DNA of 64,000 nt, from NCBI GenBank assembly GCA_006384855.1, contig VCJN01001070.1, forward strand, positions 62,001 to 126,000, read 5' to 3'. Source of the DNA: Tetraselmis striata. Taxonomy: Eukaryota; Chlorophyta; Chlorodendrophyceae; Chlorodendrales; Chlorodendraceae. Each line of letters begins with the position of its first letter. Position 1 is the first letter of the stretch. The notes under the pieces were generated by a model. It saw only the letters and a program-made list of their open reading frames with translations. It was not told the DNA's origin and ran no database searches. Below are positions 1 through 64,000 of this stretch, one piece after another. The translations under genes and the position numbers were made by a program.

Positions 1-109
1 TGTTGCAGCGAGACTCTGCTTGCGTGCATGGTACCTTGGGCGGCATTTTCTCTGCCGGAGTGCAGACGGCCAAGTCTGATGCGTCTGCTCGTGCTCATTC
101 CACACCCTC

Positions 110-215
110 TTCTGTTGCTGCTTCCACCTCGCAGCAGTGGGTTGCTGCAGTGGACGTCTCCTGTTGCCTTTTCGGGTGATTTCCTTATCGCCTTCTGCAG
201 CTATCTCATATATTA
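110..215 (+). repeat. dispersed repeat, copy A
   Basis: About 100 bases resemble 18853-18960: shared blocks are a CTGCTTCCACC start, a TTGCCTTTT block and GGTGATTTCC followed by ATCGCCTTCTGC and a CTCAT/TTAAT end. A third, shorter copy lies inverted at 60405-60450. No protein is visible; it looks like the end of a dispersed element. Confidence 0.5.
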
Positions 216-752
216 ATTTGAAATTATTTTTTCCTTACTGCTCGTCGCACATTTCAAATCCATCCCCCGCCCGAGCCGGATTTTATTCCTTCGCCCGCTG
301 TGCTGCTAATCCTTACTACCAAAACGCGCGCTCGTGTTTTCACCTCCCCCACCTTTCACGTTGGTGGGGGGATCCGTTCGGGGTCGACAGTCGCGCGATT
401 AGGCCGCCGAGCTCTCGCCGAGCTCTCGCATCTGGTCCAGGCCGTGTTTGCGGCTGGCAGTGTCGCGTGTTTCGACCACCCTTGCTTGCCATCAAGGTTA
501 AAAGTTGCTGTCGCTGCCCTCTTGCTTCTCTGGCACAGCTTCAGCTCGCCATCGCACAAGGACAGAACAGCCCGCAGAGCACCCATCTGGATCCAGGCGC
601 TAATATTGTCCCGCCTACGGCGCTCGCGGCTTCGCTCTCACTTTTTTAGTCCCTGCGCAAGCCCACTGTACTGCTGGGAAGGAGGCCCGTGCAACCTTCT
701 CCGGGCGCCGCCGCGCATCAGCCCCGCGCTACACGCGCACATCCCTAGACTT
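216..752. other. upstream region, no recognised gene
   Basis: Open frames exist on both strands, but none shows a recognisable domain, a plausible exon chain or conserved composition. It is probably the 5' flank and leader of the coiled-coil gene that starts at 753. Confidence 0.4.
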
Positions 753-3700
753 ATGGCGGAGCAACAACGAGGCGCCCAGCACGAGCCGCCGCCACTGCCT
801 ACCTGGGTAGGCAGCTTCCTCCGGTTTTTGTATGGCGGCTGCGTCCAGGACCAGGAGGATGCCCGTGCTCCGCCGCAAAACCGGGCTCCGCAGCCAGTGG
901 TGGGTGCTGCCCTGGAGGCGCGACCAAAACACTCCAAACCCCCTATCCAGGCTTCGCCTGCACTTCACCCCTTTGTGTCACCCAAAATGCCTGAACATTG
1001 GCTGTCGCCAATCAACGCGTATCCCTTCACGTGATCTCAATTCGAGGCCACTGCACCGGACATGCACGCAACATCTCACCTGCAGTGAGGACGACTTGCG
1101 CAGGGGTAGTTGCACAGGGGGGATGAATAGTTTTGCTACTGAAGCTCATCTCTCGATCAAGATGTACGCCACGATTTTTCCTTGCACATATGCATCGCAT
1201 TACGGCCCTGCCGGTGGGGGCATGTAGATGAAATCTTCATACATGAGCATGCCACTTGCCATTAAGAGCAAATAATCTCCCCAGCCGTGCACACCCACCC
1301 ACCCACCCACCATAACACACCAGGCCACTTTACCACACAGGACAATCTACACATCATGTCATCCTGCTGCAGGTGCTGGAGGCGCCCAACAAGGTCGAGC
1401 AGTGGACGGAGGAGGACAATGCGGCGCTGGGCAACCTCAAAGCCCTAGAAGCCAAGCTCCAGCAGTGGGAGGCTGAATTGCAGCGCAAGGCAGCTGATAC
1501 CGAGTCGGCACACCGCAAGCAAAGGGTGCGCATGGTATGCTTGCACATTGCCATGCTTTCGTGTACTGTCTCTACCTGCACAAGCTTACTCGATACTGTT
1601 GGGCTTATCAGGCTGCAAGTGAAGCAGAGGACATCCGGCTGGCGGCACTCAAGGAGGAAGTCGCAAGGAGCGAAGCTGAAATCGCCGAGGTAGGACGCAG
1701 GCTGTTGCTAGGCATGATACTCTTGCCTGCGCATGGCAGAAGGGCCGGTGTTGTACTGAGCGGTGGCTTCATACAAATGCTTATCTGATCACTCGTGGAT
1801 AAGACCCATGGCGAATGAAAGGAATCATCAAGCGCAGTTCCCAAACTGTATCGCCTCTGGTATTGATGCGGTTGTAAAGCGCTGGACGCTGACACCAGTT
1901 GCCAACCTTAATGGGTTGCCGGATGTTTTGGTGCCGTCTCCAGAAGCAAGAGATGCTTCGGAAGAAGGAGGCAGCTGCGCATGAGGCTGCAGAAGCCGTG
2001 CGGCGCCAGCGTGAAGAGCTGAGAGAATGTGCTGCATTGATGGAGCAGCCGCTCAAGGTGGGAGCTGGAGCCTGTATGGGGACTAAGCATCAATAAACAG
2101 CGCAGTGCTTTGCGCCGTCATGTAGCACGCCGCCCTTTGATGGCGCTGCCTCTTTGCCTGCATCCATTGCGGACTAGGCTGAAGCGGAGCCACATGTTAT
2201 GAAGCGCATTTCGGACCTGGAGGCGACCTTGGCAGCGAGGGAGGCACGTCTGAACGAGCGCGCACAGGCGATCGAAAGCAGCGAGAGGCAGCTGGCCGGA
2301 CGAGTGCGTGAATGCGAGCAGCTCGAGAACGAGCTCAACGGTCGCAACGCGGTGAGGCGCTCTCCCTCTGCCTGCCGATGACATTATACCCACCATGCCC
2401 GCTTGTCCTAGCATCACCAATACTAACTCGCGGTTGACCTACCTTGATGCTTCACCATTGAGATGCCGTGCCCTCACACCACATGTATCCCGCGCTCATC
2501 TCTCCACACGCCAAAGCAGACACAGTCAAGCCATGATAGCCCCCCCCCCCCCCCCCCCTCTTTCTCAGAGTCTGGTGTCCAGAGAGGAGGAGCTAGAAGG
2601 CTTGCAGGTACCTCGAAACCTGTCGCATTGTGTCAGCCGCTCCTCTTGCCCCTGCTGCCGACGCTGCCATCGGCATGCAGTGGCTCATCGCCTCCCTGTG
2701 CGCAGGCTGTGATTGGCGAGGAGCGTGCTCGCCTGGACTCGGATGCCTCCAGCCTCACCCGTCTGACGCAGGAGCTGCAAGCGGCGCAGGAGAAGGTGCG
2801 CCGGATTGCATGCCCTGCTGCTTGGGGATCCGCGCATTTGGGGCGCCAACCTGCGCCGGTTCCGCGGGGGGGGGGGGGGGGGGGGACATGCTTTCTGTTT
2901 GCTTCAGGTTTTGAGTCTGTGCAGGGAAGTTATCAGAGCATTTGGAGTGGTAGCGGCGCACACAAATCGTCGATGCTAAGGGTTGTTGTGCGTGCCGCCC
3001 GTTGCAGCTTTCGGAAGCTACACAGGAGCAAGAGCGGTCTGAAAAGGAACTCTCTCGTAGAGGAGAAGCGTTGGCGGAGCTTGAAACAATCGCCAAGCAG
3101 GCACAGGGCGAGGACGTTGCCATGCAGCGTGAAGTGGATGAGATGAGAGCTGTGCTTCAACGTCAAGAGCAGCAGGTACAGGACATCCTGCAGGGAGGCG
3201 CCAATTGCTCGTTACCGCCGCGAGTCGAAACCGTGCTGCATGCAGTTGCTACGCAGCATGCCGTGCCTAGTGGATACTTAAGGTCTGAGGTTTGAGGCTC
3301 TTGATCGCAATGCAGCTTGCGGCAGCTACACTGGAGCTGGAGCGCGATCAGCAGGAGCTGTCCCTCAGAGAAGAGGCGCTTGCGGAGCGTGAAGCGCTTG
3401 TAAAGCAGATGGAAGACAAGCATGAAGCCATGGTGCTTGAATTGAGTGAGCAGAAAGCACTACTTCAGAGTCAGGAGCAGCAGGTAATGGGACATCCTGC
3501 AGAGAGGCGACACTACTTTGCTACAGCTGCAAGTTTAGGACATGTGGGGCGTAGTTGCTACGCAGCCTGCAGCCCCACAGCCCCAGGCCGATACTCAACG
3601 TTTGATCCGCTACGATGTGCCGTTTGTGGCAGCTTTCGGCAGCTACTGCGGAGCTGGAGAGCTCACGGCGGGAGCTGTTCCTCAGAGGAGAGGCGCTTGC

Positions 3701-3800
3701 GGAGCGTGAAACAACCGCTAAGCAGAATAAGGACGAGCGCGATGCCATGGAGCGTGAGGTGGATGAGCTCAGAGCATTACTGGAGAGGCAGGAGCAGCAG
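753..3800 (+). CDS. multi-exon coiled-coil protein with a triplicated exon
   Basis: Unrecognised protein of at least 433 residues. Exons read 753-899, 1373-1525, 1612-1689, 1944-2057, 2178-2351, 2569-2607, 2706-2795, 3008-3175, 3316-3483 and 3633-3800. Every intron is phase 0 with GT-AG ends, so the frame stays open throughout. Exon 1 carries the short motif SFLRFLYGGC, echoed in the next gene (ILRFFYGGC). All later exons are heptad-like, rich in Glu, Gln, Arg, Ala and Leu, as expected of a long coiled coil. The last three exons are each exactly 168 bases and homologous. The 3' end is unclear: the final exon may read through to a stop at 3974, or more exons may exist. A structural or cytoskeletal role is only an inference from the coiled coil. 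Confidence 0.65.
2540..2558 (+). repeat. C19 homopolymer
   Basis: It sits directly before TCTTTCTCAG and the exon at 2569, forming the polypyrimidine stretch of that 3' splice site. Confidence 0.9.
2866..2885 (+). repeat. G20 homopolymer
   Basis: It lies in the intron between exons 2706-2795 and 3008-3175 of the coiled-coil gene. Confidence 0.9.
3008..3800 (+). repeat. tandem exon-intron triplication
   Basis: Exons 3008-3175, 3316-3483 and 3633-3800 are all 168 bases. Each begins CTT(T/G)CGG after a CAG acceptor and ends GAGCAGCAG before GT. Encoded cores align (EALAELETIAK, EALAEREALVK, EALAERETTAK). The two intervening introns (140 and 149 bases) also share blocks such as GACATCCTGCAG and GTTGCTACGCAGC, so the duplicated unit is exon plus intron, about 310 bases. 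Confidence 0.85.
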
Positions 3801-4806
3801 GTAGGCCAGGCACTGCCAGTCTTCAGAGCGAAATCAATCCATTCTTATTTAATGATACAAATAGTCATTTATAGTTATCCGCGAAACCTCGACAAACGAT
3901 TTTATGAATCAGTCGGAACCATATCTCCGGATAGCGACTATTTCGTGAATCCCTGCAAGGATGACTGTTTCTGAATTCTGATGCGCTGCTGACCAGAGAA
4001 GGTCTGCAGAAGACAGGGCCGATGAACTCCCTACTCCCTGACTGATGATAGCAACGAAAAGTACCCGGACGATACGGGCACACTTGACAGGTGGGCATTA
4101 GTTTTAGCCGGGCGACGGAACCGCGACGAAGACCTTCACATATCTCGCCGCATGCCAGTTTTCTTTTTTGCCCTCGGGACATAGATAGGACTGGCAGGAA
4201 CCTTTTGAATTCAGTCGGCAGGGGCCTCTACTACGAGTGGCGACTATATTAGATAGGCCCGGCCTTCACCCCGTTTCGTCGTGCTTGCTGGCCACAGTAC
4301 AGTCGCTAGAACCTGTCATCATTTGCTGTCGTATCTCAGCATACCTGTACTTGTCGTTTCGCGATGAAACGCAAGCAAATAACGGGGAGGTATCGACTGG
4401 TCGTAGTAGCAGAGGCCGTCGTAGCAGTAGTATCCTGGTAGGATGATATTATAAATAAACCAGTTGTGGCTACTCGAGTACTCGTACTCGCGCTTGAACT
4501 ACACCGTAATTTCGAGCACCGTAAAGTATGTAGGTAGGTCGTAAATTGAAGTCCATATATTAAACTAAGTAGGGCGTCGAGCGGCGGGGTACGACGTACG
4601 TCAGCGCGCGAGAAATAGTGGTCACTACCGATCGCCAAGGGATCCACCGTCGATCCACCCAGCCAGGAGTCGACGTGATCACTGTCGAGTATCCAAACTC
4701 AAGCCCAACCCAGGTGTTAGCACGCGCTTGTTGCAACGCCTAACCGAAAGCCTCGGTTCCCTCGGTAGTGGTGAAACCCCCCACGCCTGTGTCCGCCGCC
4801 TCTGCA
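3801..4806. other. intergenic, no recognised gene
   Basis: AT-richer sequence without a credible ORF. It separates the two coiled-coil genes. Confidence 0.5.
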
Positions 4807-6521
4807 ATGTCGGCGGCGGCGGGCAAGCGGGATGACGACGACGACTGGCCGCAGCAGCAACCCCAGCAGCCGCTGCTGCCTGGCCCGTTGGGCCACATCT
4901 TGCGCTTCTTCTACGGTGGCTGCGCGGAGGTTGAGCAGGAACCGCGTAAGGTTAGAACTGTTGGGCCGGATGCGTGTCGCCACCATGCCCACGACTAGCA
5001 CGCACTCCCTGCTACAACGCGCGAGTGGAAGAAGTATGGCTTCGTTGGCTGCTAGGGATTGGCGCCAGAAAACCCTGTCAAGGGTCTTGAACGCGTCGAT
5101 CGCCCATACCTCGGTACTGTATCAGGACAGATAAGCCGCCGTCATTCGCCAGGCATCAGGCGGGGTCCATCTATCCCGATATCAAGTACGCCATCGATCA
5201 AGACTGCAGCGCCCAAGCCAGCACACTGCATTATCTAGGTTTCAGCGCACAGCACCTCACGGTCCATAGGTGGCAGCTTGGGCAACAAGTTTTGGGGCTT
5301 GCAAGTATGTGCCCTCATCGTTGTTCTGATGCTGTCCCCATGGACCCCAGGACATGGCACCTCGGGAGCGGCAAGAGGCGGAAGCTGCGGAGATGTCGGG
5401 AGCTCAGAGGGCGGGGTCCAGCCCCTCCACCTCAGTGGCGGGCACCGGGAACGCGCGGGTGCGAGAGGAGACGGAGCTCCGGCTTCAGAGGATGGAGCAG
5501 CAGCTAGCACAGGCGCTAGAGGCGCAGCGGCTGTCGGAGCAAAAGGCCCAGGCGCTAGAGGCCGACCTGCAGAAGGTCTCCTACGAGCGGACCAGCCTCC
5601 AGAGCACATTGAGCGAGGTGCGTTGACGTCACAGAACATTGCCAGAGTGCCGGGTCGCTTAATTCTTGCCGGGGGGGGGGGGGGGGGGGGTCTTGCTGTA
5701 TGGAGATGTGCCCAATTGCGGACACCGGGCGCGCATGACCTTCTACCCACAAATGGCACATGTCCCAACCACAGGCCAACCGCCCGCCCAAGCAGGACAA
5801 GGGGCTCCTCCTCCCGGCGCTGCAACGGCTGCAGGAGAAGGCGCGCCCGAAGAAGAACCTGTCCTGGGGATCCAACCACTTTTCCTCCCCGGAAGCAGCT
5901 GTCAGGTCGCAGGGCACCCCCAGCCCCGAGCTTGCAACGGCGCTGGCGTACGAGGACATGCCAGAGCGCTCGTCGTCGGCCAGCGCTCGGCGCTCGATCG
6001 AGTCAGCGCATGCGCCATCGGCAGTCAGCGGCTACTCCACCGCGACCGGCTCAGCTTCCAGCTCCATTGTGCCCAGTCCCTGCCCCAGCGACGCCACGTC
6101 CAATCGTTCCGCGAACATTCTGGGGACGCCCAGTGCAGGTCCTGGCGCAGACACGATTGAGGTTGTGGTGTACAGCGCCAGCGGGCTGCTCGGCTCCGGC
6201 TTGAAGGACATGTTCATCCACCTGAAGCTCGGCGAGCACCGCTGCAGCACAAAGGCAAAGTCGCCGTCTCCCACGGCGGCCCAGGGCGGCAGCCTGGTCA
6301 CCTGGGGCCAGACATTTCGCATGCCGCACTACCAGCCGTTGCGGACGCTGTCCCTCCGCGTGCGCCTCTACGCCAAGAAGAGCATGGGCCTGAAGCACAT
6401 GGTCGGGGAGGCCCACATCCACCTGCGCGAACTCATGGAGGCGCCGCAGAGCCGCATGCACCAGACCTGGCCGCTCTCCGGCGTTGTGGGGCAGGTGGAG
6501 CTCAAGCTAGCGCAGCTCTAG
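4807..6521 (+). CDS. coiled-coil protein with C-terminal C2 domain
   Basis: Three exons, 4807-4950, 5351-5617 and 5775-6521, join in phase 0 to a 385-residue product ending in TAG. The N-terminus has an acidic DDDDD stretch, a Gln/Pro-rich segment and ILRFFYGGC, matching the motif of the upstream gene. Exon 2 encodes a coiled coil (QRMEQQLAQALEAQRLSEQK). Exon 3 begins with a Ser/Pro-rich linker and ends with a C2 beta-sandwich of about 130 residues, from IEVVVYSASGLLGSGLKD through VTWGQTFRMP to MVGEAHIHLRELM. C2 domains bind phospholipids, often with Ca2+, or mediate protein contacts. Few of the usual Ca2+-binding aspartates are obvious, so Ca2+-independent binding is possible. Membrane-linked scaffolding is an inference. 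Confidence 0.75.
5671..5690 (+). repeat. G20 homopolymer
   Basis: It lies in intron 2 of the C2-domain gene, between the donor at 5618 and the acceptor at 5774. Confidence 0.9.
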
Positions 6522-7387
6522 CAACAGGGGCGTGTCGCCGCGCACCATTGCACTCTGGCAGGCAGGTGCAACAGCATTTAAAAGGTGCTTCCTTATTATT
6601 TATGACATCGTCAGGGGGGTGGCCGATGCGGTGAAGAAATAGTCCGGGGTAGCCCATGGTGTTTCCATAACGGGTTTGCTGTGAGCATATCATAAGCGAA
6701 AAAGCAATCATGCAATACACTAATATTTACCCTCTAGTGTGTGCAACCCACCAGCCTGCACTATTGTCGGACCTCACCACTGCAGGAAAGCTGTTTCAGG
6801 GTCAGATCATCAAATGACTGTAACGTGTCGAGCCATGTCTGAGTGCTGCTGCCACGATCAGCTGCACGTCAGCTACCAGTGCCCAGCCGCTGCCACAACC
6901 ATTGATGCCTTCCGTGCCAAGCAAGCCAAAAGATGATGACAGAGCTCATTAAGTTGCCCCTAGAGGCTCCAAGAAATTTGTGACTGAGTGTAAACCGCAA
7001 AACTCGAATTCGCGCACTCAGCTTCCACCTACGCGCCCCGCGTGTTTGTTGCGAAACATAATTGATCTGTCCCCCTTCATACAATACATGTACAGGTAGG
7101 GCTATTTCATATCAACATGCATACATTACATGTTCCTCCATCGATATCCATCAGCGACCCTATACATATACATATTATATGCATGCATATGTGTACATAA
7201 CACGACACATGTATAATACTGGAAGTATCCGCAATTATAATACATGTAATGATTATATTCTATTGTATGCGTTTATATATTGCTTATCGTAAATAATTTT
7301 CGCTCTATGTATACGTGGCCAACTACCTACTCATTGTACCTAGTCATGTATAATCTCGTCCCTGGAGCATTGGGTACCAGTACAAAT
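6522..7387. other. intergenic, no recognised gene
   Basis: It holds the 3' flank of the C2 gene and AT-rich sequence with many ATAC/GTAT words around 7080-7290. No gene is visible. Confidence 0.5.

Positions 7388-7416
<29 letters not shown>
7388..7416 (+). repeat. (GCA)n microsatellite
   Basis: About ten GCA units followed by interrupted CAG/CGG units, upstream of the chosen start of the HutX-like gene. It would encode poly-Gln or poly-Ala only if translation began further upstream. Confidence 0.9.
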
Positions 7417-7423
<7 letters not shown>

Positions 7424-7589
7424 GCAGCGGCAACCGCATGTAGCGAGTACAAGTCGAGATCGTCCCGGGCGGCTACTACCGCGCCCGGGCGAAGGCAACT
7501 CTTGCCACTACTCATCTACTCCAACTGGTCCCTACATACCGGCGGCAACTGCTTGCATCCATTCCTTATCGGTATTGAGATTGCGCAAT

Positions 7590-8483
7590 ATGATAACGCG
7601 CAGCGGCGCCGCAGCGTGGCCGAGGGTCTCGCCAATGCTCCGCGCCGCTCCCGGAACCGCAGGCCATCGGACTACCCTGCGTGGCGATCGCGGGGCCGCC
7701 CGGCGCTTGGTACTTGCTCAGGCCTCCGGCAGGGAAGGCGTAAAGGCCGTGATCGAGGGTCTATCCGCGCTGGGCCCGCTGCGCTTCATCTGTATTGGCG
7801 ACGGCGGCATCCTGGAGGTCGCACAGAAGTTTGACCAGTGCGCAGCCCCACGCGGTGCCATCAGTCTAGTACGGCGTGAGCATCGGCCAGCGAGTTTACA
7901 ATATTGCGCATTCGTATTGCAAAAGTGCTCAGCCAGGCAGGCTGATAAGGATGTAGCAGTGGCATGTCAAGAAGGACATCGCTTGTCTCTGGGTACGGTG
8001 CGGCTATGTCACCGAGCGCCTGCCCTGCGCAGGGTGTCCTACAACGACATTCCAAACAAGGGGACGTACTGCACGCTGAAAACCGATGACAGGGGATTCG
8101 AGGCGCACATCGCGCTGGATAAGGTGCGGTCATGGGTACGAAGGCTCCGCCTGTCTCGGTTTTGAGTACCTAGATGTTTTGAGTTGAGAACAAAGATGCA
8201 TGAATCTCTCACCGTGGCCACAACGGGATTCCAATGGGATTCTCCTTCATAAAAGGTTCTCCTGATGGCTGGTGGTATCTGGTAGGTGTCGGAGGGGAAA
8301 CTGGTGAAGTCCAAGCCCAGGCAGGGGGACTATGACATCTACAAGGTGTCATTCCTACGGGATGGCGGCGGCTCGCTCATGACCTGCCTCCTTCATGGCC
8401 CCGATGGTAACTACGAGCCAGGCGCTGTGGAGGCATGGGAAGCGCTGAGAGACGCAAGCGGCGAAACCGTGGCAGGGCATTGA
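7590..8483 (+). CDS. HutX/ChuX-like haem-utilisation protein, probably organellar
   Basis: Exons 7590-7837, 8033-8123 and 8286-8483 join in frame to 178 residues ending in TGA. The first intron's donor is uncertain; 7838 (GTGCGC) is preferred because it keeps the frame. The product matches the ChuX/HutX family: ALGPLRFICIGDGGILEV corresponds to the usual first core strand, AHIALDK to the conserved GHIRLD-like motif, and YDIYKVSFLR with GAVEAWEALRD to the C-terminal half. Bacterial members bind haem and take part in its trafficking or breakdown. The first 45 residues are rich in Arg, Ala, Ser and Thr with few acids, which suggests a plastid or mitochondrial transit peptide. The family call rests on motif memory; no search was run. 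Confidence 0.55.
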
Positions 8484-9400
8484 GATAGATGGCACCACAA
8501 GTGCTGCCAGTGTGCTTGAGAGACACAGGCGGGTGCACACTCAACCGGAGCAGAGTCTAACTCAGCGCCAGATGTATTAGCATGCGTATCAGCAAAATCT
8601 GACCTCGCATGCATATTGCAGTATACCAAGCCGGCCTCGCAGAAACCACAGGCCACCGGCTGCTGACCCATTTGAATGCATCTCATGGACGGCCAAAATT
8701 GACATCAGTGCAGCATGTATCGTGTCTGCAGCCAGAAATGGGGCCTACTTACCTTATTTAGAAATGCTCTACTTCGGCACACTTAGTCAGCGGATAGCAT
8801 TAATCTGAAAGATCAACATTGAATGTAGTAGTGCTATGAATTATGTTGACAGCTTATTGGTGTGATGCCGTAACTGTTATTCTTGTATCCAGATGCTAGG
8901 CCACGTGCGTCGTCTATACCTACTGAGACCGGTTTATTCTAATGAGCGCTGGTCAATTTCATTCCGAAAGTACTTACACTTCATTGTAACAGACAGTAGC
9001 TGAAAATAGCCGCGATCTAGTCACAAGGCTGATGCATCCTGTTGTTAGCTGTGATTAAGGTGGTTTGAGATGGAAAACGATTGGATTTGGGCAGCCCCGG
9101 GGCGGATAACCATGGGACTCCACTGTTCTTCAAGTCGTTTGTCGGGGTTTGTTTATGTGTATGCATAAGGTAGAGCGCACGCAACATATGCAGCATCACT
9201 ATTCACCGCTCCATACGGCCACACACACGCATGTTAACACCAGAGGTGCGTACCATTAATTGTAGCCATGAGTTTGCGATGGCTAGGGTCCGTGAGCTTA
9301 CTGTAACAGGGGTAGAAAATGCAGTGTTGGAGAACTGGGGCCGGGCTCGTGGCCGGGTAGTCTTGAGAAGGTGCTTCGCAGTTGTGAGCAGGGAAAGCGA
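8484..9400. other. intergenic, no recognised gene
   Basis: 3' flank of the HutX-like gene followed by AT-rich sequence. No domain, RNA gene or element end was recognised. Confidence 0.5.
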
Positions 9401-9419
9401 CTAGCACTGACAACACCCT

Positions 9420-9597
9420 TACAGTGACACCCCGAAACCCCCCATAAGTATCAGTGCATGGGTGGTGTCACAATAGGGGTAAGGCATTAGGTACTGCAAA
9501 TGACTAGTAGGACCCTCCTAGGTGTCACTATATCGGTGGCGTCACTGCATCATTCGGATGTCACTATACAGGTGTTGTCACAAGAAATTAACCTCAG
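9420..9597 (+). repeat. imperfect GTGTCAC-type repeats
   Basis: Variants of GTGTCAC and GTCACTATA spaced 20-60 bases recur five or six times (for example near 9468, 9521, 9538, 9558 and 9575). They look like a degenerate minisatellite. Confidence 0.4.
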
Positions 9598-9629
9598 CTC
9601 CATATGACCCGTAGACGCGCACACACTCA

Positions 9630-9643
9630 CCCCCCCCCCCCCC

Positions 9644-9668
<25 letters not shown>
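9630..9668 (+). repeat. C15 run followed by (CA)n
   Basis: A run of 15 C is followed directly by about 11 CA units, in intergenic DNA. Confidence 0.9.
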
Positions 9669-9674
<6 letters not shown>

Positions 9675-11766
9675 ACAAGCAGTAGGACGACAGCATTCCC
9701 GCCATTCCCGGAATAATATCGGTCGCAGGAGCTGTGGCTACATATATCCGTTTCCTACTCTATGGCACTTGCTTTCATCCCAATGTCGGCAAGCATTCAT
9801 GGTCACTGAGACAGTCGGAACGTGCGTATTGCCCGCCAACTCATCGGGCACACAAAATAGATTGGACAGACCTCTGCTTCTTGCAGGGAAGCGTTAAAAT
9901 TTAAGTTGTATTCATGTATATTAGCTGAGTGATTGTGGTTCTGCGAATTTCACGGCATTACTTCGGTGTACTGCCCTGAACAGCATATATGAAGACAAGT
10001 GATAATTGCCACCCGGGAGGGGGGGAGTTCTATCCCGGGCAAAGGGGAGGAGGGGCTTAATCCCGGCAATTTTTTCTCTGCCCTACGATCGTTCATATGG
10101 CGACATGCGAGAAGTAGCAGCCCTAGCGCTATCAACTTCATATAAGATATCAATCTTTTTGGGCCACATACTAACTGTTTAGCAGTGCTAGGGCTAATAC
10201 CCACTACTGATGCTGAACCGAATCGAACATCGCGCCGGGCGTGATGTAATGCCCTGTACGTCGTACGAGTACCTCAAGCACCTTGAATTCTAATAGAAGC
10301 AGCAAGAGGCGCGCTTAATGATGCCCTTTGGTGCAGCATCTTGCATAGAAAAGCGATACCGCACTGCTGTATGGTCGTAGCAGTCGTCGCCAGACAGTCA
10401 TATAGATATAGCTGATGATCTCTTCCCACATGTACGCCCCCCACAAAAGTCTCGCCCGCCAAAATCACACAATACACGGGAATTCACCGTTGCGCGGGTA
10501 TACGGCAATATTATTGGATGCCATTCAACAAATCGCAGGTACACTCAATATATAGCCACTGGGGTGCATCGTCTTAAATTTGTCACTGCTGTTATTTTGG
10601 CGCGCAGATGTGTTTGATAAAGTGGTAGAACAGCTGGAACAGTGCCCCATTTTTAGCATTGTTCGATGCATATGAGTAACCGTTTTGGCAAGTATAGGTG
10701 CATTATTTTTCCAAATTCGCAGACATAGTGGTGTCATGCGACCACCCCGTGTTTTTTATTGAAAAAAATGCGTCTCTACGCGAGAGGGTAATACAGCACG
10801 AATCTGAGAGGCGCCGTAAGTGTTGGAAAAAAATGCTGCAATTGCAGTTTTGGGAGGTGTGCCAAGAGGCATATCTTCGTGAAGCAGTGTCGGATTTAGG
10901 CGTACGAGGTCGCGTTGGAAAGCGCGTGGCAAAAGTGTTTTCATAGAAGTCTGAAGACTCATGATGTTTCCCGGATTTTCGCGCGGATTTCAACATTGCC
11001 ATTTGCTAACGTCTAAGGGGTGTGCGAGCCCCAAAACACGTTTTCAAACGAACTTTGGAGCCCAATGCGAGGCCCCGTAACGGGAACCTTGGTGCAACCC
11101 ATAGTGCTTGAGACTCGAACCCACTAAAGGTCTCAAGTAAACAAACAACTGTTCATTATAGCGTTTCCCCAAATTGGCATTCATTTTTTGCTCGCATTGC
11201 GTCGTAGAAATTTCTACGATCTCGCAGTAATAATGAATCGGTGCTTTGGCACAATGCCTATCTTTCTTCATCCCACACCTTCCGCGCTGCGTCGTGGCAG
11301 TAGTGCATAGGAAGGACTTTGATATATGGGCTATCCACATGGTGAAGCTTAGGCCATATAGCGTATCGTGTGTTTTGCTACCAATGGACTGCAATTTTGG
11401 GCCCTTCCGAGCACTAACAAAATTGTAGGGTTAGTAGCGCGTGCACGGCTGCGATGCCACGGCTCCCACAATTGTTTTATTTGCTATCATATTATCCCTG
11501 CATAAGAGCTTGGGGGCATGCGCGCAACCCCATGAAGCTGAAACGCGTGCAATCGCAATATGCAATTTCTGCTGAAAAGCGGGATTTTTCACTGTGAGCG
11601 GAAAAAGAGCACCACAGAAAATGATGCATCAGCGCGACGTTTCGGAGAGTGCGCTGCAACCAAGGTCATGGGAGCTAAGCTTCGTTATCATTTAAAGACT
11701 ATACGTGGCTCGGCTATATGCTAGTGCGCAGATGCGCCCACATGCAGATTCGTGTCGGGCTAAATC
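9669..11766. other. intergenic, no recognised gene
   Basis: About 2.1 kb with only short ORFs on both strands and no recognisable domain. Confidence 0.45.
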
Positions 11767-11867
11767 TTTGTGGGAGAGTGTACTGCTTTTATCGGCGCGC
11801 GGATTTCAGATACAGATACATAAAAATCCGCGCCGCGAAAAGTAGTACCCTGTATACTTTCCCACAA
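11767..11867. repeat. imperfect foldback (inverted repeat)
   Basis: Left arm 11767-11806 (TTTGTGGGAGAGTGTACT onward) pairs imperfectly with right arm 11824-11867. Both arms share GTGGGA(G/A)AGT(G/A)TAC and CGCGCGGATTT/CGGCGCGGATTT blocks. The spacer is about 17 bases, giving a long hairpin or a tiny foldback element. Confidence 0.55.
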
Positions 11868-12061
11868 AAAGAGTGGGCGGATACTACATTATATTAATCA
11901 ATTTTTTGACTATCTAGCGCAAGCAATTTTGTAATTCACAGCCCGAGTACAGGTACCTGTATCTCAAACGAGTACTGTACCGGCACACATGTGCGCCGCC
12001 ATCTGGCAAAGCCAGAAAAGCAACACAACTTGGCACGCATCCCTGACTCTTGCCTGCAAAC

Positions 12062-13251
12062 ATGGTCCCCGACCCAGCAAGGGAGGGCGATGCGGCGCGG
12101 CCCGACAGCATCTTCGGCCGCGTAGAGTTCGCGGGTGGCTGGCGCGAAGTGGCCCTGACGTGCCTGAGGGCCGTGCGCACCACCTGGACACGCCCGCCGC
12201 CGCGGCTGTCCGCTCCCGACAGCGCGCTCGCTGTTGTGCGGCGATCCCCACGGCTGTTGCAGTGGCACGCCTCCGTCGGCGCCTTCCCACTCGGGACGGA
12301 TGAAAAGAACGCCGCGCTGGTGTCGCTGGCGGAAACGTTGGATGGGGTGGCGCGTGACGTGGCACCGGAGCTGTTCGGCACCCGCCCGCTGCGATATGAG
12401 GTCGGCAACGTCATCTCCAGGGACTTTACCAATCCAAAGGTATGTCTCTCGGGGGTGGCACGACGGACAGTAGTCATAGCCCCGCCCAATTGTCGGCATC
12501 GTCAGGATCAGAGGCGCATATTATACCATGCCTACAGTTTAATTGCACATACAGCATCATCACGCAATAAGTCTCAGTTATTTGAGCAGACATTTTCTTC
12601 AGTGAATGTAGTCCAATGAACCTTCAGGTGGTTGCTGCTGGGAGTGGGTGAAAGGTGACACTGTCTTTGTACAGAGAATAGAATACGTGACCGCGCCCGG
12701 TGTACGACTATGCAGTGGCACATGCCCCGGGAGAGGGAGCTTGTGCAAAGCGATCGTTGTCCATTCACCGATGGTGCAACGTGGGGCCATGTTCAATGGT
12801 GCAGCACTAACACTTCCGGCGCATCTGTCCCTTCGCTTAGGCCCAGGGCTACACTTGTACTGTGCACCGCGACCTGGACGAGACGGCTGTCGCCAACTTG
12901 CGAGCGCGCGGAGGGTCCCTGTTCCTGAACTTCTGGGTGCCCTTCAACGCGGTGCTCGGCGACCACCTCGGCCTCTGCCTGCCTTCCTCCGTTGACATTG
13001 CCTCACAGGCGGCACCCTTTAAGGGCCTCACTGGTGACCGAACAGGCTTGACATGGGGGCCGCAGCAGCAATGGATCGTGGCATGCGACCTGCGACCTGG
13101 AGACGTTCTCATCTGGCAGTCAGATAGAGTTTATCACTCCAACGTGGCGCCTGCGGAGGCTGATCATGGCATGTACATCAGCGGAGGGCAGCGCCGGAGA
13201 TCGGTGGATTTGCGGCTATGGTACTTTCAAGATACAATCTCTGACAAGTGA
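12062..13251 (+). CDS. phytanoyl-CoA-dioxygenase-like 2OG/Fe(II) oxygenase
   Basis: Two exons, 12062-12439 and 12841-13251, join in phase 0 to 262 residues ending in TGA. Exon 2 shows the double-stranded beta-helix signatures of the PhyH-like group. VHRDLDE supplies an H-x-D iron ligand pair, LFLNFWVPFNAVLGDHLG matches the usual substrate-side strands, DLRPGDVLIWQSDRVYHSN supplies the distal His, and an Arg in RRRSVDLR may bind 2-oxoglutarate. Such enzymes hydroxylate small molecules in the cytosol or organelles; the substrate cannot be told. No clear signal peptide is seen. The intron (401 bases) has a good GTATGT donor. The family assignment is by motif only. Confidence 0.55.
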
Positions 13252-13496
13252 TGCGCCACCTTTTTGGAGACAAATCGAGAATTTATAACTTTGACAAGGG
13301 CATCTCGGCTGTAAGGGGAAGCGCGCTCGAGGGCGTAAAGAGACGGCATGCCCAGTGACAAATTGGTATATTAATAGCTAGGATAACATACCACCAGCTA
13401 AATAACGCCAAGTTATCCACCGTCTGTATAGATACATCAGAATCTGCCAAATTGGACGGAGCTCAGAGAGGATAACAGGTAATCGTTCCCCGGCTC
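13252..13496. other. intergenic
   Basis: 3' flank of the oxygenase gene; nothing recognised. Confidence 0.4.
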
Positions 13497-13925
13497 CTAA
13501 AGCAGCTTAACATCTGGGCCGATGCACAGCTGACGCTTCATGGTGACACGCTGAGGTTGGACTCTCTTGGTGTACACCATGAGCCCCTCATAAAGCATAG
13601 GTTGGCGAGCCAGGCTCACGTGTTCTACTCCAACCACGCTATTGCTGGCAGTGTATCCTCTAAACTCGCCCTCTCCTAGACAACGCCTAGGGTCCCACCG
13701 GCAACCGTGCCTCATCGCCCATTGCAGGACAGTCAGCTGCCCTTGCTTGGCTGCACAAAGGGTGGTGAATTCATCCCAGGGGCAGCCTCGTCCCCGAGCG
13801 CATCCCAGCAATGCCAGATTTCTCCTCTGCGCAGCCAATGAGCATGTGCGCTCATGTCAAGGGCAGCCATTCGTCCTCGCCCACTTCAGCACCTCCAAGA
13901 AAGCACAGGAATCCGCCCCCGGCGC
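13497..13925 (-). pseudogene. ankyrin-repeat protein remnant
   Basis: The - strand frame encodes about two and a half ankyrin-like units with the algal signature GCPWDEFTTLCAAKQGQL and VLQWAMRHGCRWD. Upstream in the same frame lies a further half unit, EVLKWARTNGCP, followed by TGA at the position normally held by Trp in GCPWDE. That break, the absence of a start and the short length point to a decayed fragment. The tail after 13680 is not ankyrin-like. Intact relatives are protein-interaction modules. Confidence 0.6.
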
Positions 13926-14083
13926 AGAGTATATGAGTTCGATAGCGAGCGGTGGAGGGAGGCGTGGGCATTAAGGTTTCAGAGGCTCAAGGCGGTGGTT
14001 TGGGAGCCGGTGGGCGGCAGCGCTCCGCGATCCTCAAGCACGCTGGTGCTGGTCTGCGACAACCTGCACTACCAGGGTTCATT
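13923..14083 (+). pseudogene. possible PSTK (seryl-tRNA(Sec) kinase) exon fragment
   Basis: The + strand frame reads FDSERWREAWALRFQRL followed, after a Ser-rich insert, by TLVLVCDNLHYQGS. This resembles the W-R rich helix and the DDN-x-x-Y-x-S strand of L-seryl-tRNA(Sec) kinase, an enzyme of selenocysteine synthesis. No P-loop exon or other PSTK part was found nearby, so this may be a lone displaced exon. It overlaps the ankyrin remnant antisense at its 5' edge. Weak call. Confidence 0.3.
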
Positions 14084-14228
14084 AGTCGCCGAAACCTTCG
14101 GTATAATAATGACAATTCAGGATAGTGCCCCTGGAGAACTAGCCATCATCCTATTAAAGACCAAAACTCGGCGGCGGGAGCTTGTCGTTGCACGCACCAA
14201 GCTGCAAGGACCCGGTGCTGCAATCTGA

Positions 14229-15809
14229 CTCTGACCTGGTGCTGCACTAGAACTGGTGCGGCTTGCTGACTCTGGCCCTAAGATCAAATGTTGCCCGCCT
14301 GGTACACACCATGAAAAGCATCTAGAACACGCACGGCTTCGATCCGCATCCGGCGTAGGTGCTCAGCCACCGCACCGGCGTAGGTCGCTCATTTCAGCCA
14401 CTCCACGTGAGGTATTACAACTAGCGTGAGCGCGAGCTGGCCACAGTGAGCGCGAGCTGGCCACAAGTACTGCGTGGCATCCCTCTGGCTCGCCCTCTAC
14501 CAGGTAACACCTGCGACCCGTTTTCGCAGACCCTACCACAGCCTCCCTCCGGAGAAGGATCGAAAGTTTCGTCATCTCTCGCCATCAGCGGGGCGGCCGC
14601 AAGCAGGGAGCCAGGCCGCGTCGCGGATGGATATGATGTGTTCGCCGCAGTGGCCACAGTCGCACAGTCGTGCTCCAGGGTACAGATAGTGTCTTAGTTT
14701 AATGGATTGGTGTAGCGGGCACCTTGCTTGATGATAATATATACAATTATTCAGCACATAAATGAATCGTGTTTCATACATATACATATATAGATATCAA
14801 AAATAAGATGATGATGGTATCCAGTATTGCGGTTCGGTGTAACTAGAATCATGCTGCTGTGTCCGCCTAGTACTACTAACTAAAACGCTACCCCTAGCTA
14901 CTGCTGCTTGATGCTACTGCTGATGCGCGCTGCCGCTGCGCTGGATGCGCACGCGCTGATAGTCCGTGCTATATATAATATGGCGGACTATATATAGCTA
15001 CTACTGCGCGCGCTGTACTGATACTAAATATTTGATGCCAATCCGGATTTATTTAGCGAATAAGTATACGCGACGAGTGGCTACTGGGCATGCTGACGTC
15101 AATGGCTGTATGAAGGTCTTGATTCATTGCAGCAGCGCAGCAGAGCGCGCCGGAAGGGGGGGCGGGGGGATTAAAAAAGATCTGGTAGCCGATATGCTGC
15201 TGCTATGTCGTTGATAGGACGACGCGCCGCGACGATATGCCTCCGTCGCAGCCCTACCAGAAGCATGTCTGTGAGTCGGGCCGTGGGCTGCGGCCCTGAC
15301 GACATTCTCAGAGAACACATCCAGCAGAGCACTGCGCTCAAGGCTCGAGATTGACCATACATTTTAACCGGCGAATGGGAAGATGCTGTCTGATTGAGTA
15401 CCCGTACGCGATTGAAGGCCTGGGGCGATACACCATATAGTTTTGTTATACCTATATGATGTCATTAATTCGTTATACCTATGTTATAGATCGACTGATA
15501 CACCATGTCTCTTAAAATATGCAATAACATAAATATTCGATGCAATAACTCACATGGCGAGGTATTAGGCGGGTAGCATATCCAGGTTGGGTGGCAGGCT
15601 GCACAGTGACACTGCTAGAAATTTTATGGCCGCAGGCCATACTCCGCCGACGTGCTGAGCGCCAAATGTCGATGGTATTACACTCTCCGGAGCGGTGGCG
15701 GGAGTGGGAGCAATGCAAGGTCTACGGCACTGACTCAGGGCACTGGGCAGCCTAGAGGATGAGCACGGCAGGCGCGCAGAGTCGCAGTTGGGTGTAACTG
15801 GACCTGGCC
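14229..15809. other. intergenic, no recognised gene
   Basis: It contains a 20-base direct duplication at 14426-14465 (GTGAGCGCGAGCTGGCCACA twice) and AT-rich stretches near 14750-15060. Short ORFs show no known domain. Confidence 0.45.
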
Positions 15810-18210
15810 TTAGCGCAACACGCGCCTGTCCAGCGAGTTGGCGGAAGTCTCCTCTCCGTACCCCAGTCCCCGCACCCGGAAGCCCTGCTCACGGTACTGG
15901 CGCTGCTGGGCGGTCTGCGGGCAACAAGAGTTGGGCCCAGCCCAGCGCAACAAAACCGCCGTCAGAGCAGTGAAGACAGCAACGGAGTCTCACCCACTGT
16001 TGTCACGAGGCCCCCGACCATCAGAAATGTCTAGCGCCAAGCAGCGCGGCGCTACACCGCGGCGCTACACCGCTTGCAGGGAAGCACGTGCATACCGTCA
16101 AGCCGTGCGGATTCTCAGTGTAGACGTGGAGCTCCGCCACCTCCTGTGGGTTGCACGCCGCCCGCGGGTCAGCACACAGCGCAGACCATATCTACCCGTG
16201 ATCAGACCTTGGCTTCGCGGCATACTACTGTTTTCGCCCCCCCCCCCCCCCCCACCACCAAGAGAGGGAATCAAACTATATCTATCTTGACATACATCAG
16301 AATAAAACACGGATATATCAACTCAATGCTGCAATACAATATATTTTCCAGCCTGGGGACACAATTGGTACGGTGTGTGTCAACATCCGCCCTCTGAGGC
16401 TCTCTGCCCTCTCGCCTGCGCTGTCCGTCTGACGACGCATGTCACGACTGCAAGCTATCTGTTGATGTACACCGTCATTACTATCCTGATATCAGCGGGC
16501 CGTCGATCGCACGGCCTCCGGGCGGCTCCAGACATGCCCCAGTCTACCCGAAAAAGCGCCGGCTATGACACTACACCTCACTACCAGACTGCCGTCGTGA
16601 GAGTTGCCAGTTAGTGGTAGTCGGCCCCACCTGCTGCTTGCACGCCTCGTAGAGCGCGCGCGCCTGCTGCTGGCGGGCCTGCCGCACACAACCCCGGCGC
16701 GAAGCGCATCAGGGACTGCCCACACGGCAAAGCGGTCAATACATCAACTGCTGACAGGCAGCTGCCGTCACCTGATAGCGCCGCAGCTCCGCGTTGTCAT
16801 TGTCGCCCGTGATGGTGCCCCCAAGCATGGCGGACTCGCTGGAGGGCGTGTGCGCATTGACCCTCCCACGGGGCCTGGGGACCACGACATCTGGTACCGG
16901 CCAACACAGCCAATGATCAGCGAAAGCGACGCCGTCCCAGGACATGCCGACATCGGGCCAGATGCACTCGGGCAAACAAGCTTTCAACCTTATGTTTGCA
17001 CATGCTGGGGAGTGCATGTCGCACGCAACTCACCGGCTTGGTCGTTGCTGACAGGAAGGGCGGCGTCCGCAGCCGACTGCAACCTCAGCGGGTTGTCCTC
17101 CGACATGCGGTACAGATGGTGGTTGGTGCCGACGTGACTGCTCCGCACCTGGCAGTCGCAACGACATGGGGCCACGTTCGGGACTCTCTGGCTACCCGTG
17201 GGTGGGTAGGGTTTTCTGGGATGCGGGCAGAGGAGATGGTGGCGGATGTGGCTTGACTTGGGTGGGGGTCCGGGTGCGTGTGCGGGTCCTCACCTGCTCC
17301 ACACGCTGCTCAAACTTCTCCGCCTCCAACCGCAGATTCCGCTCATAGGACTCCCGCAATGACTGCGCATGCACATCTGGAGGTCAACATCCTCAACGCG
17401 TGGCTCTCACCAAGACAAACCGATAGGCATGCCAATGACTCTCCTGAAGGTATTCCACATGACATGCCAAGACATGACGTGGTATGCCATGTCCTCATAT
17501 GCATGCAACCCGCGAGACAATGCCTAAGCCAGCGCCTAGCAGCCCTCTGGGCTTTAATCAGCACCTTCTTAGCTGCGCTTGGCTGCAGGTCCTGTTCCTG
17601 CAGCTTCATGTTGTGCTCGTGCTTTTGCATCTCGAAGTGCTCCCTGCCACGCAACACCAGCGCATGCCGACCTCACGTCTTTTCCATTGCTGTTTGGGCT
17701 CTATCAAATGCGCGAGAAATACAGTGGCGTGTAGTACCTCTGAGATACGCGTGGTTCCAGCTCATCCAGTCCGTAGTGCATTCGCCCTGTGGAAAAAAAT
17801 CGTTGGGCGCAAAATAAACGAGGCGCACAAGGCTGCCCGGCCCGTGCACACGCTACGTAGACTATGCGGCAGCCTCTGAACCAAGCGGCTCAGCGGCGCA
17901 CCTTGGGGATCGTAGGCTAGGCTCGCTTTCGGTGGCTCAAAGCGGTTCTGCGATGGTGGGAAGGCGGGGGGGGGGGGGGGGGGGGGGGCGGGGGCGCATC
18001 CTCAGAAGACCGGACCGCATCAGCGAAAGTCGCTTTCGAGCGCATGAACCTCGTCGACGTATCCGTTCCACCATCCTCAGCGCTGCGTGCTGCTTCAATG
18101 ACGCCAAGGCTACCGAGGCGGGGCGGGGCGGGGCGTCTTACTGCGGGCGCCATCGCGTCGAAGTAGTGCCCGCCGGGTGTCCGCACCTCCGTGCGCCCCA
18201 CGCCGTACAT
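15810..18210 (-). CDS. multi-exon protein with coiled-coil segments, unknown function
   Basis: The - strand exon chain that keeps frame is 17376-17294, 17148-17034, 16980-16772, 16678-16631, 16143-16096 and 15914-15810, ending in TAA (202 codons). Two further 5' parts are likely but their borders are unsure: a Glu/Gln/Lys-rich exon near 17640-17510 (EHFEMQKHEHNMKLQEQDLQ) and a first exon near 18210-17990. Segments SLRESYERNLRLEAEKFEQ, RQQQARALYEACKQQ and QQRQYREQGF are helical and coiled-coil prone. The 209-base exon encodes a Trp-rich, non-coiled part (MSWDGVAFADHWLCWPVPD). No family was recognised. Extra exons may lie in the 16144-16630 gap. Confidence 0.5.
16237..16253 (+). repeat. C17 homopolymer
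   Basis: It lies within the - strand coiled-coil gene, so it is a G run on the coding strand, in the gap between exons 16143 and 16631. Confidence 0.9.
17966..17988 (+). repeat. G23 homopolymer
   Basis: A C run on the coding strand of the - strand gene, immediately downstream of its probable first exon. Confidence 0.9.
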
Positions 18211-18786
18211 CTCGCACAGCCTGTACCACCACGCCCTGTACCACCACGCCGCGTTGCATGTCAGCCCGCCGATATACAGCGATAGACAAGACTAGCTGGT
18301 CCAGGCTCCTGTGCTTAGGGATTACGTCGGCGCAGGTACAGGGTCGAATGGGGAAGTCGGGATGCAGTCCCTGTCAGTCAAAAAGCATAACTTGCGCTGA
18401 GTCACACACGCCGCTCCGCGACCTAAACGCAAGGCCGCTCGCTGTCTGTCCTTCCCAGACACGGAGTCATACCTTTAACAATTGGCAAAGTTGATGGGAG
18501 AGCCTTAAAAATGAGGGAGAGCACTCTTTGCGTCTGGGTGAGCTGAATCTGGGACCCGCATAGTGCACGGCTTGTCGACTCGAGGATGACGAGGGTCGCC
18601 AGTCGGTCGACCGTTACGACTGGCGAGTTATTTGATTCCGCCCTGCTGTAAACGCCGCCCCGGCAACACTGCTGTACAGGCAAGTGCGACGGCTATTTTG
18701 GCCTGCGAGGAATTTTCACGGAAGCCACAACGGATACATTTTGGATCTAACAACCTTTGCGAAACCGTTCCGCCGAAAGACGACTA

Positions 18787-18813
18787 CAGACAGACAGACA
18801 GACAGACAGACAG
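18787..18813 (+). repeat. (CAGA)n microsatellite
   Basis: Six to seven perfect CAGA units in a region with no recognised gene (18211-19585). Confidence 0.9.
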
Positions 18814-18852
18814 CCAGAGACAGCACCGGCTCACAGACTGATTACATGATTA

Positions 18853-18968
18853 CATGTTACTGCTTCCACCCCGCAGTCGCTGTAGAGGACCTTTCTGATT
18901 GCCTTTTATTTTGGTGATTTCCGATATCGCCTTCTGCTGCTAGCTCATGTAATTAATTACATGAGCTA
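18853..18968 (+). repeat. dispersed repeat, copy B, ending in a perfect palindrome
   Basis: It resembles 110-215 and, inverted, 60405-60450. Its right end, 18941-18968, is a perfect 28-base palindrome with half-site TAGCTCATGTAATT. This would arise if two element ends met head to head. Confidence 0.6.
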
Positions 18969-19585
18969 GACGCAACATTCAAGAAATCCACACAGAAATC
19001 CAGAAGGAAATCCAGAAGGAAATCCAGCTACGGGCCAACAGAGGCGGGAACCGCCATGGTAGCCTCCGACCAGGCATCGCCACCAGCCAGCCGCCGCTCC
19101 ACGCAGTAGGGACGCTCTCCCCAGCACACAATCCCGGGCCACTCCAATAGCGGCACTAGGCCGAATGTAATGTGAAGGCGCCGACAGGAAAGGAGCTTCG
19201 AAGTGACCGGCTCACAGACTCGCAGACTCACCTCGTATTAATTAATACATAGCGACTGTATTATGGTCGGATAAATAGTCGTAGGTTCCGCGAAAGAATG
19301 TAGTCGCTATAAATCCGGATACTTCGGTTATTTTTCCGTTCTATTCTGATTGAGAAATTGAAAAGCACAATTTCATCGCGTACATGACTAATCCAGGCGG
19401 ACGATACGATCGCATCGTCCTGATAAAATGGAATTCGCGCTACCAGAATTGTACGAGTATACGGCGCCACGACTCCTCGCGCCGCACTCGTCATATCGTC
19501 ATATCGTCGTCCACCCACCCCTCGTCGTCCGTCATCAAGTGCATGACCTAGCGACTATGGACCCCGTCCATCCCGACGACCATGA
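18969..19585. other. intergenic, no recognised gene
   Basis: It includes a short AATCCAGAAGGA duplication near 19000 and AT-rich DNA. No credible gene. Confidence 0.4.
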
Positions 19586-20797
19586 AATACTGACAGTAAC
19601 CGCTTGCGGGGCCGCCTCTTACGCGCTGGGACAGCGTTCCTAGTGACTGATCCTCCAAGTGAGGGTCGCCTTGGTGAAGTCCGTGAGCGTTCCCATGAGT
19701 ACTACGATTCCATGTTCCGCGTCGCCGCTTGCCGCCCATTTGGCCTTTCCGGCGGCTCTTGTCCGACCTCTCCCTTGGCGAACCCTGCCCTTGTGCTTTT
19801 TGCTCCTTCTCGGTACAAGGCATGCTGGCCCGTTATGAGGAAGTTAGCGTGGAATTCACTCCTTCAGCTTGGGCGATCGCGTACGATGATCACGTGGCAC
19901 GTAGCTATGGGGGCGACTCCAATCACGCCGCACATACACGAGCGAGTGGGCGGCACATGGCCTTTCCGACGTTTGCCACGACGTGAAGTCCGCGCGCCCT
20001 GGGCGTGGGTGTCACACCAGATCCTCACGGACCCGTCGCTCGCTCGGTGCTTGTTTCTCTTCCGAAGGGCAGCGACGGCCGGCCGGCCGATGTTACTTGG
20101 GCTTTTTGGGTATCAATGGTGGTATCCGCGGGAACACGGTTGCTGTCGATACCACCATTATTGCCCCCATCATCGGCGTGTCAAGCTCTGATCCAACGAC
20201 TACATTGCGGGCTGCAGAGCGCCACAAAATCCAGAAGTATGACGAGGGTGTCCGAAACGCCGCCGGCATAAGCTTCGCTTTGTTCCTTTCGCCGTTTCCG
20301 AGTTCGGCTAGCTGGCCCCGCCGCATGCTGTGGTCTTCTTGGTGGAGCTGCCTCGCAAAAGTTAGCCACACACCCACTGGCCAAAAAAATCGGCCAGCTC
20401 TTGTCTGCGTCGTGGCGCCGCCGTTTCTCCTTGCTCATCAACAAGGCACATGCAGACAACGTTCTTGGCGGGGTCGCGGCCGCGCGCGCGGCACGTCATG
20501 GTGCTCCAGCGCCTGCGTCGCGTCGCTCGTCGGCATATATATGTGTTGCTATGACCCGAGTCATTGGCTGCAAGCTTCCTCGCCACGGCTGATGGCCTAC
20601 CCCGGGGCTGTGGTCCCTTTGGTTCGTGGTAGCTTGGCGACTTCGTGGTTCCCTTGGCTCTCCCTTGGTTCTTGGCTCCCTGGCCTCTTGCTCGACCTTG
20701 GTTTCATCAGGCTTATGTCTCTCTTTTGCTGGCAACCTTTCATAGTTGCTGTTAGTTCTGTTTGTAGTGCGCATATGTTGAAGCTCTGATGTAAAAG
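19586..20797 (+). pseudogene. non-LTR retrotransposon 3' end, decayed copy 1
   Basis: About 1.2 kb aligns with 57415-58570, starting at GGCCGCCTCTTACGCGCTG and ending at TTTGTAGTGCGCAT and CTGATGTAA. The shared protein fragments include RSHEYYDSMFRVAACRPFG and HKIQKYDEGVRNAAG. Relative to the 57 kb copy it has several small insertions that break the frame (for example near 19760, 19920 and 20100). 5' truncation and a short A-rich 3' end are typical of LINE insertion. No exact target duplication was found. Confidence 0.7.
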
Positions 20798-21148
20798 ATC
20801 AGCTATGAGATACTATCTACGCTCGGCTGCTGGCGCCGCGAGATAGTAGCTAGCTACCGGTTTAGAGACTACTGCGACCGGATTTAGCAGTCGCGCTATC
20901 GCGGACAGTGCGCGGGGCGCGGGCGGCTTCATCGCGCACGTGAAATCGCGCGCCTGATGCCGCCGTTATCCATGTAGCGGCAAGCAGTCAAGCACCGCTC
21001 ACCTTCGCACAACTTCCCGAACGTATTGTATGCGAAGGAGGAGCCAAGCCGCCGCAACTTTCCCATTGCCCAGCATTGTCATCTCTCGTACCACGCGCCC
21101 GGAGCTGCGAGCCCTGCGTTGGTCGTCGCAGCTGTGGCTGTGACAGGG
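20798..21148. other. intergenic, promoter side of the FKBP gene
   Basis: GC-rich sequence upstream of the FKBP start with no recognisable gene or clear TATA box. Confidence 0.35.
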
Positions 21149-21965
21149 ATGGCGCCGGCGTCACCCAGCAGCGGGCTCCGCCGTCGGCGGCAACTGTCCC
21201 CGCCGGCGGCACTGCTGCTGCTGTTGCTGCCTGCGCTCGTCGAGGGCGTGACGCGGAAGAAGCGAAAGGCGCCGGTGTTCGACCCCAACGCCGCCGTCGA
21301 GCAGGTCCACCCGGACGTGACGGAGCTGAACGTGGGCGTGACGTACATGCCGGAGGAGTGCGAGGTGAAGACGTAGGCGGGCGACACAATCGCGGTGCAC
21401 TACAACGTGAGCAACCCCCCCCCCCCCCCCCCCCCCCCCCCCACCCCCTCCCTTCCCCCCCCATGATCCGCTTCCCTGCTAACGCTGGAAGAAGAGCGTG
21501 AATGCGACCCCACCCCCGTGCCCTGTCCCTCGAAGCCGCAACACACCTGCTGCTGCAGTGTCCGCTACTTGGGAGTAGCTACTAACCTCCCCCCCCCCCC
21601 CCCCCCCCCCCCCCGCCCCTGCACTCTCAGGGATACGTGACCAGTGGCCGCGAGTTCGACAGCAGCTACACCCAAGGCAAGCCAATTCAGTTCATGCTGG
21701 GCTCTGGCCGCGTGATTCCGGGCTGGGAGGAGGGCCTGCTGGGCATGTGGTGCGCCCCCCCCCCCCCCCCCCCTTTATAAAAATTATGAAACGACCTCTG
21801 GCCTGCGAACCTGACACGCTCGGCTGGTGATAACTGTAGCGTGGGGGAGAAGCGCGCGCTGAGGATACCGCCGCACTTGGCGTATGGCGAGGAGGGCCGG
21901 CCGCCAGTGATCCCACGTGAGCAATGCACCCAACCACCCGCACTCAGCACTGAAGCCGCTGATAC

Positions 21966-21996
<31 letters not shown>

Positions 21997-22157
21997 AATA
22001 CTCGCACAACGCATAACTCGCAAAACCCCACCTAACGAAATGCGACCCTGTCCCTGCCGCCGCAGCGTCCGCGACACTCATCTTCGACACCGAGCTGGTG
22101 GCCATCAAGCCCGCCGAGGAGCGCGAGGCGGAGCTGCGCCGCCAGGCGGAGCTGTGA
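21149..22157 (+). CDS. secretory FKBP-type peptidyl-prolyl isomerase with in-frame TAG
   Basis: Four exons, 21149-21406, 21631-21749, 21840-21916 and 22066-22157, join with phases 0, 2 and 1 to 182 codons ending in TGA. The N-terminus has an Arg cluster, an Ala/Leu signal segment (AALLLLLLPALVEG) and a basic RKKRK patch. The remainder is a full FKBP fold of the ER-type FKBP2/FKBP13 kind: GDTIAVHYN, GREFDSSY, GSGRVIPGWEEGLLGMC, GEKRALRIPPHLAYGEEG and ATLIFDTELVAI. These proteins speed proline isomerisation during secretory folding. A TAG codon at 21374-21376, between CEVKT and AGDTI, interrupts exon 1 where homologues have a polar residue. It is a nonsense mutation, a recoding site or an assembly error. 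The gene converges with the CPBP gene 275 bases downstream. Confidence 0.8.
21415..21442 (+). repeat. C28 homopolymer
   Basis: It starts 8 bases after the donor of FKBP intron 1 and is the longest homopolymer in the window. Confidence 0.9.
21589..21614 (+). repeat. C26 homopolymer
   Basis: It is in the same FKBP intron 1, just before GCCCCTGCACTCTCAG and the exon at 21631. Confidence 0.9.
21755..21773 (+). repeat. C19 homopolymer
   Basis: It follows the GTGCG donor of FKBP intron 2 directly. Confidence 0.9.
21965..21996 (+). repeat. C18 run followed by (CA)n
   Basis: Located in FKBP intron 3. Confidence 0.9.
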
Positions 22158-22431
22158 GGACATCAGGCAGCTGGCTGTATGCGGCGGAGTGTTCTGCCTG
22201 GCAATAGAGTTGACTCACGGCCCTGCGCTGATCGAGGTGCCGGATCGCCTTGGTGGTGTCCTCAACGACTTCTATAGATGTCTTGCAAAACGATCTCTAT
22301 CGCTCTGCTTGCTCTGCTGCACGCCTTCCAGTGAGCAAGGAGGGCAAACGGGCGGAGTGGGGGCTGGGCTATGTGCCACCCTGGCACCAAGGAAACGCCG
22401 CACAGCTAGAGTCATTTACAACCGGGGCGCC

Positions 22432-25400
22432 TCAGCGCGCGCGGTCCTGTCTCAGCTGCAGCCACAGCAGCGCGGACGCCAGGTTGGCGAGCGAGTGTGC
22501 CAGCATGGGGGAGGTGACGTCCTGGGGGTTGGTGGGGGGCACAGGGTGGGCGGCCGGGAGGTGGCGGCATGGGGTGGGGACAGTCAGCATGCCAGTGCTT
22601 GCAGTGTTGCGCGCTGGTCAGGGTAATGCGCAAGGGTAACAGTGTAACCCCCTTGTCCCCCCCTTCCGCGTCGGGGTTTGCACTGATGGCAAGATGACCG
22701 GAATGCGGAGTTCCACCTGCACATGGAAAGGGGACACAGCAGGGGGGGGGGGGGGGGGGCGGGCGCTCGCCTCGGTGTAGAGGAACAGCGCCCCGTAGAG
22801 CGAGCCCACAGCCGCCGCCCATGCAGAAAACGCCCAGTTGCGGCCTCCGGTGTTGTGCAGAACCCCGAACACAGCGCCGGCGAGCAGCGCGCCGCGCCTG
22901 CCGGCCGGCACACCTTTTGTCAGTGCCTCCGCTGCGTTTGAGGCCTTCAGGTACGAGTAAACAATCAGTAGCTGCGTGCGATCCCAGATTAACCCTACAC
23001 GTTTTAAATCGCATGGAGGGTAATCAATCCCCCGCGCCGACGGACGCCGATGATCACTGGCGCTGTTGGGATGCCCTCTGCACCCCCTCAAGCAGATCGC
23101 TCCATCAGTAGAGGCAGCACGATTGCGTACAGAGCGAAGCACCAATCTGCGGGTGGTTGTTCGGATGGGTCGGAAGGGGGGGGGGGGGGGGAGGGTGGCA
23201 CCAGTCTGGCAGCAGGGCGGGGATGAGCGCGCCGCGGAAGAGCGACTCCTCTGCGATGCCCGGCAGGAAGGCCACCAGCGCCAGGTCCGCCGGCTGCAGC
23301 TGCGGCAGCACCTATGGCACACCGGGTAGCCAGGCCGTAGCAGCAGTCAGGGGGCCCAGCGCCAACCAGCGCGGCGCATTCTGGCCACCACCATCAGGGG
23401 AGTGTGATTATAAACAGCGGCTACAAACAGCCATCACGCAGGCATCCTAAAAAGTTTGATTGCCCTTCGTGTGTGGCTGCAATCGAAGTGCTACCGCACA
23501 CACACACGAATTGGGTCGGCAGTGCGGGTCCAGAAATAAACCAAATGTATCGCAGCATTGAGCCAGAATATTCACGCAACTTTTGCGGCGTATTCTGTCA
23601 TACTTCAAGATGAATTTAGTCTCCCCCCCCCCCCCCCCCCCTTTCCTTTCATAACAACTACTACATATCGCAGAGTAACCCAGAGTGTGGTTGTGGTGTG
23701 CCGCGTTGCTCCAGGATACATAAATATTCCGATTAACAGTGCTTTATTCTAATAGAATACAACATACTTTTCCTCTCTACGGGGGAGAGAAGGTGAGAGG
23801 AGAGGGGGGGGGGGGGGGGGGGGGGCGTTAAACACTACTTATTGACGATCAGTATGGGTGTAGACGCGGTTGTAAGAACACTGCAAATAGGAACTTGCCC
23901 TGACTGCCAGAGGTCGCATACAGAAAAAACGATGGCGGAATCTGAGCAAAGCCAGTCGTAGGTTGCTAGAAAGCAGGCCCAGTTTGAGGACCACCATGAT
24001 GGTTCTTACAGGTGCGCCGGCACTCTTAAGCGTGTAGAAGGAACTGAAGCGAAGGGTTCCACCGCACCTGGCCGTTTGATCTGTCTGTGGCTTCGGCAAA
24101 CTCCGGCCAGACCTGCGCAGCCGGACGGGAGCGGAGCAGGGAAGCGCGCCGCGGGTGGCGGCACCGGTCAGAGGCGCGTGGGCGGCAGTTGCGGGGCAGC
24201 TGGCTGCGCATGGCATGGGATGGCGCAGCCGACCTGCAGCAGTGCGGTCCGGGCGCCCGTCACGGCGGCGGCGGTGGCGATGGCCGCGGCGACGTGCTCC
24301 GGGTTTATAGAGGACGGCACTGCTTTATGGAGGAGCGATGCGAACCGCCAGGAGTTCCAGGAGGGGGGAAAAGCGGGGGGGGGGGGGGGGGGGGGGGTGA
24401 GAGTGAGTGCCATTGTCCAGGGCGCTGCACGTGGACTTAACAGTGGGTCATAGAGGATGGGGCATCTGGGCTGCCTGGCGGCGCTGGCCCCCTCCAGGGT
24501 CCAACAGGACAGAGCCCCTGATAAAGCTGATGCTCAAGCTGCCCACATACCTGGGGGGGATTCGTTCCGGCCTTATTGCGTATGTGCTAATGTGTGTGTG
24601 TGTGTGTGCCGCAAATGGGACGGGCGAGGGGGGAAGGAAGGGCGGGAGAGGGGGGTGTACGCTGCAGCAGCCGCTCCACGTCCTCCGCGTTGGTGCCCAG
24701 CATGCGGGGGCCTGATGCGGCCGCGATCTGCCGCAGCACCAGGCTGCCCGCAAACATGGCGCCGCTCACACGCGTGCATGCGCCCAGCACCTGCGCCGCC
24801 CAGCCCAGCGCGGCCACCTGTCAGCGCCACTACAGTGCAAGATGACTCCTGTTGCTGCAAGTATTTACCCTTTCGCAGCCGAGTCGCAGTACCCATGCTG
24901 CAGTACCAAGTACTATAGACAAGAGCAATGTTTTTAGTGCTGCAGCATTAATTCATATTACTATAGCAATTCAAAACCAACTGGAATACTGATTATTAGT
25001 TAATGGGGCTGGTAACAGCGGTGATCATCATTCTTTAGGGACCCTGGGAGGCGTCGTCGCATGCCAGGGATGTATGCGCGCAAAAGTGAACCCCCCCCCC
25101 CCCCCCCCTCCCCCCACACACCCCTCCAACCCCGTTGCAGTCACTCTTAGCCTGCAGGCTGAGCCAACAGTGATGAAGTGTAGCTACGGGTACGGGTGCG
25201 GGGAGGAGGTTGCCTGTTCCCTCGTCACTTCCGGCAACCCCTCAGCAGTCTCGGTTCCTGCGGGGTCCACTGCTTGCGGTTTGCCGCCGTCCTGCCAGCG
25301 CATGAGCGGGCCCAATCAGCCATCAGGCCGGGGGAGGGAGAGAGGGGGGAGGAGGGGGGGGGGGGGGGGGGGGGGGGGTGGGGGCACCGTGCTCGCACCT

Positions 25401-25786
25401 GCTGCCCATTTGCATCCGCGCTGCTATGCGCCTGGGGCTCACCCCCACCCCCTCCTTTGCCCCCCGCCACAGCCCCCTCGTCCTGTCTGTGCCGCCCCTT
25501 CATCGCAGCCTTTCCGGAATTACTTCGCTTCTTCTTCGCACATGGAATCACCAGCCTCCGCCCAGCCTGCGCCCACAGAGCCGCACCGACGCGCTGGTCA
25601 GAGCCCAAGCCGCGGTGGCTCTGCCATCGCGCGCAGCACATATGGGGATACGCCGAAGTTAGGGACACGCCGAGGGCAGCGACGCGGAGGTCTGTAGCGA
25701 ACTACCTGTAGGGAGGGGCTGCCGCGGTGCCCGCGATCGGCGACTCGCCCGCCTGGTCCGCATGCCGTCAGGGCTGACGCGGCCAT
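22432..25786 (-). CDS. CPBP-family intramembrane protease, plastid type
   Basis: The - strand exons with secure borders are 25786-25706 (start ATG), 24112-24068, 23311-23202, 22897-22771 and 22521-22432 (TGA). Further exons begin at 25620 and 24817 and end at 24234 with one unsure border each. The joined product carries the CPBP (Abi/CAAX protease-like) motifs: EE-x3-R in AFLPGIAEESLFRGALIP, FGVLHNTGG with the second-motif His, and the last-motif His in SPMLAHSLANLASALLW. The segment VWPEFAEATDRSNGQ followed by VLPQLQPADLALVAFLPGI is the arrangement seen in plant chloroplast members. The N-terminus is rich in Ala, Gly, Arg and Ser, consistent with a transit peptide. These are multi-pass glutamic endopeptidases or scaffold proteins of plastid membranes. 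The last intron uses GC-AG. Confidence 0.75.
22742..22759 (+). repeat. G18 homopolymer
   Basis: In the last CPBP intron; on the coding strand it is a C run soon after the GC donor. Confidence 0.9.
23176..23191 (+). repeat. G16 homopolymer
   Basis: In the CPBP intron downstream of exon 23311-23202; a C run on the coding strand. Confidence 0.9.
23623..23641 (+). repeat. C19 homopolymer
   Basis: In the long CPBP intron between exons 24112-24068 and 23311-23202. Confidence 0.9.
23804..23825 (+). repeat. G22 homopolymer
   Basis: In the same CPBP intron as the C19 run, 160 bases away and of opposite base, so the transcript could pair the two. Confidence 0.9.
24375..24397 (+). repeat. G23 homopolymer
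   Basis: On the CPBP coding strand it is a C run followed by CTTTTCCCCCCTCCTG, upstream of the exon ending at 24234. Confidence 0.9.
25091..25108 (+). repeat. C18 homopolymer
   Basis: In a 5' intron of the CPBP gene (G run on the coding strand). Confidence 0.9.
25354..25378 (+). repeat. G25 homopolymer
   Basis: Near the 3' border of the second CPBP exon or in the following intron (C run on the coding strand). Confidence 0.9.
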
Positions 25787-26097
25787 CGTCGCTGGCCCGT
25801 CGGCTGGAAGGTAGCGGGAGCGAGCTCCCGAGCTGCTCCGAATCAAAGGTGTGTCGGGTGGTATAGGTCCTACGCGCTGCTGCATTCAAGGGCAGGACTG
25901 TGCCGATACCTAGCAGTACCAGGTGAGGGGTTACCCCTCACCTGGCAGCACGCTTCCTGACCAGGGCTTGTGTGTGCCTGTATTTCATCCGTGCACGTGC
26001 TACGAGTACGGGTGACGCGGATTGTGAGTGATTTCCTGCTGCTGATCGCTTTTTGCTGCCGATAGCTCCTGTAAGGATAGATTAACGACCTGCAATA

Positions 26098-28212
26098 ATG
26101 ATCAAAACGTGTTTATGGGGTTTCCTAACGGACTATAGCTGTCCTAGTGCGACCCGTAGTCTCAGTGGTTTCAAGCGGTTACCATCGGGTTTTGGTACGG
26201 GCTGCCCCATCGCCCGCGAGCCCTGCGCTCCCGGCCGGGGAGCCACTTAAGACAGCCACCAGCACCTCGTCTGCCATCTTCCAGCTCGCTGCCTTCGGCA
26301 GCGGCTTCGAGTACTTGTGCGCGCGATCGAGGGTCACTGAGGCTGAACAAGTCCGCACCGAGGTTAATCCACCCGGTAGTGAGTCGTCGTGCCACGCACA
26401 TGCGTTACAACATCAGGCAGCGACAGACAGCCACTCGGTAGTGTGGTTTTCCCTACTCGTGCGCCCGAGGTCGTTTTCCGTTTTTTCCATGGCTTTGCAG
26501 CTGTGACGTTTTCGGGTGGCGATGCGCACGGCAAGGAATTGGAGCTGGGGGGTCCCCGTTGGGGGGGTTTAAACCTCATCACCCGAAGTCGAGTCGCAAT
26601 ACAAGCCTTCGGGGCTCCCGCAGTGGAGCGCCCTACCTCTCGCAGTAGTCAACTCTTGAGGTTTAGGTGAGGTGGACGCGCTCGCTCGGCACCATGGCCG
26701 CTGCTCGTCACGGTTGTCAACGACGACAACTACTCCCACCGCAAAAAATCGGCGCGGACGGAGGAGGACGTCCGTGTTGTCGGGGCGACCACTTGTTGTC
26801 CCGCAAGACACTGCAACCCAGTCCGCGTGTCCTCGCAGCAGGGCGCCGCCGTGGCATCAACGGTCGTTACATGCTGTGGTTTTCCGGAATTTCTTGCGTA
26901 ATTGGCATGTTACAGGGGTGGCGCCGCTCATGCGCCGGTGTTTTGAGAGGGCTCGTTGCCCTCGCCCCAATGAAGCTTCAACAACGTTTGCTGTGGTCGC
27001 AGTGGGAGGCGTTTGTGCGGCCCGTGCCGATGCGTCTCCGACGTCTCCTACTCCAACGTCGTCGTCACAAGGACCACGACAACCTGCACATGCCCGCCGG
27101 GGGGCAGTTCTACCACCTGGCGTGCCTGGCGTCTCGTGGTGTACGTAACTACCCTTGGCCAACTCTGGGTTTGGGACTTGGGCGGCCGTCGCTAGTGCAG
27201 CAGCAGCGGCTGCCTCGTCGTCACCCTCGCCCCGACATCATTGGCATCGTTACGGGCCGGCACAGGCTACAAGGGCCTCTACGCCGGCCAACCCGCTTCC
27301 AACGTCACGGCAACGCATCTGTGACAACACGATATGCCCGCCGGGGGACAGCTCCGCCACCTAACGCGACTTGTACGTTTCGTGGCATCATCCTAAGCCT
27401 GCGCTTTGTGGAGTGGTCAGCAGCCGTCGCTGGTGCAGCAACGGCGGCCGGCTCACCGCTCTCCGCGAAGAAAGACCCACGGCGACAGCTAACCGAGTCG
27501 GCGGGTTTTCTGCGACGTCGCTGACAACCGACCCCGACACACCTGAGCCGGTACGGCACGACCACACAGGGTCCCACATTCTTGCGCCCCTCAGCGTTGT
27601 GCGTTTCACACGCCGCTCTTCGCGCAAGGGGGCGAAACAACCACCGCTGGTGATGACAGCAGCAGTACATCGCTGTCATCGCGAGTTGTTGCGTGTCCAC
27701 CCCTCGTAACGTGCATCATTCGCCACTACAGGTACATGGTACGAGTTACCATCGCGTCGGGTACAGTGCACCAGTACTTCACCTGACTGTACTCGGCGCG
27801 CTCGCGCGCTCGTGCGCGCAGCTGTACTCGTCCTACTCGTGCCGGTGCCGCTGCTTTGCTGGGCGCTCGTCGCCAACTTGGCCTTTGCTACCCCTGTTGC
27901 TTCTATCGGCATGCAGTTCCGGCTCGTGCCGCACGCTACCGCCATGGCGCGCAACCAATGCTATAGGGCGCCGTCGGGAGACGGCGCCTTAATTCCGCGA
28001 AACGTCCGGCCTATGTCATGCCGGCGTCAACATCTCCCGCCCGCGTCTGATGCGCCTGCGCCTCGATCGAGGTCCTCTTGGCGCGAGACCCCTCTGCAAC
28101 TCAAGACATCTTCCGCCTTCGTCTGGTCGGCACGCCTGCCGATTGTCCACGCTCGCAGTCGTAAACGAACCGCGTGTAAACTGGCAAAACCAGTCTCGAA
28201 TGCATGATTGAA
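26098..28212 (+). repeat. unclassified repeat unit, long form
   Basis: The head (26098-26303) is about 95% identical to 28213-28420. The tail (28184-28212, GGCAAAACCAG then CTCGAATGCATGATTGAAA) is matched by 28540-28570. The GC-rich body holds an open + strand frame 26667-27524 with no recognised domain and internal imperfect duplications (ATGCCCGCCGGGGG at about 27088 and 27334; GCCGTCGCT(A/G)GTGCAGCA at about 27185 and 27425). No TIR, LTR ends or transposase were found. Confidence 0.6.
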
Positions 28213-28571
28213 ATGATCTAAACATGTTTATGGGGTTTCCTAACGGACTATAGCTGTCCTAGTGCGACCCGTACGGTCTCAGTGGTTTCAAGCGGTTACC
28301 ATCGGGTTTTGGTACGGGCTGCCCCATCGCCCGCGAGCCCTTGGCTCCCGGCCGGGGAGCCACTTAGGACAGCCACCAGCAGCTCGTCTGCCATCTTCAA
28401 GCTCGCTGCCTTCGGCAGCGCCCTCCCGTTGTCCGCCTCCGCCCTGCGGGCTCCTCCTCCGACATTCCCTCCCCTTTCGCTGAACCTTCCTAGCCATAAA
28501 ATGGCGCTTTTCCGTGTAAAACAGCCTCCGCACCCTTTTTGGCAAAACCAGACTCGAATGCATGATTGAAA
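28213..28571 (+). repeat. unclassified repeat unit, short form
   Basis: It begins immediately after the tail of the long unit, with the same head and the same tail but only about 120 bases between them. It looks like an internal-deletion derivative in tandem with the long form. The copia element lies 33 bases downstream. Confidence 0.6.
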
Positions 28572-28598
28572 CTACAATATACGGTTTGTACCTGTATG

Positions 28599-28603
28599 CA
28601 GTG
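28599..28603 (+). other. target site duplication of the copia element (left)
   Basis: CAGTG directly before the left LTR; the same five bases follow the right LTR at 41910-41914. Confidence 0.9.
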
Positions 28604-28928
28604 TGACAAAGGGATGGCTCAGGAACTGGAAGCAGAGAAGGAAGGAATGATTACAGTTCCGGAATTCCGGGCTATATATATGTATGGTCGTGCGGCTGAA
28701 CGGTCACACCTCGGTCAGCCTCGCACGCACTCTTGATGGATACGGGTAGTTAGCCGGTATCTCTAGGGTCTCTAAGTGAAACTACTAGAACTGCTAAGCG
28801 TTGCCCTTGTATAGGGGAGGGGAACCGCCGGGTCGCCGAACGGTCACCTGACATGGTGACGATGGTGATTTAACTGTCGGGTGTAGGGTTTGACAAAGCA
28901 TGGCTAGCCAGGGCCTGACTAGCCAACA
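28604..28928 (-). repeat. copia 3' LTR
   Basis: 325 bp, TG...CA. It differs from the 5' LTR at three sites (near 28791, 28848 and 28916), two of them C here versus T there. Confidence 0.95.
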
Positions 28929-28935
28929 CCCCCCC
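28929..28935 (-). other. polypurine tract of the copia element
   Basis: On the - strand a run of seven G directly abuts the 3' LTR (GTGGGGGGG then TGTTGG), the usual plus-strand primer position. Confidence 0.7.
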
Positions 28936-29001
28936 ACAAACCAAACACCTGTGGAAGGGGCTTGATGGTGGAGAACACACGGGGTGAAAACGAAATAGCG
29001 T

Positions 29002-31698
29002 CTAGGGGAGTTGGGGACGGGCACGGTGGTCACGCATGAAGCGGGCCCGCAACTGGGAGAATCTTGGGTTTGGAATAGCCTTGGTGAACATATCGGCAAG
29101 ATTGTCTGCAGACTGGACATACTCCACGTGAATGGCTCCAGACGCGACCAATTCACGAACGTAGTGATATCGGATGTCGACATGTCGCAACTTCCGGCCC
29201 ACAGAAAGTTGACGCAGGTTGCAAAGTGAGCCTTCATTGTCGGACTGGAGAGTGACGGGATGGTCCTTCAAGGCAGTCGGTCCGAGAACCTCGCACAAAA
29301 ACTGGCGAGAGAACATAATGACGCGTCCAGCTTCAGACGCGGAGACATATTCTGCTTCGCATGAAGAGAGAGCGGTAGTGACTTGCTTGTGGGAGCCCCA
29401 ACAGAAAGCGGACCCAGAGAGACAACCGACATGGCCGGATGTGGAGCGTCGGTCGTCGGCATCCCCTGCCCAGTCGGAGTCAACTGCGAACAATGGGACG
29501 AAGGACTGGGCTGTGGTCTGGGTATAGTGTAGACCAAGGGTAGCGGAACCGGCGAGGTAGCGAAGCACGCCCTTAGCTGCCAGCGAATGCTGGTCTGTGG
29601 GTTTGTGATTGTAAGAACAAAGCTTGGTGACTATCGCAGTGATGTCCGGGCGGGTACAGACAGAGAGCCACAGAAGGCTGCCCACCAGTTGCTTGTATAG
29701 AGACACTTGATCGGCTGGTAGGAGAGTGCCTGCAGTGGCTGAGAGACGGGTGTCCACGCGACACGGTAGGCTCTGCGGGTTGCAGTCTGTCATGCCGAAG
29801 GTGGCAAGGACATCGTGAATGTATTTAGTTTGATGAAGGATAACGGACCCGTCATCGTCGTCCCAGTCGAGGCCCATCCCCATGAGCCAGGTGCAAAGGC
29901 CAGCGTCGGTGCAGTCGAACTCGGCCAGCAAACGAGTCTTGAATGCCGGGTACCACGCGGGATCCGCGGCCTCGAGGATGATGATGTCATCAACGTAGAT
30001 TGCAACAGCTGCGAAGTCCCCGTCGGTGCCAACGAGTTGTACATACACACACCCATCCGATGTGCACTGTCGAAAGTTATTGCGCTTGAGATAGTTGTCG
30101 AGCTCTGTGAACCAAAGGCCGGGTGACTGGCGGAGGCCGTAGAGAGCGCGGAGGAGTCGACCCACCATAGGTTCGCCACTCTCAGAAAATTCCTCCATGC
30201 CGCGGGGAAGTTTTATGTAAATTTCCTCAGTGACCTTGGCATTGAGAAACGCAGTGGTGACGTCCATGTTGTAGATGCGACGACGAAGGTAAACAGCCAG
30301 GGCGAGCAGTATGCGGATGGAGACAAAAGAGACCACGGGCGCATACAGCTTGGTGCTGTCAAAGTCGATGCCGGGGCGTTGGTGGTTGCCCAAAACTACG
30401 AAACGAGCCTTGCGCTTGTCAACATACCCATTCTTTAAGAATTTAGTCCGAAAGGCATACCGGGTGCCGAGCGCCTTATGCCCAGCGGGGAGTGGACACA
30501 CTTTCCACGTCTGTTTAGCGAGAAGGGCAGTATTTTCTGCCGCAACGGCAGCCTGCCACTCCACAGCGTAGGGGGAGCGCATGGCTTCGTCATAAGTGAG
30601 CGGGTCAGGAGGTAGATCTCCACCAGGGGAATGGCGAGGTGCTGAGGCTGCAAGGCAAAAGCCGGAGGTAGGAGCTGGAGAACGGGGGTGAAATTCCCGG
30701 CCCGCGGTGTCAGGTCGAGGTATCGCGCACGCCAAGAGGGCGGTTGGCACACCGGCGTCGCACGGGATGTCGTGCTGAGAGAGGGTGGAGGGAAGCGAAA
30801 CTGAGTCCACGACTGCAGCCGGGGCAGCCGGGCATGAGGACTTGGTGGTCCCATAGTAGACATAGGAATCATCGGTGGTGCTGGAGCGGATACGAGTGCT
30901 GCGACGCAGTGGCGGGGAAGATGGCAGTGGTGGCAGCTGGCGGACGTCCACGGTAGCGTTGTCGGCGCCGTCGCTAGAGGAAGAATCAGCCACAGCGTGG
31001 GGGCTGACGTTGGACGGGGTAGTGGGAGGCAGGGAAGAACCACGTTGCAGGGGCGACGTGGGGGTCTCCGCAGAGAGGAGAGTTGACGAAGGTGAGGCCA
31101 GTGAGGAGGGCAGCTGGGGAAGAACCGGCTGCGGTGCGGGGGTGTGGTCGTCGTTGTCCACGGAGCGGGGAGGCGGAGAGGCAGGCGATATTGCAGGGTC
31201 CACAGATGGGTGTATGATGCCGGTGGAAATGTATGTGGGAGGTTGCGCATGGTCATCGTCGTCATCAACAGAGAGCGCTGGCGACTGAGGGTATAGCGTC
31301 GCCGCCTCACTTGGTGACTCCAACAAGGGTTCGCTAGAAAAGGACTGGGAACCGAATGGAAAGGTGTGGCCTTGCCTCCAGCTCTCGCAGAACACCGCAC
31401 TACGCGTTACCGAGATCGCGCCGGTGGTTGGGTTATACACCTGCCAGCCAGGAGAATTAGGCGACTGACCCACGTATATGCCCTTCCATGCGGCCACGTC
31501 CGCCTTTCGGCGAAGCGTACGGTCGAGGTGCACGTAGGCCGGGCAGCCGAAGACCCGCAGGCCGGAGAGGTCTACCTCTTGACCAGCAGCGAGCAACGGG
31601 ACATTTGCGGGTCCTGCGCTCCACTTGCGATTAATGATGTAGACTGCATGGTACCAAGAGAGCTCCCAGAAACTAAGGGGTAGGCCGGCATAGAGCAG
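29002..31698 (-). CDS. copia Pol, C-terminal part: integrase end, reverse transcriptase, RNase H
   Basis: In the same frame as the upstream Pol segment and separated from it only by TAA at 31699-31701. It begins with the rest of the integrase (LPLSFWELSWYHAVYIINR, then GLRVFGCPAYVH) and a long Ser/Pro/Thr-rich linker. The reverse transcriptase has MDVTTAFLNA, the YGLRQSPGLW motif and catalytic YVDDI at 29983-29997. RNase H follows, with DSDWAGD, SSCEAEY, SDNEGSL and the terminal ADMFTKAIP. The frame is otherwise open to TAG near 29002. Length and order fit an intact copia Pol end. Translation from 31698 would need readthrough or a functional source element. Confidence 0.9.
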   Translation of the reverse strand: MLYAGLPLSFWELSWYHAVYIINRKWSAGPANVPLLAAGQEVDLSGLRVFGCPAYVHLDRTLRRKADVAAWKGIYVGQSPNSPGWQVYNPTTGAISVTRSAVFCESWRQGHTFPFGSQSFSSEPLLESPSEAATLYPQSPALSVDDDDDHAQPPTYISTGIIHPSVDPAISPASPPPRSVDNDDHTPAPQPVLPQLPSSLASPSSTLLSAETPTSPLQRGSSLPPTTPSNVSPHAVADSSSSDGADNATVDVRQLPPLPSSPPLRRSTRIRSSTTDDSYVYYGTTKSSCPAAPAAVVDSVSLPSTLSQHDIPCDAGVPTALLACAIPRPDTAGREFHPRSPAPTSGFCLAASAPRHSPGGDLPPDPLTYDEAMRSPYAVEWQAAVAAENTALLAKQTWKVCPLPAGHKALGTRYAFRTKFLKNGYVDKRKARFVVLGNHQRPGIDFDSTKLYAPVVSFVSIRILLALAVYLRRRIYNMDVTTAFLNAKVTEEIYIKLPRGMEEFSESGEPMVGRLLRALYGLRQSPGLWFTELDNYLKRNNFRQCTSDGCVYVQLVGTDGDFAAVAIYVDDIIILEAADPAWYPAFKTRLLAEFDCTDAGLCTWLMGMGLDWDDDDGSVILHQTKYIHDVLATFGMTDCNPQSLPCRVDTRLSATAGTLLPADQVSLYKQLVGSLLWLSVCTRPDITAIVTKLCSYNHKPTDQHSLAAKGVLRYLAGSATLGLHYTQTTAQSFVPLFAVDSDWAGDADDRRSTSGHVGCLSGSAFCWGSHKQVTTALSSCEAEYVSASEAGRVIMFSRQFLCEVLGPTALKDHPVTLQSDNEGSLCNLRQLSVGRKLRHVDIRYHYVRELVASGAIHVEYVQSADNLADMFTKAIPNPRFSQLRARFMRDHRARPQLP

Positions 31699-34574
31699 TT
31701 AGCATTTGGCAATGCAGGCCAGGGTTCGCCAAGGGCGCTCCGCACGCGCGTTATGATGAGGGCTATAGCTGTCGCACGTCTGCATATCCACATTAGCGTT
31801 TTTGCAGATCTTCTCAAGAGAAGAGCACAGGAACACAGCAGCGCGGTCAACGCGGATCTGACGGACAGTGAAGCCCTTGCGGCGTGCGAAAGCCAAGAAG
31901 CGATCCACGGCACCTGCGGCCTCGGACTGCGTAACAAGACTGCCCGCCAGGTGAACATTCGTGCGCCGGCAGTTGGCGCCAATCATCCAGCGGCGACCGT
32001 GAAGCGACGGAGCCATAGGTCCCCATATGTCGAGATTGAGTACGGCGAATGGTTCATGCTCGAAACGTGAGCCGACGGTGCGAGGAACTGCAGCAACGGT
32101 GGACTTGACGAGTGCGCATACCTCGCAGAATGGGGCACCGGTAACATAGGGGAGACTGGGCACCAGTTTGGCGGTTCGCAAGATGCCGTCATGATGGGTG
32201 TGACCCATCCGCGCATGGAGGAGTGCAGCCTGGGCACGAGAGCCAGCAAAACCGCCCGAACGGCCGACAGCGGCCGCCGCCACCGGCACGGGAGAGGCGA
32301 GTGTGCGAGCACTAGCTTGGGGCGCATCGGCAGAAGGGGTCACGACAGCGTGCAACGCGTAGAGTCCGACATCGTGCATACGTTCCACATTGACGTCCGC
32401 GCCGCAGGGGAGCGTCATGGTAGAAGTGCTGGGGCCGAAGTAGAAAGTCGCGCCGGAGGACTGCGCTACGCTCTGGCTGAAAAGGAACTCCACTGCGTGC
32501 GGAAGAGCGGCGGTGAGAAGGCCGGGAGCGTGGAGTACATTCCGCAAAACGGAGACGACTGGTTGACCGGCGGTAGATGTGTAAGTAATAACGTGTAAGG
32601 TACGCACACCGTAAACTGTTGCGCGTAGGCCGCCAAGGCGAAACTGGTCCGAGGATGCCAGTGTCGTGTAAGTATAGAAACGACGACGCCGCCCAGCGAC
32701 GTGCCACGATGCGCCGCTGTCCAGGAGGAATAGCTGAGGACTGGGAGGTGCGGTGTTTGGAAGAACATCACACGCGGGTAGAGCCGCACAGGGTATAGAT
32801 GTGCAAAGATAGGCCGCCACGGCCCGGAAGAACCAGACCGCGAGGTTGCGGTCGACGCAGCCTCCGAGGGCTGCACACAACTCGTTGTTGGGGATAGATG
32901 TGCAGAGCACCGCGTTCCTAGGGAAACCCATGATGAGAGCGCGCACTAGAGCATCCGGTTCCTCCATCTTTCCAAAATGCATCAGCATGCCAGCACCAGG
33001 AGATCCGTCCGACTGAGGACGAAAGGCATAACTCCCTGCCGTTGCGACTAGTTTAGGGAGGTGATGTTGGTCAGGGCGAATGCATGTCCATTCGGGCGAC
33101 ATGCCGTGCGATGACAGCACCGACGCCAGTGGCGGAGCCGAGTGACGTTGAGCGGCGTAGTGGTCCATGAGAGAGCTATAAGGAGCGGCGATGGTCCACA
33201 GGAGTGTACGCCGGGCAGCCGACGAACCGCAGTCCAACGCGTTCACGATGAGAGGCTCGCCAAGAGAGAGGATAAGCTCCGGACACTTCAGCGCTCCCGG
33301 CACATTTTCTATTATGTAAGAAACTGAGGCAGGCTGCGCATCCGCCAGATGCCGTACAATGCGAATGACGGCTGCCATGACGCCGCTGCGCATATCCTCC
33401 CACCCGCGACCGCAGCCAGCACTAGACCAGGGCTCACAGCAGGGCCCCGCAGCGACCAGGGTGACTGGAGGCATGGCTGCAAGCACATCCTCAGTGATTA
33501 AGGTCACGTCTTGCGGCGTAGAGGAGAACGCCTCATGAAAGGCGTCCTCGTGGAGCTGGGTCGGGTACTCGGCAAACAGCATCCGAAGGCGGTCCGCAGC
33601 CCAACGTCTCCGCACGGGACTAATTTCGCAAAGTGTCACCCTAGTGACCACGAAGCCTGCCGTCAGCATGCCGTCGAGCAGAGAGAGCGTCCCGCCGCAG
33701 CACAGCCCAAAGAAGTGATTGATAATGAGAGCATGAGGAAGAGGCACCAGGCCCACGGTCTGAAGGGACGGAAGCTCCGGGGCGGAGGCGGGGGGTGCAG
33801 CAGCAGCTGTGAAAACCAATGCGGATGGCGCGCACATGTCCATGGTTGCGGTGCAGCCAGTCGGAGTCGCAGGGTCCGTGACTGGTGAGTGATGGTCAAT
33901 GGCGGGTCGCTCCAACGGCAGTGATACGCTGTCAAGGGCATGCGTGCAAAGTGAGGAATGGCCACGTGGCCGGAGTGGACCAGCGGCAGATGGGGCATCA
34001 GTGTAGAGAGAGTAGTGACGCCCACAATTTGTGTGGTCGATGAGGGGTGAGGCCGATCCACGTAGGGCACATGTGTCGTGCTGACCGCCGCGCCCAGCCA
34101 GACCAACGCCGCCACTCCGCGCGGTCGTGGTGTCGTTGAGGAAACCGCAGTCACCGCAGTCAGTATAGGTGGCGCACTCAGCGCCCTCTCCGCCAGCACG
34201 CGTTCCATCCATCACGTCGAGCAGCTCATCGAATCCATCACAGCCGGCCGAGACGGAGTAACTGCGCTGTCCTTGCGGGAGCTCAGTCGGTGTAGTCTGG
34301 GCGACGGTGGGGGAGGGCACATTGAATCCGTCGCAGATGGGAAGGGAGAGCGGAAAAGCGGGGGCGTGAGCCATGCACACGAAACCGTCCCCAGGCAACT
34401 CCACGGTGGGGGGGGGCGCTGGCGATAGCGCCAGTGGGCCGCCCGCCAGGGAACACAGGCGGCTGGGACTTGACAGGGTTCGGGCGTGCTCCCGCTGAAG
34501 TGCGAAGGCCGCCGCTGGCAAGCCACGCAGGTTTCTCCGCCGGCGGGGAATCAAGGAGCCTGGAGCCGTTGACG
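31699..34574 (-). CDS. copia Pol, N-terminal part: DNA methyltransferase, protease, integrase
   Basis: A 951-codon open frame read from 34554 (a TTG; no ATG needed if made by frameshifting from gag), ending at TAA 31699-31701. Residues 1-270 are low-complexity Pro/Ala/Ser/Thr with no known domain. Residues 276-583 form a C5 DNA methyltransferase. An aspartic protease follows (LFLLDSGASWHVAG, about 608-621), then the GAG-pre-integrase zinc region (HARMGHTHHDGILR, CEVC) and the integrase core (LDIWGPM, IRVDRAAVF). The stop falls in the integrase core, where relatives have an ordinary residue before LLYAGLP. A methyltransferase upstream of protease is absent from ordinary copia elements. Confidence 0.9.
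32806..33729 (-). other. C5 cytosine DNA methyltransferase domain inside copia Pol
   Basis: Motifs appear in the canonical order. Motif I is NHFFGLCCGGTLSLLDGM (SAM binding), followed by the motif II acid in VTLCEISPVRR. Motif IV is VAAGPCCEPWSSAG, whose second Cys (codon 33436-33438, residue 373) aligns with the catalytic Cys of PCQ/PCN. Motif VI is YIIENVPG with the ENV triad, and motif VIII is DCGSSAARRTLLWTI. The C-terminal helix region is MGFPRNAVLCTSIPNNELC then ALGGCVDRNLAVWFFRAV. The ending resembles DNMT3-type enzymes more than bacterial Dcm. All residues needed for activity seem present, with Glu in place of Gln/Asn after the Cys. Expected reaction: SAM-dependent 5-methylation of cytosine in DNA, possibly the element's own cDNA. 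Confidence 0.85.
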
Positions 34575-34579
34575 TGCCG
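34575..34579 (+). other. target site duplication of the nested LTR element (left)
   Basis: TGCCG before the left LTR, repeated at 40324-40328 after the right LTR. Confidence 0.9.
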
Positions 34580-34952
34580 TGTAAGCTTTAGGCGAGGGAC
34601 TTTAGCATAGGCAAGGGAAAGGTTTGCAGCAAAGGAGATTGTTACAGTGTACCGGGGTGTACATGGCTATATACAACTATCGGCTCAGCAGTCGGTCGCA
34701 TGCGCAGGCATTAGGCTTGGGTATGCAATCTAGGCTTGGAGTCATCAGGGAGCCATCGGGGCGTAATGGCTGACGAGGGCATGATCACGTGGGCGTGATC
34801 ACGTGTAACATGTGCGCAGTCTATATGTATGGGCGGATGAGCAGTATGTATATAGGCGTGCTAGTATATAAGTGAGTGGACAGTATGGGTATGGGTGTAC
34901 GCATGAATGCGGGTATAGGTATGCAGGTAGGGTTATGGTGGTAACCCTAACA
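34580..34952 (-). repeat. nested element LTR (3' LTR by transcription)
   Basis: It contains a direct repeat of GATCACGTG spaced by GGC, with CACGTG palindromes, at about 34783-34804, a plausible bZIP/bHLH-type protein site. Confidence 0.9.
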
Positions 34953-35170
34953 TTCCATCCCGGCCCCAAAAAAAGCAGACTCATGGGAATGATACGCAGG
35001 GGAAGCGGGTGGGGTATTCGGCGGACATGGCACGGTGATCGGTGTGCGCAAGCATTGCGACAGGGACAAGCAGATTGTGTCGGGCATAATCATGGAGCAT
35101 ATCACTACGACCTGTCAGGTTAAATAGCATATGTCGCCCAGAAATTGTGGAATACGGGATGGCAGTGCAT

Positions 35171-35337
35171 AGCAAAAGGCAAGCGGAGTTGGCAGGAGTT
35201 GGCAGGCGGACTGTGGCAAGCTTACTGCAAAGCAATATGTGCGACATTGCCATGGCAAAAGGCAAGCATAGTTGGCAGGAGTTGGCAGGCTGGGTTTGAC
35301 AAGCTGACTGCGAAGCAATATGTGAGACGTTGACATC
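35171..35337 (+). repeat. 83-base tandem duplication
   Basis: Two units share CAAAAGGCAAGC, AGTTGGCAGGAGTTGGCAGG and AAGCAATATGTG. Inside each unit GTTGGCAG is itself doubled. Confidence 0.8.
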
Positions 35338-38261
35338 CAGACTTTATCGGGGCGAGTTTGGCATATGCTACGTATGTTCGATACACAGGTATTGGCGAGT
35401 TCTAACTTTCAGTCATGTATTTCTGCATATGGTATTTTGGCGATGTCAATGTAATCCGCAGAGTCCACTTGTTGGTATAACAAGTTAGCGGGTGTGAGCG
35501 GGTTTGTGCCGTAGCGGGCGTCAAGCGGAGTGCATGTAGTTGCGGATTGGTAGGCATCGTCGCATAAAATAAAACTGACGAGGGAGAAGGTATATTGCCA
35601 GGCGTTATCACGTAACGAGCATGAGCGGTAAATGTTTTGTTATAACCGAGGTGAAGCGGGGATTGCGGTCTTTCATTATTATGCTACAAGGGTCGTTAGG
35701 GCGGAAAATATTGTAAATAAGTAAAACGGGCAAGCCGAGGAGCGTCTACGTGGATACGGCAAGGGATGAAGTGGGCTTGTATTGTAAATGCGTGCACACG
35801 TGTGGGTGTAGCGGCAAAGATATTTCGCAGAGGGCGGCATGCCATTGATAAACAAAGTTCATGGGAATAATTACCTAGAGGCACATGTGTGGGTGTACGG
35901 GAGACACGGAGCCTATGGGTTGATATGAAAACTTTCGCAGGTTGGCAAGTCTGTCGGTAGATCCTATTGCGCATAATGGGTCACCATATGTTTTCCAAAT
36001 AGTAGGGCGTGCGGCATCGAGCAAGGTGGCCGGCAGTGGGTACAGTACTTCTGGAATGACCAAATCAAGACAGAATTTGTCCGAGGCGGGCAGGCATACT
36101 TATAAGCATAACCCGTTGCTGGAATTATATTACGTGAATGTGAATATGGTTACGATAGTCATAGTTTGTTTCGGTGGTATAGTTGTGGCGAATTGCTCGA
36201 TTGTTAATTCTAGATTAACTTGAAGGTGGGAGTAGTGCATGGTAAATATGAGAGAAAATCGGGCAACGTGTCAGTAGATCTGTGTCAAGCAGTTGAATGT
36301 CGCGTTTTGTTTATTCTTGGCGTAAATCCGGACGACGAGACCGGGCATCGGTCTCATTCTAGGAGCTTTTATTGCAATATAATATGTTCGGGTGCGGCGG
36401 GTGCGGGCGGGGGTCAGTGGTTTGCTAGGTATGGTAGTGAGTGACGGCGGCTTGGGCGAGCAGGTGCCGGAGAGTGGCATGCATAGTGTGGTCTCAGCGT
36501 GATCTAAGAACCATTTTGTATGAAAAAGCGTCATATTGTCAAAGCGTATTCATGCGAAAAAGTTCTTATTGGGCATAGGTGCTGTATTTGGCATGGTTAT
36601 ATCGTGAAACTTTTGGACAGCGGTTAAGGCGTATGCATACGCATATATTAGCCAATTGCGAATGGCAACAATGTTTGGAAGGGCGCGTGTCTCGTTGGCT
36701 ATGTAATGGCCCAAATATTCGTGTTCGTTAAGGCAGTTGCATCAGTATGCGATGTTTGGCAAGCAAAATAAGCGTGGTTTTCAGGTGTATGAAGTGTTCA
36801 TTGAGCGAGGTACACAATACCAAAACGTTGCCAAACTAGATAAGAATAAACGCGGTGCTATGCGAATGCAAAACAACGTTACCCAGCATCAAGCGTTGAA
36901 TTGCCAATGGATTATGGACAATCCAAATACCATGGTCTGAAATTCAAGCTCACCGAACCGAGTTTTGAACGATATTGTGCGGGCATCCGTATATGTTTGA
37001 TTGCAAGTTGGTGTTAGATCAAAACTCTGTCGAGGGTGGAATGTATACAATATAGCCGGACATCATATCTATTACGAGCATGGTGGCGTGTGGTACTAGA
37101 ATATTATTCGGCGGTTATACATATATATAGTTGTATATGCATATGTATATGTATATGTGCAATCTGTCGGTAGTCAATGCAAATGCGCATGCTACCATAA
37201 ATTGCATGCTCGGTCAAATAGGATAAGTGCAGCATAAGGCGGAAGAGATTACCCAACAAATTCTGTGTCGAAAAGGGCGCTTAAGTGCGTTGTGTGTATT
37301 ATTTTCTGATTCAGGAGGTGAGTGGCAATATGTTTTGCCGGGTGGTAGGCGGGTATCTTAGAGCAATGGTATTTTGAAGCTGAAGCCGGGGCGGTACTGC
37401 TGGAAGGGGATTTAACGGCTGGCATGCTTGTGTATATGTTTAAGTATGAAGGTTCTTATTCGTTTTAGTACATCAGTAGCATACCAGTCGGTGGTAACAA
37501 CGAAAAAATCGCGATTTAATTTACTGGGCAACAGTGCGGCCATTGCGTGGTACACGCGAATCATGGTGTAAGAGCATATCATTGGGATCCCTTAAAAGGC
37601 GTGGTGTTGGCCTGTATAGCACCTCGGTATAAATAGAGCGGGGTTCGGCCGGATACAAGTGATATAAGTGCGGCCGCCGGGGAGCGAAATATGGGTGCCG
37701 GTAGTTCAGCTATTGGCTAGGTGGTAATTATGAGCAGAAATGATACGCGAGAACACCGTTGAAATTGTTCTTAAATTTGGTTAAACAGTCGTATGGACGA
37801 ATTTAACCTCTGCTCAGCAGTATCTAGTAATGCGCAACTGAAATGTGCCGGACTCAGACGCTACAGGCATAATTGATACGGCTGCGGCGGCGGCCTTCCG
37901 TGTAGTAATAATAACATAGGGCTGTACGCCGTAATTTCCCAGCGGCGCGGTACATACAGGCGGTAGCGACTACCGGTACCAGGATCATTAAATATTTGCG
38001 GGCAGGCGGCATTTATGTTAAAACAGTGTATCGCATCGCCGGAGTCTTTAACAGTTTTATAAACCAGTGTGGACGGCCGGGCAATTTGTGTTTTAGCATT
38101 ATCTGGTAAGGATTAGTAGTAAATATAATTATTGGACGTACAGGTACCTGTAGAGGTTACGAAAGCTTTTTTTTTTTTGGTTTTCAAAGCGGGGCTGACG
38201 GCGATATTAATATCGGGCATATGTGTCTTACCTTCAGGCTCTAGCTCAAGAGCCCTGACGT

Positions 38262-38321
38262 GTGCAGACCGCATGCTGCGGCTGTGCGCGGTGTGCAGAC
38301 CGCATGCTGCGGCCGTGCGCA
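38262..38321 (+). repeat. 30-base tandem duplication
   Basis: GTGCAGACCGCATGCTGCGG occurs twice, followed each time by (C/T)(T/C)GTGCGC. Confidence 0.8.
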
Positions 38322-39642
38322 GTGGTCGCCTGCGTATCGACAGTGCTATCCGCAAGGTACCCGGGTAGGCATCGACGACCCAGTTGGTCGGTGGCATAGG
38401 CAGGTTGTTAGTGGCAGATGTGGCGATGTAAGTATGTGGCCGAAACACGCGTGGATATGGTAATAGGGGATGAGGCGGTTTGAACTAGATGGGGCGCTAG
38501 GAGTTCCCGAGTTACCTAAATTCGCTATCCGCGGCGCTATAATACTCGTTAATATAGTTAATAGTCGCTACCTCTATCTGTAGCGGTTAAGCCGTAAACT
38601 CTGAATCTGTAGCGGTGGAAGAAAACTATGGGATGGGTGTGGTATAGCGTGCTGTAATCGTCCTAATAATAATAAGTAGATTATTATTATAATGCTGAGT
38701 ATAGATATAGGATATCAGCAGTGATTTAGTCGTTAGTATGACTCACGAAGTGTGCCTACGCACGAATCCTTTTCATACATGGAACATATGCGTAATGTGG
38801 CAGGTCAATAAACACAGTATGACCGATGAACGATGTAGTAGACTGACTATCGCATGTACAAAAACTCAGATAGACCGTGGTAACGCAAAAGAAAAACATT
38901 TAACGAACAGCGAACTGTAGTCGTTACCAGTACCTGTACTCGTTAGGTCAGGCGCAAGTAGTCGTTATTAATTAATTACTATAGGCGTTCACGTGGGGTC
39001 ATTACGATGACTGAAGCCGTGGCGGTGGGCGGGCAGGCAGTTCGCCAGGCAGGTTTGGGTTTTGTCAGTGCAGGGCCGGGGGGCGTCGGCAATATTTTCG
39101 GGTAGCAGCATGTTTCGCTATTGCGGATAACAAGTGGCAGCAGCTGTGTCAGCTGGGATGGCAAAGCAGGCAGATGCTAGCAGGAACCGGCACAGCTCGT
39201 GCGAGGGCAACGAGTGTGTCGACTCGACAGGCAACGGGCCTGAAGAGGAGGCCCCGTCATGCGCAGACACCGGCACGCAGGGCTCGGCCGCGCTCTCAGG
39301 AGTTAGCTCGTTCACTGGGGGCAAGCCAACAGGCATAGTCTCGGGAATGGGGAACAATACGGCCAGTCAGACAGATTATCGATTGGTTTTCAATTCGAAA
39401 TCAAATCTAGGCTGGCCCCAAACCGTCGTTAACCGGGAAGGCGGTGCGAGTTCAGCTAGGTAATACCCTTAGCTGCCTTCTGGCAGCCATTGTCTGGTGC
39501 CACTGTTGTGCCTTGCTCGTCGACGAGCATTTCTTGACGGAGTCGCCCGTTCGGCGACATCCATCGCATATGCCGTCATATTCGGTCAGCGCTGAGGGTT
39601 AGTGGCAGAGGGATGCGTGGCGGCGTGGGGGAGCGTGCGGCC

Positions 39643-39666
39643 GGGGGGGGGGGGGGGGGGGGGGGG
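39643..39666 (+). repeat. G24 homopolymer
   Basis: Inside the nested LTR element, about 300 bases from its 5' LTR. Confidence 0.9.
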
Positions 39667-39950
39667 CGAAGTGACGTTCATTGGCGATGCGGGATGATGC
39701 GTAGTGATGTCCGTGGCTAGGGCGCGGGTCGTGGGTTTGGCCAGCTCGGCCCGGATTACACGGGCCACCGGGCGGTGTCGATATGTACTTCGTTGGTTAG
39801 CGGCGGCGGCGGCGGCAGTGATAGGCTGGTCGTTCACGATGGCAGGTGCGGGGAGGGGGGGCGACCGGCAGCAGCGCCAGGCGCGGCGGGGGACGGGCAT
39901 GCGCAGTGGAAACGCAACGGGGGATCTTAACCAGAGCTCAGCGAAACCAA

Positions 39951-40323
39951 TGTAAGCTTTAGGCGAGGGACTTTAGCATAGGCAAGGGAAAGGTTTGCAG
40001 CAAAGGAGATTGTTACAGTGTACCGGGGTGTACATGGCTTTATACAACTATCGGCTCAGCAGTCGGTCGCATGCGCAGGCATTAGGCTTGGGTATGCAAT
40101 CTAGGCTTGGAGTCATCAGGGAGCCATCGGGGCGTAATGGCTGACGAGGGCATGATCACGTGGGCGTGATCACGTGTAACATGTGCGCAGTCTATATGTA
40201 TGGGCGGATGAGCAGTATGTATATAGGCGTGCTAGTATATAAGTGAGTGGACAGTATGGGTATGGGTGTACACATGAATGCGGGTATAGGTATGCAGGTA
40301 GGGTTATGGTGGTAACCCTAACA
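39951..40323 (-). repeat. nested element LTR (5' LTR by transcription)
   Basis: It differs from the left LTR by A/T near 34671 and G/A near 34901 (left coordinates). Confidence 0.95.
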
Positions 40324-41150
40324 TGCCGTGTTTGCAAGCAATACGGTGCTGTGTGACGGGAACGACCACATCGACTGCATTCACGGTCGGGGTAGGACTG
40401 GGTAGGGAGCGACGCCGACATTGCCACTGGTGGTGGGGTGACGGGAGCAGGAGCGCGAGTAATAAGGTCAACGTGCGGTGACAACGACGGGCGCCTGGCG
40501 GCCTCACGAAGAGCCTTGATCATGACCTTGCCGCGAAGCGCTGCGTAGTCGCAGTGGATGCCATCTGCCCGTAGCTCCTCCAAGTCGCCCCGCAGTTTCT
40601 CATAGCGCTCGTGAATACCGGGAACAAAATATAGATCCATGAAGTCGTCGTCCGTAAGCTCCGCCTCCAGGGTTGTACGCAAGGTACGGCGCGCAGTCTC
40701 CATGCGATAAAGGTAGGCGCCTAAGTCTTCATGTGCGAGTTGACCACGGCGCAGGCCGTCCAGTACCGTTTTTACGTGCCTATGCTTGTGCTGCTGAAAC
40801 ATGTTTAACACCGCTCCCCATGCAGCCGCGCCATGATGGTTGTCGATAGCGAGGACATCGTTGTCAAGAGGGGTACAATAATTGACCTCCGCAGTTGCAA
40901 GAGGATTTTGTTGAACGGCTGCCTCCACGCACTCGAAGAGAAGATTTTGACGCAGGTAGCCACTGCCCCCGGCCAGGGCCTCAGCGAGGCCGTTTCTGGC
41001 AGCCCAAGATGTAAAGGACTTGCGCCATGTGATAAAATCTTCAATGCTTGCCCGGTCCGCAAGTTTGGGAGCGCGCTGTGGCTCGACACGTTGCATGGTG
41101 CTCTCCTCAAGAAGGACAGCGGGGGATGCGCCGGAGGTTGCCGAAGTCAT
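40324..41150 (-). CDS. copia Gag, interrupted at its 3' end
   Basis: The frame starts at ATG 41150 and runs 275 codons before the nested LTR. It has a Ty1/copia-type Gag helical core (IEDFITWRKSFTSWAARNGL through VLDGLRRGQLAHEDLGAYL and YFVPGIHERYEKLRGDLEEL). A CCHC zinc knuckle of exact CX2CX4HX4C spacing lies at 40338-40379 (CSRCGRSRHTAPYC). Gag packages the element RNA into virus-like particles. In this copy the last codons read into the LTR and stop at 40170. If the insertion and one TSD are ignored, the Gag frame runs on about 97 codons past the junction to a TGA, overlapping Pol, which lies in the +1 frame. Confidence 0.9.
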
Positions 41151-41584
41151 GTTTATGGGGAAAAGAATGGGTTGAAAGGTTGAAAGTCGTCCTGCCAGTG
41201 GCAGTGAATGTGATGACAGGAAGAGGTTGGTGGTGATGTTGCAGAATTATATGCTTTTCGGCAAGCTGAGATGATGTCGACCGCAAGCTTGTAGAGGATG
41301 AGTAAGGAGAAAGCCAAAGACGTTGAGGCTGAGGCAGACACGAAGTGGCAGAAAGTAGAGACGACGTCTGAAGACGTTGTCGACACGAGGATGTTGAAGC
41401 GGGTGTCCAAAATATAGGAAAGGGGGAAGGAAAGTCGATCAGTTTTCAAGCTGCTTTTCAGGTCGGCGCGCTTGTTGGCAAGCAGCTGGAGCGGCCGAGG
41501 CAGTGCAAAAGGAAAGGCAAAGGAAGTCGGTGGAGTTCACTCGATGCTGTCGAGGAAGTCTACCAAGTGAGAGGGCCCATAGCC
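41151..41584 (-). other. copia leader with primer-binding site
   Basis: 434-base untranslated leader between 5' LTR and gag. At the LTR edge the - strand reads GGCTATGGGCCCTC, complementary to GAGGGCCCATAGCC, which resembles the anticodon arm of initiator tRNA-Met (GGGCYCAUAACC). This suggests half-tRNA priming as in Drosophila copia and Ty5. One position differs from the usual tRNA. Confidence 0.5.
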
Positions 41585-41909
41585 TGACAAAGGGATGGCT
41601 CAGGAACTGGAAGCAGAGAAGGAAGGAATGATTACAGTTCCGGAATTCCGGGCTATATATATGTATGGTCGTGCGGCTGAACGGTCACACCTCGGTCAGC
41701 CTCGCACGCACTCTTGATGGATACGGGTAGTTAGCCGGTATCTCTAGGGTCTCTAAGTGAAACTACTAGAAATGCTAAGCGTTGCCCTTGTATAGGGGAG
41801 GGGAACCGCCGGGTCGCCGAACGGTCACTTGACATGGTGACGATGGTGATTTAACTGTCGGGTGTAGGGTTTGACAAAGCATGGCTAGCCAGGGCTTGAC
41901 TAGCCAACA
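41585..41909 (-). repeat. copia 5' LTR
   Basis: 325 bp, TG...CA, followed by the CAGTG target duplication at 41910-41914. Confidence 0.95.
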
Positions 41910-42056
41910 CAGTGCATAACCTCGTATCGTCGCCCGCCATGCCCCGCCGACCGCCGACCGCCGACCGCCGTCGCCCGGCTCCAGATTCAAACCATCGTCA
42001 GCGCGCGACGGGCAGCGCAGGGCCTGGCAAGTGTCGTCTCGCCTCTGGGCGGATGG

Positions 42057-42434
42057 TTTTTTTTCCGCCCCCGGGACAGGACTGGCACCAGTGAAACCCT
42101 TGCAGCGTCTCTACGACGGCCGTTTGGGCTGCAGCAATCCAGTTACGGAAAGCCCTGGGTAGGCGACGCTCCGTTATAGTCATCAAGCAAATTGCCGAAG
42201 CATTCTGCAAGACTAATTAAAAGCCAGTGACGGAATTTCCAACACTGTTGGATCACCGTCTAAAACACTGCCATCAAAATACCCGGCACTGAAAAGGTCC
42301 GCCCTACCCGTTTGGGCGTCGGCCCATTCGAGTAATGCGAGTTGGGGCAAGCCCCAACCCGCGGAGCAAAGCATTTCGAGAGTGCGAAACATGTGCAATA
42401 AAAAAGGCAATGTGAGGGAGGGCCCGACGCCATA
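42057..42434 (-). mobile_element. 5'-truncated LINE 3' end
   Basis: On the - strand it matches 63630-63994 of the LINE at the window end (blocks ATGGCGTCGGGCCCTCCCTC, GGCTTGCCCCAACTCGC, GACAATAACGGAGCGTCGCC-like, ACGGCCGTCGTAGAGACG). It ends in A8 (T8 at 42057-42064). Flanking GGCGGATGG (42048-42056) and GGCGGGTGG (42435-42443) look like a 9-base target duplication with one mismatch. It encodes only the protein's C-terminus (LPQLALLEWAD). Confidence 0.8.
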
Positions 42435-42854
42435 GGCGGGTGGTATCTTGCCGCATCTTGCGCGGCGTCCGCGGGTCGTAGTCGTTCTCATCGTCGTGAT
42501 TATGGTGACGTCAGCATGACCGCGAACGAGTAAGCAAATAAGCAATTTATTAGGGGGTTCCCGCGTCAAATTGCAACGCCATATTGCAACGATACGCGGT
42601 ACACGTCAGCCGTACGCCCGCGTACGCACCAAAATGCAACGCTCGCGGCGTTGCATTTTGGCTGAAACTGCAACGAGCGACTACTTCTGCAACGTCTGAG
42701 TTTGACCGTGATCTGGGTAGTCGCGGATACGGGTACGGGTGGATCCCGTACCCGGTCACCACCTGCCGGGACTCCGCCGGCGCCTGCGCCATTTCAAAAC
42801 TGCTCGCAGCTCCCCGCCTCTCCCCCAGTCACCGCAGCAAAACCCGGCACCACC

Positions 42855-43157
42855 ATGGCGGAATCCACTCAGGAGACGGCAGACGTAAAGAAGGAGAGCG
42901 CTCAGGGTGCGTCCCACGTGTGGAAACGGCGTTGGCAGTCGGACGTCCTGTGGATCGCGGCGCTGCTGACCGCCGCGGATCGTGCCAAGGTTGCTGCGCA
43001 CTGGCGCGACACCAACCCACACGGCAAGAAGCTAGCTATGGAGGCTCGCCTGTACGACGCGCTCAAGGAAGACTGCCCTCCGCACACGGAGGAGCTCCCT
43101 TCGGGGCGGTCGCTGCTGCACCACACGGAGCACATCCTCCAGCTGGCTCTCCTCTAA
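42855..43157 (+). CDS. second ORF of the Harbinger element
   Basis: 101 codons from ATG 42855 (MAESTQETADVKKESAQG) to TAA 43157. The middle, HVWKRRWQSDVLWIAALLT followed by a basic-acidic helix, has the Trp spacing loosely expected of a Myb/SANT-like DNA-binding ORF2, which PIF/Harbinger elements use with the transposase. That identity is not secure. Its 3' end overlaps the 3' end of the transposase frame antisense by about 125 bases. Confidence 0.4.
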   Translation: MAESTQETADVKKESAQGASHVWKRRWQSDVLWIAALLTAADRAKVAAHWRDTNPHGKKLAMEARLYDALKEDCPPHTEELPSGRSLLHHTEHILQLALL

Positions 43158-43910
43158 AATTCTGCTGTCGCCACGCCGACCTTGGATAGGACCTGTAAGG
43201 TAAGTGATAAGTCCGTCTGGCACAGCAACAATTTGATATTTCAAACCGTGTTTTTTCTTGTGTCCAGAGTATATCGCTTCCTGACTGTATTTCACACGAC
43301 GACATCCACGCAAAGTGCAGTCGATGAACCCGAAGACAGGCAGCATCACCCCCGACTTCCGCTGGATGGCACGCACGTATCCTGGCAGCCTGCTGTCGAG
43401 CGCACCGGTCATAACGACGTGGCCCCATCGCTGCGTGAGCCACTTCACCATGTGCGTGCATATCTTCGAGATACGCTTCGGATTCATGCGAAGCTTCGCC
43501 CCCAGGCTGTGCGCAGCGCCTGCCGTTCCTAGCCGTGCCAGCAAAACCAGCAAGCCGGTCGTTCCTGTGAACTTGCCTTGCCTACTTTCGCAGCGAAGCA
43601 CATCAGGGATCTTCAGGTGCTCCAGCAGCTGGTCGAATACCTCAGGGCGGCACCGGTACGTGTCTTGAAAGAGCGCCTCGTCAACGCGCTCTACGGCGAG
43701 GTCAATGTTTAGCCGGTTGAGGTGGGACGGCCAGGCTCGGGATACGGGGCGCATGAGGCGACGCAGGCGGCGGCGGTGCCGAATGGTGCGCTGCAGGAAT
43801 ATAGCTGCGAGCTCCGGCTCAGGCGCGGAAATGGACAGTAGCCGAATCGCCCGTGACAGCGCCGTCCGGGCCTGGTGCACCTCGGCCGCGTTGCCTATTA
43901 GACGGCCCAT
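43032..43910 (-). CDS. PIF/Harbinger DDE transposase, probably C-terminally truncated
   Basis: ATG 43910 is chosen; the frame is open to the TIR but lacks an earlier ATG. It has the N-terminal helical region (TYRCRPEVFDQLLEHLKIPD), a helix-turn-helix-like part (LRMNPKRISKICTHMVKWL), the first catalytic Asp in VFGFIDCTLRG and the second in GPIQGRRGDSRILEESQL. The expected third acidic residue, usually in a GDsgYp-like block 40-60 residues on, is missing: the frame instead runs through ORF2 antisense and ends RRAVFLERVVQASLHS. The transposase is likely inactive unless spliced to another exon. DDE enzymes of this family cut at the TIRs and insert into 3-bp targets. Confidence 0.75.
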   Translation of the reverse strand: MGRLIGNAAEVHQARTALSRAIRLLSISAPEPELAAIFLQRTIRHRRRLRRLMRPVSRAWPSHLNRLNIDLAVERVDEALFQDTYRCRPEVFDQLLEHLKIPDVLRCESRQGKFTGTTGLLVLLARLGTAGAAHSLGAKLRMNPKRISKICTHMVKWLTQRWGHVVMTGALDSRLPGYVRAIQRKSGVMLPVFGFIDCTLRGCRRVKYSQEAIYSGHKKKHGLKYQIVAVPDGLITYLTGPIQGRRGDSRILEESQLEDVLRVVQQRPPRRELLRVRRAVFLERVVQASLHS

Positions 43911-44140
43911 GACGTAGGGTGCAGGGTTGTAGCGATTACCCGCGTGAAGTCGCGTGGGGCGCGAAAGATTGTGAGCTGCCAGAAGGGTGGTGGCGGCAGG
44001 GTGATGTGACGCATGCCGGCGCCGGTACCGGTATATACCCGCAGCAGTTGTAACGATTACATCATGACTCGGACACCGCGCGACGTGGCGGTATATTATG
44101 CGTTGCAATATGGCGTTGCAATTTGACGCGGGAACCCCCT

Positions 44141-45063
44141 ATTATGTTATAATACCCCATGCAGCAGTACACAGGTATCATCGACCGCTACTGTAGTAAG
44201 TATGGAACACATTTACCCGTACGGACGCGGTACGGTACATTTATATCCGGTAAATTATGAGGGCAGGATTGATACTGCTACCTCGTATTACCGACGTATT
44301 AAAACCCGTATTACCGCCGGGTAGTCGTACCGCCTACCCGGACGTACACTCGCGATACGCGATGGCAGTCCATACGTGAGTGCTACAGAGGAGAAGACGA
44401 TGATAATTGCAAAACAATACGGAAAGTATGCGAAATATTTGGGAGCTCAGCAACAGACCAACAGACGTGCACAGTCGGCGCGACACTACAACAGCGGGAA
44501 ATAACGGCGGCTGACGAGCCGTCATGTCGGCATTCGCTGATTTTCCGGCTTGCTATCGCGCCGATTCTTCTGTGCAATTACTTTTGTGTACGACCTTTGT
44601 ACCCTGAGACCGGCTACGGCTTCCGACTCGAGCAGTCGTTGAACGGCTTTTGACCTCCCACCTTGGCACAACCGAGGCCGCTTGCAGCCTCCCCAACTCC
44701 TCCCCCTCGTCGGACGTCAAACCCGGGGCACTGGATACGTCGGCGAGGACTGACGTGGGGAGTGCACAGCGTATCGCGTGCTTCTGACCATCCTGCACCG
44801 GCAGGTGCGGTTCGTAAGCGGTATCCACCTGGTCTCCGCTGCGAGGCAGTCGGAACGCTCGTGGAATATCTTGCGCCCGATGTCGGAACAGACGAAGACC
44901 GTCATGATCGAGGTCCGGTGTGACGAGGTGCGCTGTCGGACCGCTGCTGCCTAGCTCTATCGGGGGACAGGGGTCCCTGCGATGCTCAGTCCCACGCCTG
45001 GCTCCGTGAGACTGACCCTGTGCGTCCGGGCGATGCTTCCCCTCTAACTGTTTTTTTACAACT
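44141..45063. other. intergenic, no recognised gene
   Basis: The DNA is AT-rich with CGGTAC words near the transposon and GC-rich nearer the transporter gene. ORFs on both strands lack recognisable domains. Confidence 0.45.
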
Positions 45064-46611
45064 ATGCTGCCGCAGGGCGGCAGACTGAGCGCGGCGCCGG
45101 GTCGGGAGCAGCAGGAACCGTCCAAAGAAGGGCAACAGCCTAGCAGCGGTCCGGGGACACCTTGCGTCCTGGGTATCCCCATCAAGGGGAGCAAGGCGTT
45201 CCAGTTCGGCGTGCTGGCCGCGGGGTGCGTCGCGGCGCTTGTCCCCCGCTTAGCCCGAGGGTTTTTTTTTGGGAGGGGGGGGGGGGGGGGGCGGCAGGGA
45301 AGGGAGGGGGCAGACAGCTCTCAGTAGCACCCCGCTGACACGTTTTGGGCGCCCCTTTCCCGCCTGTGCAGGTCACTGGTGTCCGCCATCGGCTTTTCAA
45401 CGCTGCAGGAGCGCGTGTTCAGGTGCGGACAGAGCATGCCCCCACCCACATCCTGACCCCATCCTCACGCGTTGCCCATGTCCTGCCACACTCTAAGCCG
45501 ATTCAATACGCGTTGCTCCATAGCGCTGACCCGTCTCCGCCGCTGCCGCAGGATCCCCGGCTTCTCCTACGGGGGCTGGATGACAGTGCTGACGTACATC
45601 ACGTACACCTTCTGCGCACTGTCTGAGCGGGTGCTCACTAATGACAACAAGCGCAACAGCTCCATCAAGGTCCGGGACCTGCCCTCCTCACGCTTGTAGC
45701 TGCATGCATCTTGGTTTGGCACACAAATCAGAGTGGCGGCGGTGCTGAACCCCCCCCCCCCCCCCCCCCCCCCCTTTCTTTCTTTCATCCAGGACTATGC
45801 GATGGTGTCCATCCTCACCATGTCGGGCCTGTACCTGACCAACTTATCGCTCAACTACTTGGACTACGCCACGCGCGTCATCTTCAAGTCCAGCAAGGTC
45901 ATCCCGGTGATGGTGTTTGGCGTGCTAGTGCAGCGCCGCAAGTACTCCTGGCAGCAGTACTGCGCGGGCGTGCTGCTGGTGGCGGGCATCTCCTCCTTCA
46001 CGCTGGGAGACAAGGCGATGTCCCCGTCCTTCTCCGTCATTGGCGTGGCGCTCATCTCCTTTGCGCTCGTGTGCGACGCGCTCACCTCCAACCTCGAGGA
46101 GAAGCTGTTCTTCCGCAAGGACAAGCCTAGTTCCGAGCCGGAGGTCATCCTGTACACAAGCCTCTTCGGCGGCGTTGCCTCTCTCATCGTCACCGTGCTC
46201 ACGGGCGAGTTTGGCCCCGCACTCGCTCACTCCTCCATCTACACTGAGACCACGCCCTACATCTGCGGCTTCTCGGTGCTGGGCTACCTCAGCGTCACCT
46301 TCATCTTGAAGCTGATACAGCACTTTGACGCCACCTCCACCGAGATCGTCAAGAGCATGCGCAAGGTGCTGCAGGTGGTCATGAGCTTCATTATCTACGC
46401 CAAGCCGCTCAACTCCAGGATCCTAGCGGGAGGTATCCTCGTGACGGTGGCCATCCTGTGGTTTCAGAAGTGCTCCGGCAAGGGGAAGAAGCACGCGTCG
46501 CCAAGCCCCGTCCAGCCCGAGCTGGCCGCTGAGGTCATGCCGCTGAAAGGCAGTCAGAACGGCGAGTACCTCAGCCCACGCCACAGCCACAACACTAGCG
46601 AACGCGCCTAG
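45064..46611 (+). CDS. SLC35B-type nucleotide-sugar/PAPS transporter
   Basis: Four exons, 45064-45224, 45372-45422, 45552-45669 and 45793-46611, join in phases 2, 2 and 0 to 382 residues ending in TAG. The product is a multi-pass membrane protein of the UAA/SLC35B family. Diagnostic parts are GFSTLQERVFR, SYGGWMTVLTYITYTFCAL, LSLNYLDYATRVIFKSSKVI, GVALISFALVCDALTSNLEE and FDATSTEIVKSMRKVLQVV. Closest by memory are the Golgi PAPS transporters SLC35B2/B3, which import the sulfate donor for sulfation in the secretory lumen. Substrate is inferred from KSSKVIPVM and MRKVLQ; UDP-sugar transport cannot be excluded. The 50-residue hydrophilic N-terminus is cytosolic. The Lys-rich tail GKGKKHA may be an ER/Golgi retrieval signal. 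Confidence 0.85.
45275..45291 (+). repeat. G17 homopolymer
   Basis: In transporter intron 1, preceded by T9. Confidence 0.9.
45750..45774 (+). repeat. C25 homopolymer
   Basis: In transporter intron 3, followed by TTTCTTTCTTTCATCCAG and exon 4: part of the polypyrimidine tract. Confidence 0.9.
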
Positions 46612-47453
46612 CATCATCGTGCACGCCCCTGCCTAACACCAGACATGTGCCTAGGTCACAGATGCACACTCTAAGCGCGACCACAAGGGTGCGCGCAGTC
46701 GAGGGAAATGAAATGACCCCATTCATATCGCCCCAACGGGCATGCAAAATTAAGAATAATCAGTTGCTTCAAGTTGGAGCCATATTTTGCTGCTCAAGCA
46801 TGTCAGGCCTCGTGCAATAGCGGCACGCAGACCTCAAATGAATAGGAATGGATTGTTCATGCTGCTGCTGGCGGGCTTGCTACGGGCACGGAATTGTTTT
46901 TTGCTGGGGGCGCTCATGTACAGTGCACCATTGAACCTCGTAGAGCAGGAGACCCAATAACCACCAAATGGCGAGGCAGCCTCAGCCAATCATCGGGGCT
47001 ATTACAAACGTGCAGGAATAATTGATACCGTTGTGATGTATACTGCGGAGGGCGTGAGCACCAAGACCACAATGTTGTTGCACCTACAAGCACAGGATCG
47101 ACATACCCACACCTGGAGACAAACACAAACTACATGGAATATGCAGAAACTTCGCGTAGATCGAAGCGGCTATCTCTAGGAAAGGCGCCCAAGCAACCCA
47201 ATGACGCAAGATCCTGCATGATGGCATGTTCAAGAGTCTCTGAGCAAGAGGGTCATACACTTGACCGACAATACATACACGAGTGCTGGTGTTCGTTGCA
47301 GCTTCACCTGGCGGGGGTACAAGTGATCAAGGCCCCTCGCAATCTTGGTTTGAGCTATCCCCGCAGCCGTGGTTGGGTTGCTGCCGCAGAAGGTGGCTGC
47401 TGACGGTATACATGATCGGGGGGTAGGGTGAGAGACAGCATCAGAGTACCAGA
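46612..47453. other. intergenic, no recognised gene
   Basis: 3' flank of the transporter gene. ORFs are short and without domains. Confidence 0.4.
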
Positions 47454-47897
47454 CTAGATGCGATTTAGCGCTACATGGAAGGCGTGATGCCCCTTGCGCA
47501 TGTTTGGCCGAAGGGGCGCCTTCCTCTGCCACACACCAGTGCCGAGTCGGCACACAACGAGGGTGAGGTCCGGCACCGAAGGGCCGGTGTGGGTCACCTC
47601 CAAGAAGTACTGCACTTCCCCAACTTACACGTGGTTGTCATGCTGGTCCACCTCGGCACGCATGTCTCGAAGTATGGTATGCTTGCCGTACTCATCAGTG
47701 GGCACCCACTGCTCGTCCCATGTACTGTTCTTGAACAGCACATGCCTCCGTGTCTTGGGCTTCTCATGCACAAATAACCTGCATGTGTGAGTATACCAAA
47801 ACTCGGCAGCATATGGCAACACTACGTAGCCAGTTTGGAGTCGGGCGTGGGGGAGGGGTGCCTTGATCCAAAAGTTATGCTTCCGTCCTTGTGTCAT
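47454..47897 (-). pseudogene. broken unknown ORF, possibly a DNA-transposon remnant
   Basis: The - strand frame has protein-like composition: EFWYTHTCRLFVHEKP, then FKNSTWDEQWVPTDEYGKH and MRAEVDQHDNHV, TAA at 47625-47627, then in the same frame VGEVQYFLEVTHTGPSVPD and LTLVVCRLGTGVW. Reading straight through the TAA gives a natural continuation, so the stop is probably a point mutation. A 21-base in-frame micro-intron (GT...AG, 47610-47630) is the alternative. The FxLEVT and LVVCRL parts loosely recall the C-terminus of Tnp2/CACTA-type ORFs. Not recognised with confidence. Confidence 0.35.
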
Positions 47898-49889
47898 TGT
47901 GTACGTTACTTAGGAATGATGTCCCCTCCCCTATCTTGCACTGGTGATTCAGGTTGTACCTGCAGGGTAGTGCAACACCCTCATCAATCATAATCAACGA
48001 TCATAACAAATCCTTTTCGACCGCAGATAAGTGTTGAATAGACTCCTGTCCGTTGATTTCACAAACCATATTTCCTTTGCTAGCGCGGCCTGGGGCAGCA
48101 GGGCGCCAACGCGCCGCGGCCGGGAACAGCCGGGTAACAACGCGCAACAGGGTAGCAACGCGCAGCAAGGTACGGTCGCGGTAGGCAGTAGGCAGTTCAC
48201 ATGGTAGTAGAAAGTTGCGTATATATCCGGAAACCCGAACATGCTGCGTTAAGATTCTGACCTATTACCTGCGTTAAGATTCCGACTAAATGGGGGTTAG
48301 GCGGGGAGCTTGAGACCTACGGTACCGTTGGCCGGTGCGTCGTCACGGAGCTTGTGAGGCGTTAAAGTACAGCGTGGCGAAACCCGAAGCGATTACGGGT
48401 ACACGTGCAAGGCGCGATGTGGGTCCAATGTACCATGGGAATGGCACAACAGCAGGCTACTGGTAGCATATTATGGAACGCGGTGAGCCGGGCAGCATGT
48501 CATCATTGCGATTACTGAGCCTAGCAGTAAAGTGGCAATTACACGGGAGATACGCCCATTCCCTGGGAAAATCGCGATTACGTGCCATTACTACAGTCTA
48601 ATTACAAGACAGTCCGAGAGGCTGGTGGAATCCGACAAGTTGGGGGAAAGCCGCCGCTGCAAGACCTCGTCCATGACCCGCAGTAAGGCAATCTTGTGTA
48701 TGTTTCCTCTGGCAATGTGAATGTACGCACGTCTCAAAGCACGATCGTTCATCACGCGACCAAAAGCGTGTCGCCAGCTTGCACCTGGAAGGACCACCCG
48801 CCCCGATGGCCCGCCACCCACCCACTGCACCCCATTTGCGGCGCCCGTGTTGTTCCGCCGAGCGTTCCACGAGCCTGACTCGGTCGCACTTGCCTCCGGG
48901 ACCGGTTTCTAGCCTTCGTGTGGGCCTAGCTAGTGCGGCTAACGTGATCATGCTACTGGTGATCATGTGCTAAAGGTCATGGCGCCATGGCGCGGTCGAG
49001 TCCGGTCATACCCGGTGTGTGCAACGTGACCAACAGCCGGCGATCTTACGCAACCGCGCGGCGCAGAGGCCATGGGCGGTGTTAGGGGGGAGGTGATCTA
49101 GCTACGGAGTAGGTGGTAGCGATGCTGCGATCGGTGTGGGTGCTTGCCACGGTGTGGGCATGGGTCTGTGCCGCAGCTGAATGGCCGGTTTTCAACGCGA
49201 TATCGTAAGAAGTCCCATAAGCGGGATAGGACACTGCTAAGGATGATCCACATTGTGAACCTTACATTTCCGTAACAAAACGATCATATTAACGGCGATA
49301 ATGGTATTATAAGCGGTTTTATAGTGGTAAGCGGTTGTAAACCGTAGAAGCCTATAAACCACTGTCGCCGGCCATCCCGCCTCGACTTTAGCAGGTTGCT
49401 AGCGGCGGCCGCTTTTTCAGGTAGTCGGCTTTTTTTCATCGGCCGCCTAACTATAGAAGTCTCTAGTACCGAGTTTATCGGTGGATTTGTCATCTGGCCT
49501 TTTGTGATTCACATCAGCCTGTACTGTAGCGAGTGCATGTTGCTGTTGGTGGCCGCGGATCCGTCACATCCCGCAGGAGGCCATCCGCAATTTCCTCTTC
49601 GCCTGGTTGCAATCCTTGGGAGTGTCACATCAACCATAGCCACAGCTTCCCGTGTTACCTGTGGTTGGACTAGTGTCGTTTCTCTTTGCGACTCGGGGGT
49701 GAGAGGAGGAGCCGAGTGTACGACAGTCAAGCAAGGATTGCCGACATGCCGGAGTAACACCAAGTACAGGCCAGGGGGTACGCCGCATGCCGGCCGGCGG
49801 TAGTTGGTCGGTCGCAGCGCAGTGTGGCCCGCTGAGGCGCCCGCGTGCCCAGCGGCAGGACTCGCGACGTTTCTCGAGACGGCCGAGGC
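47898..49889. other. intergenic, no recognised gene
   Basis: 2 kb of mixed composition. It contains a compact GCAACGCGC/GGTAACAACGCGC repeat near 48100-48175 and AAGCGGTT/AAACCGTAG inverted words near 49310-49355. No gene seen. Confidence 0.45.
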
Positions 49890-51595
49890 ATGGTGTTTCG
49901 CCCAGGAGGCGGCGCTATGGGGGAGCCGGCGCCACAGGAGTGGCGGAGGCAGCAGCGTGGCCGCAGCGCTCAGTTGGCCGGGCCGGGCGGCAACGGCAAC
50001 AACCCGCTGAACGCCCCACCGCGGGGCAGCTCCGTCGCCGCCGCGGAGTACTACTACAACTTCGGCCGGCCGGCCAGCAGAGGGCAGAGCGCGGGCGTCG
50101 CGAGGCGCGCCGGCACCGTGCCGCAGCTGGCGGCGGCGACGCTGTACGGCGCGGAGGAGCGGGGCCCCGGTCCCGGACAGCTCTTCCTGCGGCGGTGGGG
50201 ACACGCGGACGTCGCAGATGGTCTCAAGGTGCGCCCCCTTCCCCCCTCCATCTCGGACCCCGCACCTCTCAGCCCCTTGTAAGAAAGAGAGTGCAACCTT
50301 CGAAGAAAAATACCAGCCCGCCAGGCGGATTCCCCGGTGTGTGGGAAGGTAGCTGCGCTTCCGAAGGTACCCCATTTGGTATAAGTGGCCACAGCGCCGC
50401 AGACATATGGGTCATCATGACATGGGGGCACGCCCCGGTCAGAGGGGGGCGGGGGGCGGCGGAGGGGCTTTGATTGTTCTACATGGAGCCGTAGACTCAG
50501 TCCTCTTTGGGCGACTATAGGGCGGGTAAAAGGTATTTATAATCTGCCCCAAGTGGGTTCACATAAATGGGGCTCTCCTCAGCAACTCCACCCCCATCTA
50601 CCCAGTTGCCTGGGTTCCCCCACCGGCTGTCGCTTAGCCTGCTTGCTGCGCCCGATCGCCGCCTCCAGGGCAAGGCGTTTGGCACCATTGTGGGCAATGC
50701 GCGCCTCAGGCTCAGCGACGGCGGCCTGCGGGCCGGGGCGTCCGACCTGGGCGTGTTTTGCACGGAAGCAAGCGCAGCGCATCAGCTCAGGGTGGGCGGT
50801 GCTGCGGCGGCCAGCCCCAGGACGGAGGGGCAGGGCGGGCTGCGCGCGGAGCGCTCCGCGCCTGTGCTTGGCACCGACGGCCGCCGCCGTGCCGCGAGCG
50901 TGGCGGCAGCGCACCGCAACCGGGGCGTTGTCAGCGGCGTGGCGCAGCGCAAGGCCAAGGCGCGCTTGGCAGAGCGGCTGGCGGGGCAGCAGACTGGCAG
51001 CGCAGAAGGGGTGGCGGCGTCGGCCGTGGCGGGCAACGGTGAGGATGGCGCGAAGGAGCGGCGGGAGAAGGGCGAGCGGGAGAGGGAGCGGGAGAAGGAG
51101 CGCGCGCGGGACCCGCTGGCCGGGCTGCCGGCGGGGCTCAGCCGCGGCGCGCTTGAGGAGGCGGCGCGGCGGGCGGCGGATCAGGCGGAGGCGGAGGCGC
51201 AGCGCGCCGCGGCAGCTGAGGCGGCGGCAGCGGAGGGCCGGCGGCGGCGAGACGACCTGAGCGCGGGTGAGCAGGGGCAGGTGGCGCAGCTGCTGGGGCG
51301 CATGGTGGCGGCGGTCGCTGCAGCGGAGGCGGTGGGCGGCGCTGCGGAGGCGCTAGAGGAGCACACGGCCACGTGCTTTGCAGTGGAGGCAGCCTCCGCG
51401 CAGGGACGGGTCCGGAAAGGGACGCCCGGGTGTTCGCGGCGACGCATCGGGGCTGCAGCGCAGCGCGCCCACGCGGACCGGCTGGCGCAGCCGTCGTCGC
51501 GGCGCCGCTCTGAGGACTCCGGCAGAAAAGAGGAGGAGGACGGCAGCGCGGAGCGTCTGCGGCAGCACTTCAGACGCCTGAAGAGGGAGCAGCAG
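49890..51595 (+). CDS. Ala/Arg-rich protein, partly coiled coil, unknown function
   Basis: Two exons, 49890-50228 and 50669-51595, join in phase 0 to 422 codons, with the frame open to a GTGAGG donor at 51596. Exon 1 starts MVFRPGGGAMGEP and has a Tyr cluster (AAAEYYYNFGRP). Exon 2 begins GKAFGTIVGNARLRLSDGG and then becomes a long, charged, helix-prone stretch (GEREREREKERARD, EEAARRAADQAEAEAQRAAA) typical of a single alpha-helix or coiled coil. No family was recognised. It may be the 5' part of one gene that continues at 53.6 kb, but the 2-kb gap would be by far the longest intron here. Otherwise its last exon reads on to TGA at 51670. Confidence 0.5.
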
Positions 51596-51670
51596 GTGAG
51601 GCTTGCGTGGTACTACCCTTGGGCATGCGGTGGAAAGGGACGACGGGTCAGGCGGGTAATGAGGCTATGA

Positions 51671-53560
51671 ACTCAAGCTAGCAGCAGCGGCCGTTGTGTG
51701 GCGCGGTCGTACCCCACCCTTAGTTTCCCTTGCCCCCTTAGCTTGTGTTGTGCGCCACATGGGGCTAGGGGCAGGGCGGGGCACAAGTGAGGTACCTCTC
51801 GTCTCCATGGGCTGTGCCCTCACGCCTCGCTTTTGTGCCTTCCCGGGCTGCTCCGGTCCCCTCCCCTCTTTCTTCCCATCTCCCTCCCAGGAGCGCCCGG
51901 CAGCTGACATTGAGGCCTCAGCCTCCTTGGGCCTGGCGCCCTGCCCCGGGTCTTGGGTCAACAAAGGCGCAAACTGGTTCATTCATGCGGTACACTAACT
52001 GCAGTGCATTTACACTGGATACTCGCGTACTTGTCGCGCTTGCCGTTTGTGTGTTCTCATGCTCCCACTACCCATGAGTATTACCAAAGCAATGGGGGCG
52101 CCGGGGGGGAGGGGGGGGGGGGGGGGGCAATATGGTCCATGAGGGCTCAGGATGTCTTTGGAGGATATGCGTAATCTACTGAAGTCATGAAGGCGGCGGC
52201 AAACCGTATCGCGCTTGCTTTCTGGTGTACTACACCTTTCAGGCAGTTCCTTCGCAACTGATGCCACTACCGGTGATCTAGCAAAACCTGCAGTTTGCTG
52301 CTACCCTATATTGTTTTCGTTGGTCGCCGTCAACTAAAACCACATTAGCCGCGCCATGAGGCAGTACGCGACACGGCAGATTCCGTGCCGCTGTGAGCCG
52401 CACAAGATAGCACACACATACCGGGACCGCGGACAGGCGGGCCGCGCTCAACCGAGCGATGCGCTAAGAGATGCGATGCTTGGGGTCGCGCCTTCCCGGC
52501 GTCACGCGCATGTTGTGGGCATCGCCATCTGCTGTGTAGTGGTTGTCTCCTGTCATGGACCGGTTTAAGGTGTGATGTGGGGCTAGTGGACCAGGGGACC
52601 TGTGTTCCTGGTTTGCTGTACGTTGCCATGCGATTTTTTGTTATTGATATGGTCGACGTCCTGCCCATGAGCCCGTGTTATTGTCCTCTTCGTTCTAGGA
52701 ATTCTGGCTTTTAGATCACAGCCGGGACTTACTGAACTGTTGGAACATGGCGGATGGGGACTCTCCCACCTGGACACAAACAAACACGCGGGTTTTGCCA
52801 TTCATGGAACTTCAATCGAATTGGGTATGCTGATTACTTGATGTTAGAGATGTACCACTACCCGACCACCAGCTCATCTGCTTATGTATGGGTTAGCTAG
52901 TTTTATATTACGACTGGAAAGCTGCGCCCTGATTGCGGTTCGCTATTCTGCTGACAAATCCGGACAGATCAAATTAAAAATAATTCAGTGTTTCGCGTTG
53001 TGTCTCATTTATCATGAGAATATCTTGTTCTCATTGAAACATGCTGGGAACATTATAGGATGTTTTCCGTAGTGCATTTTCTAAGCCACTAAGGTACGGT
53101 AACTTTATATAGGTACCATAAATGCCTACAGATACTCTTCTATATATACTATCTGCAAGCAGTCCGTACAGCTGCGTCCTCATATCAAAAGATGCTGCTT
53201 ATACGTCTCGTCGTTCTGGTAGTACTTACATCATTGCAGCACAAGTACACTTGACCACAAATACATCTTCGGTGGGCCAAGGCAAACGAGTACAGCTTTG
53301 CTTGGCTTGAATGGGGAGAGGCAGGTCAGTGCATACGGGTATATTGAGCGGCCACGGGCTGAACCCAGTCACGACCTGGCCTGCAAAGGTGACAGGCGGG
53401 AGCTTCGAAGCAGCTTACGCCCACCGCCGGGTGTCGTGGTCACTGATGCCAATGCCGTCCTTCTCCTTATCCGCCCAACTGTCAGGAGGCAATGCGCCAC
53501 CACGGCGAGTTCCTCGGCGCGGACCGCGTGCCGCACCAGACCGGCGGCGCTCTGATCCGG
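51671..53560. other. long intron or intergenic region
   Basis: GC-rich to about 52560 with a G17 run, then AT-rich to 53300. No convincing exon seen. Confidence 0.4.
52111..52127 (+). repeat. G17 homopolymer
   Basis: In the gap between the two low-complexity coding blocks, preceded by CCGGGGGGGA. Confidence 0.9.
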
Positions 53561-53576
53561 GAGCCATGGGGGTTTG

Positions 53577-55739
53577 AGTGACTGGTGGCCGCAGCACCCG
53601 CCAGAGCAGCTCCCCGAGGCCGCGGCCTGCCCCGACAGCACCCACCGGGGGGGCGCCCACCACTACGAGCCCGCCTACACGCATCCCTACGATGACGATG
53701 GCGAGGGCCGCCTGCGGCGGTTGCATGGTGGCCCTGAGGCTGCCGCTGTGCTAGGCCTCTTTCCGCATCATGGCGATTACAACTCCGTGTCACGTGAGGG
53801 ATGGGGCCACCATCACGATCACCAGCAAGGCGCCATGGACGCCGCCCACCACCATCCACGGAGCGCTGGGCTGGTGGCGTCGGAAGGGGGCCGCCAGGCG
53901 AGACCAGCTTCCTCAAGCAAGGCCACGCCCGCTGAGGGACTCCATCGGCGCTCTGGCGGCTTCTTCTCGCCCAAGCTGCGGAGCGGCAGCGGGGAGTCCA
54001 GCAAGGGCGTGCCCCGGGCGGTATACACTACTCTGGCTGGCGGTCAGATTGTGTCCTCGCAACCGCGGAACTGCCGCAAGCCCAGCACCGCACGGACGGC
54101 TCCGGGTGCCGCAGAGGGCCGGCAGCGCCACGCGGCGTCATCCGGCGACATTGGCCCGGCCCGCACTGATTCCTCCGCATCGGCCGCACGGCCACAGAGT
54201 GCCATGCTGAAGCTGGCGGACCGCGCTGAGGAGCCGGTGGTGCGCATCCTCCGATCCGCCAGCCGCCTCGGGAGCGCGAGCCAGAGCCCGGCAGGGGGAC
54301 TCGGCCATCTTCCGCGGCCGGTGCACCCAGCGGGCGCGGTGGCAGCGGCCGCACTACTGGAGCTGCCCCGCAGCGACAGCCCCATTCTTGGGAGCAGGTG
54401 CGCATGCGTTCTCCCCTCCCCCCCCCCCCCCCCCCCCCCACCTCCCCTTCCTTACCCACCCACCTTCCCCCTCTTTACCACCTGTTTTTGTACCAGTGTG
54501 CGCCTGCCCCGTCACATGGTACCGCATAAGCACGTTCTGCTGAATGGCTTGCCATGCATTGTACCCCATGGGTGTGAATTTGTATGTGCCAAATATTTAG
54601 AAGCGCGCATCTGTAGAATGAATCTCATTCCATTCGTTGACATGCCTTGATGCGCCCGGTAATCACTCTCAACGAGACTGCTGTGAACGCATTGCATACA
54701 TAGTTCGAAAACAACTATACACATTGGGTACTTCTACTGTGCCGGTACTCGCTACAATGTAGACAATGTTGTGCAATAAGGCCGGGCCGTGGAGGGGTGC
54801 GATAGGCATCACGGGCCTGAGCGCCAGTGCTGAGGAATGCTGTGCTGGGGTCGCAGCAGTCGCGATGGCGCACCGTCCGCCCTGTCCGCGCTGGAGTACC
54901 TGGAGGATCTGCTGGAGCGCAGCGCATTCGGCTCACGGATGGGCCAGCACCCCGCAGGCGTGTTGACGGACTCAGGCTCGGACCAGGAGGTGGAAGACCT
55001 ACTGTGGGGCTCGCTGGAGGCGACCCAGAGCTGTACGAACGTTTCGGGCGGTGGCTGGGAGGGGCTGCTCGGTGCGGGCCACCATAGCGCGGCTGCGCGG
55101 CACCCTGGTCCAGCGGCCGCCCCCAGCAAGCCCTACCTCTCCAGCACGATGCCGGCGCGCCTGGCAATGTCGCGCAAGAAGGCGCCGTCGAGTGTGCGGC
55201 ACAGCGCAGCGGCAGCCCGTAACCACTGCTCTCCGCCATTCATGGCCGAGACCAGCAGCGGCAGGGGCAGCCCAGAGCCCAACTCTTTCCTGGAGGCCGG
55301 CCCAGACGAGTCTCTGTGCAGCAACCGAATCGCGCTGGCGCCGCGGCCGGCCACTCCAGCCCTGGCCTCGGCTGTGGGCCATCTTGGCGGGGCCATCCCG
55401 GCGCCAGCCGCATCCACAGCTCCCAAGCGCCGCACCAGCGCCGCATGCGCTCATGGCAAGCGAGACGCCAGCGCTCCCAGGGGCAGCACATCTCGGAAGG
55501 CCAGCGCTGGGTCTCTCGGGAAGCAGCGCAGCCTGGCAGGCAGCGCTGCCCCGCCTTTGCGCCCGGGGCTTGCGTCCGCAGGCGGCGACACCTTTCAGGG
55601 TGTGGATGTCTACAACATTGTCAACAGCGCCGCCCGTCACGATGATGGCCTACAGAAACGACTGGTCAGCATGCTACGGCAGCAGTCGGATACCGTGAAA
55701 GAGGAGCGCAGCAAGCACAAGAGCAGCAAGCTATACTAG
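53577..55739 (+). CDS. low-complexity Ser/Ala/Pro-rich protein, unknown function
   Basis: Two exons are secure: one ending at 54397 and one at 54857-55739, joined in phase 2 and ending in TAG. The first exon's 5' border lies after the in-frame TGA at 53553-53555 and is not fixed; the start shown is approximate. It has a His/Tyr/Asp-rich part (HHYEPAYTHPYDDDGEG), then basic Ser-rich disordered sequence (RSGGFFSPKLRSGSGESSKG). The second exon contains an acidic helix (ALSALEYLEDLLERS, SDQEVEDLLWGSLEA) and a C-terminal helix (GLQKRLVSMLRQQSDTVKEE). Mostly disordered; no family known to me. It may be the 3' part of the 49.9-kb gene. Confidence 0.5.
54418..54439 (+). repeat. C22 homopolymer
   Basis: 20 bases downstream of the GTGCGC donor in the intron 54398-54856. 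Confidence 0.9.
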
Positions 55740-56431
55740 GGGTGGAATACATGAGCGTAATTAGTACTCTGACTGATGTTGAGGTTCTTTCCCCCTCTCT
55801 GGAACTATCGCCGTCCCAACAGTACTTTTCCCACTGAACATGTTGATATGGCGCAGCACGTCCCCAACACCAGCCATCAGGACAGCCACGCCAGTTGCTG
55901 TTGTGCCTGATAAGAAGTTTTATAAGGGTGTCTTTGCTGGCACTCAGTTTGTACTAATTGCAGCAGACGAAGTATTTTCAAACCTCGACTGTGGGCTTTA
56001 AATCAATTACAAAGGCACAAACAACACCCAGTGATTTGCGGAAAACCCAGTTCCCATTTGAGCCCCAAGGGGCAACATGGTCATCTGACGTAATTTTAGG
56101 CCATTTATTTTTCAAATTTAAGTAGGCAATTTGAAACATACTTGTGTGACCTAGAGTCATTCAGACAGGGAGTTGACATGTTTCGACCAACCGCCTAAGA
56201 TTAAAACTGACAAACTTACTGTTACTCCCTGTACCTGACATGTTGGTTTTACATTCATCTGAGTCAAACCAACCCCCTGCCAAGTTGGTTAATGATAAAA
56301 CTACATGCAAGTCCTATGCCTCACTGTCGTTTCCGATAATCTAAACCATTTGAGGATTTCGGAGCCTCGCAACGCGTATTGTATGTGTTCGTGCTGTCCG
56401 ACATACGATATCTGCATGATATGTGCATGCC
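55740..56431. other. intergenic, no recognised gene
   Basis: 3' flank of the low-complexity gene. AT-rich, no credible ORF. Confidence 0.45.
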
Positions 56432-58592
56432 ATATAACATCACGATTTATAGACCAAAAGACGATTTATAGTCCGGAATAATCAAAGTGCTTGGTGCCCC
56501 TGTGGGCTCGGCCACTTTCGCCCGGGAACGGTTGGACAAAACGGTCGAAAGATTTCACCAATTCGGCTCCCGGCCTGTCGGTTTGGCCGACCACTTCCAC
56601 TCCCACGCTGCTACTCGTTTGCTGCAAGTTTGCGGCCGTCGTTTTGGCCACCATCTCCGCTCCACGCCTCGGGGCTTGGGTCGATCCGAGGAGTATGGCG
56701 ACTCTATTACGTCTTTCCTCGAAGGTGCAGACGCCGCCGCATTTTCAACGCTTGCCGGCATATGGGGTGTTAGCCCCGACCTCTTGGATACGCCCTCCAT
56801 GCGCACGCAGTTGTCCCTCTCGGTCCAATTTGGGGGCCTCGGCATCGGCGATAATGTGGTTACAGCAGATGCCTCCCACATCGGCGCTGCCGCCCTCGTG
56901 GTTGGCCAAGCTGTGACTTTCCTCCGTGCTCAACACGCCACCCTGAGCGACGCCGCAGCGTAGTTCTTTTCCGATCCGTCCGGCGTATCCAGCCCTCATA
57001 GCCTCTACCTTGTTGGGGCGTCCTCGATCCACCAGGCTTTGGCCACCCCAACGTTGGAGCCCGATGCCGGCGCCAACGCGTCGGCGCCGATGTGGGCTGT
57101 CGAGCTTCGCGCCGCTCATACCCGTGTCGTTGACGAGTGTGGAGATGCGGTGCTCGAGGATCTAGCGGGGCCGTTGGCCTCTGCCCTAAAGTTGCTCCCC
57201 TCCAAGCGCTCCCACGTTGCGCGTGCCGGCTGCTCGGTCGCCAGGGCTGAGCCGGCGTCTGCAATGCGCTCGGCGGCCGACCTCCAAGCTATCCCGCAAT
57301 ACTCGGACTTCCCCTTGCACTCCATGCGGAAAGTACAGGAAACCCTGAGCCACCGCATTCACACGGTCCGTTCCGCAAAGCTTGCTGCGCGTATGCCTAC
57401 AAGCGGCCCTGGCAGCGACCGCTTCCGAGGCCGCCTCTTACGCGCTGCGACAGCGTTCCTGGTGACTGATCCTCCAAGTGAGGGTCGCCTTGGTGAAGTC
57501 CGTGAGCGTTCCCCTGAGTACTACGATTCCATGTTCCGCGTTGCCGCTTGCCGCCCATTTGGCCTCCCGGCGGCTCCTGTCCTCTCCCTTGGCGAGCCAT
57601 GCCCTTGTGCTTTTTGCTCCTTCTCGGTACAAGGTATGTTGGCCCGTTTTGAGGATGCTGGCGTGGATTTCACTCCTTCATCTTGGGCGGTCGCATACGC
57701 TAATCACCTACCCTAAAAACCCGTACGTGGCACGTTGCTCTGGAGGCGACTCCAATCACGCCGCACACGAGTGGGCGGCACATGGCCTTTCCTACATTTG
57801 CCACGACGTGAAGTCCGCGCTGGGTGTGGGTGTCCAGATCCTCGCGAACCCGTCGGTGCTTGTTTCTCTTCCGAAGGGCAGCGACGGCCCGCCGGCCGAT
57901 GTTGGGCTTTTTGGGTATGGCGGCATCCGCGGGAACACGGTTGCTGTCGATACCACCATTGCCCCTATCCTCGGCGTGTCAAGCTCGGATCCAACGACTG
58001 CTTTGCGGGCTGCAGAGCGCCACAAGATCCAGAAGTATGATGAGGGTGTCCGAAACGCCGCCGGCATGCTTCGCTTTGTTCCTTTCGCCGTTTCCGAGTT
58101 TGGCTCGCTGGCCCCGCACGCTGAGGCTTTCTTGGTGGAGCTCGCGAAAGCTGGCCACACACACACTGGCCAAAAAATCGGCCATCTCTTGTCTGCGTGG
58201 CGCCGCCGTTTCTCCTTGCTCATCAACATGGCACATGCAGACAACGTTCTTGGCGGGGTCGCGGCCGCGCGTGCGGCACGTGATGGTGCTCCTGCGCCTG
58301 CGTCGCGTCGCTCGTCGGTATGTGTTGCTATGACCCGGGTCATTAGCTGCAAGCGTCCTCGCCGCGGCTGATAGCCTACCCCGGGGCGGGTGTAACTTTG
58401 GTTCCTGGCAGCTAAGCGACTTCGTGGTTCCCTTGGCTCCTTCTTGGTTCTTGGCTTCCCGTCCTCCTGCTCGACCTTGGTTTCAGGCTTATGTCTCTCT
58501 TTTGCTGGCAACCTTTCATAGTTGCCGTTAGTTTTGTTTGTAGTGCGCATTTGTGAAAGCCCTGATGTAATAAATATATATAACATCACGAT
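56432..58592 (+). mobile_element. 5'-truncated non-LTR retrotransposon (LINE), copy 2
   Basis: The 15-base sequence ATATAACATCACGAT flanks it at 56432-56446 and 58578-58592, a typical LINE target duplication. The insert begins inside the region after the reverse transcriptase palm and ends CCTGATGTAATAAAT. Coding: 56487-56963 (LGAPVGSATFARERLD, a typical start of the post-RT region), TAG at 56961-56963, then the same frame from 57039 (MWAVELRAAHTRVVDECGDA onward) to about 57716. A frameshift leads to a C-terminal frame 57718-58371 (HKIQKYDEGVRNAAG, FVPFAVSEFGSLAPHAEAF, ending CKRPRRG TGA). No RT catalytic motif is present, so it is dead on arrival. It is better preserved than the 19.6-kb copy. 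Confidence 0.85.
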
Positions 58593-59463
58593 ATATCCTA
58601 TAGAAACATGGCTACAGGGTATTCACCATCGGAACGAATATTTGGTCTTAGGCTGGTAGCATGGAAGGGTTCCCGTGGCGGTAAAGTCATCAAAAATTAT
58701 GGTGTTATGGGCTAAGGACTCACCACCGTCCTATCCTAACAACCAAATTGCGATTCTGACTAATTTGGTAACCCGTACATTCAAAGATCGTGGCCGTAGG
58801 ATCCTTAATGACGCCGGTACTCGTTAATCGTACGGTCCAGATCTCATAGTGATTAGGATAACCAAATCGCTATTTCGACATCGCGAGTGTTCGGATTGGT
58901 GGTCAAATCACGCGGTTTTTGTAGTCGCTAATTTGGACCTCAGCGAGTGACGAAATCACTCGCGCTTGCTATTTGGTCGCGTAACGGTCCGTACGTCAAA
59001 GAGCCTAGGATGGACGGCGCACAGGCGTCCATCGGTCATCGCACGGCTCGCAGCTGTCCTGCGTAACGAGCTCGCCGCCGCCCCCGGGTGGCCCACCTGC
59101 GGCCCGCGCCCCACCCGTGGCACGCCCACCACCCGGCCGCCACAGATAGGCCGAATGCCACAGATAGGCGGCGCAATGCGATACCGTCAGTGAGTACGGA
59201 CACAATGCGCACGGGCGGGGCTCCGAGCCGCAACCCACAGCCTACGGCGCGGCGGGGAAGAGCGGCTACCGTTACGCGCGCGGATGGCGTCGCTCATCAG
59301 TTGAAATCGCGAAATAGCGAATATGCAAACACAGTCCGCTTTTTGGTAACAGGATAGGATAGGATGCGTTCCCACTTCCTATTCTCGTACGGGCGAAAAC
59401 AGGTTTCCAAATAATCAGTGATTTGGTTAGGATTGGATGGCGGTGATCTGATCAATTAAGGCA
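58593..59463. other. intergenic, no recognised gene
   Basis: It contains repeated AATCACT/GATTTGG-type words and GATAGGATAGGAT near 59350. No gene seen. Confidence 0.4.
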
Positions 59464-60302
59464 TGTATGACACGGGACGTGCTCTACCGGTAGACCGCTC
59501 TACCGCCGTAATTTCTACACGCACATCGCGCCACGTCGCAAAAAGTGCAATTTGGCAGTAAAGCGGTCACCCCTAGAGCGGTAGACCGGTCTAGCATTTC
59601 GGCGGTAGGGTGGCATCGGTAGCTACCGATGCCACCCCCAGCTCTACCGCTCTACTGCTCTACCGCTCTATTTTGAACGCGGCACCCTGTCACTGGCGAA
59701 TCCACCTTCATCGCGCTACCCCTCGCCCGCCGCTCCCTGTAGTCCCACCTAAACTTCGCGCGGGCCGTACACGGATTCCACGCCTCACGGCCATGGCTGC
59801 GCGCCCGAAATCGCCCCGCAAGGCGCCACGGGCGGCCGGTCAAGCGGCCAGTCAAGGTGTCTGGATCCTTTCGGGCGCCGTGTGCGCCGGGCGCCTTGCC
59901 GTTTTCCCAGCGGCACGTCTCGCCATCCGGGGCGCCCAGCGGGGCGCTGCCTTCTAGCGTGTTTCTACCGGAAGGGCATCGCCCCGCTGGCCTCGCTGAC
60001 CCGTCCCCATCTGGATCTCATGTCGCGGGCGGACATCGCCAAACCGACTACAGCCCAAGAGACCGAGCAGCAAGTGCGGCTCATCCTGCGATGCCCGGTA
60101 GGGCGGTAGCGGCTAGTTTGACCGGTAGAGCTGTTCCCTTGTCATACCGTTGTGAGGACTCAAAAAGGAACTGAAAAAGTGAAAATACTACGTGGGGATT
60201 GGCTAGTCGCCGTTTGCTTTTTGCGACGTGGCGCGCTTATCGTGTAGAAATTACGGCGGTAGAGCGGTCTAAATACCGGTAGAGCATGTCCCGTGTCATA
60301 CA
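59464..60302. mobile_element. non-autonomous inverted-repeat (MITE-like) element
   Basis: The left end reads TGTATGACACGGGACGTGCT and the right end, inverted, TGTATGACACGGGACATGCT. Similarity continues about 90 bases through CCGCTCTACCGCCGTAATTT, CTACACG and GCGCCACGTCGCAAAAAG. The 839-base unit encodes no transposase. Multiple CTCTACCG/CGGTAGAG words fill both arms. No exact target duplication was found. Confidence 0.7.
59608..59637. repeat. perfect 30-base palindrome
   Basis: Half-site GGGTGGCATCGGTAG is followed immediately by its inverse. It lies inside the MITE-like element. Confidence 0.9.
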
Positions 60303-60404
60303 GGCCTAACTGTTCATCAAGACAACACGTAGCAGCATACTACAGGTACATATATTTACTCGAGTACGACGTACGTTCGAGTAGGAGTACGGCGGGTACT
60401 ACCT

Positions 60405-60450
60405 AATTACATGAGCTAGCAGCAGAAGGCGATATCAGGAAATCACCACG
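60405..60450 (-). repeat. dispersed repeat, copy C
   Basis: The inverted copy of the end shared with 110-215 and 18853-18968: TAATTACATGAGCTAGCAGC, AGAAGGCGATATC and GGAAATCACC. Confidence 0.6.
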
Positions 60451-60659
60451 GCGGGTACTACCTGGTACGAACTCGCACTGGTACGGGTGAGCGCGAGTGC
60501 GCGCACACCGCGCCCTTCGCGCGAGTTACATTAGCTGAGCACTTCGCGAGTTGGCACTACAAGAGCACCCGGCCGCGCCACCGCCACCGTGAGATAGCAC
60601 CTCACGCCCCTCAGGTGCCGTACCGGTCACTACTAGCAACGGGTGGTGGCAACCATGAT

Positions 60660-61060
60660 TGGGCTGCAGTATCTACTGCACTGCAGGCTAAAGAAACTGC
60701 AGCCTGCTGTTAAGCTACCGCATTGCGGCCTTCAGTACTTCCCGAAAAGGGGCTGCAGTGCAGTTACCCAAAGTGCCCTAATATATGCCCTTACTGTCCC
60801 GCCCTTCCCTATAACCAGCAGTTTCAGTGCTACTGCAGACTGCACTGCATCATGCAGTACTGCAGCCTGTTGACTGCAGCCTGCACTACATACAGCATGC
60901 AGTGCAGCATGCGGTATTGCAGCATGTTGACTGCAGCATGCAGTACTGCAGCCTGTTGACTGCAGCCTGCACTGCAGCATGCCTGCAGTACCGCAGCATG
61001 CACTACTGCAGCCTGCAGTAATGCACTGCACCCTGCAGTACTGGAAAGTGGATTGCAGCC
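60660..61060 (+). repeat. CTGCAG-rich degenerate satellite
   Basis: Over 20 CTGCAG or one-off variants in 400 bases. The best-kept unit, GCAGTACTGCAGCCTGTTGA then CTGCAGC, recurs at about 60853 and 60939, with a diverged copy at about 60908. Many units are self-complementary, so the array can fold on itself. Confidence 0.75.
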
Positions 61061-61259
61061 CAGCCCTGGTGGCAACCGATACCTACTACCAGTATATTTG
61101 TTTTCTCGAAACGTTGAAGCCTCCCGTTGCACCACTATTGCACTTTATATGAAAATTAGATATATATAGAGATATATACAGAGATATTAGATACAAAGAT
61201 AAACCCGATATGTATCATATATTTATATATCACCACTATTGCACACTACCACCTTTGTT

Positions 61260-63994
61260 TAAACAAGGTCTCCAAACGGCGGGGACTGTCGCAATAAACG
61301 TGCGCGCACATGCGCGTAGTAACATGCGCGTCCGTAAGGGGCAGGGTTCATTCGAGGGCGCGAACGACCAGTCAATACGCGATCCGGTATCGGGGGTACG
61401 TCATACCGAACCGGGCGAAATCAATGCGTGCTGGGCGCGGCACTATCGGGAGCTGCTGCGTGGCCCCCACCCCCTAGCACAACGGGTTGCGATACTGTGC
61501 GGCGTGGGAACACCGCCACGTTACATCGCCACCCATTGCCCCCGCACTAAACGAGATTAATGGGCATATAACATGGGAGGAGGTAGTCAAGGCTCTTAGG
61601 CGTTTAACAAATTATAAGGCCCAGTGGCAGCAGGCTTGGATTACCGCGGAGCGAGGCTTTAAAATTGGCGATGTGCGCCCCGAATAGCCACTTCGGCAAG
61701 GCATTGCTGGCCTTAATTAACGGAATATGGACTAAGAACTATATCCCCCAGCATTGGCGTAGCTCGGCCATAGTATCGGTGCCCAAGAAAGGTGACTCGA
61801 CCGTTACGGATAATTATAGAGGTATATTTCGATTCTGGGTGCCGCTATGAAACTCCTTATGACCGTCATTACCCAATGATTGCAAGACGTCTGCCAAACT
61901 AAAGGGAAAATCCGCCGTTGGTAAGCGGGTTTTATGCGGAATGAGGAGGGCCCCATGCAAGTCGCCAGCTTGTTCTATACCGCGGCTCGTCGCCAAGCGG
62001 CCGGTCTACCACGCACGTACGCGGGTTTTATTGACTTTAGGAAGGCATATGACACCGTACCTCATCATGAGCTTTTATTCCTAAAACTACAAGCCATAGG
62101 AGTCACGGGTCATATGCTTACCTTCATCAAAACCTTATACAAGGATAGTATGGTACCGGTCAAGTCAGGGGTGCCCCCGGGAACACTATCAGACCCCATA
62201 CCCATAGAACGTTGCCTCCGACAGGGATGCCCCGTTTCCCCCATCCTATTCCCCAACATATTCATTAACGATATATTCGATGGGGTAGAACATCTAGGGA
62301 GTGATGTACGAGGGTGCACCGACACATTAGCGGCAAGGCAACCACATTAGCGGCAAGGCAACATAAGGGTGCCATGTCAGTTATACGCGGACGACGCTGT
62401 TGGTATCACATGCTCGTTCGATAACCTGCATGCCATATTCGCCCACTTCTCGTAATGGGCGGAGGACCATTTTATGGGGTTTGGGGTACTTAATTAAGTA
62501 TGGGGTGATGGCATTAGGCCGATATTCCGACGCGACTGCGTTACGCGAACAAGCTCCCCGATAGTACCGGTTGTAAACCAATATAGGTATGTGGGTACAG
62601 TCATTAAGTCGGATTTAGGTATGCAGCACATAGTAGACGACCGGTTTAAGAAGGGTAAGCGCGCCATTGAGGCGCTCGATTCGGTATTAGTCGGTGGACG
62701 GGATGGACATAGTTGGGGTGGACATAATTCCTATTAATGTGCGTGTGTATGTCTTTAAAACATGTGTACCGCCGGTTTTAACTTACGGGTGTGAAGTATG
62801 GGGCATGGATAATAGAGCTAGCGGCGCAAGTAAATTTACAAACCTTACTCAATCAGTGCTTGCGGTGCCTCATTGGGGTGGGTAAAAACTCCCTTTGGGT
62901 GGCCACTGCACCGATGATGCGGGAATTGGATATTGAGCCCATAGAGGCTACGGCCGCTGCATCACCGGCTCGGGCGTTCCTTAAAGCATCCGACTTGAAT
63001 ACATGTATAACCCATTTAGTATATCAGTCAAATCGGGCGCGCCCTAACACATGGACGTCGGGGAATGTGCGGTGGTTAGATTGACTAGCTAGGGCGAACG
63101 TAGGGCTAGTTGAGGGGGCGCACCTTCCACTTGAGTAGAGGTCAAGCCGCGCGCGATGCCGCTAAACTAGTCAAGGCATCGGTCTGAGCGCGTTGCGAAT
63201 CGTCGGCATCGTTAGCACGCACTAACACCTGGGGTATATTATATATGTCCAGGCGTATTGTGCGTCAAACCCGTTGCCACGGTACGGTGTGGGTGTCCCC
63301 GCGGGGGTTGTGGCCGGGCTGCACATTATGATACAATTACGCACCCGATCATTTCCCACTGCCCACCGATTGGCCCGGATATTCATGCCATGCCTCAGCG
63401 ATTCCTTGAACACTGCCCTGCATGTGGCGGAGGTGAATCTGAGACTATCGAACATATGTTGGTGGAGTGCCCGCGGTGGGGGTATCACCGTCATAATTTT
63501 GGGTTGTTAGTTCCGGAGTTCAGGGATTTTACTAGTAGTCAGGTTATTGCGTCAACAGCTGAGGACTTATCTGCCTTTATTTTGGGCGGGGTCACCCCTC
63601 GCTTCACGGCGCCCTGGATTCTACTAGGAATAATGGGAAAATTTCTCATGCTATGGCGTCGGGCCCTCCCTCACATTGCCTTCTTTATTGCACATGTATC
63701 GCACACGCGGCTTGCCCCAACTCGCATTACTCGAATGGGCCGACACCCTAACGGGTAGGGCGGACCTTTCGTGGTCAGTGCCGGGTATTTTCATGGCAAG
63801 GTTTTAGACAGTGTTGGAAATTCCGTCACTGGCCTCCAATTAGTGTTGCAAAATGCTTCGGCAATTTGCTTGATGACAATAACGGAGCGTCGCCTACCCA
63901 GAGCTTTCCGTAACTGGATTGTTGCCCAAACGGCCGTCGTAGAGACGCTGCAAGGGTTTCACATGTACCAGTCCTGTCCCGGGGGCGAAAAAAC
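61260..63994 (+). pseudogene. LINE reverse transcriptase, decayed
   Basis: Reading + strand frames in turn recovers most of a LINE RT: ITWEEVVKALRRLTNYKA (about 61570), WRSSAIVSVPKKGD and NYRGI (61757-61830), AGFMRNEEG (about 61922), FIDFRKAYDTVPHH (62027-62068), RQGCPVSPILFPNIFINDI (62218-62274), LYADDA with the catalytic YADD (about 62380), and CVPPVLTYGCEVWG (62765-62806). A C-terminal zinc finger, CPACGGGESETIEHMLVEC, starts at about 63414. Frameshifts, TGA and TAA near 61899-61921, and a 20-base duplication at 62324-62363 that shifts the frame make it non-functional. It ends in A6 near 63994. A truncated relative lies at 42057-42434. Confidence 0.8.
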
Positions 63995-64000
63995 AACTTG

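Follow-up and report, generated by a model that had tools for sequence, protein, structure and literature searches.

Hosts routinely silence transposons by methylating cytosines, and a cytosine methyltransferase (DNMT) fixed inside a transposon is therefore a paradox. Few cases of methylation writers inside transposons are known, and the locus described here raises the question of what such an enzyme is, whether selection has kept it and on what it acts. The window, a stretch of 64,000 nucleotides from Tetraselmis striata, holds on its minus strand a real Ty1/copia element that carries a DNMT. The best explanation, with a probability of roughly 0.6, is that the Gag-Pol of a T. striata Ty1/copia family includes, as a fixed component under selection, a DNMT3-type de novo methyltransferase that acts on the cDNA or insertion site of the element. 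To the published cases the element adds a detailed one from Ty1/copia and a chlorophyte host, and the genome unites homologous DNMTs in three retroelement classes, which lets one test why mobile DNA bears the silencing tool of its host.

The element and the state of the window copy

The LTRs of the window element start with TG and end with CA, a 5-bp target duplication (CAGTG) flanks both ends, and the integrase lies upstream of a reverse transcriptase (RT) of the RVT_2 type, as in Ty1/copia (Table 1). The order of the Pfam domains and a match of the upstream frame to the gag of copy L040 place the DNMT between Gag and protease, the position given in a first-pass annotation made from the sequence. 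That annotation had also put the LTR identity at about 99%, which agrees with the 3 mismatches counted over 325 bp (99.1%); its reading of this identity as a sign of selection does not hold, as the figure dates the insertion only, and selection is addressed by dN/dS instead. Copies L039 and L040 adjoin the same LTR, at 99.1% and 98.2%, respectively.

Table 1. Features of the DNMT-carrying element, in window positions
Feature	Position	Strand	Remarks
3' LTR of copia element	28604..28928	-	325-bp repeat of 41585-41909; CAGTG at 28599-28603
C-terminal pol, one open frame (SH3-like, RVT_2, RNase H region)	29002..31698	-	
Reverse transcriptase RVT_2	29761-30513	-	Pfam E=1.2e-51
SH3-like domain	31381-31584	-	Pfam SH3_retrovirus E=2.6e-19
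In-frame TAA between integrase and RT	31699..31701	-	absent from L039 and L040
Open frame: linker, DNMT, protease, pre-integrase, integrase region	31702..34579	-	
gag_pre-integrs	32101-32241	-	Pfam E=1.8e-4, under its cut-off
Pol_BBD	32518-32730	-	Pfam E=4e-6
C5-cytosine methyltransferase, DNMT3-type domain, 315 aa	32797..33741	-	between Gag and protease
Motif VIII Arg	33211-33213	-	
Motif VI ENV	33301-33309	-	
Motif IV catalytic Cys (codon)	33436-33438	-	in GPCCEPWS
Motif I of DNMT		-	HFFGLCCGG
Homopolymer run, 9 C on coding strand	34408..34416	-	between gag and DNMT
Nested second LTR element within gag	34580..40323	.	not part of DNMT element; TGCCG duplication
LTRs of nested element	34580-34952 and 39951-40323		
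Gag, N-terminal part	40324..41150	-	frame matches gag of L040
5' LTR of copia element	41585..41909	-	CAGTG duplication at 41910-41914

The RNase H region received no Pfam call in the window element and is assigned by its position in the copia order. The integrase core rve was likewise not called by Pfam in the lineage of the window element (lineage A); Pfam does list it for lineages B, C and D, but it exceeds its cut-off in D alone. The N-terminal part of Gag ends in a zinc-knuckle-like CSRCGRSRHTAPYC stretch directly before the nested insertion (recognised by eye in lineage A), while Pfam zf-CCHC is listed in lineage C and, under its cut-off, in lineage D.

The window copy is dead: gag is split from the DNMT by the nested element and by a shift of frame, and the TAA splits the integrase from the RT. 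Of the single open frame proposed at first for the DNMT, protease, integrase and RT, the part with the DNMT, protease and integrase region stands, and the RT has to be taken out. No frame of at least 200 aa was found inside the nested element. Because of the run of 9 C, gag and the DNMT are in different frames in the window copy; in L040, with 8 C, a single frame spans gag to RT. Across six independent lineage-A copies the run has 8 C in L004 (the same as L040) and L006, 9 in L001 (the window copy) and L008, and 10 in L002 (the same as L039) and L003, the pattern not being found in L005 and L007; this variation is either true slippage or an assembly error.

The methyltransferase domain and its affinity to DNMT3

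The C5-methyltransferase motifs claimed at first pass were recovered, namely motif I, the Cys of motif IV, the ENV of motif VI, a motif VIII Arg (one, where RR had been claimed) and the C-terminal helix. The domain thereby has the catalytic Cys, ENV and motif VIII Arg of the DNMT3 family. A Pfam search, the profile check that had been suggested, matches it to DNA_methylase above the cut-off (E=2e-6, 27.9 bits against 22). The same profile exceeds its cut-off in lineages A, B and C and falls under it in D (18.5 of 22 bits).

With regard to type, the fold and the full-length profile alignment point to DNMT3. In the predicted structure the DNMT3-type fold extends over the whole domain and is nearest to DNMT3 by VIA, with DNMT3 chains at the top of both VIA lists, and hhalign aligns DNMT3A over columns 3-308 and DNMT2 over 3-147 only. 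The DNMT3-like tail noted earlier is thus borne out, the C-terminal half being DNMT3-like by fold and by profile alignment. Over the N-terminal part, bacterial enzymes score above DNMT3 in the profile comparison, and the Foldseek E-value order for the window model begins with HaeIII. A profile search against the PDB gave HaeIII (4.8e-9), a tRNA methyltransferase (1.6e-7) and DNMT3A (2.1e-7); plain phmmer of the window domain against the PDB gave no match at 1e-3. In a tree with a small reference set, four of whose sequences were entered by hand, the retroelement DNMTs appear to group with DNMT3A/B (SH-aLRT/UFBoot 81.8/80, FastTree 0.929). Their aligned identity to the catalytic domains of DNMT3A and DNMT3B is 14-15%, and unlike these they have additional residues before motif IV, common to copia, LINE and gypsy DNMTs (by eye), and no PWWP or ADD companion domain called in the window element or the intact lineages.

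Copies and lineages in the genome

With 128 of 491 candidates scored, the window domain has at least 131 match rows across the genome, although several rows can be pieces of one copy; its presence in copia is not due to chance. At least 18 rows cover the whole domain at 95-100% identity, and 16 of these are stop-free; further clusters lie at about 39%, 35% and 33-34% identity among the matches listed. Intact relatives exist: at least 25 of the 131 listed rows fall in open frames 2000 aa or more in length, and the check for other copies with intact motifs thus came out in favour of the original proposal. Many copies have the DNMT within the coding frame of a retroelement, and the Pfam order in the intact lineages is DNMT, Pol_BBD, rve and RVT_2 (Pol_BBD uncalled in B). 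At least four divergent copia lineages bear homologous DNMTs, which the first-pass annotation missed, together with the LINE and the gypsy-type family described below.

Among the matches listed, the lineage-A DNMT is found on the same contig and strand for 23 of 24 lineage-A RT rows, from a search in which 150 of 871 candidates were scored; the exception is C1098. Four lineage-A DNMT places (C1481, C1383, C1240 and C1556) have no lineage-A RT row among the matches listed. In lineage B, six of the seven copies aligned have gaps in the DNMT and four of those six a stop, so that many copies decay. The sequence of L049 stops short of the last motif.

An abundant copia family with 1561-aa frames in the same genome is without DNMT by Pfam (150 of 897 candidates scored), and the domain is therefore not needed for copia retrotransposition here. 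DNMT-bearing and DNMT-less copia in one cell offer a natural comparison of the methylation of fresh insertions, and Tetraselmis is culturable. With regard to the capture history, the copia RT tree is unrooted, as a search for a solved Ty1 structure as root gave no match, and three candidate histories fit it alike: a single capture followed by loss in the DNMT-less family, a single capture later than the split of that family, or separate captures in A+B and C+D.

Selection on the domain

Simple Nei-Gojobori counting on mixed, non-redundant copies gave, in lineage C (11 copies, 54-55 pairs), dN/dS values of 0.72 for the linker, 0.20 for the DNMT and 0.38 for the section from protease to pre-integrase, and in lineage A (7 copies, 21 pairs) 0.59, 0.34 and 0.43, respectively. 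The duplicates were L001 with the window copy, L002 with L039, L004 with L040 and L026 with L042. The DNMT value is under that of the neighbouring sections in both lineages tested, in a comparison where the DNMTs are free of stops and gaps because three copies with a broken DNMT were excluded beforehand (L003, with a stop, from A; L027, with a stop, and L032, with a gap, from C), and where the flank dN may be raised since gaps in the flanks (C linker in 5 of 11 copies, C protease in 2 of 11, A linker in 6 of 7, A protease-integrase in 3 of 7) may shift the frame. A single pair in lineage D gave 0.26 for the DNMT. The domain is thus under purifying selection, as are other retrotransposon-encoded DNMTs, for which values under 0.2 are reported (PMC5890265), and the possibility raised earlier of a ratio near 1 did not materialise.

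Homologues in LINE and gypsy-type elements

A LINE and gypsy-type elements of T. striata also carry DNMTs homologous to the copia domain, and further homologues occur in metagenome sequences. A search with the LINE DNMT recovers the copia domains at E 1e-40, spanning residues 8-321 (123 of 541 candidates scored). The LINE DNMT lies between RT and RNase H in a single giant frame, and the LINE also bears a PCIF1-type domain, of a family of mRNA-cap methyltransferases. The gypsy DNMT matches at E 1e-14 over 6-262 (138 of 373 candidates scored) and has at least 39 full-length rows at 95-100%; the gypsy class rests on domains, as no LTRs were found in the 9-kb stretch. The three kinds of DNMT appear to form one clade, with moderate support.

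In a search for a host gene, tblastn with human DNMT3A (E 0.1) listed 47 genome rows, which comparison with the other match lists assigns to gypsy-type, copia or 325-aa DNMTs, and no host DNMT3 gene is apparent in this search, which may miss short exons. PF00145 rows resembling host-gene exons exist, for example in C726, C1756 and C11. A homologue search with the gypsy DNMT gave 10 Tetstr1 rows and record P0073, and no charophyte match within its reach of relatives sharing 5-residue words. A close viral or bacterial relative was also sought: the viral contigs (45 loci) and prokaryote genomes (21 loci) searched gave partial matches only, at 25-50% identity. The structural search of viral proteins returned C5-methyltransferases of phages, giant viruses and herpesviruses, with TM-scores to the query of at most 0.67 among the 50 matches listed.

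It is possible, at somewhat less than even odds, that one DNMT3-type domain has moved between copia, gypsy and LINE in one algal lineage, where retroelements would be the main holders and exchangers of DNMT3 and the host gene would be lost or unfound. If so, retroelements would swap an epigenetic module with one another, and each would have DNMT3 at a different point of its polyprotein.

Relation to known systems

DNMT-bearing LINE, DIRS and gypsy elements have already been published (PMC5890265). KnitGypsy-Dnmt3 of Klebsormidium nitens shares with the T. striata copia a Dnmt3-type domain in an LTR-element polyprotein, purifying selection and intronless copies; compared by description, it is a gypsy of a charophyte with the DNMT in Pol, whereas the window element is a Ty1/copia of a chlorophyte with the DNMT at the Gag-protease junction (PMC5890265). 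Against the cases in that paper, the proposal of a further capture in a different host and position stands. SymbioDIRS-Dnmt3 and SymbioLINE-Dnmt of Symbiodinium have conserved catalytic residues and DNMT-less sister elements in the genome, as in T. striata, but the former is a DIRS with a tyrosine recombinase, and the latter has its DNMT in the ORF of a LINE that precedes the one for RT, not between RT and RNase H (PMC5890265). In yeast, SymbioDIRS-Dnmt3 methylates CG de novo, and KnitGypsy-Dnmt3 and SymbioLINE-Dnmt were without activity, a result that its authors call inconclusive; the copia elements of Symbiodinium are stated there to have no DNMT (PMC5890265).

A single sentence in PMC12344493 names LTR Copia and DIRS among the elements that embed DNMT3. 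Section 5 of that paper describes no copia element, host or analysis and refers to the 2018 study, in which the LTR case is a gypsy; the main text of PMC12344493 nowhere mentions Tetraselmis. In the literature consulted, no description was found for chlorophytes, nor for three retroelement classes in one genome.

Function

It is very probable that the DNMT is real, selected and catalytically competent. Its likeliest function would be to methylate the DNA of the element de novo, and action on that DNA is favoured slightly over even odds. Synthesised within Gag-Pol, the enzyme would enter virus-like particles alongside RT and integrase. It would then methylate the freshly made double-stranded cDNA or the insertion site de novo, with CG as the most probable context. 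Every new copy would thus arrive premarked, and the premark may protect the cDNA against a response to unmethylated foreign DNA or determine the chromatin at the insertion.

The methylation footprint, judged by CpG content and substitution context, is absent in lineage B and elsewhere at most weak. The observed/expected CpG ratio is 0.84-0.98 in DNMT-bearing stretches against 0.83 in a DNMT-less one, and CG transitions are mildly enriched in lineage A and in young C copies, level with CHG in older C copies and below CHG in B.

It is unlikely, yet deserves consideration, that the DNMT targets host chromatin or rival elements, or restrains its own spread, the constraint then reflecting lessened harm to the host. 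Host-directed action is among the options discussed by de Mendoza 2018 (PMC5890265), DNMT-less copia thrive in the same genome, and the copia and full-length gypsy rows could, if expressed, amount to a large enzyme dose. However, the place inside Gag-Pol favours particle delivery over free nuclear activity, and the ratio of 0.95 for the whole window gives no sign of long-term CG loss there.

It is improbable that the domain is no longer catalytic and has a nucleic-acid-binding or structural role in Gag-Pol instead. The lineage-A motif IV is odd, reading GPCCEPW and not PPCQPW, and the second motif VIII Arg, present in DNMT3A and DNMT3B, is replaced in copia and LINE DNMTs (by eye); nevertheless, the catalytic Cys, the ENV and one motif VIII Arg are invariant in the aligned copia, LINE and gypsy rows, the predicted fold is kept, and the DNMT has the lowest dN/dS of the sections compared.

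Modification of RNA (element RNA or tRNA primer) in place of DNA, as proposed for SymbioLINE (PMC5890265), seems very improbable. The retro-DNMT profile rates DNMT2 about level with DNMT3A by HMMER (30.4 against 31.7 bits), and the LINE relative bears the PCIF1-type domain, but the hhalign spans and the VIA lists both favour DNMT3.

An assembly artefact or chance fusion at one locus, which the broken window copy might suggest, is refuted by the domain order of the intact lineages and by the same junctions in many contigs, and DNA_methylase occurs together with RVT_2 in the EukProt gene models P0001-P0003 and a DNMT with Pol_BBD in the metagenome protein P0005.

A DNMT domain within a degraded copia element

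The first-pass annotation had placed a C5-cytosine methyltransferase domain (DNMT) with a DNMT3-like tail between Gag and protease of a Ty1/copia element, in one frame with the protease, integrase and reverse transcriptase (RT). The position between Gag and protease stands, but in the window copy a stop codon precedes the RT. The window covers positions 62001-126000 of contig C851. The LTRs, described there as about 99% identical, indeed differ at 3 of 325 bases, with the CAGTG duplication on both flanks.

Features of the copia element in the window
Feature	Position	Strand	Remarks
5' LTR	41585-41909	-	repeat pair and CAGTG duplication
Gag	41150 downward	-	split by second LTR element
Second LTR element, nested in gag	34580-40323		own TGCCG duplication; 2 differences in 373 LTR bases
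C run (9 C)	34408-34416	-	between gag and DNMT; frame change
Long linker		-	between nested insertion and DNMT
DNMT	32797-33741	-	downstream of linker
Protease		-	DSGASWH; Pol_BBD 32518-32730
Pre-integrase region		-	after protease, ahead of TAA
TAA stop	31699-31701	-	ahead of SH3-like domain and RT
SH3-like domain, then RT		-	beyond TAA
3' LTR	28604-28928	-	repeat pair and CAGTG duplication

Because of the nested insertion, the frame change at the C run and the stop, the window copy is dead. It belongs to lineage A, one of at least four diverged DNMT-bearing copia lineages (here A to D) of this genome. In lineage A the gag-DNMT C run counts 8, 9 or 10 bases (window copy, L002-L004, L006 and L008); in L040, a lineage-A copy with 8 C, gag to RT can be read as one frame. 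Assembly error, mutation and a slippage site are all possible explanations for these differences. The window-copy LTR also adjoins L040 (98.2%) and another lineage-A copy, L039 (99.1%). The nested element is young; its interior of about 5 kb lacks any frame reaching 200 aa, and it is probably a non-autonomous LTR element. Near the copia 5' LTR, 44-bp inverted repeats (98%) flank a frame with DDE_Tnp_4 at 42548-44144, probably a DNA transposon.

DNMT-bearing copia lineages and their constraint

A search for other genomic copies, proposed at first pass, was productive. Tblastn with the 309-aa domain against the genome (224 Mb, 2903 contigs; best 128 of 491 candidates scored) returned at least 131 match rows, which do not equal copies, some being pieces of one copy. 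Within this sample, lineage A accounts for at least 18 full-length rows at 95-100% identity, 16 of the 18 without a stop, the further clusters are B at about 39%, C at 35%, and C together with D at 33-34%, and frames of 2000 aa or longer hold at least 25 DNMT rows. In full-length relatives from B (2162 aa), C (2299 aa) and D (2147 aa), a single frame runs through DNMT, integrase core and RVT_2. Several of the Pfam rows fall short of their curated thresholds, namely DNA_methylase (18.5 bits where 22 are required) and zf-CCHC for D, and rve for both B and C; Pfam recognises Pol_BBD in lineages A, C and D. Among the matches listed, 23 of the 24 lineage-A RT rows (at least 71% identity, two match lists compared by eye) share contig and strand with a lineage-A DNMT, the exception being on C1098. 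Four EukProt proteins labelled 'jgi/Tetstr1' match the lineage-C polyprotein, with the DNMT region 93-99% identical; the label stands for Tetraselmis striata, a chlorophyte of the Chlorodendrophyceae.

The dN/dS of the domain, likewise suggested at first pass, is lower than that of the adjoining sections (Nei-Gojobori, non-redundant copies). In lineage C (11 copies) it is 0.20, against 0.72 for the linker and 0.38 for the protease to pre-integrase section, and in lineage A (7 copies) 0.34, against 0.59 for the linker and 0.43 for protease to integrase. Copies were picked for a DNMT free of stops and gaps, which dropped one of 8 A loci (L003) and two of 13 C loci (L027 and L032); some are dead, and gaps may raise dN in the flanks. 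The informative part is that the DNMT lies below its neighbours, not the absolute values. One lineage-D pair gives 0.26, and one of 7 lineage-B copies is clean.

An abundant copia family has a 1561-aa frame in which Pfam finds gag, Pol_BBD, rve, SH3 and RVT_2 and no methylase (L122). It recurs many times on contigs C440, C805, C1230, C1303, C1435, C1776 and C2881, possibly as dense arrays. When the RTs are placed in an unrooted tree, this family lies between A+B (0.997) on one side and C with D on the other, the split of A+B plus the DNMT-less family from C and D having a support of 0.987. The DNMT tree likewise separates A+B (SH-aLRT/UFBoot 86.7/88) from C and D, so the two histories agree as far as compared. 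The DNMT-less family is either an outgroup or has lost the domain.

Related DNMTs in LINE and gypsy-type elements

A LINE on contig C2687 (L054, L044 and L055) has a 3505-aa frame, in 3231 aa of which we read endonuclease, RVT_1, PCIF1_WW (E 8e-15), DNMT and RNase H (25.1 bits, under the 25.8 cut-off). Two methyltransferase-type domains, PCIF1_WW and DNMT, thus occur in one retroelement, the former belonging to a family of mRNA-cap adenosine methyltransferases. The LINE DNMT gives at least 5 genome rows at 4 or more places, with C596 as two pieces (best 123 of 541 candidates), and its residues 8-321 align with lineage A at 36% identity (E 1e-40).

A gypsy-type element, assigned by its domains as no LTRs were found in the 9-kb stretch, has a frame of 1771 aa that encodes, besides the DNMT, RVT_1, RNase H, H2C2, rve and a PHD finger. 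Full-length rows for its DNMT at 95-100% number at least 39, of which 3 carry a stop (best 138 of 373 candidates), and over 6-262 it shares about 30% identity with the copia DNMTs (E 1e-14). In all three copies read, motif I lies in an upstream frame and the remainder in the pol frame, and a 71%-identical protein from metagenomes (P0073) starts at about the pol-frame start; a frameshift site may lie inside the domain. The gypsy-type elements L134-L137 (C1950) show the split DNMT, the PHD finger and, towards the C-terminus, an FDPWAG...TSPWF stretch that looks, on visual inspection, like a further methyltransferase.

Maximum likelihood groups the copia DNMTs at 86.1/91, copia and LINE at 81.4/81, and all three at 74.7/78 (FastTree 0.859, 0.874 and 0.897), which favours a single clade with moderate support. 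A second DNMT kind (325 aa, intronless, many near-identical copies) is absent among the matches listed for the copia, LINE and gypsy queries, which serves as a control against their cross-matches being generic. An alignment search (best 7997 candidates scored) gave at least 63 hits at 1e-3; its hits other than Tetstr1 include P0005, a DNMT with Pol_BBD on an ENA contig of 5499 bases; P0008-P0010, also from ENA, with P0008 and P0010 joining the LINE DNMT at 98.9/99; and P0012, beyond which matches are other PF00145 proteins (E 3.8e-9 and above). For gypsy, P0073 is a relative. These matches place the clade outside the T. striata genome as well.

According to the accessible text of de Mendoza 2018 (PMC5890265), DNMTs occur in Symbiodinium LINE and DIRS and Klebsormidium gypsy elements, and Symbiodinium copia lack them. 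What is available of PMC12344493 names 'LTR Copia' in one clause, without element or species. The accessible text of PMC9998398 reports DNMT5a and DNMT6 in Tetraselmis and contains no mention of retrotransposon DNMTs there, and among the papers listed by a literature search none was on Tetraselmis retrotransposon DNMTs.

A putative role in cDNA methylation

The position in Gag-Pol suggests that the DNMT would be packed together with RT and integrase and would methylate new cDNA de novo. The conserved catalytic site, the constraint and the ability of SymbioDIRS DNMTs to methylate CG in yeast (PMC5890265, accessible text) support such a role. Against it, copia elements without a DNMT thrive, and CpG observed/expected is 0.84-0.98 in the DNMT-bearing stretches examined (flanks included) versus 0.83 in a DNMT-less stretch. 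Transition shares, as fractions of CG/CHG/CHH/A-T sites, are 0.130/0.087/0.078/0.098 in lineage A, 0.030/0.022/0.017/0.020 in young C, 0.111/0.113/0.057/0.088 in older C and 0.192/0.245/0.179/0.175 in B. CG transitions are thus weakly in excess in lineage A and in young C, with no CG-specific excess in older C or B. In the accessible text of PMC5890265, CG depletion is seen in SymbioLINE only.

Other DNMT kinds

The 325-aa DNMT occurs in about a dozen near-identical rows (L009-L014, L016-L020 and L025; 9 read), adjoined by a divergent opposite-strand frame, and is perhaps cargo of another mobile element. A long intronless DNMT on contig C2009 (L024) has, by eye, a bacterial or phage look, and the contig may be contamination.
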